A model generated the notes under the pieces. The model did no database searches. It was given only the letters and a program-made list of their open reading frames with translations, and was not told the DNA's origin. This document shows, piece after piece, positions 1 through 64,000 of a stretch of DNA of 64,000 nt; positions within the stretch are counted from its first letter, which is position 1; each line of letters opens with the position of its first letter. The DNA is taken from contig QCHB01000006.1 in the NCBI GenBank assembly GCA_003278095.1, positions 1-64,000 of the forward strand, given 5' to 3'. Made by a program: the position numbers and the translations under genes. Origin of the DNA: SAR116 cluster bacterium AG-390-L20. Its GTDB lineage: Bacteria; Pseudomonadota; Alphaproteobacteria; Puniceispirillales; Marisalimonadaceae.

Positions 1-105
1 AATCAATTTCATTAAAAGTTAATTTTTTACAATAATTAAATATTAAAATTTGCTTAAATTAATTTAACATATAAAATAATTTATGACCTTTTAAGGAGAA
101 TTTAT

Positions 106-564
106 TTGTCAAAAGCTTTTTTACTATGGTGGATACAAGTAGTTACTGTGTCATTTTCTGCTATATTAATTTTTACATATGGTTGGTTTGAAAAACTTTA
201 TGATGCAGATCAAACTAAAATTAGTTTTATTATTATTGTAATTTTTATAGCGGCGTCAATTGCCACTGGTTTTTTAAGTTTCAAGTCTGATAAAGAACAC
301 AGAACATTAAGTAACTACATATGGTTTTCTTCGGAAACCATGGTTACTTTAGGTTTAATAGGAACAGTAGCTGGTTTTTTGTTAATGTTAAGTTCTGCTT
401 TTGATAATTTAGATGTGAGTAATGTTGAAAATGTTCAAAAGGTAATTTCAAACATGGCCTTGGGTATGAGTACTGCATTGTGTACAACTCTTTCAGGGTT
501 AGTTGGGAGCGTACTAACTAAAATCCAAATGGTAATATTAGAAAATAATTCTAATTATGAGTGA
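106..564 (+). CDS. Small MotA/TolQ/ExbB-family proton-channel subunit
   Basis: Predicted inner-membrane protein of 152 residues with four hydrophobic segments (about 5-25, 39-59, 77-97 and 113-143). The third carries the family pattern GLIGTVAGF and the fourth the small-residue run MALGMSTALCTTLSGLVGS, as in ion-conducting ExbB/TolQ/MotA subunits. It is shorter than ExbB (about 240) or MotA (about 250-290) and lacks their large cytoplasmic loop. The TTG start is chosen because AAGGAGAA lies 5 bases upstream. It overlaps the next gene by 8 bases, and that gene encodes an ExbD/MotB-like partner. Family membership is clear from the motifs. The machine it powers is unknown; it is not the flagellar stator, which is encoded at 28.8-30.7 kb. 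Confidence 0.8.
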   Translation: MSKAFLLWWIQVVTVSFSAILIFTYGWFEKLYDADQTKISFIIIVIFIAASIATGFLSFKSDKEHRTLSNYIWFSSETMVTLGLIGTVAGFLLMLSSAFDNLDVSNVENVQKVISNMALGMSTALCTTLSGLVGSVLTKIQMVILENNSNYE

Positions 565-1177
565 TCCTAGATATAGATCATCTTTTGGTTTTATTGACCT
601 GTTGTTTAATATGTTAATAGGCTTCGTATTTTTATTTATGTTAGCTTTTTTATTAATTAATCCTGTTGCTAAAAAAGAGACAATTAAACCTAAGGCAGAA
701 TATTTTATTGAACTTGAGTGGGATGGAGAAAAACCCTACGACCTTGACGTTTGGGTGAAAGATAACATGGGGCATATTGTCAGCTTCAGAAGACCTGATG
801 ACGCATTAATTCATTTAGAAAGAGATGACTTGGGAACAGTCAATGATACTTATGTTGATCAGAATGGTAAAACAGTCTATCTAAAAGAAAATAGAGAAGT
901 CGTAGCGATAAGAACGCCTGAGGCGAGATCTTATTTAGTAACTATACACTTTTACAATGCTAGAAAATTTCCTGCGCCACTTACACATGCAACGGTAAAA
1001 CTTCTTAAGGTTAATCCTTATAAAGAAGAATATACCAAAAAATTATTTTTCAGTTCTGAAGGGCAAGAGCTTCCCGCATTTAAATTTAGAGTTGACTATA
1101 ACGGTATAGTCCATGTTGATCCTACTAATGAGCTTATCATTGACGGAGAAGTGATTAGAAAGAAGAGTGGTGTATAA
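557..1177 (+). CDS. ExbD/MotB-like one-span protein with DUF2135-like periplasmic domain
   Basis: 206 residues. The N-terminus has one membrane span (about 12-34) preceded by the FGFIDLLFN motif, with Asp14 where MotB and ExbD carry their proton-binding aspartate. After a short linker comes a beta-rich region beginning near residue 50 with YDLDVWVKDNMGHIVSF. This resembles the aspartate-rich strand pattern of DUF2135/YfaP-type domains (a recalled resemblance, not a search result). There is no OmpA-type peptidoglycan-binding domain, so it is neither MotB nor Pal-like. It overlaps the channel gene by 8 bases and the following gene by 1 base, implying translational coupling and a shared complex. 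Function is inferred only from architecture. Confidence 0.7.
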   Translation: MSDPRYRSSFGFIDLLFNMLIGFVFLFMLAFLLINPVAKKETIKPKAEYFIELEWDGEKPYDLDVWVKDNMGHIVSFRRPDDALIHLERDDLGTVNDTYVDQNGKTVYLKENREVVAIRTPEARSYLVTIHFYNARKFPAPLTHATVKLLKVNPYKEEYTKKLFFSSEGQELPAFKFRVDYNGIVHVDPTNELIIDGEVIRKKSGV

Positions 1178-1650
1178 TGTTAGACTTCTCAATTAGTTCT
1201 GGACAATTAATGTTAATTTGGTCTTTTGCAGGAGCTATATGTTGTTTACCCTTTTTTACTAAAAATATATGGCAAAGATTTTTTACTGTTCCAATTATAT
1301 TTATAGCAATTTGGTTAAGTTTTTACACAAACCATGAATTTATAGGTCGTCCTATGTATGACAGGCCTCCTGAACAATTTGTTTATGAACATCATGCGGT
1401 TATTTATGATAAAGGCGAAAGATTGATAGTGTTATGGGCTGTAAAAAATGGGATAAATAAACTTTTTAAATTTCCTCATACGGAACAAAATGAAGAAGCT
1501 TTGGATCAAGCTAAAAGAAATGCTGATAGGTCTGGTGTACCTCAAATGGGAGAAATTGTTAAAGAGGATCCTATAGATAAAAGATCCAGGAATAATGAAT
1601 TTACACTAAAAACATATAGATTTCCATTTCAGAAAATGATGCCAAAGTAG
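1177..1650 (+). CDS. Unknown two-span membrane protein, third member of the ExbB/ExbD-like operon
   Basis: 157 residues. Two hydrophobic segments (about 9-28 and 33-52) are followed by a soluble, charged domain of about 100 residues ending in the basic stretch YRFPFQKMMPK. Its ATG shares one base with the stop of the preceding gene (TAATG), so it is very likely translated together with the channel pair. I do not recognise a family. The topology suggests both termini on the same side and a soluble C-terminal domain that could couple the channel to a cargo; this is inference. It ends 5 bases before the convergent monooxygenase gene, so the operon ends here. Confidence 0.7.
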   Translation: MLDFSISSGQLMLIWSFAGAICCLPFFTKNIWQRFFTVPIIFIAIWLSFYTNHEFIGRPMYDRPPEQFVYEHHAVIYDKGERLIVLWAVKNGINKLFKFPHTEQNEEALDQAKRNADRSGVPQMGEIVKEDPIDKRSRNNEFTLKTYRFPFQKMMPK

Positions 1651-1655
1651 TGAAT

Positions 1656-2759
1656 TTAATTGATATATTTTTGACTTATGTACTTGTTTAATACAGGTTG
1701 GATAGAAGTAGCCATCTCTGAAAATGAGTTTTCCCATAATTTTTTGGAATTTCCGATATCATGTCCTGTGAGTAGGAGTGTACCAAAAGGTCCAACTTTT
1801 TCAATAAATGATACTAATTTTTCAGTTACAGTTTTTTTATTACCAATAATTATCAAGTCATTTGCTTTTTTCATAGCTTCTGGCAAGTCCTTTTTAAGGT
1901 TAATATCCTTACTTAAAGTACCTGATGCAAGTTTTGAAACAGTATTTAAATAGAGAAAATAGTGAGAAAATACTCCTTTAGGGTCATCTAATATTTCTTC
2001 AGCTTCTGAACTTGATGAAGTAATGAGTACACTTCGTCCAACACGCCATTTTTGATAGGTCGGTTGTTTGCCGACCTTATTTGCCGCTTCTTGATAAGTT
2101 GGCCAATGAGTTGCTATATCTTTTGCATCTACAAAATTGCCAGAAATAGGAATCCATCCTTTTTCTCCGGCTAGTTTTGCTGTCATTGAATTAGGATTTT
2201 TAAGAGATATTGCGATTTCAGGATATGGTTTTTGAAATGGTTTAACGAATTTTCCAATACCCAATTCTGGAATAATATTCTTCTTTAAAGAAATATCCAG
2301 AAATTCACCTTTGTAGTGATAATTTTCACTTTCATCCCAAAACTTTAAAATTGCCTCCATTGACTCAATCATTGTAATTGCTCTTGAGCGTCCATCCATA
2401 TTACCAAAGAGCTCCCAATCACTTACTAAGCCTCCTGCACCAACACCTAAAATAACTCTTCCTTTTGAAAGATGATCTAGTAAGCTTACTTGACCTGCGA
2501 CTACTGCGGGATGTTGTTGAGGCAGGGAAATAACTCCTGTTCCAAACTTAATATTTTTTGTCTCTTTTATTAAAGATGCATTAAAAATCAATGGTGAGGT
2601 AACTGGTTCTGCTGTAGAACTATAATGTTCTCCCATCCAAGCTTCAGTAAAATTTAATTTATCTGCTAAAAGAACAAGTTTTCTATCTTCTTCATAAGAA
2701 ACACCTACATCTTTATTTGCAGGGTGAAGAGGCATCATAAACAATCCAAGATTAAGCAT
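1656..2759 (-). CDS. LLM-class flavin-dependent oxidoreductase (limonene monooxygenase-like)
   Basis: 367 residues, typical for the luciferase-like monooxygenase TIM-barrel family. It starts MLNLGLFMMPLHPANKD, followed by TEAWMGEHYSS and KFGTGVISLPQQHPAVVAGQ, and then the LSKGRVILGVGAGG segment typical of the limonene 1,2-monooxygenase/F420-like subgroup. Such enzymes use reduced FMN supplied by a partner reductase to oxidise small organic substrates. No flavin reductase lies beside it and the substrate cannot be read from sequence. It is transcribed from a short AT-rich intergenic region that also separates it from the trp operon's last gene. Confidence 0.85.
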   Translation of the reverse strand: MLNLGLFMMPLHPANKDVGVSYEEDRKLVLLADKLNFTEAWMGEHYSSTAEPVTSPLIFNASLIKETKNIKFGTGVISLPQQHPAVVAGQVSLLDHLSKGRVILGVGAGGLVSDWELFGNMDGRSRAITMIESMEAILKFWDESENYHYKGEFLDISLKKNIIPELGIGKFVKPFQKPYPEIAISLKNPNSMTAKLAGEKGWIPISGNFVDAKDIATHWPTYQEAANKVGKQPTYQKWRVGRSVLITSSSSEAEEILDDPKGVFSHYFLYLNTVSKLASGTLSKDINLKKDLPEAMKKANDLIIIGNKKTVTEKLVSFIEKVGPFGTLLLTGHDIGNSKKLWENSFSEMATSIQPVLNKYISQKYIN

Positions 2760-2834
2760 TGATTATTATATTTTCCAAAATATTTATCATTTTCATATAT
2801 ATATTACATTATTAAAAAAATAATTTAAAATTTT

Positions 2835-3809
2835 TTAAAATTTAAGAACAACCGAACCAGTCGTTTTTCTTTCTTCTAATATAGATTGAGCTTCTTTTAT
2901 CTCGTCAATATAAAATGTTTTATCTATATTAATTTGTAAATCTTTATTTATGATCATATCAAAAAATGTGTCAGCATTCATTTGCATTTCATTAGCGTCT
3001 TTTATGTAAGTATTTAGTCCGCCTGTTGAAATAGACCCTGAAAAAGATCTAAGCATATTTATGTTAATAGGATCAATAGGACCTGATGAAACTCCAAAGC
3101 TAACTATTCTTCCTTTTGAAGCTAGGCAGCTTATTCCTTTTAAAAAGGTATCTTTTCCAACTGAGTCATATATGATATTTACCCCTTTATTATTTGTAAT
3201 TTCTAAGATTTTCTTGTCAAAGTCATCTTTTGAATAATTAATAGTAAAACTACATCCGTTTTGTTTAGCAATTTTTTCTTTTTCTTGAGAACTTACTGTT
3301 CCAATAACATTTGCTCCAATTTTTTTTGCCCATTGACAAAGAATTTGTCCAACGCCTCCCGCTGCAGCATGTACTAGAACAGTGTCATGCTCTTTTAATT
3401 TATATGAATGGTTAATTAGGTATTGAGAAGTTAAGCCTTGCAAGGTAGATGCAGCGGCGATTTTAAGATCAACTTCTTTTTTAAGTTTAATAGCTTTATC
3501 TTGATCTAAATTCATAAACTGTGAAAAAGAACCTAGATTCATACAATGTGTTACCTTATCTCCAATATTAAACTTGGTAACATTAGAACCAATTTCTTTT
3601 ACCGTTCCAGATGCTTCCATCCCAAGTACCGCAGGTAAATTCTTAAGTGGATAGGTGCCTCTTCTTTGATTGATATCTATAAAATTTAATCCAGCAAACG
3701 AGTGTTCTATTAAAATTTCGTTTGAGCCTAAATCTTTTAAGTTCACTTCTTCTATTTTCAGGACATCCAAAGATCCTTGCTCATAAATTTTAATAGCTTT
3801 ACTTATCAT
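2835..3809 (-). CDS. NADPH:quinone oxidoreductase (zinc-independent MDR family)
   Basis: 324 residues from the chosen start. N-terminal GroES-like domain, then a Rossmann domain with VLVHAAAGGVGQILCQWAKK, the signature of the quinone oxidoreductase/crotonyl-CoA reductase branch of medium-chain dehydrogenases. No catalytic-zinc ligands are evident. The ATG at 3809 is preferred over an upstream GTG at 3818: AGGTG ends six bases before it, and the protein then begins MISKAIKIYEQG like its relatives. It follows trpG with only a few bases between, so it is probably co-transcribed with the tryptophan genes although its reaction has no known role there. Confidence 0.85.
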   Translation of the reverse strand: MISKAIKIYEQGSLDVLKIEEVNLKDLGSNEILIEHSFAGLNFIDINQRRGTYPLKNLPAVLGMEASGTVKEIGSNVTKFNIGDKVTHCMNLGSFSQFMNLDQDKAIKLKKEVDLKIAAASTLQGLTSQYLINHSYKLKEHDTVLVHAAAGGVGQILCQWAKKIGANVIGTVSSQEKEKIAKQNGCSFTINYSKDDFDKKILEITNNKGVNIIYDSVGKDTFLKGISCLASKGRIVSFGVSSGPIDPININMLRSFSGSISTGGLNTYIKDANEMQMNADTFFDMIINKDLQINIDKTFYIDEIKEAQSILEERKTTGSVVLKF

Positions 3810-3818
3810 AAAACACAC

Positions 3819-4469
3819 CTATAAATTAAATAAAAAATTTTCTAATATTTCCTTTCCACCCTCACTACCAAAAGATTCTGGGTGATATTGAATTCCATAA
3901 ATAGGATACAATTTATGACTGATCGCCATAATTTCACCACTAAAAGAAACTTTGTTTATATCAAGTATAGAACTTTTATCATCTATATCTTGTGAAACCC
4001 CGTTTATAACAAAACAACTTGGTAAAGATTTTGTCTCAACAATTAGAGAATGATATCTCATTATTTCTATATTTTGAGGTATTTTTTTATGTATTCCTTT
4101 TTGATCATGTAATAAAAATGAGGTTTTTCCATGCATAGGTTCATTTGCATGAATGATTTTACCTCCAAATGAATGAACTATACCTTGCATACCTAAACAT
4201 ATGCCTAAGATTGGTATTTTTGGACCAAATTTTAGGATGATTTCTTGACAGACTCCAAAATATTTTTTTTCTGCAGGTGATCCTGGACCAGGTGAAATTA
4301 TTATTTTGTCAGGTTTATCAAATTTAAAATCATTAAAACATATTTGATCATTTCTTTTAACTATTATATCGGTTTTTATGCCTGATGTTTTTTTATCTAA
4401 AATCTCACCACAATATTGAAATAGATTGAAAGTAAATGAATCATAATTATCTATTATTAAAATTTTCAT
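3819..4469 (-). CDS. trpG: Anthranilate synthase component II (glutamine amidotransferase)
   Basis: 216 residues, class I glutamine amidotransferase supplying ammonia to the chorismate-using subunit. It begins with the family-typical MKILIIDNYDSFTFNLFQY, has ISPGPGSP, the nucleophile Cys91 in GICLGMQ, and the His-Glu pair in YHPES near the C-terminus. It starts one base after the stop of the trpE-like gene on the same strand. TrpG and PabA proteins are interchangeable in many bacteria, so this one may also serve folate synthesis. It is assigned to tryptophan because trpR heads the operon. Confidence 0.9.
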   Translation of the reverse strand: MKILIIDNYDSFTFNLFQYCGEILDKKTSGIKTDIIVKRNDQICFNDFKFDKPDKIIISPGPGSPAEKKYFGVCQEIILKFGPKIPILGICLGMQGIVHSFGGKIIHANEPMHGKTSFLLHDQKGIHKKIPQNIEIMRYHSLIVETKSLPSCFVINGVSQDIDDKSSILDINKVSFSGEIMAISHKLYPIYGIQYHPESFGSEGGKEILENFLFNL

Positions 4470-4470
4470 A

Positions 4471-5871
4471 TTATTTCGTCTCTCTAAATGATTCTAAAAC
4501 TGTCTTCATGGCAGCTAGTTTTCTTTCAATTTCTAAATACTCTTTATCTGGATCTGAATCATAAACATTTCCACCACAAGTTTGAGCAAAAGCTTTCTCA
4601 CCTTTTATAAAAATGGATCTAATTGGAATTGCAAATGTACAATCACCATTAAATCCAAACTGCCCTATTGCTCCTCCATATGGACCTCTGCCGTCTTCTT
4701 CAATTTCATTTATTATTTTCATAGCTTCTATTTTAGGGGCGCCAGACAAAGTGCCAGCTGGAAAATTTGAGGCTAAAGCAGAGAACATATCCTCATCATC
4801 ATTAATTATACCAGCAATTTCAGACGATATGTGTTGTACATGAGAATATTTTTTTATATCCATAAGGTTTCTAACTTTGACAGTACCAAATTTAGCAACT
4901 CTACCTAAATCATTTCTATGTAAATCTACTAACATATTATGTTCAGCTATTTCTTTACTATCATTTAGTAATTCTCTGGCTAATTTTAGATCCTCTGTTT
5001 TATCAGCTCCTCTTTTTGTTGTCCCAGCTAAAGGAAAAGTTTCCATTTCCCCGTTTTTAAGCCGAAAGAGAAGTTCTGGTGATGCTCCAATAATTATTTG
5101 ATCACTAAACTTCATAAAATACATATGAGGGGATGGATTTAGCATTCTTAACTTTGAATAGATTTTAGTAAGATCTCCTTTTATTTCATAATGACTTTTA
5201 AAACCCACTTCACATTGAAAAATTAATCCATTTTTTATGTCTTCTTTAATCTTTAATACAGTTTTTCTATGCTCATCCCTTGTCATTGAATTTCTTAAAA
5301 ATTTGCAGCTTACTTGTGTACTATTATGATTATCTTGTTTAATAATTGATTTAATTTTTTCAATTTTATTATCTTCATAATAATAATAAAATATTTCTCC
5401 TGTCATTTGGTCATAAATAAGACCGTCAAGATACACGCCAAATTTAAAAGACTCAAAATTAGGATTTTTTTTTATATTTAAATTATTTTCAAAATAATTA
5501 AAACCATCGTAACTTACGAAGCCAACCAATCCTCCAGCATATTTCTTTGATATAATATTTTGAGGAATAATGTCTCTTAATTTATAATAAGGGTTTTTAC
5601 ATGAATATGATCTAATTTCACCTTTATCTATGTCTTCAATTTTTAATTCGTGTTTATTTTCTGAAAATATAAGATATTTTGGATCAAAACCAATTATATG
5701 GTAGCGAGAAATATTACTTTCTTCGCCTAGTGATTCAAATAAAAAACAGTTTTTAAAGTTAAATTGTATTTTTTTGAACAATTCAAAAAAATTATATTTA
5801 TCGCCTATTTTTATGTATTTAGGTTTGCCTTCAATTTTAATTTTATTTGGTTCATTTTGTTTTATAGTCAT
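4471..5871 (-). CDS. trpE: Anthranilate synthase component I
   Basis: 466 residues, chorismate-binding enzyme converting chorismate and ammonia to anthranilate. The N-terminal domain has FLFESLGEESNISRYHIIG, the region that contains the tryptophan-feedback motif (LLES type). The catalytic domain has FPLAGTTKRG, ELLNDSKEIAEHNMLVDLHRNDLGRV, FPAGTLSGAPKIEAM and GRGPYGGAIG. The usual AGAGIV segment near the C-terminus reads TCGGNVYDSDP here, a deviation worth noting. The start overlaps trpR by 4 bases. PabB is the main alternative, but the feedback motif and the neighbouring TrpR gene favour TrpE. Confidence 0.88.
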   Translation of the reverse strand: MTIKQNEPNKIKIEGKPKYIKIGDKYNFFELFKKIQFNFKNCFLFESLGEESNISRYHIIGFDPKYLIFSENKHELKIEDIDKGEIRSYSCKNPYYKLRDIIPQNIISKKYAGGLVGFVSYDGFNYFENNLNIKKNPNFESFKFGVYLDGLIYDQMTGEIFYYYYEDNKIEKIKSIIKQDNHNSTQVSCKFLRNSMTRDEHRKTVLKIKEDIKNGLIFQCEVGFKSHYEIKGDLTKIYSKLRMLNPSPHMYFMKFSDQIIIGASPELLFRLKNGEMETFPLAGTTKRGADKTEDLKLARELLNDSKEIAEHNMLVDLHRNDLGRVAKFGTVKVRNLMDIKKYSHVQHISSEIAGIINDDEDMFSALASNFPAGTLSGAPKIEAMKIINEIEEDGRGPYGGAIGQFGFNGDCTFAIPIRSIFIKGEKAFAQTCGGNVYDSDPDKEYLEIERKLAAMKTVLESFRETK

Positions 5872-6152
5872 TTTTTGTGATTTGCTCTTAAAATATCAAT
5901 AATGTTAGATTTAATTTTAAAAATTTCTTCATTTTCGAAAGCGTATGAACCTCTTGTAACTGTTGCAATTCCTACATTTAGATCTTCAGAAATTTCTCTT
6001 TGTTTTTTACCATGCAAAAGCTTTTGAAATATCTTTAAACGATTATCAAGCTCTTTTAACTCTTTGTTGGTAAAAAGCGCTTTGAGGAACAATTCCATGT
6101 TTTTGCAATTGTTTGTTTTAGTTAATAAATGACTTAATAAGTTTGTTTTCAT
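5868..6152 (-). CDS. trpR: Trp repressor
   Basis: 94 residues, close to the 108 of E. coli TrpR. All-helical, with the DNA-binding segment GKKQREISEDLNVGIATVTRGS matching the E. coli pattern that ends GAGIATITRGS. LDNRLKIFQKLLHGK corresponds to the preceding core helix. Known family role: tryptophan-dependent repression of trp genes. It is the first gene of trpR-trpE-trpG and overlaps trpE by 4 bases, so the repressor and its target enzymes are made from one message. A 10-base palindrome with the TrpR core lies directly before its ATG. No Shine-Dalgarno sequence is visible there, so the message may have a very short leader. Confidence 0.9.
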   Translation of the reverse strand: MKTNLLSHLLTKTNNCKNMELFLKALFTNKELKELDNRLKIFQKLLHGKKQREISEDLNVGIATVTRGSYAFENEEIFKIKSNIIDILRANHKK

Positions 6153-6162
6153 GTACTAGTAC
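6153..6162. promoter_or_regulatory. Probable trp operator (autoregulatory)
   Basis: Perfect palindrome GTACTAGTAC immediately upstream of the trpR start codon. It contains ACTAGT, the core repeated in E. coli trp operators. A possible minus-strand -10 element TAAAAT lies at 6166-6171, which would put the transcription start inside the palindrome, an ideal position for repression. The match is seen directly; binding is inferred. Confidence 0.6.
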
Positions 6163-6210
6163 AATATTTTACTGATTAAAATGATTACTAAAAAAAAATA
6201 GGCTTATAAT

Positions 6211-6417
6211 TTATATAGCTTTAAGGTTGCCCGCAGAAACTTTACCGTCTTTGCCGTCTTCCAACTCATATTCAATTTTTTGATCAGGTTCTAGAGTTGT
6301 CATGCCTGCAGCTTGTACGGCACTGATATGAACAAACACATCCTTGTCTCCACCTTCTGGTTCAATGAAGCCATAACCTTTTGTAGGGTTAAACCATTTA
6401 ACTGTTCCTGTGGCCAT
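6211..6417 (-). CDS. Cold-shock protein, CspA family
   Basis: 68 residues forming one OB-fold domain that binds single-stranded RNA and DNA. RNP1-like KGYGFIEPE and RNP2-like VFVHISAV are present, and the protein starts MATGTVKWFNPTKG as the family does. About 145 bases with no gene precede it, consistent with the long structured leader of many csp messages; AGGAAAAG lies just upstream of the ATG. Whether it is cold-induced or constitutive cannot be told. Confidence 0.95.
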   Translation of the reverse strand: MATGTVKWFNPTKGYGFIEPEGGDKDVFVHISAVQAAGMTTLEPDQKIEYELEDGKDGKVSAGNLKAI

Positions 6418-6562
6418 TTTTTTTCCTTTTCTTAGCTCTAAAAAGTAAAGAGCGCTTAGTTAATATTGCGATTTATTAAAACATGGTTTTAAAATATGTA
6501 CTTAATAAACTAAGATATTATATTTCAATTCTTTATTTTAGCAAGTTTGATTTGAAATGTAC

Positions 6563-7486
6563 TTATTTATAGTCTTCTTCATAAGCTTTTATGATTGAAC
6601 TAACAGCTAAATTAAATGGCGTTTCAATACTATTTTCTTCTCCTAAAGTTACAACCATACCATTAATAGCGTCAATTTCAGATAACCTTTTAGCCTCAAC
6701 ATCCTGCAGCATTGAAGGTTTAGAGTCTAAGAGTTTTTTGCCAAATTCTGTTACATATTTAATTGTGTCATCAAAAGTAAAATTAACTTTTTTTATGTCA
6801 CCCATTTTTCTAGCCTCTAGAGCACACCCTTTAGCTACTTCAAACATTTGTTTGTTTCCCATTACTTCACCAAGTGTTTTCCTGAATATTGAGCATGGGC
6901 CACTATAAGCAACGTTACATATAAATTTTTCCCAAATTAATTGTTCTATATCTTCGAAAGCTTTTGCGTTAAACCCTGCATCAGACCAAACCTTAACTAG
7001 TTTTTCTAATCTTTGAGTTATTCCTCCATTCATTTCACCAATTCTTATCATACTCATATTATTATGATGAGCATGTCCAGGACCAACCATTGCCGCTCCA
7101 AAGCCTTGAGCCACTCCTAAAAGAATATTGTCAGTAGGCATAAAAGTAGCAATTCGTTCACCAGCACCTAGCCCATTCTGTATAGTTAAAATAAGAGAGT
7201 TTTTTGATATTATTTTGCTTAGATTAGATGCGGCTGAACCAACTCCAGATGCCTTAGTTGCTATTACAAATAGTTCATATCCTTTTGCATCTTCTATGTT
7301 ATTCGACACATTTATATTTTTAACCACATTATCACCACTGAAACCTGAAACTCTAAGACCATCTTTTCTTATGGCTTCTAAATGCTCTTCCCAAAGATCA
7401 ATTGCTAAAACCTCATTATTATTTTGAGCAAGAAAGGATGCATAAATAGATCCCATTGCACCTGCTCCAATTATAGCAATTTTCAT
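6563..7486 (-). CDS. panE: 2-dehydropantoate 2-reductase (ketopantoate reductase family)
   Basis: 307 residues. N-terminal Rossmann motif IAIIGAGAMGSIYASFLAQ, then TIQNGLGAGE, and the C-terminal helical domain with IWEKFICNVAYSGPCSIF and KPSMLQDVEAKRLSEIDAINGMV. The latter carries the Lys, Asn, Ser and Glu residues characteristic of ApbA/PanE. The reaction would be NADPH-dependent reduction of ketopantoate in coenzyme A synthesis. Bacteria often carry several paralogues, so the exact substrate is not certain. It lies 13 bases downstream of the pirin gene on the same strand, which suggests co-transcription. Confidence 0.8.
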   Translation of the reverse strand: MKIAIIGAGAMGSIYASFLAQNNNEVLAIDLWEEHLEAIRKDGLRVSGFSGDNVVKNINVSNNIEDAKGYELFVIATKASGVGSAASNLSKIISKNSLILTIQNGLGAGERIATFMPTDNILLGVAQGFGAAMVGPGHAHHNNMSMIRIGEMNGGITQRLEKLVKVWSDAGFNAKAFEDIEQLIWEKFICNVAYSGPCSIFRKTLGEVMGNKQMFEVAKGCALEARKMGDIKKVNFTFDDTIKYVTEFGKKLLDSKPSMLQDVEAKRLSEIDAINGMVVTLGEENSIETPFNLAVSSIIKAYEEDYK

Positions 7487-7499
7487 AACCTAATCTCCA

Positions 7500-8405
7500 T
7501 CACTGCTTAATAAAAGTTCCATTGTTTAATTCAGACATAGCAAGTTTAATTTCATCACTAGTATTCATTACAATAGGTCCGTGCCATGCAACGGGTTCTT
7601 GAATAGGATTACCAGAGATTAGTAGAAATCTAACACCTTGATTTCCAGACAACAGCTTAACTTCATCTCCTTTATCAAAGGTAATTAGCGTCTTGTTTCC
7701 ACTCATGTCACGTATTGTATAGTCTTCGTTGTTAAATGATTTTTCAATTTTAATGCCTTTAGGCTCTGAGGCATAGTCAAAATTAGCCTCTCCTTCAAAA
7801 ACATATGCAAAACAATTATCTCGTAATGATATTGGGAAGTTTTTGATTTTGTTTGGTGGAACATAAATGTCAAAATATTGAGGGTTAGATGCAATTCCCT
7901 TTATTAAACCTTTATACCCCCGATAATCGCCTATTATTATTTTTATAATAGTACCATCGTCATCATTTATAACTTTGATATCGCTTGATTTTATATCTTG
8001 ATAGTTAGGATCAGTCATTTTAAGATTAGATGGTAAATTAGCCCATAATTGAAAACCATGCATTTCACCTTTATAATTACCTAAGGGCATTTCTTGATGA
8101 AGTATACCTGAACCTGCAGTCATCCATTGAACATCTCCATCATTCAGTTTTCCTGAATTTCCTAAGCTATCTTTGTGTTCCACGGCTCCTTTTAAGATAT
8201 AAGTGATTGTCTCTATTCCTCTATGAGGATGCCACGGGAAACCTAATTGGTAATCTTGTGGATTATTATTTCTAAAATCATCAAGTAGTAAAAAAGGATC
8301 AAAATCACTAGTATTTCCAAAGCCAAAAGCTCTATCTAATCTCACACCAGCACCCTCTAAAACTGGATTTGATTTTTTTCTATCTAAAATTGGTCTAACA
8401 GTCAT
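7500..8405 (-). CDS. Pirin family protein
   Basis: 301 residues, bicupin protein. The N-terminal cupin carries FPWHPHRGIETITYILKGAVEHKDSLGN, with the His-His-His-Glu metal ligands of pirins, and GSGILHQEMP follows. The C-terminal cupin ends with the pirin-typical EPVAWHGPIVMN. Bacterial pirins include quercetinases and redox-sensing proteins; no specific role can be assigned. First gene of a likely two-gene unit with panE and divergent from the TauE-type exporter. Confidence 0.9.
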   Translation of the reverse strand: MTVRPILDRKKSNPVLEGAGVRLDRAFGFGNTSDFDPFLLLDDFRNNNPQDYQLGFPWHPHRGIETITYILKGAVEHKDSLGNSGKLNDGDVQWMTAGSGILHQEMPLGNYKGEMHGFQLWANLPSNLKMTDPNYQDIKSSDIKVINDDDGTIIKIIIGDYRGYKGLIKGIASNPQYFDIYVPPNKIKNFPISLRDNCFAYVFEGEANFDYASEPKGIKIEKSFNNEDYTIRDMSGNKTLITFDKGDEVKLLSGNQGVRFLLISGNPIQEPVAWHGPIVMNTSDEIKLAMSELNNGTFIKQ

Positions 8406-8504
8406 AATGTCTTTATAACTTTAAAAATAATAATAATGAACTTTTTTTTATCCATTTAGATAAATTGATATTTCACCAAAATAAATAAAAAAGGAACTTA
8501 TAAT

Positions 8505-9305
8505 TTGTTTGAGCAAGCGTTAAGTGGGTTAAGTACAATTAATCAATTAGAGTTATTAATTCCTACAAGTATTTTAGCGGTCATGTTGGTAGCAATATCA
8601 AAATCTGGATTTGGAGGTGGCTTAGGTGGCTTAGGTTTTCCTTTAATGGTGTTAGTATTCCCACCTAAATTAGCATTAGCAGTTTTTTTACCGTTAACAT
8701 TATTAACAGATATATGGGTGATATTCGTATGGAGAAAATTTTTTATTTTTGAAATTATTTGGATGATGGTCTTAGGTGGAATGATTGGCCAATTACTATG
8801 TTGGATATTTTTTAATTATTTAGATGATAAATCTATTCTAATTTTAATTGGTACAATGGCGTTAATAACATCTGTTAAATTTTTTTTAAGTAAAATAGAT
8901 CTATTACAAAAATCAAAAATTCGTTTAAATACATCGCAACCAAATTTTCTGAGAGCAGTTTTTTGGTGCTCTTTATCTGGATTTGCAAGTTTTATTGCAT
9001 GGGCAGGTTCTGTTCCTGCACAGATTTATCTTTTAAAGTTAGGAGTTAATAGAAAAAATTTTGTGGGCATCATGAGTTTCTATTTTTTTTTAATTAATTT
9101 TACAAAAATTCCTTTTTATTTAGACCTAAACATTTTTACCAACGAGTCACTTTTTTTAAGTTTTCTTTTAATTCCTGTTCTCCCTATTGGTATATTTTTA
9201 GGTAAGTGGTTGAATTTAAAACTTTCTGATAATTTATTTTACAACATTAGTCATGTGGCTTTATTTTTATGTGGCATTCATTTATTAATTAAAAATGCAA
9301 CTTAG
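8505..9305 (+). CDS. TauE/SafE family anion permease
   Basis: 266 residues, almost entirely hydrophobic, with about eight membrane spans. The glycine-rich first repeat SKSGFGGGLGGLGFPLMVL and the matching second-half motif LSGFASFIAWAGSVPAQIYLL mark the TauE/SafE (DUF81) family, which exports sulfite, sulfoacetate or related organic anions. Start is TTG, supported by AAGGA about 9 bases upstream. The stop lies 9 bases before the CMD gene, so the two are probably one operon. Substrate unknown. Confidence 0.88.
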   Translation: MFEQALSGLSTINQLELLIPTSILAVMLVAISKSGFGGGLGGLGFPLMVLVFPPKLALAVFLPLTLLTDIWVIFVWRKFFIFEIIWMMVLGGMIGQLLCWIFFNYLDDKSILILIGTMALITSVKFFLSKIDLLQKSKIRLNTSQPNFLRAVFWCSLSGFASFIAWAGSVPAQIYLLKLGVNRKNFVGIMSFYFFLINFTKIPFYLDLNIFTNESLFLSFLLIPVLPIGIFLGKWLNLKLSDNLFYNISHVALFLCGIHLLIKNAT

Positions 9306-9314
9306 GAGATAAAA

Positions 9315-9701
9315 ATGGAAAGTGAAATTTTTAAAAAAGGAATAGCAAAAAGAAGGAAAGTACTTGGAAATGAATATGTAGATAAAGCACTTGCCTCAGC
9401 AGACGAATTGGGTGCAGATATGCAAAAATTAGTAACTGAATATGCTTGGGGTGAAGTTTGGAACAAAGAAAATCTGTCAGATAGAGATAGATCATTGGTT
9501 AACTTAGGCATGATTGCCGCTCTTAATAGATCGCATGAATTTAAATTACATGTCAGAGGTGCTTTGAATAATGGATTAACTAGATTACAAATTCGTGATA
9601 TCGTTTTACAGATTACAATATACTGTGGAGCTCCCGCAGGTTTGGAGTCACTTAGGCATATTAGAGAAGTATTTGCTGAAGTTGATTCAGAAAATAAATA
9701 A
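9315..9701 (+). CDS. Carboxymuconolactone decarboxylase family protein
   Basis: 128 residues, matching the 4-carboxymuconolactone decarboxylase (PcaC) size. The core RSLVNLGMIAALNRSHEFKLH and GLTRLQIRDIVLQITIYCGAPAG follow the CMD pattern. The CxxC of AhpD-type peroxidases is absent. No other beta-ketoadipate genes are nearby, so a role in protocatechuate breakdown is not supported by context. AGGAG precedes the ATG. Confidence 0.85.
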   Translation: MESEIFKKGIAKRRKVLGNEYVDKALASADELGADMQKLVTEYAWGEVWNKENLSDRDRSLVNLGMIAALNRSHEFKLHVRGALNNGLTRLQIRDIVLQITIYCGAPAGLESLRHIREVFAEVDSENK

Positions 9702-9761
9702 ATAAATTTAATGAACTGGGGATTTATTTATATGAAATAATGAATTTTCGTGTGGAAAGTA

Positions 9762-11177
9762 ATGGATCATAATAAAATTAAAACAAATTTTGATGAAAAT
9801 TTAGTTTCAACTAATGATACAAACTTTAAAAGTTTATACGGTCTTACCCCAATTGTTGAAGAAGCTATTTTAAATGCCATTAATAAAAAAAATAGAATAA
9901 GTTTAAAAAAGTTAATCGAACCACTTCATCCAGCTGATCAAGCGGACATGTTAGAAAGACTTACTGATGAAAAATTAAATATTTTCCTAGCTATTCTTGG
10001 AAGATCACTTGATCCAGAAGTTTTAGTTTATCTTGATCATAATGTTCAAGAAAAAGTTTTTAATATTCTTGGCCCTAAAGTTCTTGCAAAGGCAATTCCT
10101 GAATTACATTCAGATGATGCTGTTGAAATACTTCAAGAGTTAGAAGAAAAAGATAGAAATGTAGTTATAAAACAACTACCAAAAGCTGACAGAATTTTAG
10201 TTGAAGAGGCTCTGTCATACCCTGAGTATTCGGCTGGAAGGCTGATGCAACGGGAATTTTTGGCTTTTCCTGGAAATTGGACAGTAGGGCAGACAATTGA
10301 CCATATGAGAGCAAATCCACAAGATGAAGAGGATAGTTTTTATTCAATTTATATTGTTGATCCTGCACATAGATTGATGGGAGTTATCTCCCTATCTAAA
10401 CTATTATCTGCTAAAAGACCTGTGAGATTAAATGATTTAATGGAATTAAAACCAAGAAATGTGAATGTTGAAACTGACCAAGAAGAAGTAGCTCTTCTAT
10501 TTCAGCAATATGGTCTAGTAAACATGCCAGTTGTTGATAATGCAGATAGGCTTCTTGGTGTAATAATTGTAGATGATATTGTTGACGTAATTAATGAAGA
10601 AGCCGAAGAAGATTTACAAGGTTTGACTGGTGTAAGTGATCTTTCAATAACGTCATCTTTTTTAGAAACTGTTAAAGGCCGTTTTTCATGGCTTATACTA
10701 AACATGTTTACTGCAGTTTTAGCATCTTCAGTTATAGGTTTGTTTCAGGAAGAAATTGAAAAATTAGTTGCGTTAGCTGTTCTCATGCCAATTGTTGCAT
10801 CAATGGGAGGAAATGCAGGAACCCAGACAGTTACTGTTGCAGTAAGAGCATTAGCGACAAGGCAGCTAAATTATAGCAATCTTCAGAAATTTGTTTTAAA
10901 AGAAACATGGGTTGGTATGATTAATGGTTTTTTATTCGCTCTTTTGTCTGTTGTTTTAGCTTATCTTTGGTTTGGTGATAAAGAAATCGCAATAATAATG
11001 GGATTAGCAATGATCGCTAATTTATTGTTTGCGGGTGTTCTAGGTACTTTAATTCCGCTAACACTAGAAAAATTTAAAATTGATCCTGCGATTTCTAGCT
11101 CTGTTTTTTTAACAACTGCGACTGATGTCATAGGTTTCTTTACGTTTTTAGGTTTATCGGCTTTAGTAATATTGTAA
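9762..11177 (+). CDS. mgtE: Magnesium transporter MgtE
   Basis: 471 residues, normal for MgtE. Order: N-terminal helical superhelix domain (LEPLHPADQADMLERL through EEALSYPEYSAGRLM), a tandem CBS pair that senses Mg2+, the plug helix, and five C-terminal spans. The pore signature is MPIVASMGGNAGTQTVTVAVRALA. Selectivity for Mg2+ is well established for the family. A GTG at 9750 in frame is an alternative start; neither has a convincing ribosome-binding site. It lies 48 or 60 bases after the CMD gene. Confidence 0.95.
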   Translation: MDHNKIKTNFDENLVSTNDTNFKSLYGLTPIVEEAILNAINKKNRISLKKLIEPLHPADQADMLERLTDEKLNIFLAILGRSLDPEVLVYLDHNVQEKVFNILGPKVLAKAIPELHSDDAVEILQELEEKDRNVVIKQLPKADRILVEEALSYPEYSAGRLMQREFLAFPGNWTVGQTIDHMRANPQDEEDSFYSIYIVDPAHRLMGVISLSKLLSAKRPVRLNDLMELKPRNVNVETDQEEVALLFQQYGLVNMPVVDNADRLLGVIIVDDIVDVINEEAEEDLQGLTGVSDLSITSSFLETVKGRFSWLILNMFTAVLASSVIGLFQEEIEKLVALAVLMPIVASMGGNAGTQTVTVAVRALATRQLNYSNLQKFVLKETWVGMINGFLFALLSVVLAYLWFGDKEIAIIMGLAMIANLLFAGVLGTLIPLTLEKFKIDPAISSSVFLTTATDVIGFFTFLGLSALVIL

Positions 11178-11192
11178 TTTGGGTTATTAGTT

Positions 11193-11612
11193 GTGTCTTA
11201 TCATTTAAAAAAAATAGCAGTCGGTATCGAAACAATTGAAAGACTTTATGCAAGACAAAAAATGATTAAAGAAACTTATGGCACAATATTACATACTACA
11301 AGAAACATGCCAAAAAAAAGAGAAGATTTAATTAAAACTGGTTCAATATTTTGGATTATCAAAAGAAAAGTTTTAGTTCGGCAGAAAATATTAGATATTT
11401 TATCGGTTATTCGAAGTGATGGTAGCAAAGGGTGTGAAATTGAATTAGACAAAAAACTAATAAGAGTAATTCCCACTCCTATGAAACCCTTTCAAGGCTG
11501 GAGATATTATTTAGAGGGAGATATTCCAAGAGACTTGAATTTAGATGAAGAGACAGGTGAAAACTTACCAGATAATATAAATGCCGAACTGATTAAATTA
11601 GGATTATATTGA
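11193..11612 (+). CDS. DUF1489 family protein
   Basis: 139 residues. The conserved family pattern is visible: GSIFWIIKRKVLVRQKILDI in the middle and PTPMKPFQGWRYYLEGDIPRDL near the end. This family is widespread in Alphaproteobacteria and its function is unknown. Start is GTG, 15 bases after mgtE. It supports the taxonomic assignment more than any functional one. Confidence 0.88.
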   Translation: MSYHLKKIAVGIETIERLYARQKMIKETYGTILHTTRNMPKKREDLIKTGSIFWIIKRKVLVRQKILDILSVIRSDGSKGCEIELDKKLIRVIPTPMKPFQGWRYYLEGDIPRDLNLDEETGENLPDNINAELIKLGLY

Positions 11613-11716
11613 TTAAGAAATTAACAAAAATAATAATTAAATTTTAAAAAATTTGTCTTTTGATCGAAATGCCAATAATAAATAATCGAAATTAAAGTAT
11701 TTCTAGGAAAGTTAAA

Positions 11717-12835
11717 ATGTTGCCCAAAATATTTAATCTTAAGACTTTTATGTTTTTTTTAGTTTTAGGAATAAGTATATTTAGTTATAAGTATTTAGTA
11801 TCTTCAAAACCACTTGCAAAGCCTTCAAAAGTTGAAGAAGAAACTTTTTATGTAAAAGTGGTTAAAACTAAAAGACATGATTATACTCCATCATCTGATG
11901 CATATGGAAAAATTGTTTCTTCAAGGTTTGGCGATCTTCGTTTTGGTGTTTCCGGTAGAGTTAATTTTATATCTAATTCTTTTTTGAATGGTGCTTATGT
12001 AAAAAATGGACAAATTTTAGCAAAACTAGATCAAACACGCTTCTTGCTTGAAATAAAAAAACTAATTTTTGAAACACAAGAACTAGCTTCACAATTAGAT
12101 ATTAGAAAAAGACAAATAAAAAGATATAAGTCTATGCTATCAACAAAAGTTATATCGCAGAACAAGTATGATAATGAGTTAATTCTCTTATCAAAAAACA
12201 AGTCAGATTTTAATAGATCCAAAATTATTTTAGAAAAAGCAAAGCAAGATTTGTCTGATACTATTTTAAAAGCAAAATATAATGGTAGGTTATATAATGT
12301 TAAAATTAATAAAGGACAATTTATTTCAAGTAATGAAAAATTAGCTAATATATTTTCTACAGAAGACTTAGAAGTTGAGTTTGTTATACCATCAAAAATA
12401 TATTCAAATTCAGATAATTTAATTGGAAAGTCTATTAATGTTATATGGGAGGGAGGAAATACCCCTCTAAAAAATATAAAAGCTAAAATTGAAAGAACAG
12501 ACGGAAAAACAAATGAAGAAGAAGGTGGAGGAAAATTGTTTGCAAAAATTAATATTGTAGAGAATAAAAGTAATTATATCCCTCTTGGTACTTTTGTTCG
12601 TGTGAATTATCCAGTAGGTAATTTTAAAAATATATTTAAATTGCCTGAAACTTCTCTATACGGTGAAAATATATATTTTGTAGATAACGGCATTGCAAAG
12701 AAAAAAAGGGTGAACCTAATATACAAAGGTTCAGGATTTATTTTAGTTGACGGAAATATTTCAGAGAGTGATTTGATTATAACAACAAGAATGCCCGATA
12801 ATTTTAATAATCAAAAAGTTACAATTTTAAATTAA
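11717..12835 (+). CDS. RND efflux periplasmic adaptor (membrane fusion protein)
   Basis: 372 residues. One N-terminal membrane anchor (about 10-27), a split lipoyl domain (GRVNFIS...GAYVKNGQILAKLDQ and TILKAKYNGRLYNVKINKGQ), a helical hairpin between the halves, then beta-barrel and membrane-proximal domains. It bridges the inner-membrane pump encoded immediately downstream and an outer-membrane channel that is not in this window. The divergent sequence and the basic, serine-rich composition give no clue to substrate. Confidence 0.88.
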   Translation: MLPKIFNLKTFMFFLVLGISIFSYKYLVSSKPLAKPSKVEEETFYVKVVKTKRHDYTPSSDAYGKIVSSRFGDLRFGVSGRVNFISNSFLNGAYVKNGQILAKLDQTRFLLEIKKLIFETQELASQLDIRKRQIKRYKSMLSTKVISQNKYDNELILLSKNKSDFNRSKIILEKAKQDLSDTILKAKYNGRLYNVKINKGQFISSNEKLANIFSTEDLEVEFVIPSKIYSNSDNLIGKSINVIWEGGNTPLKNIKAKIERTDGKTNEEEGGGKLFAKINIVENKSNYIPLGTFVRVNYPVGNFKNIFKLPETSLYGENIYFVDNGIAKKKRVNLIYKGSGFILVDGNISESDLIITTRMPDNFNNQKVTILN

Positions 12836-12869
12836 TTTTCCAAAAATATTAAAACTTTAGGATGAAATT

Positions 12870-15800
12870 TTGTTACAGTTTAAAGAGTCTGGTTTTTTAA
12901 AGTTTTTTGTAGAGCATCGAACCTCTGCAAACATAATAATGATATTAATGATTGTAGTTGGCTTACTTTCTATTGGTAGGTTGAATAAGCAATTTTTTCC
13001 TGACTTTGAAGTTGAGGTTGTAGCTGTTTCTGTAAATTGGGCTGGAGCAACAGCTGAAGAAATAGATAAAAATATTGTTCAGTTATTGGAACCAGAACTA
13101 CGACCTATCTCAGGTGTCAAGAAAGTATCATCAAAATCCGTTGAAGGGGTTGGTATTACACAAGTTGAATTTAACTATGGTTATGACATGCAAAAAGGGA
13201 GGACAGATATTGAAACCGCTGTATCCAGAATAAATTTTCCTCAAAAAGCAGACAAACCCAAAATAGTTGTCGGGGAATTTTTTGATACAGTTACTAGAAT
13301 AGTTTTATCAGCAAATATTCCTTTATCTGAACTGAGATCAATATCAAAAAAACTTAAGGAAGTACTTCTAAATTCTGGCGTAGATAAGGTTGACATCCAA
13401 GGTCTTCCTAAAGAAGAGATATTGATTGAAATACCTCAAATAGAAACAGCAAGGTTGAAATTATCATTTAATCAAATTGCTAATCTAATTAAATCTGAAA
13501 CCCAGGATGTCTCAGGAGGTAGTTATGCCGATGGGTCACTGCGGGTCAGAACCGAAGGTGAAAAGAGATTAGTAGAAACGTTCAAAAAATTAGAGCTTAA
13601 AAGCACAATTTCGGGGGGTAGGATCATTCTTCAAGATATAGCTAAAATATCTTCTACTTTCGAACAAGGAAGTATATTAAAATCTGTTGACGATAATCCT
13701 GCTGTAGAATTATGGGTCAGAAGAAGTAAAACTAGCGATGCTCTTGAAGTATCGGAAAATGTTAATAAAGTAATTTCAGAATCTAAAAATATTATTGGAA
13801 ACAGAGTTAATGTTGAAACTTATAATACGGCAGCTAACCTTATCCAAGAAAGAATTACACTATTAGTCAAGAATGGACTTAGTGGTCTTTGCATTGTTTT
13901 AGCTATATTATTTCTATTTTTAAGTCGAAATACTGCCATTTGGGTAGCTTTGGGTATTCCAATAGCTTTTCTTGCTACTTTTGGCGTAATGTTAGTTTCA
14001 GGTCAATCAATCAATATGATATCCTTATTTGGTCTTATTATGGCCCTTGGTATAGTAGTGGATGATGCAATAGTTGTAGGCGAACATTCTTCATATTTAA
14101 AAACTAAGAGACGACTAAATAGTTCAAAGGCTCCAATTGTTGCTGCAACACGCATGTCGATGCCTGTAATATCAGCAATGTTAACTACAGTGGCTGCATT
14201 TATACCTTTATTTATGGTTAAAGGAGTTATAGGTGAAATAATTGCGGCTATACCTTGGGTAGTATGTGCTGTTTTAGTTGCTAGTTTAATTGAATGTTTT
14301 CTTGTTTTACCAGCACATTTAGCACATTTTGATAAAAAGACAGTTGAGGAAGGTAAATTTAGACTATGGTTTGATAAAAAATTTATGGCTTTTCAAGAAG
14401 GTACATTTAAAAAATTCATATCATTTACATTTAACTATCGATATGTAACTTTTATGGTTGCGATTGGCATGTTTATAGTTTCTGTGGGAATGATGTCTGG
14501 AGGAAGGGTAATGTTTAGTTTTTTCCCAACCCCTGAGGCAGATATAATTATTGCTAATTTTAAGATGCATTCTGGAACGACTAGATCTAAAACTGAAGAG
14601 ATGTTAAAAAAAATAGAAGGAGGTTTGATTAAAACTTCAAAAAAGTTTTCAACATCTCCTGATCTAGTGAAATTTAGCATGTCAACAATTGGAGGTAGAA
14701 CATCATTTTCAAGTGGGGCTGCACCAAGCTCTAAGGGAAGTGACTTATTAGGTTCCATGGTTGTTGAATTAAAAACAGCCGATAAACGAAAAATTCGAAC
14801 AAATCAGTTTATAAAAGAATGGAAAAATAATATTGAATATGTTGAGGGTTTAGATAATTTAACTATTAGATCTCCAAGTGGGGGACCTCCTGGAAGAGAT
14901 TTAGATGTAAGATTTCAAGGAGAAAAATTAGAAACTCTTAAGATTGCATCTAATGAATTAATTCAAATTGCAAGATCAATTCCTGGCGTAACATCTTTAA
15001 ACGATAATCTTGAGTTTGGAGTTCAAGAAAGGATTCTATCTTTAAACAATAAAGGACAATCACTTGGTCTATCCATCTCAGATATAGGAGAGCAAGTAAG
15101 ATCAGCTATTAATGGAATAATCATTTCAGAGTTTCCTAAAGCAGATGAAGAAGTGGTTGTTAGATTAAAGTTGTCTGAAACAGAAAAGCTTACGGATATG
15201 ATAAATGACTTAAGAATTATTACCCCTTTAGGTACAAGTTTTAAGCTTCAAGAGGTCATTAAAATAAATGAAAAAATACCATTTGCTTCCATTAATAGAA
15301 AAAATGGTTTTAGAGAAGTGACTATTTCTGGTGATTTATTTCCAGCGTTGATGAACACTTCTCAAGCAAGAAAATTTTTGTTGAATAATGGATTACCTGA
15401 AATTGCTAAAAAATATAATCTAAATTATAGATTTGATGGCAGAGATTTAGAACAGAAAGAAACTTTTGCAGATATGAAAATTGGTTCAATAATTGGCTTA
15501 TTATTAATCTATTTTATATTAGCATGGGTATTTAAGTCTTGGACAAGACCTTTTTCAATAATGATAATGATACCATTTGCTTTTATTGGAGCGGTGCTTG
15601 GTCATTATTTATTAGGGCTAACAATGTCTATTTTGTCGATGTTTGCTCTCTTAGCTTTAGCTGGAATTGTTGTAAATAATTCTATTATTTTAGTATCAAC
15701 TATTGAAAGAAGGTTTGACGATTTACGTGATCAAAATGATAAAGACTATCAGAATAATAAAGTAATCGATGAAGCAATAATCGCTGGAGTAGTAGATAGA

Positions 15801-16016
15801 TTTAGACCTGTTCTATTAACATCACTTACTACAATAGGAGGATTGTCAGCACTTTTATTCGAAAAATCACTCCAAGCCCAATTCTTGATACCAATGGCGG
15901 CTACGATTGTTTTTGGCCTTGGTATTACAGCTTTTCTTGTACTTGTCATAGTTCCATCTATGATGGGAATTAGTAACGATTTTTCCAATTTTGTTAAAAA
16001 TATTAGAAGAAGATAA
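12870..16016 (+). CDS. RND efflux transporter, AcrB/HAE family
   Basis: 1048 residues, full family length, with the expected twelve spans and two large periplasmic loops. N-terminus FFVEHRTSANIIMILMIVVG. The fourth span has the proton-relay Asp pair in MALGIVVDDAIVVGEH, and the second-half equivalent is LALAGIVVNNSIILV. TTG start with AGGA seven bases upstream. Paired with the adaptor gene 34 bases before it. The long periplasmic half and NefA/CusA-unlike metal residues suggest organic substrates, but this is not certain. Confidence 0.93.
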   Translation: MLQFKESGFLKFFVEHRTSANIIMILMIVVGLLSIGRLNKQFFPDFEVEVVAVSVNWAGATAEEIDKNIVQLLEPELRPISGVKKVSSKSVEGVGITQVEFNYGYDMQKGRTDIETAVSRINFPQKADKPKIVVGEFFDTVTRIVLSANIPLSELRSISKKLKEVLLNSGVDKVDIQGLPKEEILIEIPQIETARLKLSFNQIANLIKSETQDVSGGSYADGSLRVRTEGEKRLVETFKKLELKSTISGGRIILQDIAKISSTFEQGSILKSVDDNPAVELWVRRSKTSDALEVSENVNKVISESKNIIGNRVNVETYNTAANLIQERITLLVKNGLSGLCIVLAILFLFLSRNTAIWVALGIPIAFLATFGVMLVSGQSINMISLFGLIMALGIVVDDAIVVGEHSSYLKTKRRLNSSKAPIVAATRMSMPVISAMLTTVAAFIPLFMVKGVIGEIIAAIPWVVCAVLVASLIECFLVLPAHLAHFDKKTVEEGKFRLWFDKKFMAFQEGTFKKFISFTFNYRYVTFMVAIGMFIVSVGMMSGGRVMFSFFPTPEADIIIANFKMHSGTTRSKTEEMLKKIEGGLIKTSKKFSTSPDLVKFSMSTIGGRTSFSSGAAPSSKGSDLLGSMVVELKTADKRKIRTNQFIKEWKNNIEYVEGLDNLTIRSPSGGPPGRDLDVRFQGEKLETLKIASNELIQIARSIPGVTSLNDNLEFGVQERILSLNNKGQSLGLSISDIGEQVRSAINGIIISEFPKADEEVVVRLKLSETEKLTDMINDLRIITPLGTSFKLQEVIKINEKIPFASINRKNGFREVTISGDLFPALMNTSQARKFLLNNGLPEIAKKYNLNYRFDGRDLEQKETFADMKIGSIIGLLLIYFILAWVFKSWTRPFSIMIMIPFAFIGAVLGHYLLGLTMSILSMFALLALAGIVVNNSIILVSTIERRFDDLRDQNDKDYQNNKVIDEAIIAGVVDRFRPVLLTSLTTIGGLSALLFEKSLQAQFLIPMAATIVFGLGITAFLVLVIVPSMMGISNDFSNFVKNIRRR

Positions 16017-16019
16017 AAT

Positions 16020-16391
16020 ATGGTGAAACAAGTATATACAACTCTTAGTTCTGAATGCTTTAATGTTTCAGATATAAAATTTAATAAAGATGGATTAGTT
16101 CCGGTCATTGCACAATGTGTTCATTCTGGCACAATTTTAATGATGGCATGGATGAATAATCAATCAGTTAAAAAAACAATCGAGACTAAGGACATGTACT
16201 ACTTTTCTAGGTCAAGAAATGAACTCTGGAAAAAAGGAGAGACGAGTGGAAACTTTCAAAGACTATACGAATTAAGATTAGATTGCGATAACGATACATT
16301 ATTAGCCCTAATTGAACAAACTGGAGTAGCTTGTCACACAGGTGTGAGGAGTTGTTTTTTTAAATCATTACATGATGTAAAAAATGACTAA
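16020..16391 (+). CDS. hisI: Phosphoribosyl-AMP cyclohydrolase
   Basis: 123 residues, single-function enzyme opening the adenine ring in histidine biosynthesis. Signature YYFSRSRNELWKKGETSGNFQ, the Asp-rich metal site LRLDCDNDTLLALIEQTGVACHTG, and RSCFF. It lacks the fused HisE pyrophosphohydrolase domain found in enterobacteria, as is normal in Alphaproteobacteria. It is separated from other his genes here, lying 4 bases after the RND pump and overlapping rlmE by 8 bases. Confidence 0.95.
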   Translation: MVKQVYTTLSSECFNVSDIKFNKDGLVPVIAQCVHSGTILMMAWMNNQSVKKTIETKDMYYFSRSRNELWKKGETSGNFQRLYELRLDCDNDTLLALIEQTGVACHTGVRSCFFKSLHDVKND

Positions 16392-17079
16392 CGAAAATAA
16401 CCCAGGATCATTTGGAAGTTCTAGAGGTTTATCACAAAAACTTAAAAAAGATAAAAACAGAAAGTCTTCAAGTACTCGTTGGATAGGAAGGCAACTAAAT
16501 GATCCATACGTTTTAGAAACTCAAAAAAGAGGATATAAGTCACGAGCTGCTTTTAAACTTTTACAAATTAACGAAAAATATAAATTTTTAGCCCCTGGAT
16601 TATCAGTTATTGATTTAGGTTGCGCTCCAGGAGGTTGGCTTCAAATAGCTTCGCAAAAAGTTTCTTCAATTGTTGGGGAAGAAAAAGTAGTAGGCGTTGA
16701 TCTTTTGCCTACGCAAGAAATACCTGGAAGTATTTCTATTATAGGTGATATTAGTGATAAAGTAGTTGGTAAAAAGTTATTAAAAATTCTTGGTTCTAAC
16801 CCAAATATTATTATGTCTGATATGGCTGCAAATACTACAGGACATCGTCAAACTGATCATATAAGAACCACTTATCTATTAGAAACCGCACTAGATTTTG
16901 CTCTAGAAAACTTAAAAAAAAATGGAGTTTTTTTAGCTAAATGTTTTAAAGGTGGCACTGAAATAGAGGCTTTATCTCTAATGAAGAAACATTTTTCAAG
17001 AGTGCATCATATTAAACCTGATGCTAGTAGAAAAGAGTCAGTTGAAGGATACGTAATTGCTATAGGCTATAAAACATAA
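16384..17079 (+). CDS. rlmE: 23S rRNA 2'-O-ribose U2552 methyltransferase
   Basis: 231 residues, FtsJ/RrmJ family, methylating the A-loop uridine during late 50S assembly. The SAM site reads VIDLGCAPGGWLQIAS, and the catalytic K-D-K-E set is visible as Lys in RGYKSRAAFKLLQI, Asp in IIMSDMAANTTGHRQTDH, Lys in LAKCFKGG and Glu in RKESVEGYVIA. It has a 40-residue basic N-terminal extension relative to E. coli. Overlaps hisI by 8 bases. Confidence 0.95.
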   Translation: MTNENNPGSFGSSRGLSQKLKKDKNRKSSSTRWIGRQLNDPYVLETQKRGYKSRAAFKLLQINEKYKFLAPGLSVIDLGCAPGGWLQIASQKVSSIVGEEKVVGVDLLPTQEIPGSISIIGDISDKVVGKKLLKILGSNPNIIMSDMAANTTGHRQTDHIRTTYLLETALDFALENLKKNGVFLAKCFKGGTEIEALSLMKKHFSRVHHIKPDASRKESVEGYVIAIGYKT

Positions 17080-17183
17080 AACTTATATTAATTAACCTTT
17101 GCAAATTAAGATCAGGAGTTTATAAAATTTACACTAATAATATTAATTATATCATTATTCAAATAACCCTTTAGTTGGAAAAT

Positions 17184-18638
17184 ATGAATATAGAAGAAGC
17201 TTACACTTTTGACGATGTCTTATTACAACCTGCACATAGTAAATTCGGTCCAGCTGATGCAGATGTTAAAACTTTTATTACTAAAGATATAAAGTTAAAT
17301 ATTCCCTTACTGTCAGCGGCAATGGATACTGTTACTGAACACAGGTTGGCAATTACTATGGCTCAATTAGGAGGAATGGGTGTCCTTCACAAAAACTTTT
17401 CAATAAAAGAACAAGTTTCAGAAGTTAAAAAAGTAAAAAAATTTGAATCTGGCATGGTTGTTAATCCAGTAACAATAAAACCTGATCAAACACTTGGTGA
17501 TGCTTTTAAATTGATGGAAAAATACAAAATTAGCGGAATACCAGTTGTAGAAGGCTTGAATAATAAATTAGTTGGAATTTTAACAAATAGAGATGTTAGA
17601 TTTGCAAATGATCTTAATCAATCTGTTTCTGCACTTATGACAAAAAATGTCATAACTGTTAAAGAAACAGTTACTGCAGAAGATGCTAGAAAACTTTTAC
17701 ATAAACACCGTATTGAAAAATTAGTTGTTGTAGACATGGATGATTTTTGTGTTGGATTGATAACGGTTAAAGATATGGAAAAGGCACAAAATCATCCAGA
17801 CTCTTGTAAAGATGAACAAGGAAGATTAAGAGTTGCAGCTGCTACTGGTGTAGGAAAGGATGGTATTAAAAGGGCAGAAGCTTTAATTAATGCAGGAGTT
17901 GATGTTCTAATAGTTGATACAGCTCATGGACATAGTGAAATGGTTCTAGAAACTGTTAGAGCAATTTCAAAATTATCAAGTCAAATAGCTTTAATTGGAG
18001 GAAATGTTGCAACTGGAGATGCAACAAGGGCATTAATAGATGCAGGTGCCAATGGTATCAAAGTTGGTATTGGCCCTGGATCAATTTGTACCACAAGAAT
18101 GGTGGCTGGAGTAGGGGTGCCTCAATTAACTGCAATAACTGATTGTGCCAAAGTTGCCAAAAAAAACTCCATTCCTATAATAGCTGATGGTGGAATAAAA
18201 TATTCTGGAGATATTGCTAAAGCTATTGCAGGTGGAGCAAGTGCAGTTATGGTTGGTTCTATACTTGCAGGAACTGACGAAACTCCTGGAGAAGTCTTTC
18301 TGTTTCAAGGAAGATCTTATAAATCTTACAGAGGCATGGGTTCATTGGGAGCAATGGCTAGAGGCTCTGCTGATAGATACTTTCAAGCAGAGATAGAAAC
18401 ATTAAAACTTGTGCCCGAGGGTATCGAAGGTCAAGTTCCTTACAAAGGCCCTGCACAAAATGTAATTCACCAATTAGTAGGTGGTTTAAAATCAGCTATG
18501 GGTTATACGGGTAATATAAATATTAATGAAATGCAAAAAAAATGTATTTTTAAGAGGATAAGTAATGCTGGTCTAAAAGAAAGTCACGTACATGACGTTA
18601 CTATTACTAGAGAAGCCCCTAATTATCGTCCTTCTTAA
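17184..18638 (+). CDS. guaB: Inosine-5'-monophosphate dehydrogenase
   Basis: 484 residues. Oxidises IMP to XMP, the committed step to GMP. TIM barrel with [14 protein letters not shown] at the start and a CBS pair inserted at about residues 90-200. The catalytic-loop cysteine is in [18 protein letters not shown] and the phosphate loop in [12 protein letters not shown]. The ATG at 17184 is preferred over a TTG at 17175 because GGAA precedes it and the protein then begins [11 protein letters not shown]. Its stop shares a base with the rsmB start, and guaA follows rsmB, so both GMP-synthesis genes flank a rRNA methyltransferase. Confidence 0.97.
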
Positions 18639-19969
18639 TGCTTGATCAAGAACGAATTTTTTCTGTTTTAGAATTATTAAATTTACTTAACCAAAGCAAC
18701 AAAATTGCTCGTAAGTTATTACAAAGTTATTTTAGATCAAAAAAATATATAGGCTCTAAAGACAGAAAGTTCATTTCTAACAGTTTTTGGAATATTTTAA
18801 GACATCGGTATAAGATCCATTGGCATCTTGATTATTTAAATCTTGAAGTAACTTTTGAAAAAGAAATAATGTTAGAATTGTTTTTTTTAAATAAAGATTA
18901 TTTTAATAATTTTTCTAAAATTAGACAGTTATTTATTTTAAAATACAAGGAAATAAAAATATTTCATGATGTTGATTTGGATTTTTTAAAACGTTTAAAT
19001 TATAAAGAATTTTATAATAAAGAAATGCCAGAACATATTTTTTATGAATTGCCAAAATATCTACTCAAGAGCCTCAAAAATAGTTTTAAAAATGAATGGA
19101 GAGACGTTGCATTTTCTCTAAATCAAGAAGGTTTTTTTGATATTAGAGTAAACATGCTTCAAGGAAAATCTCGAGATGAAATATATCACTTATTAGAGGA
19201 TATTAAAGTACCTCTTCAACTAACTAAATACTCACCATTAGGTATAAGGCTTTCGAAAAGGTTTCCAATAGAAGGTCATAAACTTTTTAAGAAAGGGTTT
19301 TTAGAAATACAAGGAGAGGCTTCACAATTAGTTTCTATATTACTTGATGTAAAACCTGGAATGCAAGTTGCAGATATTTGTTCTGGTGCAGGTGGGAAAT
19401 CTCTTATTCTAGCAGATATTATGAAAAATAAGGGAAGAATATTATCATTAGATACTAATAAAAAAAAGTTGTTAAACGCAGGTTTAAGGCTAAAGAGAGC
19501 AGGTGTACACAATGTTGAGAGACGACTGGTAAAGCCAAATTGGAATGTAACAGGATTAGAAAAAAAATTTGATTTGGTATTGATTGATGCACCCTGTTCA
19601 GGAATTGGAACATGGTCAAGAAGTCCTGATTCAAAATTTAGTTTTAGCCCAAAAAAACTTCAAGAATTAGTAAATATACAAGCAGAACTTCTTTTAAAAG
19701 GGTCTTTGATGGTTGCCCCTGGTGGTAAACTAGCATATGTAGTTTGTTCTTTTTTGCCAGAAGAGGGAGTAGATCAAATTAAAAAATTTAAGAAAGAAAT
19801 TAAACCTGATTTTTCCGAAATAAGTTTAATAAACATATGGCAAGACACAATTTTTTTACAAAATAACAGTAAATATCCTTTTCAGACTGTAAATAAAAGC
19901 ATAACAATAAATCCGGCAGTTCATAAGATGGATGGCTTCTTTATTTCAATCTTTCAAAGAAAGAGATAA
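18638..19969 (+). CDS. rsmB: 16S rRNA m5C methyltransferase, RsmB/NOP2 family
   Basis: 443 residues. N-terminal NusB-like helical domain, then a SAM domain with MQVADICSGAGGKSLILADIM, the motif IV cysteine in DLVLIDAPCSGIGTWSRSPD and the motif VI cysteine in KLAYVVCSFLPEEG, the two cysteines of the m5C reaction. Known role of RsmB: methylation of C967 in 16S rRNA. Several related alphaproteobacterial paralogues exist, so the exact target base is less certain than the enzyme class. Coupled to guaB by a TAATG overlap. Confidence 0.85.
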   Translation: MLDQERIFSVLELLNLLNQSNKIARKLLQSYFRSKKYIGSKDRKFISNSFWNILRHRYKIHWHLDYLNLEVTFEKEIMLELFFLNKDYFNNFSKIRQLFILKYKEIKIFHDVDLDFLKRLNYKEFYNKEMPEHIFYELPKYLLKSLKNSFKNEWRDVAFSLNQEGFFDIRVNMLQGKSRDEIYHLLEDIKVPLQLTKYSPLGIRLSKRFPIEGHKLFKKGFLEIQGEASQLVSILLDVKPGMQVADICSGAGGKSLILADIMKNKGRILSLDTNKKKLLNAGLRLKRAGVHNVERRLVKPNWNVTGLEKKFDLVLIDAPCSGIGTWSRSPDSKFSFSPKKLQELVNIQAELLLKGSLMVAPGGKLAYVVCSFLPEEGVDQIKKFKKEIKPDFSEISLINIWQDTIFLQNNSKYPFQTVNKSITINPAVHKMDGFFISIFQRKR

Positions 19970-20000
19970 TGTTTAATTATTTTTAATAGAAAGTAAGTTG

Positions 20001-21554
20001 ATGAAACATAATCTAGTTTTAATTATTGACTTTGGAAGTCAGGTTACCCAACTCATTGCTAGGCGCTTAAGAGAATTAAAAGTTTATTGTGAGATTCATC
20101 CCTTTAATAAAATTAATGATGAGTTTATAAAAATTATTAGTCCAAAGGCTATTATTTTATCTGGAGGTCCAGCAAGTGTGCTAGATGAAAATGCACCTAC
20201 ACCACCATCAATAATATTTGATATTGGGGTTCCAATTTTAGGTATTTGTTATGGTCAACAAATAATGATGAAAATGCTAGGTGGTAATGTCGTTCATGGA
20301 TCTGGCACCTCGGAGTTTGGAAAATCGTTTGTCAAAAAGAAAAATAAAAGTATTAGTTTCTTAAAAGATTTTTTTAAAGATAATAATCAACAAGTATGGA
20401 TGTCTCATGGTGACCATGTTTCAAGCATTCCCTCAAATTTTGAAGTTTATGGTGAGTCTGAAAATGCACCATTTGCTATTATTGGTGATATAAAAAAACA
20501 CTTTTATGCAGTCCAATTCCATCCAGAAGTGGTACATACTTTGAGCGGAAAAAATTTAATTAAAAACTTTCTTCAGTTAGCTAATGTTTCATTTGATTGG
20601 AATATGAAAGCTTATCTTGAACAAGCTGTTCAAATGATAAAAGAGAAAGTTGGTGATAAAAAAGTAATTTGTGCATTATCTGGTGGGGTTGATAGTTCTG
20701 TGACTGCAATACTTATTCATAAAGCTATTGGAGACCAGTTAACGTGTGTTTATGTAGATAATGGTTTAATGAGAAAAAATGAAAGTGAAGAAGTAATTAA
20801 GTTATATACTGATCATTTTAAACTCAACTTGATAGAGGCTAACGAACAACAACTTTTTCTTTCAAACTTATCAGGTGTAACTGATCCCGAAGAGAAAAGA
20901 AAAATAATTGGAAAATTATTTATTGATGTTTTTCAGAAATATGCATTTGAAATTGAAGATGTTGATTTTCTTGCACAAGGTACATTGTATCCTGACGTTA
21001 TAGAAAGTGTAAGTTTTTCTGGTGCACCATCGGTTACTATTAAGTCTCATCATAATGTTGGTGGATTGCCAAAAAAAATGAATTTAGCTCTAATAGAGCC
21101 ACTAAAAGAGTTATTTAAAGATGAGGTAAGGATACTTGGAAATGAACTTGGTGTTCCTAATAAATTTATAGAACGACACCCATTTCCAGGACCTGGTTTA
21201 GCAATAAGATGTCCTGGTGAAATTACTGATGAGAAATTAAATATTTTAAGAAATGCAGATGAGATTTACATTGACCAAATAAAAAAACATGGGCTTTATA
21301 AAGAAATTTGGCAAGCTTTTACTGTAATTTTACCTGTTAAAACAGTTGGTGTAATGGGAGATGCTCGGACTTATGATTACGTATGTGCATTAAGAGCTGT
21401 AACTTCAATTGATGGTATGACTGCTGATTATTATCAATTTGATCATGAGTTTCTGAGTGAAACAGCTACTAAAATTATAAATAATGTAGCTGGAATAAAT
21501 CGAGTAACGTATGATATTACTTCTAAACCACCTGGTACTATTGAGTGGGAGTGA
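20001..21554 (+). CDS. guaA: GMP synthase (glutamine-hydrolysing)
   Basis: 517 residues. N-terminal amidotransferase with Cys83 in GICYGQQ and the His-Glu pair in QFHPE, an ATP-pyrophosphatase domain with [13 protein letters not shown], and the dimerisation domain ending in the invariant [12 protein letters not shown] three bases upstream (19998) is an alternative start. The last codons are repeated 622 bp downstream, beyond a GNAT gene. The 3' end of guaA is a known integration site of genomic islands in other bacteria. Confidence 0.97.
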
Positions 21555-21561
21555 ATAAAAA
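21539..21561 (+). repeat. guaA 3'-end direct repeat, left copy
   Basis: A 23-base segment covering the last guaA codons (Ile-Glu-Trp-Glu-stop) and nine following bases. It recurs at 22161-22183 with one difference (TGA stop here, TAA there). The shared core includes attgagtgggagt and aataaaaa. This is the candidate left attachment-like site. Confidence 0.75.
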
Positions 21562-21581
21562 GTGTTTAAAAACAATAACTT

Positions 21582-22088
21582 ATGGTAAATTTTAAATTAC
21601 AATTAGAAAATGAATCTTTTTCTTTAATACAAACTAAAACTTCTCATTTTGAAAAATTATACTCTGTTGCTAGTAATGCTGTAATTTGGGAACAACATCC
21701 TGAAAATGATAGATGGAAGAGGGAAGTTTTTATTAAATTTTTTCAGATTGCTATGGAAAACACATCGGGTTGTTTTACTATAGTTGATAAAACATTAGAT
21801 AAATTTATTGGTTCTACAAGATTTTATTCTCATGATAAAATAGATAATTCAATTAGAGTTGGTTATACATTTTTATCAAATGAATATTGGGGCACATCTG
21901 TCAATTTACAAATTAAAAAACTTATGTTGGATTATGCATTCAGACACATTGATAAAGTGTATTTTGATATTGGGGAAGAAAACTTTCGGTCAAGAAAAGC
22001 AACTGAAAAATTAGGTGCTGTTATGCACAAAAAAAATAGTAATGGTAAACTTATTTATTTATTATTTAAACAGGATTATGTTTTGTAA
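21582..22088 (+). CDS. GNAT family N-acetyltransferase (RimJ/RimL-like)
   Basis: 168 residues. GNAT fold of the RimJ/RimL type: IRVGYTFLSNEYWGTSVNLQ gives the acetyl-CoA-binding strand and loop, and ENFRSRKATEKLGAV the C-terminal helix. The canonical Q/R-x-x-G-x-G/A loop is degenerate, as in several members of this branch. Target unknown; alanine-tailed ribosomal proteins and small amines are precedents. It is the only gene between the two guaA-end repeats, which suggests it arrived as cargo. Its base composition is similar to the surroundings. Confidence 0.8.
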   Translation: MVNFKLQLENESFSLIQTKTSHFEKLYSVASNAVIWEQHPENDRWKREVFIKFFQIAMENTSGCFTIVDKTLDKFIGSTRFYSHDKIDNSIRVGYTFLSNEYWGTSVNLQIKKLMLDYAFRHIDKVYFDIGEENFRSRKATEKLGAVMHKKNSNGKLIYLLFKQDYVL

Positions 22089-22160
22089 GATAAATAGGTT
22101 TCAAAGTAGTTTCAAACTTTTAAAAAAGGTAATATAAACAATTAGTTATAGTGATTGGAT

Positions 22161-22183
22161 TATTGAGTGGGAGTAAATAAAAA
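22161..22183 (+). repeat. guaA 3'-end direct repeat, right copy
   Basis: Second copy of the guaA terminus in non-coding DNA. In frame it still reads Ile-Glu-Trp-Glu-stop although no open frame leads into it. Twenty-two of 23 bases match 21539-21561. Its presence in an otherwise featureless 170-base gap (22089-22258) is best explained as the other end of an insertion or a partial duplication. Confidence 0.75.
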
Positions 22184-22258
22184 TAATATCAATTGCTAGC
22201 AATCCAGATGCTATTAAATGAAAAAAAAGGTTGATTTAAATTGTTAGGAATTTTTTAA

Positions 22259-22798
22259 ATGCGATTTTGGAACTATAAATCCGAAGAATTTTATAATTTA
22301 TATACAAAAATATTTGATAGTAATTTTCCATTGGAAAAAAAGAGAGTAATGCTTAAATCTCTTTTTTCTGGTGAATATTGTTTAATGCGTATTACTAGTA
22401 TTTCAAAGTTATGTTATGAAGAATACAAAAAAAACAACTTTAAAAAAGTAACTAAATTTAAAAGAGTTAATAAAAGATTTGTCAGACATCAATTTATAAC
22501 ATTCAGTGAAACTTTAACTGAAATCCTTAATAAGAAGATTCCTATGAAAGATTTTTGGAAGAATATTGATGAAAATGAAAAAACACACCTTATTACCAGA
22601 AGTGAAAAAGATAAAAAGGAATATTTATATATAAATATTCCTATCGAGGGAGGTTATTTTTTAAATAAAACTGTTGGTTTTGAATATGGAAAGAAAGAAG
22701 AGTTATATTTAAGATATATAAGTCAATCTCGAATTAGATGGAAAAAAAAGAAACTTTCATCCGAGAAAAAAGAAATTGAAACTGAAGATAATAATTAA
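22259..22798 (+). CDS. Hypothetical basic protein
   Basis: 179 residues, very rich in lysine, with no membrane span or signal peptide. A helical N-terminal half (NLYTKIFDSNFPLEKKRVML) is followed by KRVNKRFVRHQFITFSETL and a charged tail of Lys and Glu from about residue 155. I recognise no family. It lies just right of the guaA-end repeat and before the alkyltransferase gene. It could be ancestral or part of the same accessory segment. It starts at ATG with only a weak upstream ribosome-binding sequence. Confidence 0.6.
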   Translation: MRFWNYKSEEFYNLYTKIFDSNFPLEKKRVMLKSLFSGEYCLMRITSISKLCYEEYKKNNFKKVTKFKRVNKRFVRHQFITFSETLTEILNKKIPMKDFWKNIDENEKTHLITRSEKDKKEYLYINIPIEGGYFLNKTVGFEYGKKEELYLRYISQSRIRWKKKKLSSEKKEIETEDNN

Positions 22799-22861
22799 TA
22801 ATATTTAGATATGGTAAAAAAATTAATCATTTTTATATTAATTCATAAAGGGTAGTTAACT

Positions 22862-23158
22862 TTGAAACTTGAAGGTACAGAATTTCAAATTAAGGTTTGG
22901 AAAGAAATTTTAAAAATACCAAAAGGATCTATTAAAACCTATAAAGAAATTGCTTGTAATTTGAATAAACCTAAATGTGCAAGAGCCGTAGCCAATGCTT
23001 GTGGTAAAAATCCTTTCGTTCCAATAATTCCATGTCATAGAGTTATTCGATCAGACGGTCATTTGGGAGGTTATAGTGGGAAAGGTGGAGTTGAAATGAA
23101 AAAAAAAATTTTAATAAGTGAGGGATTTTTTAATTTTAAAGGTAATAATATTAAATGA
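22862..23158 (+). CDS. Methylated-DNA-protein cysteine methyltransferase, catalytic domain only
   Basis: 98 residues, about the length of the C-terminal domain of Ogt/MGMT. It has GTEFQIKVWKEILKIPKGS, the helix-turn-helix arginine region CARAVANACGKNP and the reactive cysteine Cys58 in PIIPCHRVIRSDG, so it should be able to accept alkyl groups from O6-alkylguanine, unlike Cys-lacking ATL proteins. The regulatory N-terminal domain is missing. TTG start with AAAGGGTAG upstream. Short stand-alone versions are common in small genomes. Confidence 0.85.
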   Translation: MKLEGTEFQIKVWKEILKIPKGSIKTYKEIACNLNKPKCARAVANACGKNPFVPIIPCHRVIRSDGHLGGYSGKGGVEMKKKILISEGFFNFKGNNIK

Positions 23159-23215
23159 ATAATTTATTAAGTCGTAAGAATTTACAATCAATATATTAAA
23201 AGCTGGTTTAGAAAA

Positions 23216-23761
23216 ATGAATGAAAGTTTAGATTTAAGAAATAGAATATCGAAGATGAGAGAAAGTAACAATATTGTCTTAGATCAAGCTAAATCAGAAA
23301 TTAAAACAACAGACACTGCCACTGAAAGCCTTCCTCAAAAGACCCAAAATGATGTGATCAGTAGAGAAGTAAATTTTGAAACAAAATTAGAAAAAGAAAA
23401 TTCTTTTTTAGAGAATAAAAAAATAAAAAATTCAAATATTAAAAATGTACGAAATCCGATTAAACAGCCATCGGACAATTTACCTTATGATAACGAAGCT
23501 CAATTTCGTATGATTGCAAAAAAATTCAATGAGGCGGTTGAGGTAATACTTGAGCTTTCTGATAAAGTAAAAAACCTTGAAGAAACTATTAACAGTTTAT
23601 CAGTTAAGTCTCGTAAAAGTAAAAAAAAATACTCTTTTTTTAATTTAAAAACTTATGCTTTTATTACAATAACAATTTTAATTATATTAGTTTTGTTTAC
23701 CTTCCCAATTAATCTAACTTTGATCAAATTAATTATAACAGATGTAATTTCCTCTATATAA
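23216..23761 (+). CDS. Coiled-coil protein with C-terminal membrane anchor
   Basis: 181 residues. N-terminus LDLRNRISKMRES, then a low-complexity polar region, a helical coiled-coil segment at about 98-130 (MIAKKFNEAVEVILELSDKV), a basic patch and one C-terminal span (about 145-170). Tail-anchored layout with the bulk in the cytoplasm. The opening motif closely resembles IDLRDRIEQMR at the start of the gene at 35006-35380, which has the same layout. Function unknown. It is convergent with the DUF3126 gene. Confidence 0.7.
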   Translation: MNESLDLRNRISKMRESNNIVLDQAKSEIKTTDTATESLPQKTQNDVISREVNFETKLEKENSFLENKKIKNSNIKNVRNPIKQPSDNLPYDNEAQFRMIAKKFNEAVEVILELSDKVKNLEETINSLSVKSRKSKKKYSFFNLKTYAFITITILIILVLFTFPINLTLIKLIITDVISSI

Positions 23762-23767
23762 AAATAC

Positions 23768-23977
23768 TTATTCTAAATCTATATCAAGTATAGTCATATT
23801 AAAATGATAGCAAGTTTCACCGTCTTCATTATCCTCAAAAACCACTCCAAGAAATTCACCATTATTAGTTATGTCGGCTGAGTCTATTTTATTTTCTCTG
23901 CCCTCAACTTTTATATGTTTTGATCCCAACGATTTTCTTAAATAATTTTGAATTTTACTAATTGTATTCCTGTCCAT
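23768..23977 (-). CDS. DUF3126 family protein
   Basis: 69 residues. The pattern IQNYLRKSLGS...FLGVVFEDNEDGETCYHFNMTILDIDLE matches this small family, which I know from Alphaproteobacteria only. It is acidic and soluble, and its function is unknown. It sits alone on the minus strand. Confidence 0.85.
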   Translation of the reverse strand: MDRNTISKIQNYLRKSLGSKHIKVEGRENKIDSADITNNGEFLGVVFEDNEDGETCYHFNMTILDIDLE

Positions 23978-24045
23978 TCTAATTCCTCAACTTAATAATG
24001 AAATTGACTAATAATTTAACTGTATGACTTAAAATATATATTACA

Positions 24046-24444
24046 TTATAAATATTTCCTTATACTTAATTTTTTTTCAAATTTTGATAAGATAATAGAT
24101 ATTTCAGAACTTTTGTTAATAATTTCAGAATCCTTTGTAATAAAAAAATCAGGCATATTTCGAAAGCCTTTAAAACTTTTTTTAATTATTTGATACATAG
24201 GTTTATCATGTGAATGTTTATATATTGAAAAAATGGCTGTGTTTGCTTTACTATCTAAAGCATAGTCTTTCCAAAATCCTTTAGAAACTTGCTTGCTATA
24301 TAAATTTAAGATAGAAGTTAGTTCGTATTTTGAAAAAAAAATGAAATTTTTATTATTTTTATTAATAAAGTTAGCAGTATTACTTAGGTTCAATTTTTTA
24401 ACTTTATTAAAGTTTTTTTTTTCGTTAATATTGATAATAGTCAT
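24046..24444 (-). CDS. DUF2794 family protein
   Basis: 132 residues. Core FFSKYELTSILNLYSKQVSKGFWKDYALD followed by TAIFSIYKHSHDKPMYQIIKK reproduces the alphaproteobacterial DUF2794 pattern of a helix ending GxWRDYAiD and a strand AxFSvyR. Function unknown. The leading 40 residues are Asn/Lys-rich and poorly conserved. A divergent, gene-free 138 bp separates it from the YfgM-like gene. Confidence 0.8.
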   Translation of the reverse strand: MTIININEKKNFNKVKKLNLSNTANFINKNNKNFIFFSKYELTSILNLYSKQVSKGFWKDYALDSKANTAIFSIYKHSHDKPMYQIIKKSFKGFRNMPDFFITKDSEIINKSSEISIILSKFEKKLSIRKYL

Positions 24445-24582
24445 AATTATTTCCCATTTAATAATATTCTATAATTGAAATCATATAATTGTCTAATTAT
24501 AATGATATTCATTTGATCTTTTTTTGATATAAGTCTAATAATATTAAATTTTATAATAATTTACTCATATGTGGATTTATAT

Positions 24583-25233
24583 ATGGCAGATATTTTTGAT
24601 GAGGTCTCTGAAGAACTTAAACAGGACCGATTAATCCAAATTTGGAAAAAAAATTCAAAATACATAATTTCATTTATTTTTATTGTAGTTTTTTTAATCA
24701 TTTCTTTTCAACTTTTCTTAAACTGGAGCGAAAAAAAATTAGAGGTAAGTTCACAACAATTTTTTAATGCACTAGAAAAACTAGAAGAAAAAAAATATGA
24801 AGAAAGTTTAAAGATATTTTTGAAAAGTTCTACGGAAGAAAATGAAGGTTACAGAGTTTTGTCTCTTTTTGGTCTTGCAGAAACTAATTTCAAAAAAGGT
24901 AATATTAATGAAATGTCATTAAATTACAAAAATATATATGAAGATACTAACATAGACTTATATTATAGAGATTTGTCTCGTATATTAAGTGTAATGAAGG
25001 ACAATATTAGTACGTTTGATCAGCAAATAAATATCTTAAAACCAATATTAAATAGCCCTAGTAAACTACAATTGTTGGCAGCTGAATTAGAAATTATGTT
25101 ACATGTAAGATCTGGAAATGTGAATGATGCTTATACTAAAATTAAAAATTTACTTAAAAGACCAGATATTAGTTTAGAACAAAAAAGTAGGCTAGAACTT
25201 TTAAATAAAATTTATATCTCTAATGCAAAATAA
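24583..25233 (+). CDS. YfgM-like tetratricopeptide membrane protein
   Basis: 216 residues. MADIFDEVSEELKQDRLIQIWKK precedes one membrane span (about 29-47), followed by periplasmic TPR-like helices. This layout and the position directly before bamB and der are conserved across Proteobacteria (yfgM-bamB-der). In E. coli YfgM works with PpiD at the Sec translocon in handling of envelope proteins. ATG at 24583 is preferred to the GTG at 24571 because the family begins at this motif and GTGGA is suitably spaced. Overlaps bamB by 11 bases. Confidence 0.8.
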   Translation: MADIFDEVSEELKQDRLIQIWKKNSKYIISFIFIVVFLIISFQLFLNWSEKKLEVSSQQFFNALEKLEEKKYEESLKIFLKSSTEENEGYRVLSLFGLAETNFKKGNINEMSLNYKNIYEDTNIDLYYRDLSRILSVMKDNISTFDQQINILKPILNSPSKLQLLAAELEIMLHVRSGNVNDAYTKIKNLLKRPDISLEQKSRLELLNKIYISNAK

Positions 25234-26530
25234 AAATTTATTAATTATAACATTTGCACTTTTTTTAGGATGCTCCTCTAACAAAGACACTAAACTGCAA
25301 AATGCTGTAAATATCTTTAATAATGACAGTGAGTTATCATCTTTTATTAACCAAGAACAGGACGCTAAACTTGATATGGCTAGAGATATTAAAAATATAT
25401 CTAATGCAAAATCATATAATTTAACAAACTCCTTTATAAAATTTCCTTTAAGCAAAAGCTGGCAAGTTAACACTAATCAAATGATAGACGATAAAAATCC
25501 TTACTTACCGGATCCAATATATTTGTCACAAAACTTATTTTTGTTAAATAATTATGGTATTTTATATAAAATTGAAGCCAAAACTGGCAAAATTATTTGG
25601 AAAAAATCAATTTTTAAAAATTTAGAAAATACAATCATAGGAACCCCGGCTCTCTCGGGTAAATTATCAAAGGATGGTAAAATAACTATATATGCCCACA
25701 ATGGTTATAACGAAATTCGGGCTATTAACGGTGATAATGGAAAGCTTATATGGAAAAAAAAACATTATTTACCAATTAGGGGTGGAATAACTTCCTATAA
25801 AAACTCAATATTAATCAGTGATTTTGATGGAAATACTTTATCAATTAATAATGAAAACGGAACAACTAATTGGAGTGAGTTTTTAGGAAGTGATTATAAT
25901 TCAGTTTATACAAGCGCCAGGCCTATTGTAGCTCAAAATAAAATTATAGTACCAGGAACGGGAGGTGCATTTTTTATTCTTTCAGGTGACAAAGGACAAG
26001 TTTTGTGGAATGAAAATATTTCTTCTAATAAACAATTACCTAAAATTTTTCATTCCGGAGATATAATTGCCAATCCAATTTATCATGAAGGTGTAGTATA
26101 TATAGTTTCGCAGTCAGGTTTTACTGCAGCGTTTGACATAAATACATCGGAAGAGCTTTGGAACATCCCTGTGGGTGGAATTGAAACTCCTACACTTTCT
26201 GGTGAAACTATTTTTGTTAATGGAAATATGGGATTTTTAGCTGCTATTGATATCTCATCTGGTAAACTTAGGTGGAAAAAAAAATTTCCCTCATATATTA
26301 ATGAAAACTCTCTATTTTCAGAAAAAAAGGTTGCCGTATACAAAGGCCCAACATTAGTAGGTTCTAAAATTTTACTTTCTAATTTAGAAGGAAAGATTAT
26401 AATTTTAGATGCTAATAACGGGAATGAAATTAATACTCTAGATATTAATGAGTTGGCACTAGCGCCTATTCCAGTTGATAAAAAAATCTTTTTCCTCACT
26501 AAAAAAGGAAAATTATTAGCTTACCAATAA
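25223..26530 (+). CDS. bamB: Outer-membrane assembly lipoprotein BamB
   Basis: 435 residues. Lipoprotein signal with lipobox ALFLGC (Cys17), followed by PQQ-type beta-propeller blades. The repeats read as GKIIWKK, GKLIWKKKH, GTTNWSEF, GQVLWNE and GKLRWKK. BamB scaffolds the BamACDE complex that inserts outer-membrane proteins. Slightly longer than the 392 residues in E. coli. Operon position before der is typical. Confidence 0.93.
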   Translation: MQNKNLLIITFALFLGCSSNKDTKLQNAVNIFNNDSELSSFINQEQDAKLDMARDIKNISNAKSYNLTNSFIKFPLSKSWQVNTNQMIDDKNPYLPDPIYLSQNLFLLNNYGILYKIEAKTGKIIWKKSIFKNLENTIIGTPALSGKLSKDGKITIYAHNGYNEIRAINGDNGKLIWKKKHYLPIRGGITSYKNSILISDFDGNTLSINNENGTTNWSEFLGSDYNSVYTSARPIVAQNKIIVPGTGGAFFILSGDKGQVLWNENISSNKQLPKIFHSGDIIANPIYHEGVVYIVSQSGFTAAFDINTSEELWNIPVGGIETPTLSGETIFVNGNMGFLAAIDISSGKLRWKKKFPSYINENSLFSEKKVAVYKGPTLVGSKILLSNLEGKIIILDANNGNEINTLDINELALAPIPVDKKIFFLTKKGKLLAYQ

Positions 26531-26561
26531 TGCCAATCATGAAATCTTTAAGGTCATTAAA

Positions 26562-27914
26562 ATGTTGAAGATTGTAATAGTAGGAAGACCTAATGTTGGC
26601 AAATCAACTTTGTTTAATCGTTTGGTGCGTTCAGATAAAGCTATAGTTAACAATCAACCTGGTGTGACGAGAGATAGAAAATACGGCAAAGGTACATTAG
26701 TTGACCTAAATTTTACTTTGATTGACACAGCTGGGATAAATGATGAATTCAAAGAGAAAGTTGAAAATGAAAGTAAAGCTCAGACTTTATTAGCTCTTGA
26801 AGATTCTGACATAGTTATTTTTGTTATAGATGGTAGAGTTGGAGTTTTACCAGTTGAAAAAATGTATGCTAAAAGCTTAATAAAAACTGAAAAACCAACA
26901 ATTATTTTAGTTAATAAAAGCGAAGGAAAGAGGGAAGGGCTGGGTTTAAGTGAAAGTTTTTCACTTGGCTTTGAAGATGTTATTCCTTTTTCTGCAGAAC
27001 ATGGAGAGGGTTTATCTGATTTATATGATTGTCTAAAAGAAAAGATAGAATATCAAAATAGAAAAATTGATGAGAATAATAGACTTAATATTCAAGAAAA
27101 AAAATCATCAATAAGACTCGGAATTATTGGCCGTCCAAATACAGGAAAATCTACATTAATTAATAAAATCATAGGTCAAAAAAGATTAGTTACTGGTGTT
27201 GAGGCAGGAATTACTAGGGACTCTATAGAGGTTTTATGGAATTATAATAACGAATTAATATCCATTATTGATACTGCAGGATTAAGGAAAAAGGCAAAAG
27301 TTATAAACATTTTAGAAAAAGATATGGTTAATGATACTTTAAGAACTATAAAATACAGTGATATTTGTATTTTGCTTATTGATGCTTCAAAAGGTATTGA
27401 TAAACAAGATCTAACTATTGCGCGTATGATTATTGGAGAAGGGAGAGGTTTGATTATTGGAGCAAATATGTGGGATAAAGTATTAGATAAAAACATAATT
27501 AAAGATGAAATAATCAATAAGCTAACAATTTCTTTATCTCAAATTAAAAAAATATCCATTGCTTTTATATCTGGTCTGCAAAATCAAGGCATAGAAAAAT
27601 TATTTGAAATGGTTTTAGATATTAAAAAAAGATTAAATATTAGAATTTCAACTGGAAAACTAAATAGATGGTTAGCTCCTATTATTGAAAATAATCCCCC
27701 TCCTTTATTTAAGGGTAAAAAAAATAATATTAGATATATTACACAAGTTAATGTTAAACCTCCTACCTTTGCAGTATTTATGTCAAGTCCTGATAATCTT
27801 CAAAATAGTTATAAACGTTTTTTAGCCGCATCAATTATGGAGGACTTTAATTTATATGGATTGCCTGTAAGAATTATGTATAGAAAAGGAAATAATCCAT
27901 ATATAGAACAATAA
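26562..27914 (+). CDS. der: Ribosome-assembly GTPase Der (EngA)
   Basis: 450 residues with two tandem GTPase domains (P-loops GRPNVGKSTLFN and GRPNTGKSTLIN) and the C-terminal KH-like domain ending PVRIMYRKGNNPY. G4 motifs read NKSE in the first domain (the usual form is NKxD) and NMWDK in the second. It acts in 50S subunit maturation. The gene ends 7 bases from the convergent RRF-like gene. Confidence 0.96.
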   Translation: MLKIVIVGRPNVGKSTLFNRLVRSDKAIVNNQPGVTRDRKYGKGTLVDLNFTLIDTAGINDEFKEKVENESKAQTLLALEDSDIVIFVIDGRVGVLPVEKMYAKSLIKTEKPTIILVNKSEGKREGLGLSESFSLGFEDVIPFSAEHGEGLSDLYDCLKEKIEYQNRKIDENNRLNIQEKKSSIRLGIIGRPNTGKSTLINKIIGQKRLVTGVEAGITRDSIEVLWNYNNELISIIDTAGLRKKAKVINILEKDMVNDTLRTIKYSDICILLIDASKGIDKQDLTIARMIIGEGRGLIIGANMWDKVLDKNIIKDEIINKLTISLSQIKKISIAFISGLQNQGIEKLFEMVLDIKKRLNIRISTGKLNRWLAPIIENNPPPLFKGKKNNIRYITQVNVKPPTFAVFMSSPDNLQNSYKRFLAASIMEDFNLYGLPVRIMYRKGNNPYIEQ

Positions 27915-27921
27915 CAAACTC

Positions 27922-28728
27922 TTAATTGACAGAAACGGTATCTTGGGTGGGACTTACATTCTGGTTAATTGTTGAGACACCATCGAGGTTGACTGTTTCA
28001 TTACTTTGATTTTCACTTATTGAGGCCTCAGTTTGTATACGTAATTGATTTTCATTCTCAACTTTACTTTTTTCTAATTTCAATCTTTTGCTTATTATTT
28101 TAAGAAAATCAGCATCATCCCTTTCAACAGGTTTAAAAAAACTACCAAGTATTTTTTTTCTCTTCATTAAACCAATAATCTTAATTTCTTTTGTGCATCT
28201 CTCTAAATTTACATCTATTTTTTTTGTTGCTACTCCAGCAATACGTTGATCAATAAATTCTTTTTCCACAGCAGCTCGAATTCTTAAACCTGTATTAGTT
28301 TTGATTTTAACTAAACGTGCTATAACTGCATTCGTTCTTCTAACTACGTCATCACCAAGTTCTTCTAATTGCATTCGTGAAGGCTTAGGCACTCTGATAT
28401 GAATAAATTGGGATCCTTCTTCATTCTTAGCAGGGAAACCATTTTTCTTTATAAATTCCAACACCTCTTCGATATGCTCTTTATTATAGATCATTAATTG
28501 AATTTTCATTGGATCATCAGGTGATTCTACATTACCTAAATCACCTATTCTTCTTTTACGACCAGTCATTATAATTTGAAGACTTCGAAAGACTGCAATG
28601 TTTGCATCCTCTGGTTTAATTACTATCAGAGATTCAGCAAACTCTTCAACAGCTCCATCTAAATTTGCTATTGCTTCTGGAGAATAACCTTCATCAGGTA
28701 GTTTGGTGATTAAATTTGAGTCATCCAT
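27922..28728 (-). CDS. Divergent ribosome-recycling-factor-like protein in the flagellar motor operon
   Basis: 268 residues. Residues about 22-180 align by eye with ribosome recycling factor: LDGAVEEF matches the first helix, and GRKRRIGDLGNV, MKIQLMIYNKEHIEEVLEFI, then EGSQFIHIRVPKPSRMQLEEL match RRF domain II and its entry into the long helix (E. coli [30 protein letters not shown]). The invariant arginine cluster of true RRF (VRNVRRDA) is replaced by VIARLVKIKTNTG, so ribosome splitting is unlikely. A C-terminal extension of about 85 residues is acidic and polar. It is the third gene after motA and motB, 41 bases downstream. Homology is inferred; function is unknown. Confidence 0.6.
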   Translation of the reverse strand: MDDSNLITKLPDEGYSPEAIANLDGAVEEFAESLIVIKPEDANIAVFRSLQIIMTGRKRRIGDLGNVESPDDPMKIQLMIYNKEHIEEVLEFIKKNGFPAKNEEGSQFIHIRVPKPSRMQLEELGDDVVRRTNAVIARLVKIKTNTGLRIRAAVEKEFIDQRIAGVATKKIDVNLERCTKEIKIIGLMKRKKILGSFFKPVERDDADFLKIISKRLKLEKSKVENENQLRIQTEASISENQSNETVNLDGVSTINQNVSPTQDTVSVN

Positions 28729-28769
28729 TGTTAATTTCCAATAAATCTAATTTTAGTATATTACCTATA

Positions 28770-29942
28770 TCAATATTTAATTTCAATTTCAATTCTTCGA
28801 TTTTTTTCTCTTCCTTCTCTTGTGTCATTTTGCTCTAGTGGTTTTGTCTCACCAAAACTAATTGCCTTCAATTTTTCAGAAGGAATGGTTTTAGCCTTAG
28901 ACAACTCCTGAACTACACTAGAAGCTCTTGCAGCAGCTAAATCCCAATTATCTCTGTACTGACCTCCAAAAATCAAAGGCACATCATCCGTATGTCCAGA
29001 AACATTAACTTGACCTGCTCCTTTACCACTAACTTTAGCAATTTTTTGCATTATAGCTCTTGCTTGTTTTGTTAACTTTGCTGATCCAGAACTAAATGCA
29101 CCAGCAGACCCTACTGTAACAACTACTCTGTCTTTTTCCCTTTGGACTTCAGCTAAACCCTTACCAATTTCTTGTTTTAGTGCAACTCTTAGTTGATCTT
29201 CACTAAATTCTGCTTTTTGTTTTTTTTCTTGAATTACTTTTTCACTTTCAGAATTTTGTTTTTCTAGGTTGCTGACTTTATTTTTAAGAGACTGATTTTC
29301 AATAGTTGCGGAGGCCATAGATTTAATATTTTGATCGATACCTCCTATAAGGACATCTGTATCAGTTGCTCCTGTACTCTCCCTCGCTGTTTCAACGGCA
29401 TCAACAGTATCTTTAATTAATTCTGAAATTTCTTCTGATGATTTGTTTTCGGTATTAACACTTACTAACACTTTATCATTTATTGTTTCAACTGTAATAT
29501 TATCAGACTGAATTTGGTCAATTATTTCTTTACTTAATTTTTCAGCCTCTAAGTTTTCTTTAGAATTGCTTTTAGCACTATCGCCTTCATCTATCTCTGA
29601 TTTAAGATCTAAGTTCTTTTGCTCAGAATCTGATGTCTGCTGTCTTAAATTCTTTGTAACAGAAGGTGCTGGAGACGGGCTAAAATTGAGAGATAGAACT
29701 GTAGTACCTTTTGGTTGTTCTACAACTGGAACAACTCTTTGAATTCCAAAAGCATTTTTTAAGCTACCACTTATTTGTTTAAATTTAGGAACATTAAATT
29801 CAGCAAAAGATAAAATCAAAACAAAAAATGCCATCAACAGAGTTGCCATATCTGCAAATGTTGCCATCCAAGCAGGAGCCCCTTTAGGGGGGCATTTAGG
29901 ACATTCTTCTTCTTCTACTTCTTCAACTTGAGCTTCAGCCAT
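28770..29942 (-). CDS. motB: Flagellar motor stator protein MotB/PomB
   Basis: 390 residues. Single span (about 28-47) with the ion-binding Asp31 in PAWMATFADMATLLMAFFVLILS, and a C-terminal OmpA-like peptidoglycan-binding domain with VSGHTDDVP, NWDLAAARASSVV and GREKNRRIEIEI. The linker (about 70-270) is long and rich in Glu, Lys, Ser and Asn with coiled-coil stretches. E. coli MotB is 308 residues. The short PomA-like partner suggests Na+ coupling, which is inference. Transcribed with motA from a sigma-54 promoter. Confidence 0.93.
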   Translation of the reverse strand: MAEAQVEEVEEEECPKCPPKGAPAWMATFADMATLLMAFFVLILSFAEFNVPKFKQISGSLKNAFGIQRVVPVVEQPKGTTVLSLNFSPSPAPSVTKNLRQQTSDSEQKNLDLKSEIDEGDSAKSNSKENLEAEKLSKEIIDQIQSDNITVETINDKVLVSVNTENKSSEEISELIKDTVDAVETARESTGATDTDVLIGGIDQNIKSMASATIENQSLKNKVSNLEKQNSESEKVIQEKKQKAEFSEDQLRVALKQEIGKGLAEVQREKDRVVVTVGSAGAFSSGSAKLTKQARAIMQKIAKVSGKGAGQVNVSGHTDDVPLIFGGQYRDNWDLAAARASSVVQELSKAKTIPSEKLKAISFGETKPLEQNDTREGREKNRRIEIEIKY

Positions 29943-29968
29943 AATAAAATCCCATTTAGTCTAAACTT

Positions 29969-30733
29969 TTAAGCTGCTTCTTCAATTTGAGCTTGAATTT
30001 TTGGTGGTAAATTTGCAACTAGTTGATCTGTAATATTTCTTGGACTTTCACCTCTTGATATAAATTTCAACCCCATAACTACCATTTCTCTATATAAAAG
30101 TTCATGAGCAGAGTATCCTTCTAACTTAGTCACAATAGGCATGAAAATACAGTTGGCAATCATAGCACCATATAAAGTTGTTAATAATGCAACAGCCATA
30201 GCGGGTCCTATTGCTTTAGGGTCTGCCATGTTACCCAACATTGCAACTAATCCAATTAAGGTTCCAATCATTCCCATCGCAGGAGCTAGATCAACCCAAG
30301 CCTGAAAAACACCAGTACTATTTTCATGTCTAGTCTTCATGGCTTTAAGTTCTCTATTTAATTGATCAGTTAATTTTGTTTCATCTGCTCCATCAACAAG
30401 CATTTGTAGACCTTTTTCAAAAAATTTGTCAGGAACTTCTTGACCTTCCAATGCCATCATTCCATCTTTTCTAGCTATTCCTGCTAATTCAGTTAAACGT
30501 GTAATTAATTCATCATGTTTTTTTACGCCTGGCATAAAAACTTTAACTAGGGTTCCAAAAGATGATAAAAATGTTGGTAAAGTTGATCTATACATAACAG
30601 CAAAAAAAGTTCCCCCAAAAACAATTAACATAGATGGGGTATCAACAAACATTCCTAAACCACCAGATGAGATCATCGCCCCAGCTATCATACCTAGAGT
30701 TCCTATTAGACCAATTAGAGAAGCTATATCCAT
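29969..30733 (-). CDS. motA: Flagellar motor stator protein MotA/PomA
   Basis: 254 residues, the PomA size. Four spans; the pore region includes VFQAWVDLAPAMGMIGTLIGLVAM and MAVALLTTLYGAMIANCIFMP, with the conserved proline before MGMIGT. The cytoplasmic loop holds charged residues for rotor contact (around TELAGIARKDGMMALE). First gene of motA-motB-RRF-like. A sigma-54 promoter at 30780-30795 gives a leader of about 36 bases. The resemblance to PomA points to a sodium-driven motor; confirming the ion needs experiment. Confidence 0.94.
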   Translation of the reverse strand: MDIASLIGLIGTLGMIAGAMISSGGLGMFVDTPSMLIVFGGTFFAVMYRSTLPTFLSSFGTLVKVFMPGVKKHDELITRLTELAGIARKDGMMALEGQEVPDKFFEKGLQMLVDGADETKLTDQLNRELKAMKTRHENSTGVFQAWVDLAPAMGMIGTLIGLVAMLGNMADPKAIGPAMAVALLTTLYGAMIANCIFMPIVTKLEGYSAHELLYREMVVMGLKFISRGESPRNITDQLVANLPPKIQAQIEEAA

Positions 30734-30767
30734 TTTTTTGCCTTTTTAAATATAAAATAATGATATT

Positions 30768-30783
30768 AGGCACAAATTCTGCA
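30768..30783 (+). promoter_or_regulatory. Sigma-54 promoter for the DUF1566 gene
   Basis: AGGCACAAATTCTGCA: GG of the -24 box and GC of the -12 box are separated by exactly ten bases, with GGCAC and TGCA matching consensus. The predicted start near 30794 leaves about 40 bases to the ATG at 30834, which has GAGG upstream. It shares its TGCA with the opposing motA promoter. Confidence 0.65.
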
Positions 30784-30795
30784 AGAATGAGACCA
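30780..30795 (-). promoter_or_regulatory. Sigma-54 promoter for motA-motB-RRF-like
   Basis: On the minus strand TGGTCTCATTCTTGCA: TGG at -24, TTGCA at -12, correct ten-base gap between GG and GC. The predicted transcription start is near 30769. No competing sigma-70 promoter is obvious. Sigma-54 control of flagellar genes is established in Caulobacter and others. Confidence 0.7.
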
Positions 30796-30833
30796 AACTG
30801 TTGTTAAAATAAAAATTATTTTTAGAGGCTTTC

Positions 30834-31328
30834 ATGTTACTCATTAAAATATCATTCTACAAGGTCAGTTCATTATTTATAATATTCTTATTAAGTTTAA
30901 ATATCAACACTGTATGGGCTAATAATTTTATTTCAAGAGGATATTATGTTATCGACCTAAGTCAAAAGTTAGAATGGTTGACTTGTCCAGTTGGAATGGT
31001 ATGGGAAAATAAAACATGTGTTGGTAACCCTGTAAAACTCAAATTTAGTGAAATTGAAACAGCTATATTTCAAGCTAACGAACAACTCAACGGTAAGTGG
31101 AGATTGCCTAATAGAGAAGAACTAGAAAAAATAATTTGTAAAAAGTGTAAAAAAGTTAAAATAAATAAAGAAATATTTCCAAATACACCACCAGAGTCTT
31201 TTTGGACTAGTGAAAAAAATCCATGGCAACCAAAATTTATATGGACTGTAAATTTTTATACTGGCCATACTTTTGGAAGATTTCCTGGTTTTATTCCTAA
31301 CTATGTTAGGCTAGTTCGTGATCGGTAA
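30834..31328 (+). CDS. Secreted DUF1566-type protein
   Basis: 164 residues with an N-terminal signal peptide (hydrophobic 9-26, likely cut after VWA). The mature part has LEWLTCPVGMVWENKTCVG, then WRLPNREELEKIICKKCKK and ESFWTSEKNPW, and ends YVRLVRDR, the Trp-Arg-Leu-Pro and Phe-Trp-Ser/Thr pattern of DUF1566 (Lcl C-terminal domain). Four cysteines could form disulfides in the periplasm. Its promoter overlaps that of motA, which links it to motility. No function is known to me. Confidence 0.75.
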   Translation: MLLIKISFYKVSSLFIIFLLSLNINTVWANNFISRGYYVIDLSQKLEWLTCPVGMVWENKTCVGNPVKLKFSEIETAIFQANEQLNGKWRLPNREELEKIICKKCKKVKINKEIFPNTPPESFWTSEKNPWQPKFIWTVNFYTGHTFGRFPGFIPNYVRLVRDR

Positions 31329-31332
31329 TAGA

Positions 31333-31587
31333 TCAATTCTGTTTCTTTTCTAAAAAATATTTTGTTAACTTTATAAAAAACATTATTAAACCTAAGGATA
31401 TTATTGATATGGCAGCATTTAATGGTGTTACAAAGTTTAAATAATGTAACTTATCGCTTTGAATTAAAGCTATTATAATTATGAAAACGACACTAAGCAA
31501 AAAAATACGAATAATTTGACAATTTTGACATTTTTGTTCTGTTTTAATTTTTTTTGAAGATTTTAAAATTTTTTTAATACCTTTCAT
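31333..31587 (-). CDS. Hypothetical small two-span membrane protein
   Basis: 84 residues. Basic N-terminus with CQNCQ at about residues 19-23, two hydrophobic segments (about 26-42 and 51-74) and a basic tail. No recognised family. Convergent with the DUF1566 gene, 4 bases apart. A perfect sigma-54 -24 box (TGGCACG) lies upstream at 31603-31609, but the -12 GC is missing, so I do not call a promoter. Confidence 0.55.
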   Translation of the reverse strand: MKGIKKILKSSKKIKTEQKCQNCQIIRIFLLSVVFIIIIALIQSDKLHYLNFVTPLNAAISIISLGLIMFFIKLTKYFLEKKQN

Positions 31588-31847
31588 TTAATATAAAAAA
31601 TACGTGCCAATTAATTGACATTTTATAAAATCATAACAAAATTAAATTAAAAAAAAAATAAATTTTAAAATAATAAACCATAAAGCAATACTAATCCATT
31701 GTTTCTACTTTATTTTTAAATAATTGAAAAATCATTTTTAGTCATTTTTTTGTCATATTTTTTTGTCAAATTATGATTTTGCTTTTGCCTAATATTCCTG
31801 CTTTCTTTTCTTCACTGACAAAAAAAAAAATAAAAGTGGAGGTTAAA

Positions 31848-33338
31848 ATGAAGTTAGCACAACAGCTAAAAATTAAACAAAACCAGTCATTAATTATGAC
31901 GCCCCAATTACAACAAGCTATTAAATTATTACAATTAACTAATATTGAACTGACTGAATTTATTGAAAAAGCACAAATGGAAAATCCGTTCTTACAAGAA
32001 AAAAAAGAATTATCACAGAATAAACTTCTAGATAATGAAAACATAAACCCAAATGTTTGCGAAAATTTAAATGATACTTCTAATTTATTGCAAAAGGAAA
32101 ATAAAATTGATTTAGAAAATACTTTTGACTCTCATCTATCTTCAAATGCAAATGATGAAAATAAAAAATTATATGATAAGGAAATTCTTAATTCAGGTAA
32201 TATTATATCTGCGGGTGAAGTAATAGAAAAAACATTAAAAAACAAAATTTCTTTAAAAGAATATTTGGTAAATCAAATTAATATTGAGTTTAAAAATAAA
32301 GATTTTAAAGAAATTGCAATTGGAATGATTGACTATTTACATCCTAGTGGGTGGTTCACATCGAAAATAAATGAGGTAGCAGAAGATTTAAATGTAAAGA
32401 GTGATATAATATCGAATACACTTCAAAAATTAAAAACACTAGAACCAGTTGGAATATTTTCTGAAAATTTATCTGAGTGTTTAAAATATCAATTAATTGA
32501 TAATAAGTGTTATAATAAAAAATACGAAATTCTTTTAAAAAATCTGCAACTTTTACCTATTGGAAAATTTAAACAGATTAGTAGGCTGTGTAACGTTTCC
32601 GAAAAAGAACTTTTTAGAATGATTAAAATTATCAAAACTTTAAACCCAAAACCTGCTGAAAAATATCATGAAGATAATATGGTTATAGATCAACCAGATA
32701 TTATTGTATCAAAATCTGAAAAGGGTTGGCGTATTGATTTAAACAAATCAAATTTGCCATCTGTAGAAATTGATGAGGATTATATTACCGAAATTAGTAA
32801 TTATAATTTTGATGAGAAAGGCACTAACTTTGCTAATGAAAAAATAGGAGAAGCACGTTGGTTAAAAAAAGCTGTAGAACAAAGAAATAAAACAATCGTA
32901 AAAGTTACTGCAGAGATTGTTAAAAAACAAGTTGGTTTTTTTAGGCATGGTCTTAATCATATGAAACCTATGATACTTAAAGATATATCAGACGCTATAG
33001 AAATGCATGAAAGTACAGTTTCAAGAGTAACTAATAGTAAATTAATTTTGACTGAATGGGGAGTAATGCCGTTAAAAAACTTTTTTTCTGCTTCTATTGC
33101 CAGTTCAGAAGATTCAGAAACGCATGCCGCTTCAGCAGTAAGAGAGACAATTAAAATGTTAATTTCGTCTGAAATAGCATCTAAACCCTTGAGCGATGAT
33201 AAATTAGCTGGAATGTTAAATAAGGAAGGGATGGATGTTGCAAGAAGGACTGTAGCTAAGTATAGAGATATGCTCAATATACCATCTAGTTCTCAAAGAA
33301 GAAGAGAGGCAAGACTACAAAGTCTTGCTGCTGGTTAA
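31848..33338 (+). CDS. rpoN: RNA polymerase sigma-54 factor
   Basis: 496 residues. The N-terminal activator-interacting region has QNQSLIMTPQLQQAIKLLQLTN, followed by an acidic variable region, the core-binding domain, the HTH (ISDAIEMHESTVSRVTNSK) and the invariant RpoN box ARRTVAKYRDMLNIPSSSQRR that binds the -24 element. ATG at 31848 is chosen because GGAGG precedes it by five bases; longer in-frame starts would add residues unlike the family. Downstream, raiA and ptsN, common rpoN neighbours, are absent. Five matching promoters in this window suggest it serves motility and envelope genes. Confidence 0.96.
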   Translation: MKLAQQLKIKQNQSLIMTPQLQQAIKLLQLTNIELTEFIEKAQMENPFLQEKKELSQNKLLDNENINPNVCENLNDTSNLLQKENKIDLENTFDSHLSSNANDENKKLYDKEILNSGNIISAGEVIEKTLKNKISLKEYLVNQINIEFKNKDFKEIAIGMIDYLHPSGWFTSKINEVAEDLNVKSDIISNTLQKLKTLEPVGIFSENLSECLKYQLIDNKCYNKKYEILLKNLQLLPIGKFKQISRLCNVSEKELFRMIKIIKTLNPKPAEKYHEDNMVIDQPDIIVSKSEKGWRIDLNKSNLPSVEIDEDYITEISNYNFDEKGTNFANEKIGEARWLKKAVEQRNKTIVKVTAEIVKKQVGFFRHGLNHMKPMILKDISDAIEMHESTVSRVTNSKLILTEWGVMPLKNFFSASIASSEDSETHAASAVRETIKMLISSEIASKPLSDDKLAGMLNKEGMDVARRTVAKYRDMLNIPSSSQRRREARLQSLAAG

Positions 33339-33348
33339 ACTAGTAATA

Positions 33349-33543
33349 TTAATATTCAAGATTTGAATTATTTTCAGGGAGATTTACGTTATTATTTAAT
33401 ATATATCTTAAAGGAACGCTGTTTTCAAAATTCTTTTTACCTTTTTGATCGAAATAATCAATTTTTATGAAATATTCATTAAAATTATTTAATATTAGTT
33501 GTTGAGTGTCAATCCTTGACTTAGTAGTATGTTCTAAAAACAT
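33349..33543 (-). CDS. Small protein under a sigma-54 promoter, unknown
   Basis: 64 residues, soluble, no signal or span, rich in Asn, Tyr and Phe, with an N-terminal helix (TTKSRIDTQQLILNNFNEYF). No family recognised. Strong support for being a gene: AAGGAG seven bases before the ATG and a canonical sigma-54 promoter placing the start about 20 bases before the gene. It is convergent with rpoN, ending 10 bases from it. A role in sigma-54 feedback or flagellar assembly is possible but unsupported. Confidence 0.7.
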   Translation of the reverse strand: MFLEHTTKSRIDTQQLILNNFNEYFIKIDYFDQKGKKNFENSVPLRYILNNNVNLPENNSNLEY

Positions 33544-33574
33544 AACGCTATCTCCTTATTTATTATAAAGCAAA

Positions 33575-33590
33575 TGCATTAGTTGTGCCA
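33575..33590 (-). promoter_or_regulatory. Sigma-54 promoter for the 64-residue gene
   Basis: Minus strand TGGCACAACTAATGCA: the full TGGCAC -24 box and TGCA -12 box at the exact spacing, the best match of the five in this window. Predicted start near 33564, then AAGGAG and the ATG at 33543. A TATAAT-like sequence overlaps the start and could allow some sigma-70 use. Confidence 0.75.
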
Positions 33591-33604
33591 AATAAAACTA
33601 TAAT

Positions 33605-35002
33605 TTAATTTTTAATTACATAACCCTTTAAACTTGTTCTGCTTAGGAGGCTTCTTCCTATTTTTATATAAGTAGCAGGGTTTTGAGACTTTCCATTAAC
33701 TGAAATTTCATAATGAAGGTGAGCTCCTTTAACTTTACCAGTTCTACCCATTTTACCTATAACCTGACCTTCATTTACTATATCTCCCCTTCTAACGCTT
33801 ATCTTGGCTAAATGTCCATATGTTGTCATTATGCCATAATTATGTTTGATACGGACTACTTTTCCAAAAGATCCATGATAACCAGCAAAAACAACTATTC
33901 CATCTGCTGAAACAGAAATATTTTCTTGCCAGGTACCAGCCAAATCAATGCCATGATGCATTCTATATTTGCCCGTAACAGGATGTTTTCTTGGTCCGTA
34001 CGGACTAGAAACGTAGTAATGTTCCATAGGAGGTTTAAGAGGTATATCTTGAAGAGCATCTTTATATATTGCAAGAAGGTTAAGGCGAGTTTTTAAGCTT
34101 CTAAAAAAATTATCACTATCAGGATCTATTGATTTATTATCTTTAATAATTGAGGCAACACTGACTAAATCTTCGTTTTTTAGCTCAACCTTTATTAACT
34201 TAAATACATTTTCCATTTGAATAAGTTCATTATCAACAGAAGCAATAAAACGTAAACTTTTTACCTTATCATTAAGTTTAGGTGGTTTAGGATATTGTTT
34301 TTTTTCATATAAATCAGATTTGTAACTATCAGAGATTGAGATATTGCTCTCATTTGATAATTGATTTATCGCCTTGTATGGGATATCTTGATTTCGTGAA
34401 GTTTTGTTAAATAAATCTAAAACTTCGTTATTATTAGCAATAATGGTGGTCGGTTTGAAAATAACATTATTTTTCAATTCCTGATCAAGGTTATTTGTTG
34501 ATTCTTTAAATTCTAATTTATTTCCTAAGTTATTTTCTTGAACAAAAGTTTTTTGGTTGATATTTTCACTTTTCATAACTTTATAATCGTCAATAATGCT
34601 AAAATCCACCTTTGTTTTTTTTAGAATTGGAAGTGTTATATTTGATTGATCTTCAACATTAAAATTCACGTTAGTGTCTGAGTCATTTTCTATTGATTCA
34701 TTGATGTTTGCTGAAGCTTCAGTAATTATATCATTTTTTTTTGCTACATCTATAGCAGAGTAAATACCTTTTGCAGACCAATAAATTATGCTAGTCATAC
34801 CAATAATGGTAGTTATTAATACACTAGTATAGTGTACTGGTTTAAAAGCAATTTCAATTGGTCCTTTTTTAGTAAAAATTAAAAAACGTCTTTCAGAAAA
34901 CAGCCCTACTTTTTTATCTTTTTTTACCTCTTCTCCGAAACGTTGACCAGTCTTAACAGGAGGAAGTTTTTTACCAAATTTATTAAATGTGGCATTGACC
35001 AC
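33605..35002 (-). CDS. Membrane-anchored M23 (LytM) peptidoglycan peptidase
   Basis: 465 residues. One N-terminal span (about 58-77), a long Asn/Ser/Asp-rich periplasmic linker, a short helical region, and a C-terminal LytM domain. Zinc ligands are intact: MHHGIDLAG supplies His and Asp, and GAHLHYEISVNG supplies the HxH site. TYGHLAK and VRRGDIVNEGQVIGKMGRTG are typical. It should cleave peptide crosslinks in the cell wall. Three bases after a coiled-coil membrane protein gene and divergent from three bactofilins; bactofilin-M23 pairing is known in Helicobacter and stalked Alphaproteobacteria. Confidence 0.9.
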   Translation of the reverse strand: MVNATFNKFGKKLPPVKTGQRFGEEVKKDKKVGLFSERRFLIFTKKGPIEIAFKPVHYTSVLITTIIGMTSIIYWSAKGIYSAIDVAKKNDIITEASANINESIENDSDTNVNFNVEDQSNITLPILKKTKVDFSIIDDYKVMKSENINQKTFVQENNLGNKLEFKESTNNLDQELKNNVIFKPTTIIANNNEVLDLFNKTSRNQDIPYKAINQLSNESNISISDSYKSDLYEKKQYPKPPKLNDKVKSLRFIASVDNELIQMENVFKLIKVELKNEDLVSVASIIKDNKSIDPDSDNFFRSLKTRLNLLAIYKDALQDIPLKPPMEHYYVSSPYGPRKHPVTGKYRMHHGIDLAGTWQENISVSADGIVVFAGYHGSFGKVVRIKHNYGIMTTYGHLAKISVRRGDIVNEGQVIGKMGRTGKVKGAHLHYEISVNGKSQNPATYIKIGRSLLSRTSLKGYVIKN

Positions 35003-35005
35003 TAA

Positions 35006-35380
35006 CTACTCCATACCTAAGTACAAAAAATACAAAATCCCAATATTTGACAAAATTTGTAATGAAACCATAAAAATTAATACCTTACTAGAAACAGGAT
35101 TTTTTACTGATAAGCTAACTGCAGGAAAAGTTTCACTTTTAAGGTTTGGATTATTAATTTTTGTTTCATTATTGTTAAGATGATTGGATTCGTTTTGTAT
35201 ATTACGATTTTGATTCGCATAATCTTTTTTATTTTCCATAGATAAAGAAATATTTGAGTTACTAGTTTGTTGATGAATTTCTAAGTGTGCATCTTTAGAA
35301 ATTTGTTCTACAGCCTCATTTTCTATCTGTATGCGCATTTGTTCTATGCGATCTCTTAAATCTATAATTTGTTCTGCCAT
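35006..35380 (-). CDS. Small coiled-coil protein with C-terminal membrane anchor
   Basis: 124 residues. Helical N-terminus IDLRDRIEQMRIQIENEA, a polar Asn-rich middle and one C-terminal span (about 99-121). Tail-anchored layout identical to the gene at 23216-23761, with nearly the same opening motif. It heads the operon with the M23 peptidase and has a sigma-54 promoter. It may be an adaptor recruiting the peptidase or bactofilins; that is inference. Confidence 0.75.
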   Translation of the reverse strand: MAEQIIDLRDRIEQMRIQIENEAVEQISKDAHLEIHQQTSNSNISLSMENKKDYANQNRNIQNESNHLNNNETKINNPNLKSETFPAVSLSVKNPVSSKVLIFMVSLQILSNIGILYFLYLGME

Positions 35381-35419
35381 TATATGTTACTCTGAATTTT
35401 TTAATTAAATTATTTATTA

Positions 35420-35435
35420 TGGCAAGTTAATTGCA
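35420..35435 (+). promoter_or_regulatory. Sigma-54 promoter toward the bactofilin operon
   Basis: TGGCAAGTTAATTGCA: TGGCA and TTGCA with the exact GG-N10-GC geometry. Predicted start near 35446, leaving an unusually long leader of about 115 bases before the first bactofilin, in which I see no further signal. It shares TGCA with the opposing promoter. Confidence 0.7.
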
Positions 35436-35447
35436 TCATTCATACCA
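35432..35447 (-). promoter_or_regulatory. Sigma-54 promoter for the coiled-coil/M23 operon
   Basis: Minus strand TGGTATGAATGATGCA: TGG and TGCA at the correct distance, the middle less conserved. Predicted start near 35421, about 40 bases before the ATG at 35380. Same arrangement as at 30768-30795. Confidence 0.6.
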
Positions 35448-35561
35448 AATAAATACTTTTTAAATAAATTTTTTGTTTTAAGTTTATTTGTAGTAATATA
35501 ATTTTAATAATAGTAAATTAAGAGACTAATTTTTAAACCAATTAGCAAGAGGATTTCCATA

Positions 35562-35906
35562 ATGCTAGGAAAAATAAACGACACTGAAACTGAGAAATCA
35601 GTTATTTCAAAAGATATGAAAATAAAAGGTAAGATTTCTGCTGATGGTGGTTTAGTCTTATTAGGATCAGTCGTAGGAGATATAAAGTGTCACAGTTTAT
35701 CTGTTGAAGATACTGGTTCATTAAAAGGTAATATAGATGCTGATGTAGTTACCATTTCAGGAAAATGTGATGGGCAAGTATCAGGAGATGTTATTTCAAT
35801 AAAATCTACTGGTAAAATTTCTGGTGAAGTTTTTTATGAAAATATTTCCATTGAAGAAGGAGCTGTAGTTGAAGCTCAAATTGGTAAAAGAAAAAGTAAA
35901 AACTAG
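35562..35906 (+). CDS. Bactofilin (first of three)
   Basis: 114 residues. Right-handed beta-helix with repeating short strands separated by glycine turns: KIKGKISADGGLVLLGSVVGDI, GSLKGNIDADVVTISGKCDGQV, GKISGEVFYENISIEEGAVVEA. The conserved MKIKGKI entry and the basic tail KRKSKN are present. Bactofilins polymerise without nucleotide into filaments that position cell-wall enzymes. AGAGGAT precedes the ATG. Eleven bases separate it from the second copy. Confidence 0.9.
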   Translation: MLGKINDTETEKSVISKDMKIKGKISADGGLVLLGSVVGDIKCHSLSVEDTGSLKGNIDADVVTISGKCDGQVSGDVISIKSTGKISGEVFYENISIEEGAVVEAQIGKRKSKN

Positions 35907-35917
35907 GGAGATTATTT

Positions 35918-36301
35918 ATGGCTAACAAACAAGCAATATTAGGATCAGGAGCCCGCTTTAGTGGAAAAATATCTAATGCCAGATCAATAGAAATAAATGG
36001 ATACGTTGAAGCTGACTTGACAACTGAAAAGGTTACAATTGGATCATCTGGTAAGTTTCTTGGTTCTGTAGATTCTGAGCTAGTCGTTATTGCTGGTGAA
36101 TACGAGGGTAAAATGCAAGCTGATAGTGTTTGGCTTACAGAAACATCACGTATAAGTGGTGAAGTACATTATAAATCTTTACAAATGGATAGAGGAGCAG
36201 CTTTAAATTGTAGGGTAGTCCATAATTGGAACGAAGCTGAAACAAATAATGTAGATGAAAAAGAAGAGAATGAGGAAGATGCTCAGGAAGAGCAATCTTA
36301 G
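35918..36301 (+). CDS. Bactofilin (second of three)
   Basis: 127 residues. Starts with AILGSGARFSGKISNARSIEINGYVEA, the bactofilin beta-helix pattern, then GKFLGSVDSELVVIAGEYEGKM and SRISGEVHYKSLQMDRGAALNC. It differs from its neighbour in a strongly acidic C-terminal tail (Glu/Asp/Asn, last 20 residues) in place of a basic one. The complementary tail charges suggest co-assembly, which is inference. GGGAG lies upstream. Confidence 0.9.
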   Translation: MANKQAILGSGARFSGKISNARSIEINGYVEADLTTEKVTIGSSGKFLGSVDSELVVIAGEYEGKMQADSVWLTETSRISGEVHYKSLQMDRGAALNCRVVHNWNEAETNNVDEKEENEEDAQEEQS

Positions 36302-36334
36302 TAAAATTAATTAAGAAATTTATAAGGATTTATT

Positions 36335-36649
36335 ATGAGTGAAGTTACATACATATCAGAAGAATTAGTTATGGAAGGTAACCTTGATTCTGCGGGATCG
36401 TCTGTTGTTGTCGCTGGAAGATTTAAGGGAGAATTAAGGGCTAAAGATGTTCTATTAGAGGCTAATAGTATATTTGACGGTAATCTAGTTGCTGATAAAG
36501 TTACTTTGGGTGGTCTAGTAAAAGGTGAGGTGGCAGCTAATGTTTTGAATGTGGCTAGTAGCGCTAAAATTGAAGGTAATTTGAAAACTAATGCTCTTTC
36601 CATAGATCTTGGTGCAGAAGTATCTGGAAGCATAACTAGGATATCTTAA
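36335..36649 (+). CDS. Bactofilin (third of three)
   Basis: 104 residues, the shortest copy, with almost no tails: VTYISEELVMEGNLDSAGSS, GRFKGELRAKDVLLEANSIF, GLVKGEVAANVLNVASSAKIEGNLKT, GAEVSGSIT. Thirty-three bases after the second bactofilin, with TAAGGA upstream. Three different tandem copies indicate a mixed or switchable filament rather than simple redundancy. Confidence 0.88.
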   Translation: MSEVTYISEELVMEGNLDSAGSSVVVAGRFKGELRAKDVLLEANSIFDGNLVADKVTLGGLVKGEVAANVLNVASSAKIEGNLKTNALSIDLGAEVSGSITRIS

Positions 36650-36671
36650 ATAATTTAAATAGGCTTGTATC

Positions 36672-36938
36672 TCAATTACTCAAGGTTGTTTTTATACAGT
36701 CTTGAAAAAATTCTTTTGTATCAACTTCTCCAGTTAATTGGGCAAGCTTCATAGCAGCATATCTTCCAGCAGCTAAGGCAACAGCAAGTTCATCTCTTTC
36801 GTCAACAGACGCTTGACAAAGATAATCTTCTATATCGTCCCTAATTTTTATTAATTTTTGTTCATAAACTTTATGTTCATAAATTTTATTCCTACTATCA
36901 TTTATATTTGAAAAGTTTAGTTTGACTATTTGACCCAT
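36672..36938 (-). CDS. Hypothetical small soluble protein
   Basis: 88 residues, helical. Core DDIEDYLCQASVDERDELAVALAAGRYAAMKLAQLTG looks like a compact helical bundle. It is well conserved in composition and unlike random frame shadow, but I cannot name the family. AGG with seven-base spacing precedes the ATG. Convergent with the third bactofilin and divergent from the hydrolase. Confidence 0.65.
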   Translation of the reverse strand: MGQIVKLNFSNINDSRNKIYEHKVYEQKLIKIRDDIEDYLCQASVDERDELAVALAAGRYAAMKLAQLTGEVDTKEFFQDCIKTTLSN

Positions 36939-37034
36939 TTTAAACCTATTAAGTTTCCATTAAAATCACATATACATTACGACAGATTTATCATAATTTT
37001 AAATTCTTATTTAACTATTTCAAAAGTTATTAAT

Positions 37035-37856
37035 ATGATCAATTTCGAAATATACCAAAGTGGAAAAATAAAAGAGTATAACAAAAATATTAAATTGTTA
37101 ATTGCAGAGCAAAATAATACATTATTTATTTTCCACGGTCTTTATGGAAGAGGAAAAAATTGGCAATCTTTTGCAAAAAAGATAAGTCAAAATGAAGAAA
37201 TTTTAGTTTTTACAGTTGACTTAAGAAATCATGGTGGGAATATTTTTAAGGAAAACATGTCCTATAATCTAATGATGGAAGATATTTTTCATTTATTTAA
37301 TTATCTAGATATAGAGAAAACTAACTTGTTAGGTCATTCTATGGGTGGAAAATTGGCAATGTTAATTACCTTATTAAAACCGCACTACATAAATAAATTA
37401 ATTATAGCCGATATTGCTCCAATTAATTATCCCAATGATAATCAAGATATAATTAACGCATTGTTTAATTTAGATATAAATTTAGTTAGAAATAGAAATC
37501 ATGCTGATGAATTACTATCAAACGAAATCGAACCAAAATTTTTAAGGTCTTTCTTGTTACAAAATATAAAACTTGGTGATAGAAAATATAAATGGACGAT
37601 AAATCTGACTGCAATAAAAAAAGCAATGAATGATTTACGATCATTTCCTAAAATTGATAAAAATAAAAATGTTGATACAAAATCATTATGTATTTATGGA
37701 CAAAAAAGTGATTATGTTAATGAAAATCATTTTAAAATTTTTAAAAATTTTTTTTCAAACGTTTTATTTCATGAAATTCAAAATGCAGGACATTTTTTAC
37801 ATATTGAAAACCCTGATGAATTTTATGAAGTTTCAAAAAATTTTCTTAAATATTAG
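37035..37856 (+). CDS. Alpha/beta hydrolase (YbfF/esterase-like)
   Basis: 273 residues from the chosen start. FIFHGLYGRGKNWQSF supplies the oxyanion region, VDLRNHGGN the next loop, the nucleophile Ser lies in LLGHSMGGKLAM and the catalytic His in NAGHFLHIENP. The pattern of HGL-x-G, VDLRNHG and GHSMGGK fits the YbfF/ABHD11 esterase branch. A longer in-frame start at 36930 is rejected because it adds non-homologous residues and overlaps the divergent gene. Substrate unknown. Confidence 0.82.
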   Translation: MINFEIYQSGKIKEYNKNIKLLIAEQNNTLFIFHGLYGRGKNWQSFAKKISQNEEILVFTVDLRNHGGNIFKENMSYNLMMEDIFHLFNYLDIEKTNLLGHSMGGKLAMLITLLKPHYINKLIIADIAPINYPNDNQDIINALFNLDINLVRNRNHADELLSNEIEPKFLRSFLLQNIKLGDRKYKWTINLTAIKKAMNDLRSFPKIDKNKNVDTKSLCIYGQKSDYVNENHFKIFKNFFSNVLFHEIQNAGHFLHIENPDEFYEVSKNFLKY

Positions 37857-37901
37857 TTATATAATGTTGTTTCAAATTTATAAAAAATGTATTAGGTAAC
37901 C

Positions 37902-38780
37902 ATGATAAATAAAATTGAAACACATGTTTTAAAATTATCCTGTAGGGACCAAATAGGAATTGTTTCCAAAATTTCTACTTTACTAGCAGATTCTAGATGT
38001 AATATTGTTGAGTCTAAACAATTTACAGACCACCAGAACGGAAGTTTTTTTATTAGGCAAAGTTTTACACTTCATGATCCAAATATATTGGCAAAATTAG
38101 AGTATAATTTAAATTTGTTATCAAAGGAATTAAATGCAGAATTTTTCCTAGGTGAAATTGAAAGTTCTATGAATACGATAATGATGGTTTCAAAATTTGA
38201 CCACTGCTTAAATGATCTTCTTTTTCGAATAAGAAGCAAATCACTTAATTTAAATGTTAAAGCAATTATTTCAAATCATAAAATAGCTGAAGATATTGCC
38301 AGGTTTTCTAAAATACCTTTTTATTTTTTGCCCATTAATAAAACAAATAAAGAAAATCAAGAAATTAAGATTAAAGAAATCATATATAATAATGACATAC
38401 AATTAATAGTATTAGCAAGGTATATGCAAGTACTCTCCGAAGATTTTACAAATGAATATGAGGGAAAGATTATTAATATTCACCATAGTTTTTTGCCTAG
38501 TTTTAAAGGGGCAAAACCTTATCATCAGGCCTATGAAAGAGGTGTTAAAGTTATTGGCGCGACAGCTCATTACGTTACAAAAGAATTAGATGAAGGACCT
38601 ATAATTGAACAGGACACACAAGAAGTTGACCATGAAATGATGCCTAATGATTTAGTTTCAATGGGAAGAGATATAGAAGCAAGGGTTCTCTATAGAGCAT
38701 TAAAAGCTCATTCGGAAAATAGAGTTTTTTTGAATGGTAAAAGAACAATAGTTTTTAAAGGACAAAGAGTTTTGGGATGA
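37902..38780 (+). CDS. purU: Formyltetrahydrofolate deformylase
   Basis: 292 residues. N-terminal ACT domain (KLSCRDQIGIVSKISTLLAD) followed by the formyltransferase fold with the catalytic Asn-His-Asp set: INIHHSFLPSFKGAKPYHQA, and TAHYVTKELDEGPIIEQD. It releases formate from 10-formyl-THF and balances one-carbon pools; in marine Alphaproteobacteria it often accompanies methylated-compound oxidation (known association, not shown here). Overlaps trxB by 4 bases. Confidence 0.94.
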   Translation: MINKIETHVLKLSCRDQIGIVSKISTLLADSRCNIVESKQFTDHQNGSFFIRQSFTLHDPNILAKLEYNLNLLSKELNAEFFLGEIESSMNTIMMVSKFDHCLNDLLFRIRSKSLNLNVKAIISNHKIAEDIARFSKIPFYFLPINKTNKENQEIKIKEIIYNNDIQLIVLARYMQVLSEDFTNEYEGKIINIHHSFLPSFKGAKPYHQAYERGVKVIGATAHYVTKELDEGPIIEQDTQEVDHEMMPNDLVSMGRDIEARVLYRALKAHSENRVFLNGKRTIVFKGQRVLG

Positions 38781-39712
38781 AAAATCAAATGGAAAAAGTT
38801 GTTATAATTGGTTCTGGTGCTGCAGGGCTTACCGCAGCTATTTATGCCGCTAGGGCAAATTTGAAGCCTTTAGTTGTAGAAGGAATCCAGCCTGGGGGTC
38901 AATTAACAATTACGACTGATGTCGAAAACTATCCTGGCTATGCTGATGTTGTTCAAGGACCTTGGATGATGGAACAAATGAGGACACAAGCCTTAAATGT
39001 TGGAGCGCGGATAATAAATGATGTTGTTGTTCATGTTGATTTTAAAAAAGATAGTAAAACTATTTCATTAGACTCAAAAAGCATATTGTATGCAAATACA
39101 GTCATCATAGCTACGGGTGCTCAAGCTAAGTGGTTAGGTCTTGAAAGTGAAAATAAATTTAACGGAAAAGGAGTTTCTGCATGTGCTACATGTGATGGTT
39201 TTTTCTATAGAAATAAAGAAGTTGCTGTTATTGGGGGTGGTAATACAGCTGTTGAAGAGGCTTTATATTTATCCAATATTTGTTCAAAGGTAATGTTAAT
39301 TCATAGACGAGATGAACTAAAAGCAGAAAAAATTTTGCAAGAAAGACTTTTTGCAAAGGAGAATATAAATGTTATTTGGAATAATATTGTAACTGAAATA
39401 TTAGGAGACGAAAAGGGAGTTAATTCATTAGAAATTCAGGATAAAAATTTAGACAAAACTGAGATAATTAAAGTTGAAGGTGTTTTTATCGCTATTGGAC
39501 ACAGTCCTTCAACTGAGCCATTTAAAGGAGTTCTTGAAATGGATGAAGAAGGTTATATTGTTTCTCAAAAACCTGGAACATCTATAACGAATATCGAAGG
39601 TGTTTTTGCAGCTGGTGATTGCGTTGACAAAATTTATCGACAAGCAGTAACAGCCGCAGGTATGGGTTGTATGGCAGCTCTAGATGCTGAAAAATGGATG
39701 CAAAATCAATGA
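38777..39712 (+). CDS. trxB: Thioredoxin reductase
   Basis: 311 residues. FAD motif VVIIGSGAAGLTAAIYAARAN, redox pair in SACATCDGFFY, NADPH motif VAVIGGGNTAVEEALYL, and C-terminal FAD contact GVFAAGDCVDKIYRQAVTAAGMG. It reduces thioredoxin with NADPH. ATGA overlap with purU implies co-transcription. An ATG at codon 5 is a possible alternative start. Confidence 0.95.
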   Translation: MKNQMEKVVIIGSGAAGLTAAIYAARANLKPLVVEGIQPGGQLTITTDVENYPGYADVVQGPWMMEQMRTQALNVGARIINDVVVHVDFKKDSKTISLDSKSILYANTVIIATGAQAKWLGLESENKFNGKGVSACATCDGFFYRNKEVAVIGGGNTAVEEALYLSNICSKVMLIHRRDELKAEKILQERLFAKENINVIWNNIVTEILGDEKGVNSLEIQDKNLDKTEIIKVEGVFIAIGHSPSTEPFKGVLEMDEEGYIVSQKPGTSITNIEGVFAAGDCVDKIYRQAVTAAGMGCMAALDAEKWMQNQ

Positions 39713-39715
39713 TTT

Positions 39716-40594
39716 TTATTCATTAAGATTAATTAATTCCATTATTTCATATACCAAAGACGCTACTGTAAAATCATAAGCAATAAAATTTTTTATTGGA
39801 GAGAATTCGACAACGTCAAACCCTACAACTTCTCGGCCTTTAATAAGTTCTTTGATTAAATTTAGACTTTCATAATATCCTAAACCTCCTGGAACAGGGG
39901 TACCTGTTGCTGGCATAACAGAGGGATCTAATCCGTCCACATCAAATGATAGATATACTTTTTTTGGAAAATTTAAAGGTAATTTAAATTTCTTTTTATA
40001 ATAAATATCCTGTGCATCCAAAAATAAAACTTTGAAAATTTTTCTATTTTCAACTTCTTCTTCACTTAATGCACGCACTCCCAACTGTGCAATTTTATAT
40101 TTTTCATTACCAAGAAGATACATTACGCTAGCGTGTGAATGAACTTCATTTCCATAATTTTGTCTCAAATCAGCATGGGCATCAATTTGTATTATCCCAA
40201 TATCATCTTTGTTATGTAAATCTAATCCTTTGAAAATACCGTTAACTGCACCATAAGTAATTCCATGTTCGCCGCCTAATGTGACGGGTATCTTGTTTTG
40301 CTTGCTTATTTTTTTAGTAATATTTTCAATATCACTCATAATCACTTTTAATGGTTTATTGCAATTTAAAAGTGGATGTGTGTGTATTCCGTGGACGCAT
40401 GGTATGCTTTGACCAGTATACCGTTCTAATTCATTACTTGCCTTAATAATGGCTTGAGGCCCCTTAGAGGTACCTTTACCATATGACACTGTTTTTTCTA
40501 ATGGGACTGGCACAATATGAAATTTAGCTTTATCTTTATTTTTTTCTTCTAAAGAAAGCTCTGAGTTTAAAAAGTGATTATTTTTATTATCCAT
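39716..40594 (-). CDS. speB: Agmatinase
   Basis: 292 residues, ureohydrolase family. Binuclear manganese ligands are visible in GGEHGITYGAV, IDAHADLRQNYG and LSFDVDGLDPSVMPATGTP. It converts agmatine to putrescine and urea. The gene is last in the minus-strand unit speA, carboxyspermidine dehydrogenase, carboxyspermidine decarboxylase, speB, so it supplies the putrescine used by its neighbours. Arginase or guanidinobutyrase is less likely given the adjacent arginine decarboxylase. Confidence 0.9.
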   Translation of the reverse strand: MDNKNNHFLNSELSLEEKNKDKAKFHIVPVPLEKTVSYGKGTSKGPQAIIKASNELERYTGQSIPCVHGIHTHPLLNCNKPLKVIMSDIENITKKISKQNKIPVTLGGEHGITYGAVNGIFKGLDLHNKDDIGIIQIDAHADLRQNYGNEVHSHASVMYLLGNEKYKIAQLGVRALSEEEVENRKIFKVLFLDAQDIYYKKKFKLPLNFPKKVYLSFDVDGLDPSVMPATGTPVPGGLGYYESLNLIKELIKGREVVGFDVVEFSPIKNFIAYDFTVASLVYEIMELINLNE

Positions 40595-40607
40595 AATTTA
40601 TAAGCTC

Positions 40608-41783
40608 TTATGACAATCTATTTTCAAAGTCTTTAAATGAAAAGCTTTTAACAATTTTTAAATCGTCTGTTTCACTATCCCAGATTGCTATAGATGGCAA
40701 TTTTACACCATTAAAAAAACTAGTTTTTACCATAGTATAATGTGCTTGATCTAGTAGAGCTATCCTTTCTCCTATTTTTGGAATATCATTAAAATTATAT
40801 TCACCAATTATATCACCAGCCAGACAACTAGGTCCTCCTAAAATAATTTTATGTCCTTTATCTGGTTCGTTAAGAAGAGCAGGTCTATATGGTGATTCAA
40901 TTACGTCTGGAATGTGTGATGTGGCACTTATATCTGTAATTGCAATATTTGGAGATAGTGGATTGCTAGGTTTGAAAAAATCGAGTATTTCTCCGACTAA
41001 AACACCACTATCTAAAACCACTGCTTCTCCAGGCTCAATATATATTTGGCAATTTGTCTCATTAGAAACTTTTTTCAAAAAATATTTTAGTTCATTAAGC
41101 TGATAATCTTTTCTTGTGATATGATGTCCACCACCTAAATTTATCCATTTTATATTAGTAATTATGGGTGTTAGTGAATTTTTTAATTCATTCCATGTAT
41201 TTTCTAAGGGTTTAAAATTTTGTTCGCATAATGAATGAAAATGAATTCCATCAATTTTGTCTATATCGTAATTAATTAAATCTTTTAAATGTACACCTAA
41301 ACGAGAATTAATTCCTGCAGAACTATACTTATTAATTTCAACTTCTGAATAGATTGGGTTAATTCTTATCCCAACTTCGTTATTATATTTTTTAGAGATA
41401 TCATAAAAAGTATTGATTTGGTTAAATGAATTAAAAATAATATGGTCAGATATTTTAGAAATTTCATCAAATTCATCTTTTTTAAATCCAGGTGAATATG
41501 TGCTGATTTCCCCTTTAAAATATTTATTTGCCAACTTTGCTTCATATAAACTTGAACAACATGAACCATCTAAGTATTCTGATATTAAGTCTGCAAGTGA
41601 AAAGGTTGAAAAAGCTTTCAAAGCAATCAGAATTTTTATGTTTGTTTCTTTTTTAAGTTCAAATAAAATTTCCAAGTTATTTTGTAATGCTATTTTGTCT
41701 ATTACAAAGCACGGACTTGGCAATCTTTTGAAATCAAGTTTATTAAAATTTTTAGGGTTTCCACCCATTGTTTGTAACATCAT
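40608..41783 (-). CDS. nspC: Carboxynorspermidine/carboxyspermidine decarboxylase
   Basis: 391 residues, PLP-dependent decarboxylase of the alanine-racemase fold. It has the PLP lysine in NIKILIALKAFSTF, SCCSSLYEAKLA, the HFHSLCEQ segment and NLGGGHHITRKDYQ, and ends LAGDIIGEY...DQAHYTMVKTSFFNG as NspC does. It converts carboxyspermidine to spermidine (or the nor-form). It is 5 bases after the dehydrogenase gene. The starts at 41783 and 41780 are equally possible. Confidence 0.9.
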   Translation of the reverse strand: MMLQTMGGNPKNFNKLDFKRLPSPCFVIDKIALQNNLEILFELKKETNIKILIALKAFSTFSLADLISEYLDGSCCSSLYEAKLANKYFKGEISTYSPGFKKDEFDEISKISDHIIFNSFNQINTFYDISKKYNNEVGIRINPIYSEVEINKYSSAGINSRLGVHLKDLINYDIDKIDGIHFHSLCEQNFKPLENTWNELKNSLTPIITNIKWINLGGGHHITRKDYQLNELKYFLKKVSNETNCQIYIEPGEAVVLDSGVLVGEILDFFKPSNPLSPNIAITDISATSHIPDVIESPYRPALLNEPDKGHKIILGGPSCLAGDIIGEYNFNDIPKIGERIALLDQAHYTMVKTSFFNGVKLPSIAIWDSETDDLKIVKSFSFKDFENRLS

Positions 41784-41788
41784 AAACT

Positions 41789-42994
41789 CTAAAAATTCAG
41801 ACTATCGTTTAATTGAATAGTTTTAGTGGGTAACCCATGTTGATTAAGAAGTTTCATAAATGGATCTGGATTAAATTGTTCTATATTCCATACACCAGGT
41901 CTTAACCATTTTTTTTGTAGCATCAACAGTGCTCCAATCATTGCAGGAACACCAGTTGTGTATGAAACTGCTTGACTTCCAACTTCATCATAGCAATCTT
42001 CGTGATTACATATATTATAAGTATAAAATGTTTTTTCTATATTATTTTTTCTACCAGTAATAATAGTACCAATACATGTTTTACCCTTTGTTGTTTCCCC
42101 AAGACTACCAGGATCTGGAAGAACGGTTTTTAAAAATTGTAATGGGACTATCTCAACTCCATTATAATTTACGGGCAAAATTGATGTCATTCCAATATTT
42201 TTGAGTACTTCAAGATGCTTTAAATAGTTTTCGCCAAAAGTCATCCAAAACCTAGCTCTTTTTATTTCCGGAAAATGTTTGATAAGACTCTCTAATTCTT
42301 CGTGATACATGAGATACATATTCTTATGACCAATTTCAGGAAAATTAAATGATACTTTATTTTTTAGGGCAGGACCAATTTTCCATTGTTTATCTTCCCA
42401 GTATTTACTATTAGATGTTACTTCTCGAATATTGATTTCTGGATTAAAATTTGTAGCAAATGGATGGCCATGATCTCCATCATTGCAGTCTAGAATGTCT
42501 AAACTATCTATGCAATCAAGATAATGTTTTTTAGTATAAGCAGTAAAAACGTTAGTTACGCCAGGATCAAAGCCAGATCCTAAAAGTGCCATAATTCCTT
42601 TTTCTTCAAAACTTTTCATATAATCCCATTGCCACTTATATTCAAATTTTGCTTCATCTTTTGGCTCATAATTGGCAGTGTCTAAATAATGTGTTTTTGT
42701 AATAAGACAAGCATCCATTATATTAAGATCTTGATAAGGAAGTGCTAGATTGACTACTAAAAAGGGTTTAAACTTGTTGATTATAGAGACAGTTTCATTA
42801 ACATTATCAGCATCTAACTCTAAAATTGTAATATTGACTTTATATTTTGTTTTCACACTATTTTTAATTTTTAAGCATTTATCCAAAGTTCTACTGGCTA
42901 AAATTATGTTAGTAAAAACTTTTGTAAGTTTTGCCATTTTGTGAATAGTTACATGACTTACACCGCCTGCACCAATAACTAAAACACTTTGCAT
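41789..42994 (-). CDS. Carboxy(nor)spermidine dehydrogenase (saccharopine dehydrogenase family)
   Basis: 401 residues. N-terminal NAD(P) motif VLVIGAGGVSHVTIHKMAK, then LDTANYEPKDEAKFEYKWQW, LLGSGFDPGVTNVFTAY and DCNDGDHGHPFATNFNPEINIRE, all typical of the Lys1-like CASDH group. It reductively condenses aspartate semialdehyde with putrescine to carboxyspermidine. Position between speA and nspC fixes the role. The same branch can make carboxynorspermidine from diaminopropane, but the upstream speA/speB genes point to putrescine. Confidence 0.9.
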   Translation of the reverse strand: MQSVLVIGAGGVSHVTIHKMAKLTKVFTNIILASRTLDKCLKIKNSVKTKYKVNITILELDADNVNETVSIINKFKPFLVVNLALPYQDLNIMDACLITKTHYLDTANYEPKDEAKFEYKWQWDYMKSFEEKGIMALLGSGFDPGVTNVFTAYTKKHYLDCIDSLDILDCNDGDHGHPFATNFNPEINIREVTSNSKYWEDKQWKIGPALKNKVSFNFPEIGHKNMYLMYHEELESLIKHFPEIKRARFWMTFGENYLKHLEVLKNIGMTSILPVNYNGVEIVPLQFLKTVLPDPGSLGETTKGKTCIGTIITGRKNNIEKTFYTYNICNHEDCYDEVGSQAVSYTTGVPAMIGALLMLQKKWLRPGVWNIEQFNPDPFMKLLNQHGLPTKTIQLNDSLNF

Positions 42995-43022
42995 TTAAAT
43001 CTCCTAAAATATTAGCAATTTA

Positions 43023-44900
43023 TTATTTTTCAAAATAGGTGTAACCAGATATTGATTCTTTAAAAGATTGGATCAATTGCTTCCTCTCAGTTAAGGATAA
43101 GTCTCTACTTCTAACAGCATCTTCCACTATACGCTTAAATCTATTTAAAATATCTTTTGGTTCATACTCAACATATGATAATACTTCGGAAATAGTGTCA
43201 CCTTCTTGTTCATGCAATAGCTGATAATTACCATTTTCTTTTAATTTTATTGTAACTACATTTGTATCACCAAACAAATTATGAAGGTCACCTAAAGTTT
43301 CTTGATATGCGCCTATATAAAAAACACCTAAAAAATAATCTTCATTATCTTTAATACTGTGAAGTGGTAAAGTGTTTGAAACACCATCTTTCAGAACAAA
43401 TTTATTTATAATGCCGTCACTGTCACAAGTAATGTCATTTAAAATAACTCTTCTGTCAGGATATTCGTGATGTTTTTGTATTGGTGCTATTGGATGAATT
43501 TGATCTATAGCCCAAACATCTGGAAGACTTTGGAATAATGAAAAGTTACCGTGATAAATATCTGCCATATTATCAATTGAATCTTGAAGTTCTTCGGTTA
43601 TTTCTGTTGATGAAGAAAGAACCGTCTTAATTTTGTTTATAACATATAAATAGGTTTCCTCGGTCTTAGCCATATTAGGTAGATCGATTTGACCACTTCT
43701 GAAAAGGGCTCTTATCTCTTCTCTATAAAAGTTTAGATCATTCAAACATTCTTGTGCTCTTTCTAAACCTAGATATTCAGGAATTTGGATCATATTTTTG
43801 AGTAAAGGATGATCCTCTTCATTCATTGTTTGAGTTTTTTTACTATCAAAGTTAGTTGTTTCTAAAATATTGAAAATAAGCATTGAGCTAGACGCTATAC
43901 AAGCTCTGCCAGATTCAGTTATTATTGTTGGGTGAGCTATTTTGGATTGGTCAAGTTCATACTTAACTGTCTCTACTATATTTGTACAATATTCATCTAG
44001 GGAATAATTTATAGAATTAAAAGCAGATTTTTGTTCTCCAGTATAATCCACTCCTAAACCTCCACCAAGATCCAAATAGGTTAATGGCGCACCAAGTTTA
44101 CTCATTTCAGAAAAAAATCTACATGCTTCTTGAGTTGCTTTTCTTATCTCAATTATATCTGGTATCTGACTTCCAAGGTGTGAATGTTGTAAAATTAAGC
44201 AATTAAGGTAATCATATATTTTTAACTTATTTATGACTTCCATAACTTGTTCAACAGATAATCCAAATGCACTTCGATCGCCACTTGACTGTGACCAATT
44301 ACCGCTAACTTTATTAGTTAATTTCACCCTAATTCCAAGCAATGGACGGACGTTAAGTTCTTTAGAAATTTTAATTATAAGATCAAGTTCTCTTGGGCTT
44401 TCTAAAACTAAAATAGTCTTAAAACCAATTTTTATTGATAAAATTGCAAGATGAATAAATTCTCTATCCTTTATTCCATTACAAATTATTGTTGAGTTGG
44501 CTGATAGATCATGCGCTAAGGCTATTAATAATTCTGGTTTGGAACCAACTTCTAAACCAAAGTCAAATTCTTTACCGAACTCAACTATTCTATCAATCAC
44601 TTGAGCTTGTTGATTTACTTTTATAGGAAAAACACCTTTATATTCACCTTTGTATCTTATTTCTCTAATTGCCCTAAAAAAAGAGTTGTTAATTTGTTTT
44701 ATTCTAAATGCTAAGTAATCTGTAACTCTCAATAAAACTGGACAACTTATTCCTCTTTCATTCAGACTTTTGATAATTTCGATTAAGTCCGCTGGAGAAT
44801 TATCTGGATGAAATGGATTTTTAAGCCCAATATTTCCATTCTCAAGTATTTCAAGAATGTCATTGCCCCATTTTTTTATTCCATAAACATCATCATTCAT
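43023..44900 (-). CDS. speA: Biosynthetic arginine decarboxylase
   Basis: 625 residues, full length for SpeA. N-terminus VYGIKKWGNDILEILENGN, the PLP lysine in YKGVFPIKVNQQAQV, FGLEVGSKPELLIAL, GSQIPDI and YLDLGGGLGVDYTG. The C-terminal half includes FFLGVFYIGAYQETLGDLHNLFGDT. Produces agmatine from arginine. First gene of the four-gene polyamine operon, 28 bases before the dehydrogenase. No SAM decarboxylase or spermidine synthase is seen in the window. Confidence 0.95.
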   Translation of the reverse strand: MNDDVYGIKKWGNDILEILENGNIGLKNPFHPDNSPADLIEIIKSLNERGISCPVLLRVTDYLAFRIKQINNSFFRAIREIRYKGEYKGVFPIKVNQQAQVIDRIVEFGKEFDFGLEVGSKPELLIALAHDLSANSTIICNGIKDREFIHLAILSIKIGFKTILVLESPRELDLIIKISKELNVRPLLGIRVKLTNKVSGNWSQSSGDRSAFGLSVEQVMEVINKLKIYDYLNCLILQHSHLGSQIPDIIEIRKATQEACRFFSEMSKLGAPLTYLDLGGGLGVDYTGEQKSAFNSINYSLDEYCTNIVETVKYELDQSKIAHPTIITESGRACIASSSMLIFNILETTNFDSKKTQTMNEEDHPLLKNMIQIPEYLGLERAQECLNDLNFYREEIRALFRSGQIDLPNMAKTEETYLYVINKIKTVLSSSTEITEELQDSIDNMADIYHGNFSLFQSLPDVWAIDQIHPIAPIQKHHEYPDRRVILNDITCDSDGIINKFVLKDGVSNTLPLHSIKDNEDYFLGVFYIGAYQETLGDLHNLFGDTNVVTIKLKENGNYQLLHEQEGDTISEVLSYVEYEPKDILNRFKRIVEDAVRSRDLSLTERKQLIQSFKESISGYTYFEK

Positions 44901-45016
44901 ACTAAATTAACCTAAATAATTTAATAGTTTGATTATATTGCCATATAGAATTGGTCAAGTTATGGTTTAAATAAAATATGATATTTATAATATAAAAGCT
45001 CAAAAAAGAGGGTAGT

Positions 45017-45646
45017 ATGTTTTTTTCTAAATATAAAAATGATGTAATAGATAAGAGTAATGCGCTTGTAGGGAGAGATAATCCACTCATTGATAAATTA
45101 TATCATGAGATAAATGGACGTGACCTTATGCATGTTCCAAAAGGGTTCAGTGAAATTGTTCTTGGCATGGGTTGTTTTTGGGGAGCTGAAAAAATTTTTT
45201 GGAAACTTCAAGGAGTATATCACACATCAGTAGGTTATGCAGGTGGTCATACTAAAAATCCAACTTATGAAGAGGTATGCAGTGGTTTAACTGGTCATAC
45301 CGAGGTAGTACGAGTAGTATATGATCCAAATCAAATAAGCATAAAAAAAGTTTTAATCTATTTTTGGGAAGGACATGACCCAACTCAAGGAATGAGACAA
45401 GGTAATGATATAGGTACACAGTATAGATCTGCAATTTTTATCAAAAATAAAGAGGATTTGGTTGAAGTTAAAAATACAATGGCAGAATTTCAAGCTTTAC
45501 TTAATATAGAAGGTTTAAAAAATATTACTACAGAAATAAAGAGTGATATAGAATATTATTTTGCTGAAATTTACCATCAACAATATTTACATAAGAATCC
45601 AAATGGGTATTGTGGCTTAGGTGGTTGTGGAATAAAATTTAAATAA
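45017..45646 (+). CDS. msrA: Peptide-methionine (S)-S-oxide reductase MsrA
   Basis: 209 residues. Catalytic Cys53 in LGMGCFWGAEKIFW, followed by VGYAGGHTKNPTYEEVCSGLTGHTEVVRV and FWEGHDPTQGMRQGNDIGTQYRSAIF. The C-terminal resolving cysteines lie in NGYCGLGGCGIKF. The 40-residue N-terminal lead matches the long E. coli-type MsrA and has no signal peptide, so it repairs cytoplasmic proteins. GAGGG precedes the ATG. Confidence 0.95.
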   Translation: MFFSKYKNDVIDKSNALVGRDNPLIDKLYHEINGRDLMHVPKGFSEIVLGMGCFWGAEKIFWKLQGVYHTSVGYAGGHTKNPTYEEVCSGLTGHTEVVRVVYDPNQISIKKVLIYFWEGHDPTQGMRQGNDIGTQYRSAIFIKNKEDLVEVKNTMAEFQALLNIEGLKNITTEIKSDIEYYFAEIYHQQYLHKNPNGYCGLGGCGIKFK

Positions 45647-45728
45647 ACCTCTTTGTTTTCTATAATGCGCCTTGACCTAATGTGTTTCATAATATATTTA
45701 GAAATTATAATTATTGATGGTGCAAATT

Positions 45729-45854
45729 ATGAAAGTTGTAAGTTCTTTAAAAACATTAAAAGTACGAGATAGAAACTGTCAAATTGTTAAACGTAGAGGT
45801 CGTTTATACGTAATAAATAAAAGGAATCCTAGATTTAAAGCTCGTCAAGGTTAA
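45729..45854 (+). CDS. rpmJ: Ribosomal protein L36 (bL36), alpha-type
   Basis: 41 residues: [20 protein letters not shown] followed by [21 protein letters not shown]. This is the longer C-minus style L36 of Alphaproteobacteria. The four-residue zinc site is incomplete, with only Cys17 kept. Found by reading the gap between msrA and the tartrate dehydratase-like gene; too short for most gene calling. No good Shine-Dalgarno sequence is seen. Confidence 0.95.
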
Positions 45855-45941
45855 TAAATCCTTATAATTATTTATTTTTTTTAATTACTTTAAACTTTTA
45901 TAACTCTTCTACAATTGAATTCTTTAATAAAGGATTAAATC

Positions 45942-47108
45942 TTGAAGATAACAAAAGTTATAGAAGAAACTAAATCAATTAGTTCTAACATTAAGAATGC
46001 ATATATTGATTTTTCTAAAATGACAATAAGTCTAGTAGCTGTTTATTCTGATATTAAAAGAAATGGTAAGCCCTTAATTGGATATGGTTTTAACTCTAAC
46101 GGGAGATACGGTCAAGGGCATCTTATCAGAGAAAGGTTTGTTCCACGCCTATTAGAAGCTAAACCTAAAGAAATATTAAATGAGGAAGAAACTAATTTCG
46201 ATCCTATAAAAATGTGGGATATTATGATGAAAAATGAAAAACCTGGTGGTCATGGAGAGCGTTCAGTTGCAGTTGGTACAATAGATATGGCAATTTGGGA
46301 CCTTGTTTCTAAAATTGAAAAAAAACCATTATTTCAGATGCTTGCTGAAAAATATGGAAATGGAACAGGTAATAGAAAAGTATTTGTTTATGCCGCTGGT
46401 GGATATTACTGGCCTGATCAAGGTATACAAGGTTTAACCGATGAGATAAAAAAATACCTAGATCTTGGTTACTCAGTCGTAAAAAAGAAAATTGGTGGTG
46501 CATCTTTGTCTGAGGATTGTGCAAGGATAGAAGCAGTATTGAAAATTTTAGGCCCCAATGACAAACTTGCTGTTGATGCTAATGGAAAATTTGACCTTCA
46601 AACAGCAATTAAGTATGGAAACGCACTTTCAAACTATGACTTGTTTTGGTACGAGGAACCTGGAGACCCATTAGATTTTGAGCTTCATAAGGAGCTAGGA
46701 AATTTTTATTCAGGCTCATTAGCCACGGGTGAAAATTTATTTTCTGTTTATGATGCTAGAAACCTAATCCGATATGCTGGAATGAGAAAAGAAAAAGACT
46801 GGCTGCAATTTGACTGTGCACTTAGTTATGGATTAGTTGAGTACTTGAAAATAATTAAAATGCTTAAAGAATATGATTGGGACATTTCAAGATGTATTCC
46901 ACATGGTGGTCATCAAATGTCCTTAGCAATAGCGGCTGGTTTAGGCTTAGGAGGTAATGAAAGTTACCCTGATCTTTTCCAACCTTATGGCGGTTTTCCT
47001 GATGGAGTGAAAGTTGAAAATAGTATTGTTACTTTACCAGAAATTGAGGGTATTGGATTTGAAGGTAAGTCTGACCTTTATTCAATAATGAAAAATATGA
47101 CTTCATAA
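45942..47108 (+). CDS. tarD: D(-)-tartrate dehydratase-like enolase-superfamily enzyme
   Basis: 388 residues, the size of D-tartrate dehydratase. Enolase-superfamily residues: the lysines in YSVVKKKIGGASL, metal ligands in AVDANGKFDL, WYEEPGDPLDF and ATGENLFS, and the catalytic histidine in RCIPHGGHQMSLAIAAGL. The tail GGNESYPDLFQPYGGFPDGV and IGFEGKSDLY is, as I recall it, nearly the same in Bradyrhizobium TarD. The product would be oxaloacetate. TTG start with AAAGGA seven bases upstream. No transporter or regulator for tartrate lies beside it; class I fumarase is convergent. Confidence 0.8.
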   Translation: MKITKVIEETKSISSNIKNAYIDFSKMTISLVAVYSDIKRNGKPLIGYGFNSNGRYGQGHLIRERFVPRLLEAKPKEILNEEETNFDPIKMWDIMMKNEKPGGHGERSVAVGTIDMAIWDLVSKIEKKPLFQMLAEKYGNGTGNRKVFVYAAGGYYWPDQGIQGLTDEIKKYLDLGYSVVKKKIGGASLSEDCARIEAVLKILGPNDKLAVDANGKFDLQTAIKYGNALSNYDLFWYEEPGDPLDFELHKELGNFYSGSLATGENLFSVYDARNLIRYAGMRKEKDWLQFDCALSYGLVEYLKIIKMLKEYDWDISRCIPHGGHQMSLAIAAGLGLGGNESYPDLFQPYGGFPDGVKVENSIVTLPEIEGIGFEGKSDLYSIMKNMTS

Positions 47109-47119
47109 AATTATATTTT

Positions 47120-48730
47120 TTAAATTCTAAAAAAATCATTTCCTTTATTATCTATGACTACAAATGCAGGAAATTTTTCAACTTCAATCTTCCATACGGC
47201 TTCCATGCCTAACTCAGGATATTCTAATACTTCTATCTTCTTTATGCAATCAAGAGCAACTTTGGCTGCAGTGCCTCCAATAGTACCAAGATAAAACCCA
47301 CCATATTTATGACAAGCATCTCTTACCTGTGAGGATCTATTTCCTTTTGCCAGCATAACCATTGAACCACCATTTTTTTGAAATTCATCAACATATCCAT
47401 CCATTCGTCCAGCAGTAGTTGGACCGAAAGAGCCAGAAGCCATTCCCTTAGGTGTTTTAGCTGGGCCCGCATAATATACAGGATGATCTTTAATATAATC
47501 AGGTAAAGATCCATCATTTTTAAGTCTATCAAGTAGCTTTGCGTGAGCTATGTCTCTCGCAACGATAAGTGGGCCAGTAAGACTTACTCTTTTTTTTACT
47601 TCACACTCATCTAGTTGTTTCAAAATATTTTTCATAGGCTGTTTTAAATCAATGTTTATAACTTCTTTAGAAACCTCACTAATATCAATATCAGGCATGA
47701 ATTGACTAGGGTCAGTCTCTAACTTTTCTAAGAAAATTCCATGCTTGTTTATTTTACCTAATATTTGTCTATCAGCTGAACAAGAAACTCCAATACCTAT
47801 TGGAAGAGATGCTCCGTGTCTTGGAAGTCTAATAACCCTTACATCATGACAAAAATATTTACCTCCAAATTGTGCACCTATACCCATTTTACGCGTTAGA
47901 TTTAATATTATTTTTTCCCATTCATGGTCTCTATATGCATGACCAGATTTATAATCACCTAGATTTGGTAAATTATCTAAATACCGCATAGAACCAAGTT
48001 TAACTGTTTTTAAATTTAGTTCAGCCGAAGTTCCTCCAATAACAATAGATAAATGATAGGGTGGGCAAGCGGCAGTACCTAGAGAAATAATTTTTTCATA
48101 TAGAAATTTTTTTAAATTTTCATAATTTAAGGTTGCAGGTGTTGCCTGAAATAAAAAACTTTTATTGGCAGATCCACCACCTTTTTGAACGAATGCAAAT
48201 TTATATTCTTGGCCTTCTGAAGCAAATAAACTAATTTCAGCAGGCAAGTTGTTAGCTGTATTTTTTTCTTCAAACATTGACAAAGGAGCTAATTGTGAAA
48301 AGCGTAAATTATTTTCTTGATAAGTATTATAAACACCTAATGATAAATATTTTCCATCATCTGTATTCGTAAAAACTTTTTCACCCTTATAGCCTAAAAT
48401 AATAGCTGTACCGGTATCTTGACACATAGGTAGTACGCCTGACGAAGATATGTTTGCATTCTTTAACATTGTTAGGGCAACAAATTGATCATTTTCAGAC
48501 GCATCTTTATCTTCAAGTATATCTCTAAGTTGCTGTAAATGTGATTTTCTTAATAAATGAGACACGTCCTTAAAAGCTCTTTGGGAAAGTAAAGTTAGAG
48601 CTTCAGGGTTTACTGTTAAAATTTCAATATCATTTATTAGAGAGGTTTTAACATAAGAATCTGATATCTTTATATATTCAGTATAGTCTTTTACAAGTGG
48701 AAACATTGGTGAATAATTAAATTCGCTCAA
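47120..48730 (-). CDS. fumA: Fumarate hydratase class I
   Basis: 536 residues, iron-sulfur fumarase of the fused alpha-beta type. Cluster cysteines are visible in [27 protein letters not shown] and [10 protein letters not shown]. The C-terminal beta part has [34 protein letters not shown] and [10 protein letters not shown]. It hydrates fumarate to malate in the TCA cycle. TTG start supported by AGGAG eight bases upstream. Class I tartrate dehydratases are related but usually split into two subunits. Confidence 0.94.
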
Positions 48731-48758
48731 AAAAATCTCCTATTTCAGATAATAACAT

Positions 48759-49274
48759 TTATTTTTTATCTCTGAACTCATTAAGAGAAATAATTTCTCC
48801 AGATTCAGTTTCGTTTGTCTGTTTTGTTTGGTCTTTTTTATTTTCTAATACAATATTTTCATCTTTCTCTTCTTTATTCGAGATTATTTTTTTTTCTTCA
48901 ACTTTAAATTGTAGACCAAATCCTACTGAAGGATCAGTAAAAGATATTATTGCTTTATAAGGAACATAAATATTTTTCTTCTGACCATTAAAAGATAAAG
49001 TCACCTCAAAATGTTCGTCAGTTGCTTTTAAATCCCAAAACTGATGTTGAATAATTATCTTAATTTCAGAACTGCCAGTACTTTTTAATTCATCTGGGAC
49101 AATAACTTCATTATCATTTCCATTGAAAGAAATAAAAAAATGACTGTTTCCTACAAGACCAGATTCAGCTGTAATTTTTAATACTTTTTTAACTACATTT
49201 TTAAGGCTTTCTTCTACTAAATCATCATAATCAAAACCCTTAATGTTTAGCGTACCATCATCGTCATTATTCAC
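48759..49274 (-). CDS. sspB: SspB-type ClpXP adaptor (alphaproteobacterial)
   Basis: 171 residues. The dimeric tag-binding domain includes YDDLVEESLKNVVKKVLKI, NSHFFISFN, VIVPDELK, IIIQHQFWDLK and YVPYKAIISFTDPSVGFGLQF, followed by a Lys/Glu-rich linker and a short terminal motif EIISLNEFRDKK, which fits the ClpX-docking tail of alpha-SspB. It delivers ssrA-tagged proteins to ClpXP. The gene for tmRNA lies about 90 bases upstream on the same strand. Confidence 0.93.
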   Translation of the reverse strand: MNNDDDGTLNIKGFDYDDLVEESLKNVVKKVLKITAESGLVGNSHFFISFNGNDNEVIVPDELKSTGSSEIKIIIQHQFWDLKATDEHFEVTLSFNGQKKNIYVPYKAIISFTDPSVGFGLQFKVEEKKIISNKEEKDENIVLENKKDQTKQTNETESGEIISLNEFRDKK

Positions 49275-49362
49275 TGGAATATATCCTAAAACTATTTTTA
49301 TGTATTCTACATTTTTAAAGATAACTTTTTCAAGATAAATTTGGAAATTACTCAGATAAAAT

Positions 49363-49384
49363 GGCGAGAAGTAAACTTCTCGCC
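49363..49384 (-). terminator. Hairpin terminator after ssrA
   Basis: Nine-base-pair perfect stem GGCGAGAAG/CTTCTCGCC with a TTTA loop, followed on the minus strand by ATTTTAT. It is the strongest hairpin of the window and sits between ssrA and sspB. It could also define the 3' end of the unprocessed transcript. Confidence 0.75.
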
Positions 49385-49650
49385 ACCCAAGTTTTTCTGT
49401 TGCCAGGTAAACTGAAACCCCGCCAATTCTAGCTATAGAATTGGACTAAGTTTCGGTTGCTTTGGCTGCTTACGCTGCTGCAGCTACCGGAGCATAGTTG
49501 TCATTTGCAACTATTAAAGTAGTCCGATAACGGTGGTACAATACCGAGTGAAAGTTTAATTTTTACTACATGCGTCGATCCTATTTCGCCCCCATATATA
49601 TTTGGTGGAGGCGCCGGGTACCGCCCCCGGGTCCGCTAAGCTTATTCTAA
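49385..49650 (-). ncRNA. ssrA: Transfer-messenger RNA, circularly permuted two-piece form
   Basis: On the minus strand the acceptor piece comes first and ends in GGCGCCTCCACCA at 49603. A nine-base spacer follows, then the mature 5' end GGGGGCGAAATAGGATCGAC at 49593. GGGGGCG pairs with CGCCTCC to give the seven-base-pair acceptor stem, including one G-U. The tag frame (49508-49470) encodes ANDNYAPVAAAA then TAA. Beyond it, CCAATTCTA and TAGAATTGG form a hairpin. This order is the alphaproteobacterial permutation that yields separate coding and acceptor RNAs. The 5' limit of the acceptor piece (about 49645-49655) is approximate. The region is much more GC-rich than its surroundings. Confidence 0.96.
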
Positions 49651-49763
49651 AAAATGTTTATCACTATAGTCATTAAAATGACTTTTTTAGTATACATTAT
49701 TTATTTTTTTTATTAAAGACCACATTAAGGAAGTTTTAAAATATTATAGGTTGAGATATTTGA

Positions 49764-50558
49764 ATGAAGCAATATTTAGATTTGTTAGACTACGTATTAA
49801 AACACGGAAATGTAAAGGAAGATAGAACTGGAACGGGTACCAAATCTGTTTTTGGTTGGCAAATGCGTTTTGATTTGAACAAAGGATTTCCTTTGCTGAC
49901 TACAAAAAAACTGCATTTAAGGTCAATTATACATGAACTTTTATGGTTTATAAGAGGTGATACAAATATATCTTATTTAAAAGACAATAATGTATCGATA
50001 TGGGATGAGTGGGCTGACGAAAATGGAGACCTTGGGCCTGTATATGGTAAGCAATGGAGAAAATGGAGTACACCTGAAGGAAGGAATCTTGACCAATTAT
50101 ATGATGTGATTAGTGAGATTAAAAATAATCCAAATTCAAGAAGAATGATTGTGTCGGCTTGGAATCCATCAGATGTGGGGTCTATGGCATTGCCACCTTG
50201 CCACTGTCTTTTTCAATTTTATGTAGCTGACAATAAATTATCTTGTCAGTTATATCAGAGGAGTGCAGATATTTTTCTTGGTGTTCCATTTAATATAGCA
50301 TCCTACGCAATTTTAACGCATATGATAGCAAATGTGTGTGATATATCAGTTGGTGATTTTGTGCATACTTTGGGGGATGCTCATTTATATAAGAATCATT
50401 TTGAACAAGCTAAAAAACAATTATCAAGATCAATAAAAAACAAACCACAAATAAAACTTTTGAAAAAACATACTAATATAAATGATTTTGTTTTTGAAGA
50501 TATTGAAATTATTAATTATGACCCTCATCCTCATATTTCTGCTCCGGTAGCCGTATAA
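49764..50558 (+). CDS. thyA: Thymidylate synthase
   Basis: 264 residues, exactly the usual ThyA length. Catalytic Cys146 in [21 protein letters not shown]-type segment [35 protein letters not shown], and the terminal [10 protein letters not shown]. Converts dUMP and methylene-THF to dTMP and dihydrofolate, which the next gene's enzyme recycles. The two genes are directly adjacent (no spacer). Confidence 0.97.
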
Positions 50559-51107
50559 ATGATAAGAAAAAAAGATTTAAAAAATCCTATTGTTTGTATT
50601 GTTGCTATGAATCAAAATAGAGTTATTGGAGATGGTGACGATTTACTTTGGCATTTGCCTGGTGATTTAAAAAGACTAAAAAAAATCACAATGGGTACAC
50701 CTTTGATAATGGGAAGAAAAACTTGGGACTCAATTGGTAGGCCTTTACCTGGAAGAGCAAGTATAGTTCTAACTAAATCTCGTTCTTGGAAGGCGGAAGG
50801 AGCAATCGTAGCAAATTCTTTTGAGAATGCTATCACAGAGGCCAATATTTGGATCGAAGCAAATAAAAAAATGGGAAATAAAACCATACAAAATAAAATA
50901 TTTCTATTTGGTGGCGCTCAAATATATGAGATTGGATTAGAGTATTGTGATACTATTGAAATGACAAAGGTAAACTTTTGTGTAGTATCAGGATCAAAGT
51001 TTCCAAGATTGAAAGAAAATGATTGGAAAAAAACAAAACTTGAATATTTTGAAGCAACTAGTAATTCACCTGAATTTAGTTATTGGCATTATAGTAGGAT
51101 TATTTAA
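50559..51107 (+). CDS. folA: Dihydrofolate reductase
   Basis: 182 residues. IVAMNQNRVIGDGDDLLWHLPGDLKRLKKIT carries the substrate-binding Asp/Trp region, then LIMGRKTWDSIGRPLPGRAS, and FLFGGAQIYEIGLEYCD the NADPH site. The active-site acid reads Asp in DDLLWHLPGD. Starts right at the thyA stop, so translation is coupled. The usual thyA-folA pair. Confidence 0.96.
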   Translation: MIRKKDLKNPIVCIVAMNQNRVIGDGDDLLWHLPGDLKRLKKITMGTPLIMGRKTWDSIGRPLPGRASIVLTKSRSWKAEGAIVANSFENAITEANIWIEANKKMGNKTIQNKIFLFGGAQIYEIGLEYCDTIEMTKVNFCVVSGSKFPRLKENDWKKTKLEYFEATSNSPEFSYWHYSRII

Positions 51108-51113
51108 AGATGA

Positions 51114-52184
51114 TTATTGAATAATTGTGGGACTAGGTTTTTTATCTAGTTTTATTGTTTTTATTATTTGAGATCCGATTTCCATATATTTTTGTGAAAT
51201 AATGCTGTTTGGTTCTTTTTGTACAATTGGATTTCCATCATCAGATGATGTTCTTAAACTTATATCAAGAGGAATTTCATTTAAAAAAGGTACACCTAGT
51301 TTTTGAGCTTCAGCTTTTGCTCCACCATTTCCAAAAATTTCATGTTTAGTATCGCACTTAGTGCATTGGAAATAGCTCATATTTTCAATTATGCCTAAAA
51401 TGGGAACATTCACTTTTTTAAACATGTTTAGCCCTTTTCGGGCATCTATTAATGACAAATCTTGGGGAGTGGAAACGATTATTGCACCAGTCAATTTTAC
51501 TCTTTGAGAAAGTGTTAATTGAGCATCACCAGTTCCTGGAGGCATATCTATTATTAAAATATCAAGATTTTGCCAATCTACATCTTTCAGTAGTTGTTCA
51601 ACAGCGCTCATTACCATAGGACCTCGCCAAATTGTTGCCGCGTCTTCAGGTACTAGGTAGCCAATTGACATTGCTTGTAAACCAAATGCATTATGTGGAA
51701 CTATTTTTTTTCCGTTACTTTTTGGCTTATTGGATATACCTGTTAATCTGGGAAGGCTTGGTCCATAAATATCAGCATCTAGAATACCGACATTATATTT
51801 TAATTTTAATAGTGATAAAGCGACATTAATTGCAGTAGTTGATTTTCCTACACCACCTTTACCACTTGCGACAGCAATAATATATTTGGCAGGTCTTAAA
51901 GGGGCATTGTGTGAAATTTTATTCTCTTTATTTGTATTATGAGCGGTCAATATAATTTCTACTTTATCAACTTGTTTGATTGACAATAATTTTTCTTGAA
52001 TAAAGTTTTTAATTTGCTGAGATTCTTTTAATTGTTCTGGTAGAAGTTCAAGGGTAAAATGAATCTTATTTTTCTCAAAATTTAATCCTGTAACACACTT
52101 GCTATCAAATATATTATTTGATTGATTTTGAAGAACAATAGACCTCAATATTGTGATGATTTCATCTAATTTTTTATTATCCAT
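51114..52184 (-). CDS. mrp: Mrp/ApbC iron-sulfur carrier P-loop ATPase
   Basis: 356 residues. N-terminal MIP18-like (DUF59) domain, then the deviant Walker A ASGKGGVGKSTTAINVALSL, LDADIYGPSLPRLTG, and IIDMPPGTGDAQLTL. The CxxC at YFQCTKCDTKHEIFG is the cluster-bridging motif of the family. Carries [4Fe-4S] clusters to apoproteins. Convergent with folA. Confidence 0.94.
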   Translation of the reverse strand: MDNKKLDEIITILRSIVLQNQSNNIFDSKCVTGLNFEKNKIHFTLELLPEQLKESQQIKNFIQEKLLSIKQVDKVEIILTAHNTNKENKISHNAPLRPAKYIIAVASGKGGVGKSTTAINVALSLLKLKYNVGILDADIYGPSLPRLTGISNKPKSNGKKIVPHNAFGLQAMSIGYLVPEDAATIWRGPMVMSAVEQLLKDVDWQNLDILIIDMPPGTGDAQLTLSQRVKLTGAIIVSTPQDLSLIDARKGLNMFKKVNVPILGIIENMSYFQCTKCDTKHEIFGNGGAKAEAQKLGVPFLNEIPLDISLRTSSDDGNPIVQKEPNSIISQKYMEIGSQIIKTIKLDKKPSPTIIQ

Positions 52185-52315
52185 TTTGTTTGTCCAGAAA
52201 TAATTTTATATAAAGGTTGTAATTTTATACTACAGTGCAAATATCAACCATACAAATTTAAAGATAAGAATCGCTAAACTTGTTAACTAGCTTTAATGCT
52301 TCTGGAGTTATAATT

Positions 52316-53413
52316 ATGATAATTAATAATATCAACGACAACGGTTCCGGCCCTTGGGGCAATGGTGGAAACCAAAACCCTTGGGGTAAAAAACCTAATT
52401 CTAATGGGTCTCCTCCCGATGTTGACCAAATGCTTAAAGAAAGTAAAGATAAGTTAAAAAAAATGATGCCTACTGGTTTTGGAGGCGGTAAGGGTATTAT
52501 TATATTATTATTCATCCTTTTGGGAATTTGGCTAATGACAGGCATATATAGAGTTAACCCCCAACAACAAGGTGTAGTTATGAGATTTGGTGAATGGGTT
52601 AGAACAACCCCTCCAGGTTTACATTATCATTTACCAACTCCAATAGAAAAAGTTATGACCCCTGACGTTACTAGGGATAACAGGATCGAGGTAGGTTATA
52701 GATCATTTGGTGGAGCAGCCACAAGTAGAAGAGATGTTCCAGATGAATCTAAGATGATTACAGGTGATGAAAATAATATTGACATTGACTTTATTGTCTT
52801 TTGGAAAATTGCTGATGCTGGAGCTTACTTATTTAACATACAAGACCCCCCTGAAACTGTGAAAGTTGCAGCACAATCAGTAATGAGAGATATAATCGGT
52901 CAAACAAAAATACAAACTGCTCTAACAGGTGGTAGGCAAGATATTCAATTAAAAGCTAAAAACATGCTCCAAGAACTATTAAACGAGTATGAGGCTGGAG
53001 TTGAGATTAGAGATGTGCAACTTTTATCAGTTGATCCACCAGCCGAAGTTATCGATGCATTTAATGATGTGCAAAGAGCTAGGCAAGATAGAGATACTTT
53101 AATTAACGAAGCTGAGGCTTTTAGAAATGACATCGTGCCAAGGGCTCGTGGTGAAGCTGCACAGTTAATTTCTGAAGCAGAAGCTTACGCAAGTGAGGTT
53201 GTTAATCGAGCTAAAGGTGATGCAGATAGGTTCAACTCAATATATAAAAGTTACAAATTAAACCCTGAAGTAACTGAATCTAGAATATATTTAGAGACAA
53301 TGGAGAAAGTATTTTCGAAAGTTAAAAAGATTATAATGGATAAATCCGCAAGCTCATCAGGGGTTGTTCCTTACCTTCCATTAGATCAACTAAAACAAAA
53401 AGGTGATAAATAA
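52316..53413 (+). CDS. hflK: Membrane protease regulator HflK
   Basis: 365 residues. Gly/Asn/Pro-rich cytoplasmic N-terminus (SGPWGNGGNQNPWGKKP), one span (about 60-78), then SPFH domain IYRVNPQQQGVVMRFGEWVRTTPPGLHYHLP and the helical AEAYASEVVNRAKGDADRF region. With HflC it forms a cage around FtsH. ATG at 52316 has GGAG eight bases upstream and is preferred to the TTG at 52280. Its stop shares a base with the hflC start. Confidence 0.95.
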   Translation: MIINNINDNGSGPWGNGGNQNPWGKKPNSNGSPPDVDQMLKESKDKLKKMMPTGFGGGKGIIILLFILLGIWLMTGIYRVNPQQQGVVMRFGEWVRTTPPGLHYHLPTPIEKVMTPDVTRDNRIEVGYRSFGGAATSRRDVPDESKMITGDENNIDIDFIVFWKIADAGAYLFNIQDPPETVKVAAQSVMRDIIGQTKIQTALTGGRQDIQLKAKNMLQELLNEYEAGVEIRDVQLLSVDPPAEVIDAFNDVQRARQDRDTLINEAEAFRNDIVPRARGEAAQLISEAEAYASEVVNRAKGDADRFNSIYKSYKLNPEVTESRIYLETMEKVFSKVKKIIMDKSASSSGVVPYLPLDQLKQKGDK

Positions 53414-54282
53414 TGTCTACTTATAAAATCATAACTGGTACAAGTGTATTAATAGTATTATTTGGTCTTTTAAGTTCTTTTTTTACTGTTGATCAAACTC
53501 AGCAAGCTTTGGTGTTGCAATTTGGTGAACCTAAAAGACTTGTTAACAAACCGGGATTAAATTTTAAAATACCATTCATACAAGAAGTTACATATTTCGA
53601 AAAGAGAGTCTTATCTTTGGTATCCAAAGACTCTGAAGAGGTTATTTTAGCTGATCAAAAGAGACTTGAGGTGGATACTTATTCAAGATTTAAAATCATT
53701 GACCCTCTTTTATTTTATCAAACAGTCAGAAACGAATTTGGTGCGCGTCAGCGTTTAGAATCAATCATTGATTCATCGGTTAGAAGAGTTTTTGGAAAGT
53801 TTGAGCTTACAGCAATTTTATCAGACGCAAGAACAAAGATAGTTGAAGATATAAGTGGAGAAGTTAATTCTACTATAAAGAAATTAGGTATGGAAATAGT
53901 TGATGTTCGTATCAGAAGGGCTGATTACCCAGAAGCTACAAGTCAAAATATTTTTAATAGAATGAAAACAGAAAGAGAACAAGAAGCTAAAGAATTTAGA
54001 GCTGAAGGTGCCGAAGAAGCTCAAAAGATTAGGGCTATTGCTGAAAAAACTAAAGTAGTTTTAGTTGCTGAAAGTAAAAGAAAAGCTGAAGCACTAAGAG
54101 GTGATGGAGATGCACTTGCAATCAAAATATATTCAGATTCTTTTGGTCAAGACGAGAAATTTTTCAAGTTTTACCGATCAATGCTCGCATATGAAAATAC
54201 TTTTTCTGACGATGGTACAACTATGTTATTGAGTCCTGACAGTGACTTTTTTAGTTTTTTTGGCAAACAAACTGGTAAATAG
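53413..54282 (+). CDS. hflC: Membrane protease regulator HflC
   Basis: 289 residues. N-terminal span (about 5-22), SPFH domain FTVDQTQQALVLQFGEPKRLVNKPGLNFKIPFIQEV, DVRIRRADYPEATSQNIFNRM, and the coiled region QEAKEFRAEGAEEAQKIRAIAE. Partner of HflK, coupled through TAATG. A protease gene follows, forming the frequent hflK-hflC-degP order of Alphaproteobacteria. Confidence 0.95.
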   Translation: MSTYKIITGTSVLIVLFGLLSSFFTVDQTQQALVLQFGEPKRLVNKPGLNFKIPFIQEVTYFEKRVLSLVSKDSEEVILADQKRLEVDTYSRFKIIDPLLFYQTVRNEFGARQRLESIIDSSVRRVFGKFELTAILSDARTKIVEDISGEVNSTIKKLGMEIVDVRIRRADYPEATSQNIFNRMKTEREQEAKEFRAEGAEEAQKIRAIAEKTKVVLVAESKRKAEALRGDGDALAIKIYSDSFGQDEKFFKFYRSMLAYENTFSDDGTTMLLSPDSDFFSFFGKQTGK

Positions 54283-54396
54283 TTTATAATAATTTAAACT
54301 ACTTCTAATTTTTTTGTCAAAATAGTTTCAAGATTTAGCCTTAAATCTGCCTTTTTATACAGGCATTAAATATTAAATTAAAAATACGGTGAACAC

Positions 54397-55839
54397 ATGT
54401 CTCATATATTAAATTGCTTTAAAAATTATGGTCGCATTATTTGTGTAAATTTTTTTGTATTAGTTTTTTCAATTAATTTAGCCAATGCTAAAAGTGCCCC
54501 TGAAAGTTTTGCAGATCTTGCAGAAAAACTTAGTCCTTCTGTAGTGAATATTTCTACGACTACAGTTATTGAGCAGAGATCAAGAGAAATGCCATCTTTT
54601 CCACCAGGTTCTCCATTTGAAGATTTTTTTAAACAATTTGAAAAGCCAAATGGTAAAAAAAGAAGAGCTCAATCCTTAGGTTCAGGTTTCATCATAGATG
54701 AAACTGGATATATAATCACTAATAATCATGTAATAGACAATGCCGAAAAAATAATGGTCATACTATATGATGACACGTCATTTGAGGCTAAAGTTGTTGG
54801 GAAGGACCCAAAAACAGATGTTGCGCTTTTAAAAATTGAGCCTAAGAAAACAAAACTAAAAGCTGTAAAATTTGCTGACTCTAATGATTTAAGAGTTGGA
54901 GATTGGGTGATGGCAATTGGAAACCCTTTTGGATTTGGTGGTACAGTTACGGCGGGTATCGTATCTGCGAGAGGTAGAAACTTGTCAGGATCATATGATG
55001 ATTACATTCAGACTGATGCATCAATTAATAGGGGTAATTCAGGCGGCCCATTATTTGATATGAATGGCAAGGTAGTAGGAATTAATACTGCCATTTTCTC
55101 ACAATCTGGTGGATCAGTCGGTATTGGATTTGCGGTGTCATCCAACTTAGCTAAACAGGTTACAGATCAACTTAAAGAATTTGGTAGAACAAAAAGGGGA
55201 TGGCTTGGTGTACTTATCCAGGAAATCTCTAAAGAAATTGCTGACAGTTTAGGTATGAAAACAGCAAAAGGTGCATTAGTTTCTTCAGCTACTGAGGGAG
55301 GTCCTGCTGAAAAAGCTGGTGTGAAAACTGGGGACGTTATATTAAAATTTAATAATACTAATATTGAAAATATGAAAGAACTCCCAAAAGTTGTTGCTGG
55401 AACTCCAGTCGGTGAATCTGTTCCATTAGTAATCCTGAGAAACGGAAAAGAATTAACGCTTAATGTTACATTAGGTGAGCTTGAATTAGCAGAGAAAGAA
55501 AATTTAATAGGTAAAACAAGTTCTAAAGATATAAAATCTAAGGTATATGATAAACTAGGCTTCGTTGCAGAAGAGTTAAACAGCAAAAATAAGTCAAAAT
55601 TCAAACTCAAGAATATTGATAAAGGTGTTATAATTACATCTGTACAAGAAAACAGTTCTGCCCAAGATGCTGGTCTTACACCTGGTATGGTTATTATAAG
55701 GGTTGGTCAGATTGAGGTTAATTCTCTCAAAGTTGTTGATGAAGCAATTAAGAATGCTCTAAAGCAGAAGAGAAAAGCCTTATTATTATTAGTAAAAGTT
55801 GAAAATGGCAGTAGATTTGTTGCATTAGAGTTAAAATAA
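54397..55839 (+). CDS. degP: Periplasmic serine endoprotease, DegP/HtrA family
   Basis: 480 residues. Signal peptide with hydrophobic core 13-28 and likely cleavage after ANA. Trypsin-like domain with His111 in NNHVID, Asp in DPKTDVALLKIE and Ser in INRGNSGGPLFDM. Two PDZ domains follow (RGWLGVLIQEI onward, and VIITSVQENSSAQDAGLTPGMVI). Degrades or refolds misfolded envelope proteins. It may be DegQ by function; the Q-linker is short. Confidence 0.93.
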   Translation: MSHILNCFKNYGRIICVNFFVLVFSINLANAKSAPESFADLAEKLSPSVVNISTTTVIEQRSREMPSFPPGSPFEDFFKQFEKPNGKKRRAQSLGSGFIIDETGYIITNNHVIDNAEKIMVILYDDTSFEAKVVGKDPKTDVALLKIEPKKTKLKAVKFADSNDLRVGDWVMAIGNPFGFGGTVTAGIVSARGRNLSGSYDDYIQTDASINRGNSGGPLFDMNGKVVGINTAIFSQSGGSVGIGFAVSSNLAKQVTDQLKEFGRTKRGWLGVLIQEISKEIADSLGMKTAKGALVSSATEGGPAEKAGVKTGDVILKFNNTNIENMKELPKVVAGTPVGESVPLVILRNGKELTLNVTLGELELAEKENLIGKTSSKDIKSKVYDKLGFVAEELNSKNKSKFKLKNIDKGVIITSVQENSSAQDAGLTPGMVIIRVGQIEVNSLKVVDEAIKNALKQKRKALLLLVKVENGSRFVALELK

Positions 55840-55843
55840 AAAA

Positions 55844-56758
55844 TCAGGAAATTATTTGGTTGTCACTATATCCTTGTGCATACAGTAATCCTAAAAGATT
55901 TGTTGTTTTGAAATGAACACTGGCCTCTTTTTCTAAGGCTTTTTTACCATTATATGAAACTCCTAAACCAGCTTTTTTGATCATTTCAATGTCATTTGCT
56001 CCATCTCCAACACATATTGTCTCTTCATAATCTAGTTTGTTCTTTCTTACATAATCATCTAAGTACCAAACTTTTGCATGTTTATCTAAAATTGGTTCTA
56101 TAACTTTACCTGTTAGATACATTTTGTTTAAATTGTTAGGACAAATTTCAAGTGAATTAGCGTGAGCATGTTCAAAACCCAGGGATTTTTTTAAATAATC
56201 AGTTAAAAAAGTGAAGCCACCAGACACAAGAACAGTAATTGCATTATTGTGCTTCATAGTTTTAATTAACTCAATTGCTCCATCATTGATATTTATATTT
56301 TTTTTTAATTTTTCTAATAACTCAGCTGGTTGATCCTTAAGAATTGCCACCCTCTCTAATAATGCTTTTTTAAAATCAATTTTACCATTCATTGCCTCAT
56401 TCGTAATCTTAATAACTTTTTTTTCTTTGCCAATCAGCTTTGCAAGTTCATCTAGACTTTCTTCTCTAATAATTGTACTATCCATATCAGCTAAAAGTAA
56501 TTTTTTTTTCCTATCTTTTGCTTCTTTTATAAAATTACAGTCAATATTATTTTGCAAAAGGAAATTTTTAGTAAATTTTTTAAGCTCTAAATTAATTTCT
56601 TCATTTTTAAGTTCTAATTCATAAGCTTTTTGCGGACTTAATTCTCTAAAATTTGTCTCTTTAAATGACATCTCTTCTAATTTTTTTGACAAATAATTTA
56701 GAATATTATTGTTAATCTTTTTTTCTGTAGTATTAGAAATTAATAAAAATTGTTTCAT
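55844..56758 (-). CDS. serB: Phosphoserine phosphatase
   Basis: 304 residues. HAD fold: Asp91 and Asp93 in LLLADMDSTIIREESLDELA, motif II in VTVLVSGGFTFLTDYL, and motif III in VCVGDGANDIEMIKKAGLGVSYNGKKALE. Last step of serine synthesis. The N-terminal 80 residues replace the ACT-like domain of longer SerB proteins and are Lys/Glu/Asn-rich. Convergent with the protease gene and divergent from miaA. Confidence 0.94.
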   Translation of the reverse strand: MKQFLLISNTTEKKINNNILNYLSKKLEEMSFKETNFRELSPQKAYELELKNEEINLELKKFTKNFLLQNNIDCNFIKEAKDRKKKLLLADMDSTIIREESLDELAKLIGKEKKVIKITNEAMNGKIDFKKALLERVAILKDQPAELLEKLKKNININDGAIELIKTMKHNNAITVLVSGGFTFLTDYLKKSLGFEHAHANSLEICPNNLNKMYLTGKVIEPILDKHAKVWYLDDYVRKNKLDYEETICVGDGANDIEMIKKAGLGVSYNGKKALEKEASVHFKTTNLLGLLYAQGYSDNQIIS

Positions 56759-56787
56759 GAATCCCTAATTATATTATTGTGTTTATT

Positions 56788-57711
56788 ATGTCTAGTTTGC
56801 TGAATGTTGAGACATTGTTTGATCTATCAAAGAATAATTATTCTTATGTTAACGATATGATCATAATTGCAGGTCCTACAGGTGTTGGAAAGTCTAAAAT
56901 AGCAATAGAGTTAGCTGAAAAGGTAAACGGTGTTCTAATAAATGCTGATTCAGTTCAATTATATAAAGATCTTTCATTATTATCTGCAAGACCATCAAAT
57001 GTGGATATTAAAAAAGTTCCTCATTTTTTATATGGATATGTAGACTCTAATATTAATTATTCTGTTGTAGACTGGCTCTTAGAGCTAAAAAAAACATTAT
57101 CTCAAATAGAATTAAAAAATAAAATACCTATTTTAGTTGGGGGTTCAGGGTTATACATAAATGCCGTAATAAATGGCCTAGTTAATATTCCATTGATTTC
57201 AGAAAGAATTAAAAACCAAAGTTTAATAAAACTCAATGAGGTTGGTATTGAGAAGTTTAGACAAATCAATTTTCAAATTGATCCTAGGTTTATGCAAAAT
57301 AACAATGATAAACATAGATTACTCAGAGCTTATGGTATTTTTCTTCAAACAAAAAAAAATATATCTTACTGGTATGAGCAGCCTAGAGTCAAAACTTTAA
57401 ACAAGAATAATTATACATTTTTTATAACATCAGAACGAAAATCAATATACAAAAAATGTGAAATTAGATTTGAAGATATGCTTGCTAAAGGCGCTATAGA
57501 TGAAGTAAAAAAATTACATAATGCAAATATTGACAGGTCCCTTCCCATTTCAAAAAGTTTAGGTGTTAAATGGCTTTTAAGTTATTTAGATAATAACATT
57601 TCATATGAAGAGGCTGTAAAATTAAGTAAAAGAGATACTAGAAGATATGTTAAAAGACAATTTACATGGTTTGCACACAATTATATTCCGTATAAAATAA
57701 TAAATGTGTAA
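56788..57711 (+). CDS. miaA: tRNA dimethylallyltransferase
   Basis: 307 residues. P-loop IIIAGPTGVGKSKIAIELA, then LINADSVQLYKDLSLLSARPS, PHFLYGYVD, PILVGGSGLYINAVINGL and the C-terminal KRDTRRYVKRQFTWF. Adds the isopentenyl group to A37 of tRNAs reading U-starting codons. About 25 residues precede the P-loop, longer than usual; a start nearer codon 24 or the upstream GTG at 56779 is possible. No hfq follows, unlike the common arrangement. Confidence 0.94.
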   Translation: MSSLLNVETLFDLSKNNYSYVNDMIIIAGPTGVGKSKIAIELAEKVNGVLINADSVQLYKDLSLLSARPSNVDIKKVPHFLYGYVDSNINYSVVDWLLELKKTLSQIELKNKIPILVGGSGLYINAVINGLVNIPLISERIKNQSLIKLNEVGIEKFRQINFQIDPRFMQNNNDKHRLLRAYGIFLQTKKNISYWYEQPRVKTLNKNNYTFFITSERKSIYKKCEIRFEDMLAKGAIDEVKKLHNANIDRSLPISKSLGVKWLLSYLDNNISYEEAVKLSKRDTRRYVKRQFTWFAHNYIPYKIINV

Positions 57712-57757
57712 TAATATTTTATATTTATGAATATAATTATAATTTTATATTAACATG

Positions 57758-57787
57758 TTGACGATTTATTAAATTGTTGTTAACAAC
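57758..57787 (+). promoter_or_regulatory. Candidate ilv promoter with overlapping palindrome
   Basis: TTGACG at 57758-57763, 17 bases, then TAACAA at 57781-57786. A perfect 12-base palindrome GTTGTTAACAAC (57776-57787) covers the -10 position, as an operator would. It lies 37 bases before ilvB. No leucine- or valine-rich leader peptide is seen, so attenuation is unlikely. Low confidence. Confidence 0.3.
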
Positions 57788-57823
57788 CAATTTGATTAAA
57801 TAATATGAAAGAATTATAAAAAA

Positions 57824-59587
57824 ATGACTGCAGTTAAAAGGATTACTGGCGCGGAAGCGGTAATAAAGGCTTTAGTTGAAAATGGCGTAGAAGTTATATT
57901 TGGGTACCCAGGGGGAGCTGTTTTACCTTTATATGATGCTATATTTGATAATAAAAAGATCAAACACATATTAGTAAGGCACGAACAAGCAGCTGTGCAT
58001 GCAGCTGAGGGATATGCTCGATCCACAGGTAAAGTTGGTTGTGTATTAGTTACATCTGGACCTGGTGCGACTAATGCTATTACAGGATTGACTGATGCAC
58101 TTATGGATTCTATTCCTATTATCTGCCTTAGTGGTCAAGTACCAACACATCTAATTGGAACTGACGCTTTCCAAGAAGCTGACACTACAGGTATATCCAG
58201 ACCATGTACTAAACATAATTACTTAGTAAAGAATGCAGACAAATTATGTGATATTATTCATGAATCCTTTGAAATTGCCTCAACTGGAAGACCAGGACCA
58301 GTGCTCATTGATTTACCAAAAGACATTCAGCTTACTACGGTTCAATACGATAAAAAAATTAATAAAATTAAAAGTAAATTAATTAAAAATATATCAAAGA
58401 TTGATCTAAAAGTAATTACTAAAGTTGCGGAGCTTCTTATAAGTGCAGAAAGACCTATTATTTATGGTGGTGGTGGAGTAATTAATGCAGGTCCTAAAGC
58501 ATCAAATCTTTTAACTGAGTTAGTTGATTTATTAAATTCTCCCGTAACACTTACATTGATGGGATTAGGTTCGGTATCAAATAATCATAAAAATTTCTTA
58601 GGAATGCTTGGAATGCATGGAACTTATGAAGCCAATTTGGCCATGCACAATTGTGACGTAATGCTTAATGTTGGTGCTCGTTTTGATGATAGAGTCACAG
58701 GTAGGTTAAATGCTTTTGCTCCTAAATCAAAAAAAATTCATATAGATATAGATAAATCTTCAATTAATAAAGTCGTTTCAGTGGATTTTGGCTTAGTTGG
58801 AGATTGTAAAGAGGTTTTAACCACACTAATTCAAGAAATCAAACAGTTACACAACCAAAAAAAAATGAAATCAAAAATAGATTGGTGGGCCCAAATAAAT
58901 GAATGGAAAAAGATAGATTCTTTGGGTTTTAAACAAATAGGTAAGAATATAAAGCCACAACAAGCTATAAAATCTTTATATCATAAGACAAAACACATTG
59001 ACACTTATGTTACTACAGAAGTTGGTCAACATCAGATGTGGGCTGCACAATACTTTGGATTTTCAAAGCCCAATCATTGGATGACTTCTGGAGGTTTAGG
59101 CACTATGGGGTATGGTCTTCCATCTTCAATAGGTGTTCAATTAGCTCATCCAGATTCTTTGGTTATTGACATTTCTGGGGAAGCTTCTTTTTTAATGAAT
59201 ATGCAAGAGCTTTCAACAATTGTCCAATATAAATTACCAGTTAAAATTTTTATTTTAAACAATCAATGGATGGGTATGGTAAGGCAATGGCAAGAATTAA
59301 ATCATGGATCAAGATATAGCGAAAGTTATACAGAATCTTTGCCTGATTTTGTTATGCTAGCAAAAAGTTTTGGTATTAAAGGTTTGAGAGTTGAAGAAAT
59401 AGATAAGTTAGACCCAACAATTGATGAAATGATTAATACTAAAGGTCCAGTAATTGCTGATATTAGGGTTGAAAAAGAAGAAAACTGCTTTCCAATGATA
59501 CCTTCTGGTGCCGCTCATAACGAGATGATTTTAGGATCTGAGGATAAGCCAAAAGATACGTCAAATGCAGGTTTAGCACTAGTATAA
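57824..59587 (+). CDS. ilvB: Acetolactate synthase large subunit
   Basis: 587 residues. ThDP enzyme: [40 protein letters not shown] with the catalytic Glu, [20 protein letters not shown], and the ThDP-binding [18 protein letters not shown] region ([10 protein letters not shown], then [13 protein letters not shown]). The usual GDG of the ThDP motif reads SGEAS here, a small deviation also found in many IlvB proteins (SGDGSF). Forms acetolactate for valine, leucine and isoleucine. First gene of ilvB-ilvN-ilvC. Confidence 0.96.
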
Positions 59588-59597
59588 GGTAATTAAA

Positions 59598-60149
59598 ATG
59601 TCAGTATATCAAAATAATGATATTAAAGAGGAAGAAACTTCAAGAACATTATCTCTTGTTGTTGACAACCAACCAGGAACGTTAGCTAGAGTAATCGGTC
59701 TATTTTCAGGGAGAGGTTATAATATTGAAAGTCTTACTGTTACGGAAATAGATAATGCGCGTAATTTATCTAGAATTTCACTTGTTACAAGAGGTACTTC
59801 TATGACTATTGAACAAATAAAGTCTCAATTATTAAGAATTGTACCTGTTCATATCGTTCGAGATTTAACACTGGAAGGCCCATTTATCAAGAGTGAATTA
59901 GCCTTAGTTAAGGTTGTTATAAAAGGTGCCAACAGAGTTGAAGCCTTACGAGTTGCAGAAACATTTAGAGCAAGAACATTAGATGTGACTTTATCCAGTT
60001 TTGTTTTTGAATTGACTGGTAAGCCTTCCAAGATAGACGCCTTTATAGAATTAATGCGATCATTAGGTGATACAGAAATTTCTAGAACTGGTGTTTCAGC
60101 TATTTCAAGAGGAAATAAAACGGAAACAAAATTACTAGAACAAATTTAA
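59598..60149 (+). CDS. ilvN: Acetolactate synthase regulatory subunit
   Basis: 183 residues. ACT domain TLSLVVDNQPGTLARVIGLFSGRGYNIESLTV followed by the second ALS-specific domain KSELALVKVV and ELTGKPSKIDAFIELM. Confers valine feedback on the large subunit. Ten bases after ilvB. The length is that of IlvH-type subunits, not the 96-residue E. coli IlvN. Confidence 0.95.
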   Translation: MSVYQNNDIKEEETSRTLSLVVDNQPGTLARVIGLFSGRGYNIESLTVTEIDNARNLSRISLVTRGTSMTIEQIKSQLLRIVPVHIVRDLTLEGPFIKSELALVKVVIKGANRVEALRVAETFRARTLDVTLSSFVFELTGKPSKIDAFIELMRSLGDTEISRTGVSAISRGNKTETKLLEQI

Positions 60150-60202
60150 CTTAACTGATATTAAAGATTTTTATTTTTTTTTTACAAACACGTAAGGAGT
60201 GA

Positions 60203-61225
<1,023 letters not shown>

Positions 61226-61297
61226 TATTTATTAATTTTCTAATATAAGATATTAATCAATAGTAGTTTAATTGTAATTAACTAAATAAGCTTTTAA

Positions 61298-62356
<1,059 letters not shown>

Positions 62357-62390
62357 TTTCAACTTAAAAATTATTAATGAGTGAGAAAAG

Positions 62391-63326
62391 ATGGTTTCAG
62401 GTAAGCCGTCACAAGTCAAAATATTGAAGAGTAGAAAAAACTTTAACTTATTTTTAGTTTTTTTATGTTTAACACTTGTTTTTTTAGGTAAAATAGATCT
62501 TGTAGCTATAAGAAATATTAAATCTTTTTTTTCTGATTTTCTAGCACCAGTTACCTTTGCTTTTAATAAACCAGTTAAAGAAATAGCCGGAGTTCTTGAG
62601 GACGTTAAATCGGCTAGTTCTTTAAGAGACGAAAATATTAGGTTAAAAAGCGAATTAAGAAGAATTAAAGTACTGAATAGTAAAATTGCAAGTCAAGAAC
62701 TAGAACTATTTGAATTAAGAGAACTATTAAAAGTTTTACCCAAAAATAAAAATAACATTGTTACTGGTCGAGCTATTACGGCACCAGGAGGCATTTTTGC
62801 TAACACAGTATTAATTAATGCAGGTAAAGATTATGGCATAAAAATTGGCCAACCTGCTATTTCATCATATGGTTTCGTTGGTTATGTTATAAATGTAGGC
62901 TTAAAAACCAGTAGAGTGCTTTTAACTATAGACATTAATTCAATGATTCCTATTTATTTGACAGAAAGTCATTGGCCAGCGGTAGCCCAAGGACAAAATG
63001 GTGATCTTTTAGTAATTAAATTTCTTTCGTCTGATGCGAAGCCAATAGACGGTGAAGTGGTTGAGACATCTGGACATGGTGGAAGATTACCCCCAGGAAT
63101 AAATGTAGGGAAAATATTTAAAAGCTTTTCAGGGACTTATTTTGTTAGACCTTCAGTAGATTTTCATAGACTGACATATATTTCTATAATTACTAATCAA
63201 AAACAAAATACAACTGTTTTGGATGGTTTCCAGGGTTTTGCACCTTTACAAAAACCAATAAAACCATCAGTTCTCAAAGGTTTAGACTCAAGTGGAACAA
63301 GAAAAATAGAAAGAATAGAAGATTGA
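62391..63326 (+). CDS. mreC: Rod-shape protein MreC
   Basis: 311 residues. Short cytoplasmic lead, one span (about 19-37), a coiled coil at about 76-115 (LRDENIRLKSELRRIKVLNSKI), then the periplasmic beta domains with GKDYGIKIGQPAISSYGFVGYV and GDGGRLPPGI-type GHGGRLPPGINVGKI. Bridges MreB/MreD and PBP2. Overlaps mreD by 4 bases. Confidence 0.94.
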   Translation: MVSGKPSQVKILKSRKNFNLFLVFLCLTLVFLGKIDLVAIRNIKSFFSDFLAPVTFAFNKPVKEIAGVLEDVKSASSLRDENIRLKSELRRIKVLNSKIASQELELFELRELLKVLPKNKNNIVTGRAITAPGGIFANTVLINAGKDYGIKIGQPAISSYGFVGYVINVGLKTSRVLLTIDINSMIPIYLTESHWPAVAQGQNGDLLVIKFLSSDAKPIDGEVVETSGHGGRLPPGINVGKIFKSFSGTYFVRPSVDFHRLTYISIITNQKQNTTVLDGFQGFAPLQKPIKPSVLKGLDSSGTRKIERIED

Positions 63327-63847
63327 TTAAAAATTATATAATCACCCATTATTTAAATGGATTTTCTAAAAATTTTATATATTTAATTTTTTTGTTTTTC
63401 ATAATAAATTTTGAAAAATCATTAAGTTTCTTTTCACTATTTAAAATCGCAACTCCAAGTTTGATTTCTATTATAATTTTTATTTTTATAAAAAAACTAA
63501 ATATGGTTCCTTCTTATTTTATTTTATTTCTAGTAGGTTTTATCAACGACATTATAATAGGTAGCAGTTTAGGTACTACACCAATTTTTCTACTTTTAAT
63601 TAAATTTTTTAGCGTAGGTTTACTTTTCGACAATGTTAATAAAAATGACCAACAGGATTGGATATCTTTTACGGTGACATTCTTAGTATCTTTTTGCATA
63701 GTTTTTTTTATAAATATCATTCTTAATTCTTCTATTCCTGACTTAAGCCCTGTATTTTATTATGTTGGAACAACTTTGATATTTTTCCCCATTATAAACT
63801 TAAGTATTAATTTTATATTTTTTATTAAAAGATTATTAAAAAGCTAA
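63323..63847 (+). CDS. mreD: Rod-shape protein MreD
   Basis: 174 residues, highly hydrophobic with about five spans and FLVGFINDIIIGSSLGTTPIFLLLIKF, the conserved GxxxDxxxGxxLG-like core of MreD. Identity is clear from its place between mreC and the PBP2 gene and from its size. ATG overlaps the mreC stop. Confidence 0.9.
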   Translation: MIKNYIITHYLNGFSKNFIYLIFLFFIINFEKSLSFFSLFKIATPSLISIIIFIFIKKLNMVPSYFILFLVGFINDIIIGSSLGTTPIFLLLIKFFSVGLLFDNVNKNDQQDWISFTVTFLVSFCIVFFINIILNSSIPDLSPVFYYVGTTLIFFPIINLSINFIFFIKRLLKS

Positions 63848-63850
63848 AAT

Positions 63851-64000
63851 ATGAAAAATAAAAGCCAAAAAAAATTAGATCAAACGGTTTCTAGAAGATT
63901 TCTTTTCCTTTCCTTATTTAAAGGTTCCATTATTGGAACAATTGGCTGGAAATTATTTGACCTGCAATTAGTGGAAAATAGAAAATACGAAAAACTTTCT
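63851..64000 (+). CDS. mrdA: Penicillin-binding protein 2, N-terminal part
   Basis: First 50 codons only; the window ends inside the gene. Begins MKNKSQKKLDQTVSRRFLFL, then one span and the family-typical GWKLFDLQLVENRKYEKLS (compare LxxLQLVxGexYxxLA in PBP2). Three bases after mreD. The transpeptidase domain lies beyond the window. Confidence 0.88.
   Translation, partial: MKNKSQKKLDQTVSRRFLFLSLFKGSIIGTIGWKLFDLQLVENRKYEKLS

Follow-up and report, generated by a model that had tools for sequence, protein, structure and literature searches.

The window analysed here is a 64,000-nucleotide stretch of the genome of the probably marine SAR116 cluster bacterium AG-390-L20 (Alphaproteobacteria, Puniceispirillales, Marisalimonadaceae; assembly GCA_003278095.1, contig QCHB01000006.1, positions 1 to 64,000 of the forward strand). 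It contains two divergent cell-shape operons, one with three bactofilin genes and the other with a gene for a small coil protein followed by an M23 peptidase gene (Table 1). The peptidase is LmdC-like in its layout as judged by eye, with a hydrophobic segment, a linker and a C-terminal M23 domain. On its far side lie the gene for sigma-54 itself, an Lcl_C-domain gene and a stator gene of the motA/pomA type. Between the M23 gene and rpoN there is also a sigma-54-type site, TGGCACAACTAATGCA (33575-33590, minus strand), upstream of a 64-aa ORF that starts at 33543 on the same strand and has an AGGAG ribosome-site-like stretch by eye; sites like it follow the M23 gene in loci L145 and L147, and in L140 such a site stands some 2 kb beyond that point.

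A 28-bp near-symmetric element, TGGCAAGTTAATTGCATCATTCATACCA, lies in the 181-bp intergenic region between the two cell-shape operons. As the preliminary description of this DNA had observed, two sigma-54-type cores stand back to back in it, TGGCAAGTTAATTGCA pointing toward the bactofilins and TGGTATGAATGATGCA toward the coil/M23 operon, with one TGCA in common, and the same 28-bp geometry recurs at the motA site, which starts with AGG where the element at 35420 starts with TGG. The formula proposed there, GG-N10-TGCA-N10-CC, is one base too long, and the true spacing is GG-N9-TGCA-N9-CC. The sigma-54 (-24/-12) consensus is near TGGCAYG-N4-TTGCW, with the GG and GC 10 bases apart, and this GG-N10-GC spacing is present in each of the two opposed cores at both sites. 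TGCA reads the same on both strands, and a single -12 box could therefore work with a -24 box on either side of it. The minus core is the weaker one, with TGGTA and an A at position 12; the halves at 35420-35447 score 22.5 and 20.5 by weights of our own, set from this consensus. By the same weights this element has the best weaker half among the 21 genomic palindromes, with the motA site and one genic match sharing second place. Transcription starts were predicted by position arithmetic, 12 bases past the GC. The resulting bactofilin leader of about 116 nt is longer than those predicted at flagellar sites, and given this length another promoter could serve the bactofilins. A crude scan of 35350-35600 gave two sigma-70-like sites, both on the minus strand and none directed toward the bactofilins, against 2.3 expected in shuffles, and visual inspection of the sequence flanking the element revealed no conserved block for activator binding.

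Table 1. Features of the window around the bactofilin/coil and motA junctions
Feature	Position	Strand	Basis or remark
motA/pomA-type stator gene	29969..30733	-	Pfam PF01618 over cut-off; best NCBIfam model PomA, below its cut-off
Second element of same design, between motA (-) and Lcl_C-domain gene (+)	30768..30795	.	same 28-bp geometry
Lcl_C-domain gene	30834..31328	+	Pfam PF07603, E 3e-21
rpoN (sigma-54), between the two elements	31773..33338	+	Pfam AID, CBD, DBD; TIGR02395 above cut-off
M23 peptidase	33605..35002	-	Pfam PF01551, E 6e-29, residues 347-442
Small coil protein, hydrophobic C-terminus by eye	35006..35380	-	no Pfam match at E 0.001
Putative bidirectional sigma-54-type promoter element, GG-N9-TGCA-N9-CC	35420..35447	.	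sequence and same-genus conservation
Plus core, -24/-12 type, toward bactofilins	35420..35435	+	predicted +1 near 35446
TGCA, palindromic, -12 box common to both cores	35432..35435	.	invariant in 28/28 same-genus loci
Minus core, -24/-12 type, toward coil/M23 operon	35432..35447 (read 35447-35432)	-	predicted +1 near 35421
Bactofilin 1	35562..35906	+	Pfam PF04519, E 5e-21
Bactofilin 2	35918..36301	+	Pfam PF04519
Bactofilin 3	36335..36649	+	Pfam PF04519

Bactofilin 1 was searched in the window's genome and 60 relatives. Among the 37 genomes of the same genus, the window's included, 28 have a close match, all of which were used, and the other nine, mostly incomplete, have none. The full pattern is kept at all 28 of these loci; 25 of its 28 columns are invariant and each of the remaining three varies in a single genome. 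At motA, 28 same-genus matches gave 27 loci (G027 was lost at a contig edge), and the palindrome is kept at every one of them. Fourfold-degenerate sites of the adjacent bactofilin gene have a mean identity of 0.534, calculated from 26 of the 28 genes as the start pattern missed two. A single sigma-54-type promoter before the flbD-like gene of the same genus served as a one-way control (21 loci, two of 23 being left out for a missing promoter region); "flbD-like" is a loose name here, as the NifA and FlbD models score alike and both fall below cut-off. Identity over the 16-base core is 0.996 at the bactofilin site, 0.944 at the motA site and 0.994 at the control, and mean pairwise identity over the 12 bp past the TGCA is 0.988, 0.971 and 0.700, respectively. 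Since these 12 bases are far more conserved than at the one-way control, selection seems to act separately on the second half of each overlapping element. Across the two sites eight columns vary, none of them in GG or TGCA: spacer positions 9 and 11 account for three, C/T exchanges at position 6 for two, and positions 7 and 12 for the other three. The conserved stretch exceeds two minimal cores by a few bases, and in view of this an additional factor might bind the element.

The N10 pattern, as originally proposed, occurs at seven places in the genome, all inside ORFs and none of them either of the two sites described here. The N9 pattern has 21 exact matches, both sites included, against one for the reversed-pattern control; with ORFs called by a simple longest-ORF rule, 19 of the 21 lie inside ORFs and the two between divergent genes are the bactofilin/coil and motA sites. 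The GG is in codon phase 0 in 19 of 19 genic matches, which points to coding periodicity as their probable source, as Gly..Ala..Pro-type codon strings would give, and motif counting was for this reason dropped as proof. Per-base density is similar in intergenic (2 in ~150 kb) and genic DNA (19 in ~2.08 Mb), so the motif count is by itself weak evidence. In the window alone, seven matches with at most one mismatch were found against 0.96 expected, five of them inside ORFs. A first-order background model built from 14.8 kb of intergenic DNA of the same genome predicts 0.136 motifs in all its intergenic DNA, and two were observed (P ~0.008). The preliminary description had argued that a design found twice is unlikely to be chance, and that an equal frequency inside genes would speak against it. 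As to the first argument, the raw count is weak and it is conservation that decides; taken literally, the count of 19 against 2 would refute the design under the second, yet matches in a single codon phase are irrelevant to two conserved sites. At the level of sequence it is conservation, not motif number, that is strong evidence for a real element.

The genome has eight matches over cut-off to PF00158 (sigma-54 activator), four of them strong. Two of the four strong ones are encoded divergently on contig C17 (L136:9940-11097, minus strand, and 11272-12468, plus strand) beside genes read by eye as fliE to fliK; a receiver domain was matched in neither, and a Fis-type HTH in one only. Strong sigma-54-type sites (score at least 22.5 by our own weights) are intergenic in 11 of 17 cases and inside ORFs in six, in stretches that were chosen for holding such sites. 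The distance to the start codon is 32, 40, 34 and 94 bases for the strong intergenic sites before the flbD-like gene, flgB, flgG and flhA, respectively. We note that flhA and a divergent 174-aa ORF of this genome have separate opposed sites between them (L180:2773-2788, minus, and 2859-2874, plus; C14:20772 and 20858), which lend themselves to comparison with the merged ones. The suggestion that the element represents a promoter type used across the lineage to co-regulate shape and motility parts survives in part: two strongly conserved sigma-54-type cores with a common TGCA are supported, in a genome where similar sites precede flagellar genes, but a general type is not, since only two intergenic cases were found in the genome and the divergent pair beside flhA has separate sites. 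The near-invariance of the element among relatives suggests that the genes for cell shape and for swimming are under linked control.

Of eight loci that represent three further families of the order, seven retain at least the outline of the gene order bactofilins, coil, M23, rpoN, Lcl_C-domain gene, motA; L142 has no bactofilin or M23 match, and in L146 bactofilin 1 was not separately recognised. In seven of the eight, as in the window, the bactofilin and M23 genes belong to adjoining divergent units, separated by a single small gene. A one-way sigma-54-type site directed toward motA is present in 8/8 of these loci, and six of the eight have a separate, weaker site directed toward the Lcl_C-domain gene. 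The same separate opposed pair is found at motA in L111 and L112 of another family, and the motA palindrome is missing from all three loci of that family (L110-L112); separate opposed sites, 22-72 bp apart, thus lie in the motA region of 8/10 loci of other families. At the bactofilin/coil junction a coil-directed sigma-54-type site is present in three of seven cases, all from one genus (L144-L146), and in 0/7 is there a site that combines GG and GC in the direction of the bactofilins. In the sample examined the merged design is confined to the window's genus; from this, and from the lack of a bactofilin-directed site at the junctions in other families, sigma-54 control of the bactofilins looks recent in that genus.

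From the sequence, geometry, conservation and gene context of the element we infer that it is, with good probability, a bidirectional sigma-54 promoter belonging to the flagellar regulon, occupied by a single holoenzyme at any moment for transcription of the bactofilins or else of the coil/M23 operon. The element is real and strongly conserved, and is likely to function in both directions. Sigma-54 holoenzyme would bind the same 28 bp in either of two orientations: with the left GG and the common TGCA it would give a bactofilin transcript from near 35446, and with the right GG and the same TGCA a coil/M23 transcript from near 35421. The predicted starts are 25 bp apart and each falls inside the GG box of the opposite core, which argues that only a single polymerase could occupy the element at a time. 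Opening of the bound complex, in either orientation, would fall to a sigma-54 activator, for which the two encoded next to the flagellar genes on C17 are the probable candidates, and the bactofilin-M23 cell-wall module would thereby come under the flagellar regulon. A more far-reaching version, which we hold to be evenly balanced between right and wrong, is that the design acts as a sigma-54 switch in which the orientation of a holoenzyme, opened only by its activator, sets the share of bactofilin versus M23 hydrolase and of the motA operon versus its partner gene, and that this lineage evolved it twice, once on each side of rpoN, the motA case through the merger of two formerly separate promoters. 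If so, the motA locus would give a traceable history from separate to merged promoters.

It is also conceivable, if rather unlikely, that the promoter works one way, one half being active and the other kept for a different purpose, such as docking sigma-54 at a second place so as to repress or poise the first. The unequal half scores (22.5 and 20.5) and the three loci of one other genus with a site only on the coil/M23 side fit such an arrangement, but the halves are about equally conserved, variation spares GG and TGCA in both, the genes on either side are at usable distances, and at most motA loci of other families (8/10) each direction has a site of its own. An operator for another dimeric regulator, with an accidental resemblance to sigma-54 promoters, would account for the near-symmetry and for conservation slightly beyond two minimal cores; against it stand the GG-N10-GC spacing in both halves, the invariance of GG and TGCA, the motA-directed one-way site in every order-level locus, and the fact that by eye the two elements have little in common beyond the sigma-54 bases, so that we think it quite improbable. 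A functionless chance match, for which one could cite the 19 further bare-pattern matches inside ORFs and a raw intergenic density barely above the genic one, is scarcely credible, as it is already contradicted by conservation at 28/28 and 27/27 loci against a mean fourfold-site identity of 53%. A bidirectional sigma-54 promoter remains our preferred reading.

A scan of 84,980 species genomes with TGGCA-N6-TTGCAW-N4-CRTRCCA returned 116 stretches, of which 80 were examined as loci and 36 are outside the counts. Fifty-two of the 80 lie inside ORFs, and 17 carry this lineage's element, as recognised by the element and the sizes of the flanking ORFs and not by protein comparison; 15 of the 17 are identical to the window's 28 bp and 12 are in records titled SAR116. 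The other 63 loci include six between divergent, two between co-directional and one between convergent ORFs, and two at contig edges. A stricter pattern, TGGCAY-N6-TGCA-N6-RTGCCA, which the window's own two sites do not match either, was found in 0/397 genomes of the phylum, a result that led us to reject a widespread design. The overlapping design looks rare. In Thioalkalivibrio sulfidiphilus (L237:6102-6129), overlapping opposed sigma-54-type cores with a common TGCA lie between flgA and a cheV-like gene, and by its sequence this site is a good candidate for an independent case. The same geometry also occurs upstream of a flagellin gene at a contig edge of a Rickettsiales MAG (L248:133-160), between a gene encoding an ATPase domain of the histidine-kinase type and a prepilin-like gene in Methylobacillus (L221:4086-4113), and between genes for a TPR glycosyltransferase and a repeat protein in Limnohabitans (L277:3488-3515).

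Among the titles and abstract openings of the open-licence PMC literature we found none on overlapping sigma-54 promoters with a common -12 box and none on bactofilins under sigma-54, which is not proof of absence, and the word bactofilin does not occur in the accessible part of PMC3162934. According to the accessible portions of other reports, 20 RpoN sites have been counted at divergent promoter regions (PMC10794520), the hrpL/hrpJ region has a sigma-54 site (PMC5263251), and a bactofilin is a binding partner of VemR (PMC9218911). The zraSR/zraP (PMC4987338) and Avin_02430/02450 (PMC9542535) pairs likewise have two sigma-54 promoters for divergent genes and one activator, but the passages describing them, which we compared by description and not by DNA, mention no overlap or common -12 box. 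The Rhodobacter FleQ/FleT system, as outlined in PMC7277832, resembles the present genome in having two sigma-54 activators, one of them encoded there with fliEFGHIJ; the likeness drawn here concerns gene context.

The cell-shape genes resemble the BacA-LmdC module (eLife 2024, PMC10945521), where, in the sections of that paper at hand, a bactofilin gene also adjoins a gene for an M23 peptidase whose peptidase domain follows a transmembrane segment, and the cytoplasmic beta-hairpin of LmdC binds BacA. That module is a putative operon, whereas here the genes form divergent units with a small coil gene before the M23 gene and a sigma-54-type element in common. The same sections raise expression in response to external cues as speculation only; if our reading is true, the present locus would provide a direct genomic link from flagellar sigma-54 control to the bactofilin-M23 shape module, and so shape-module control of the kind on which those authors only speculated.

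Bidirectional promoters have only lately become a subject of study, and the published account (Warman et al., NAR 2026, PMC12825309), in the parts accessible, is built on the symmetry of the sigma-70 -10 box, which is the element common to both directions. Paired starts are there most often separated by 18, 10 or 23 bp, polymerases facing opposite ways are mutually exclusive, and the two directions are reported to compete if one of them is activated. Neither sigma54 nor RpoN occurs as a term in the main text of that paper. The element described here is like those promoters, as far as that portion of the account goes, in having a near-symmetric core element for two divergent (here predicted) starts, and differs from them in that the common element is the sigma-54 -12 box TGCA, the predicted starts are 25 bp apart and an ATP-driven activator would be needed. 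If the sigma-54 case is true, the closed complex would be silent until the activator opens it, and orientation and opening could be studied separately.
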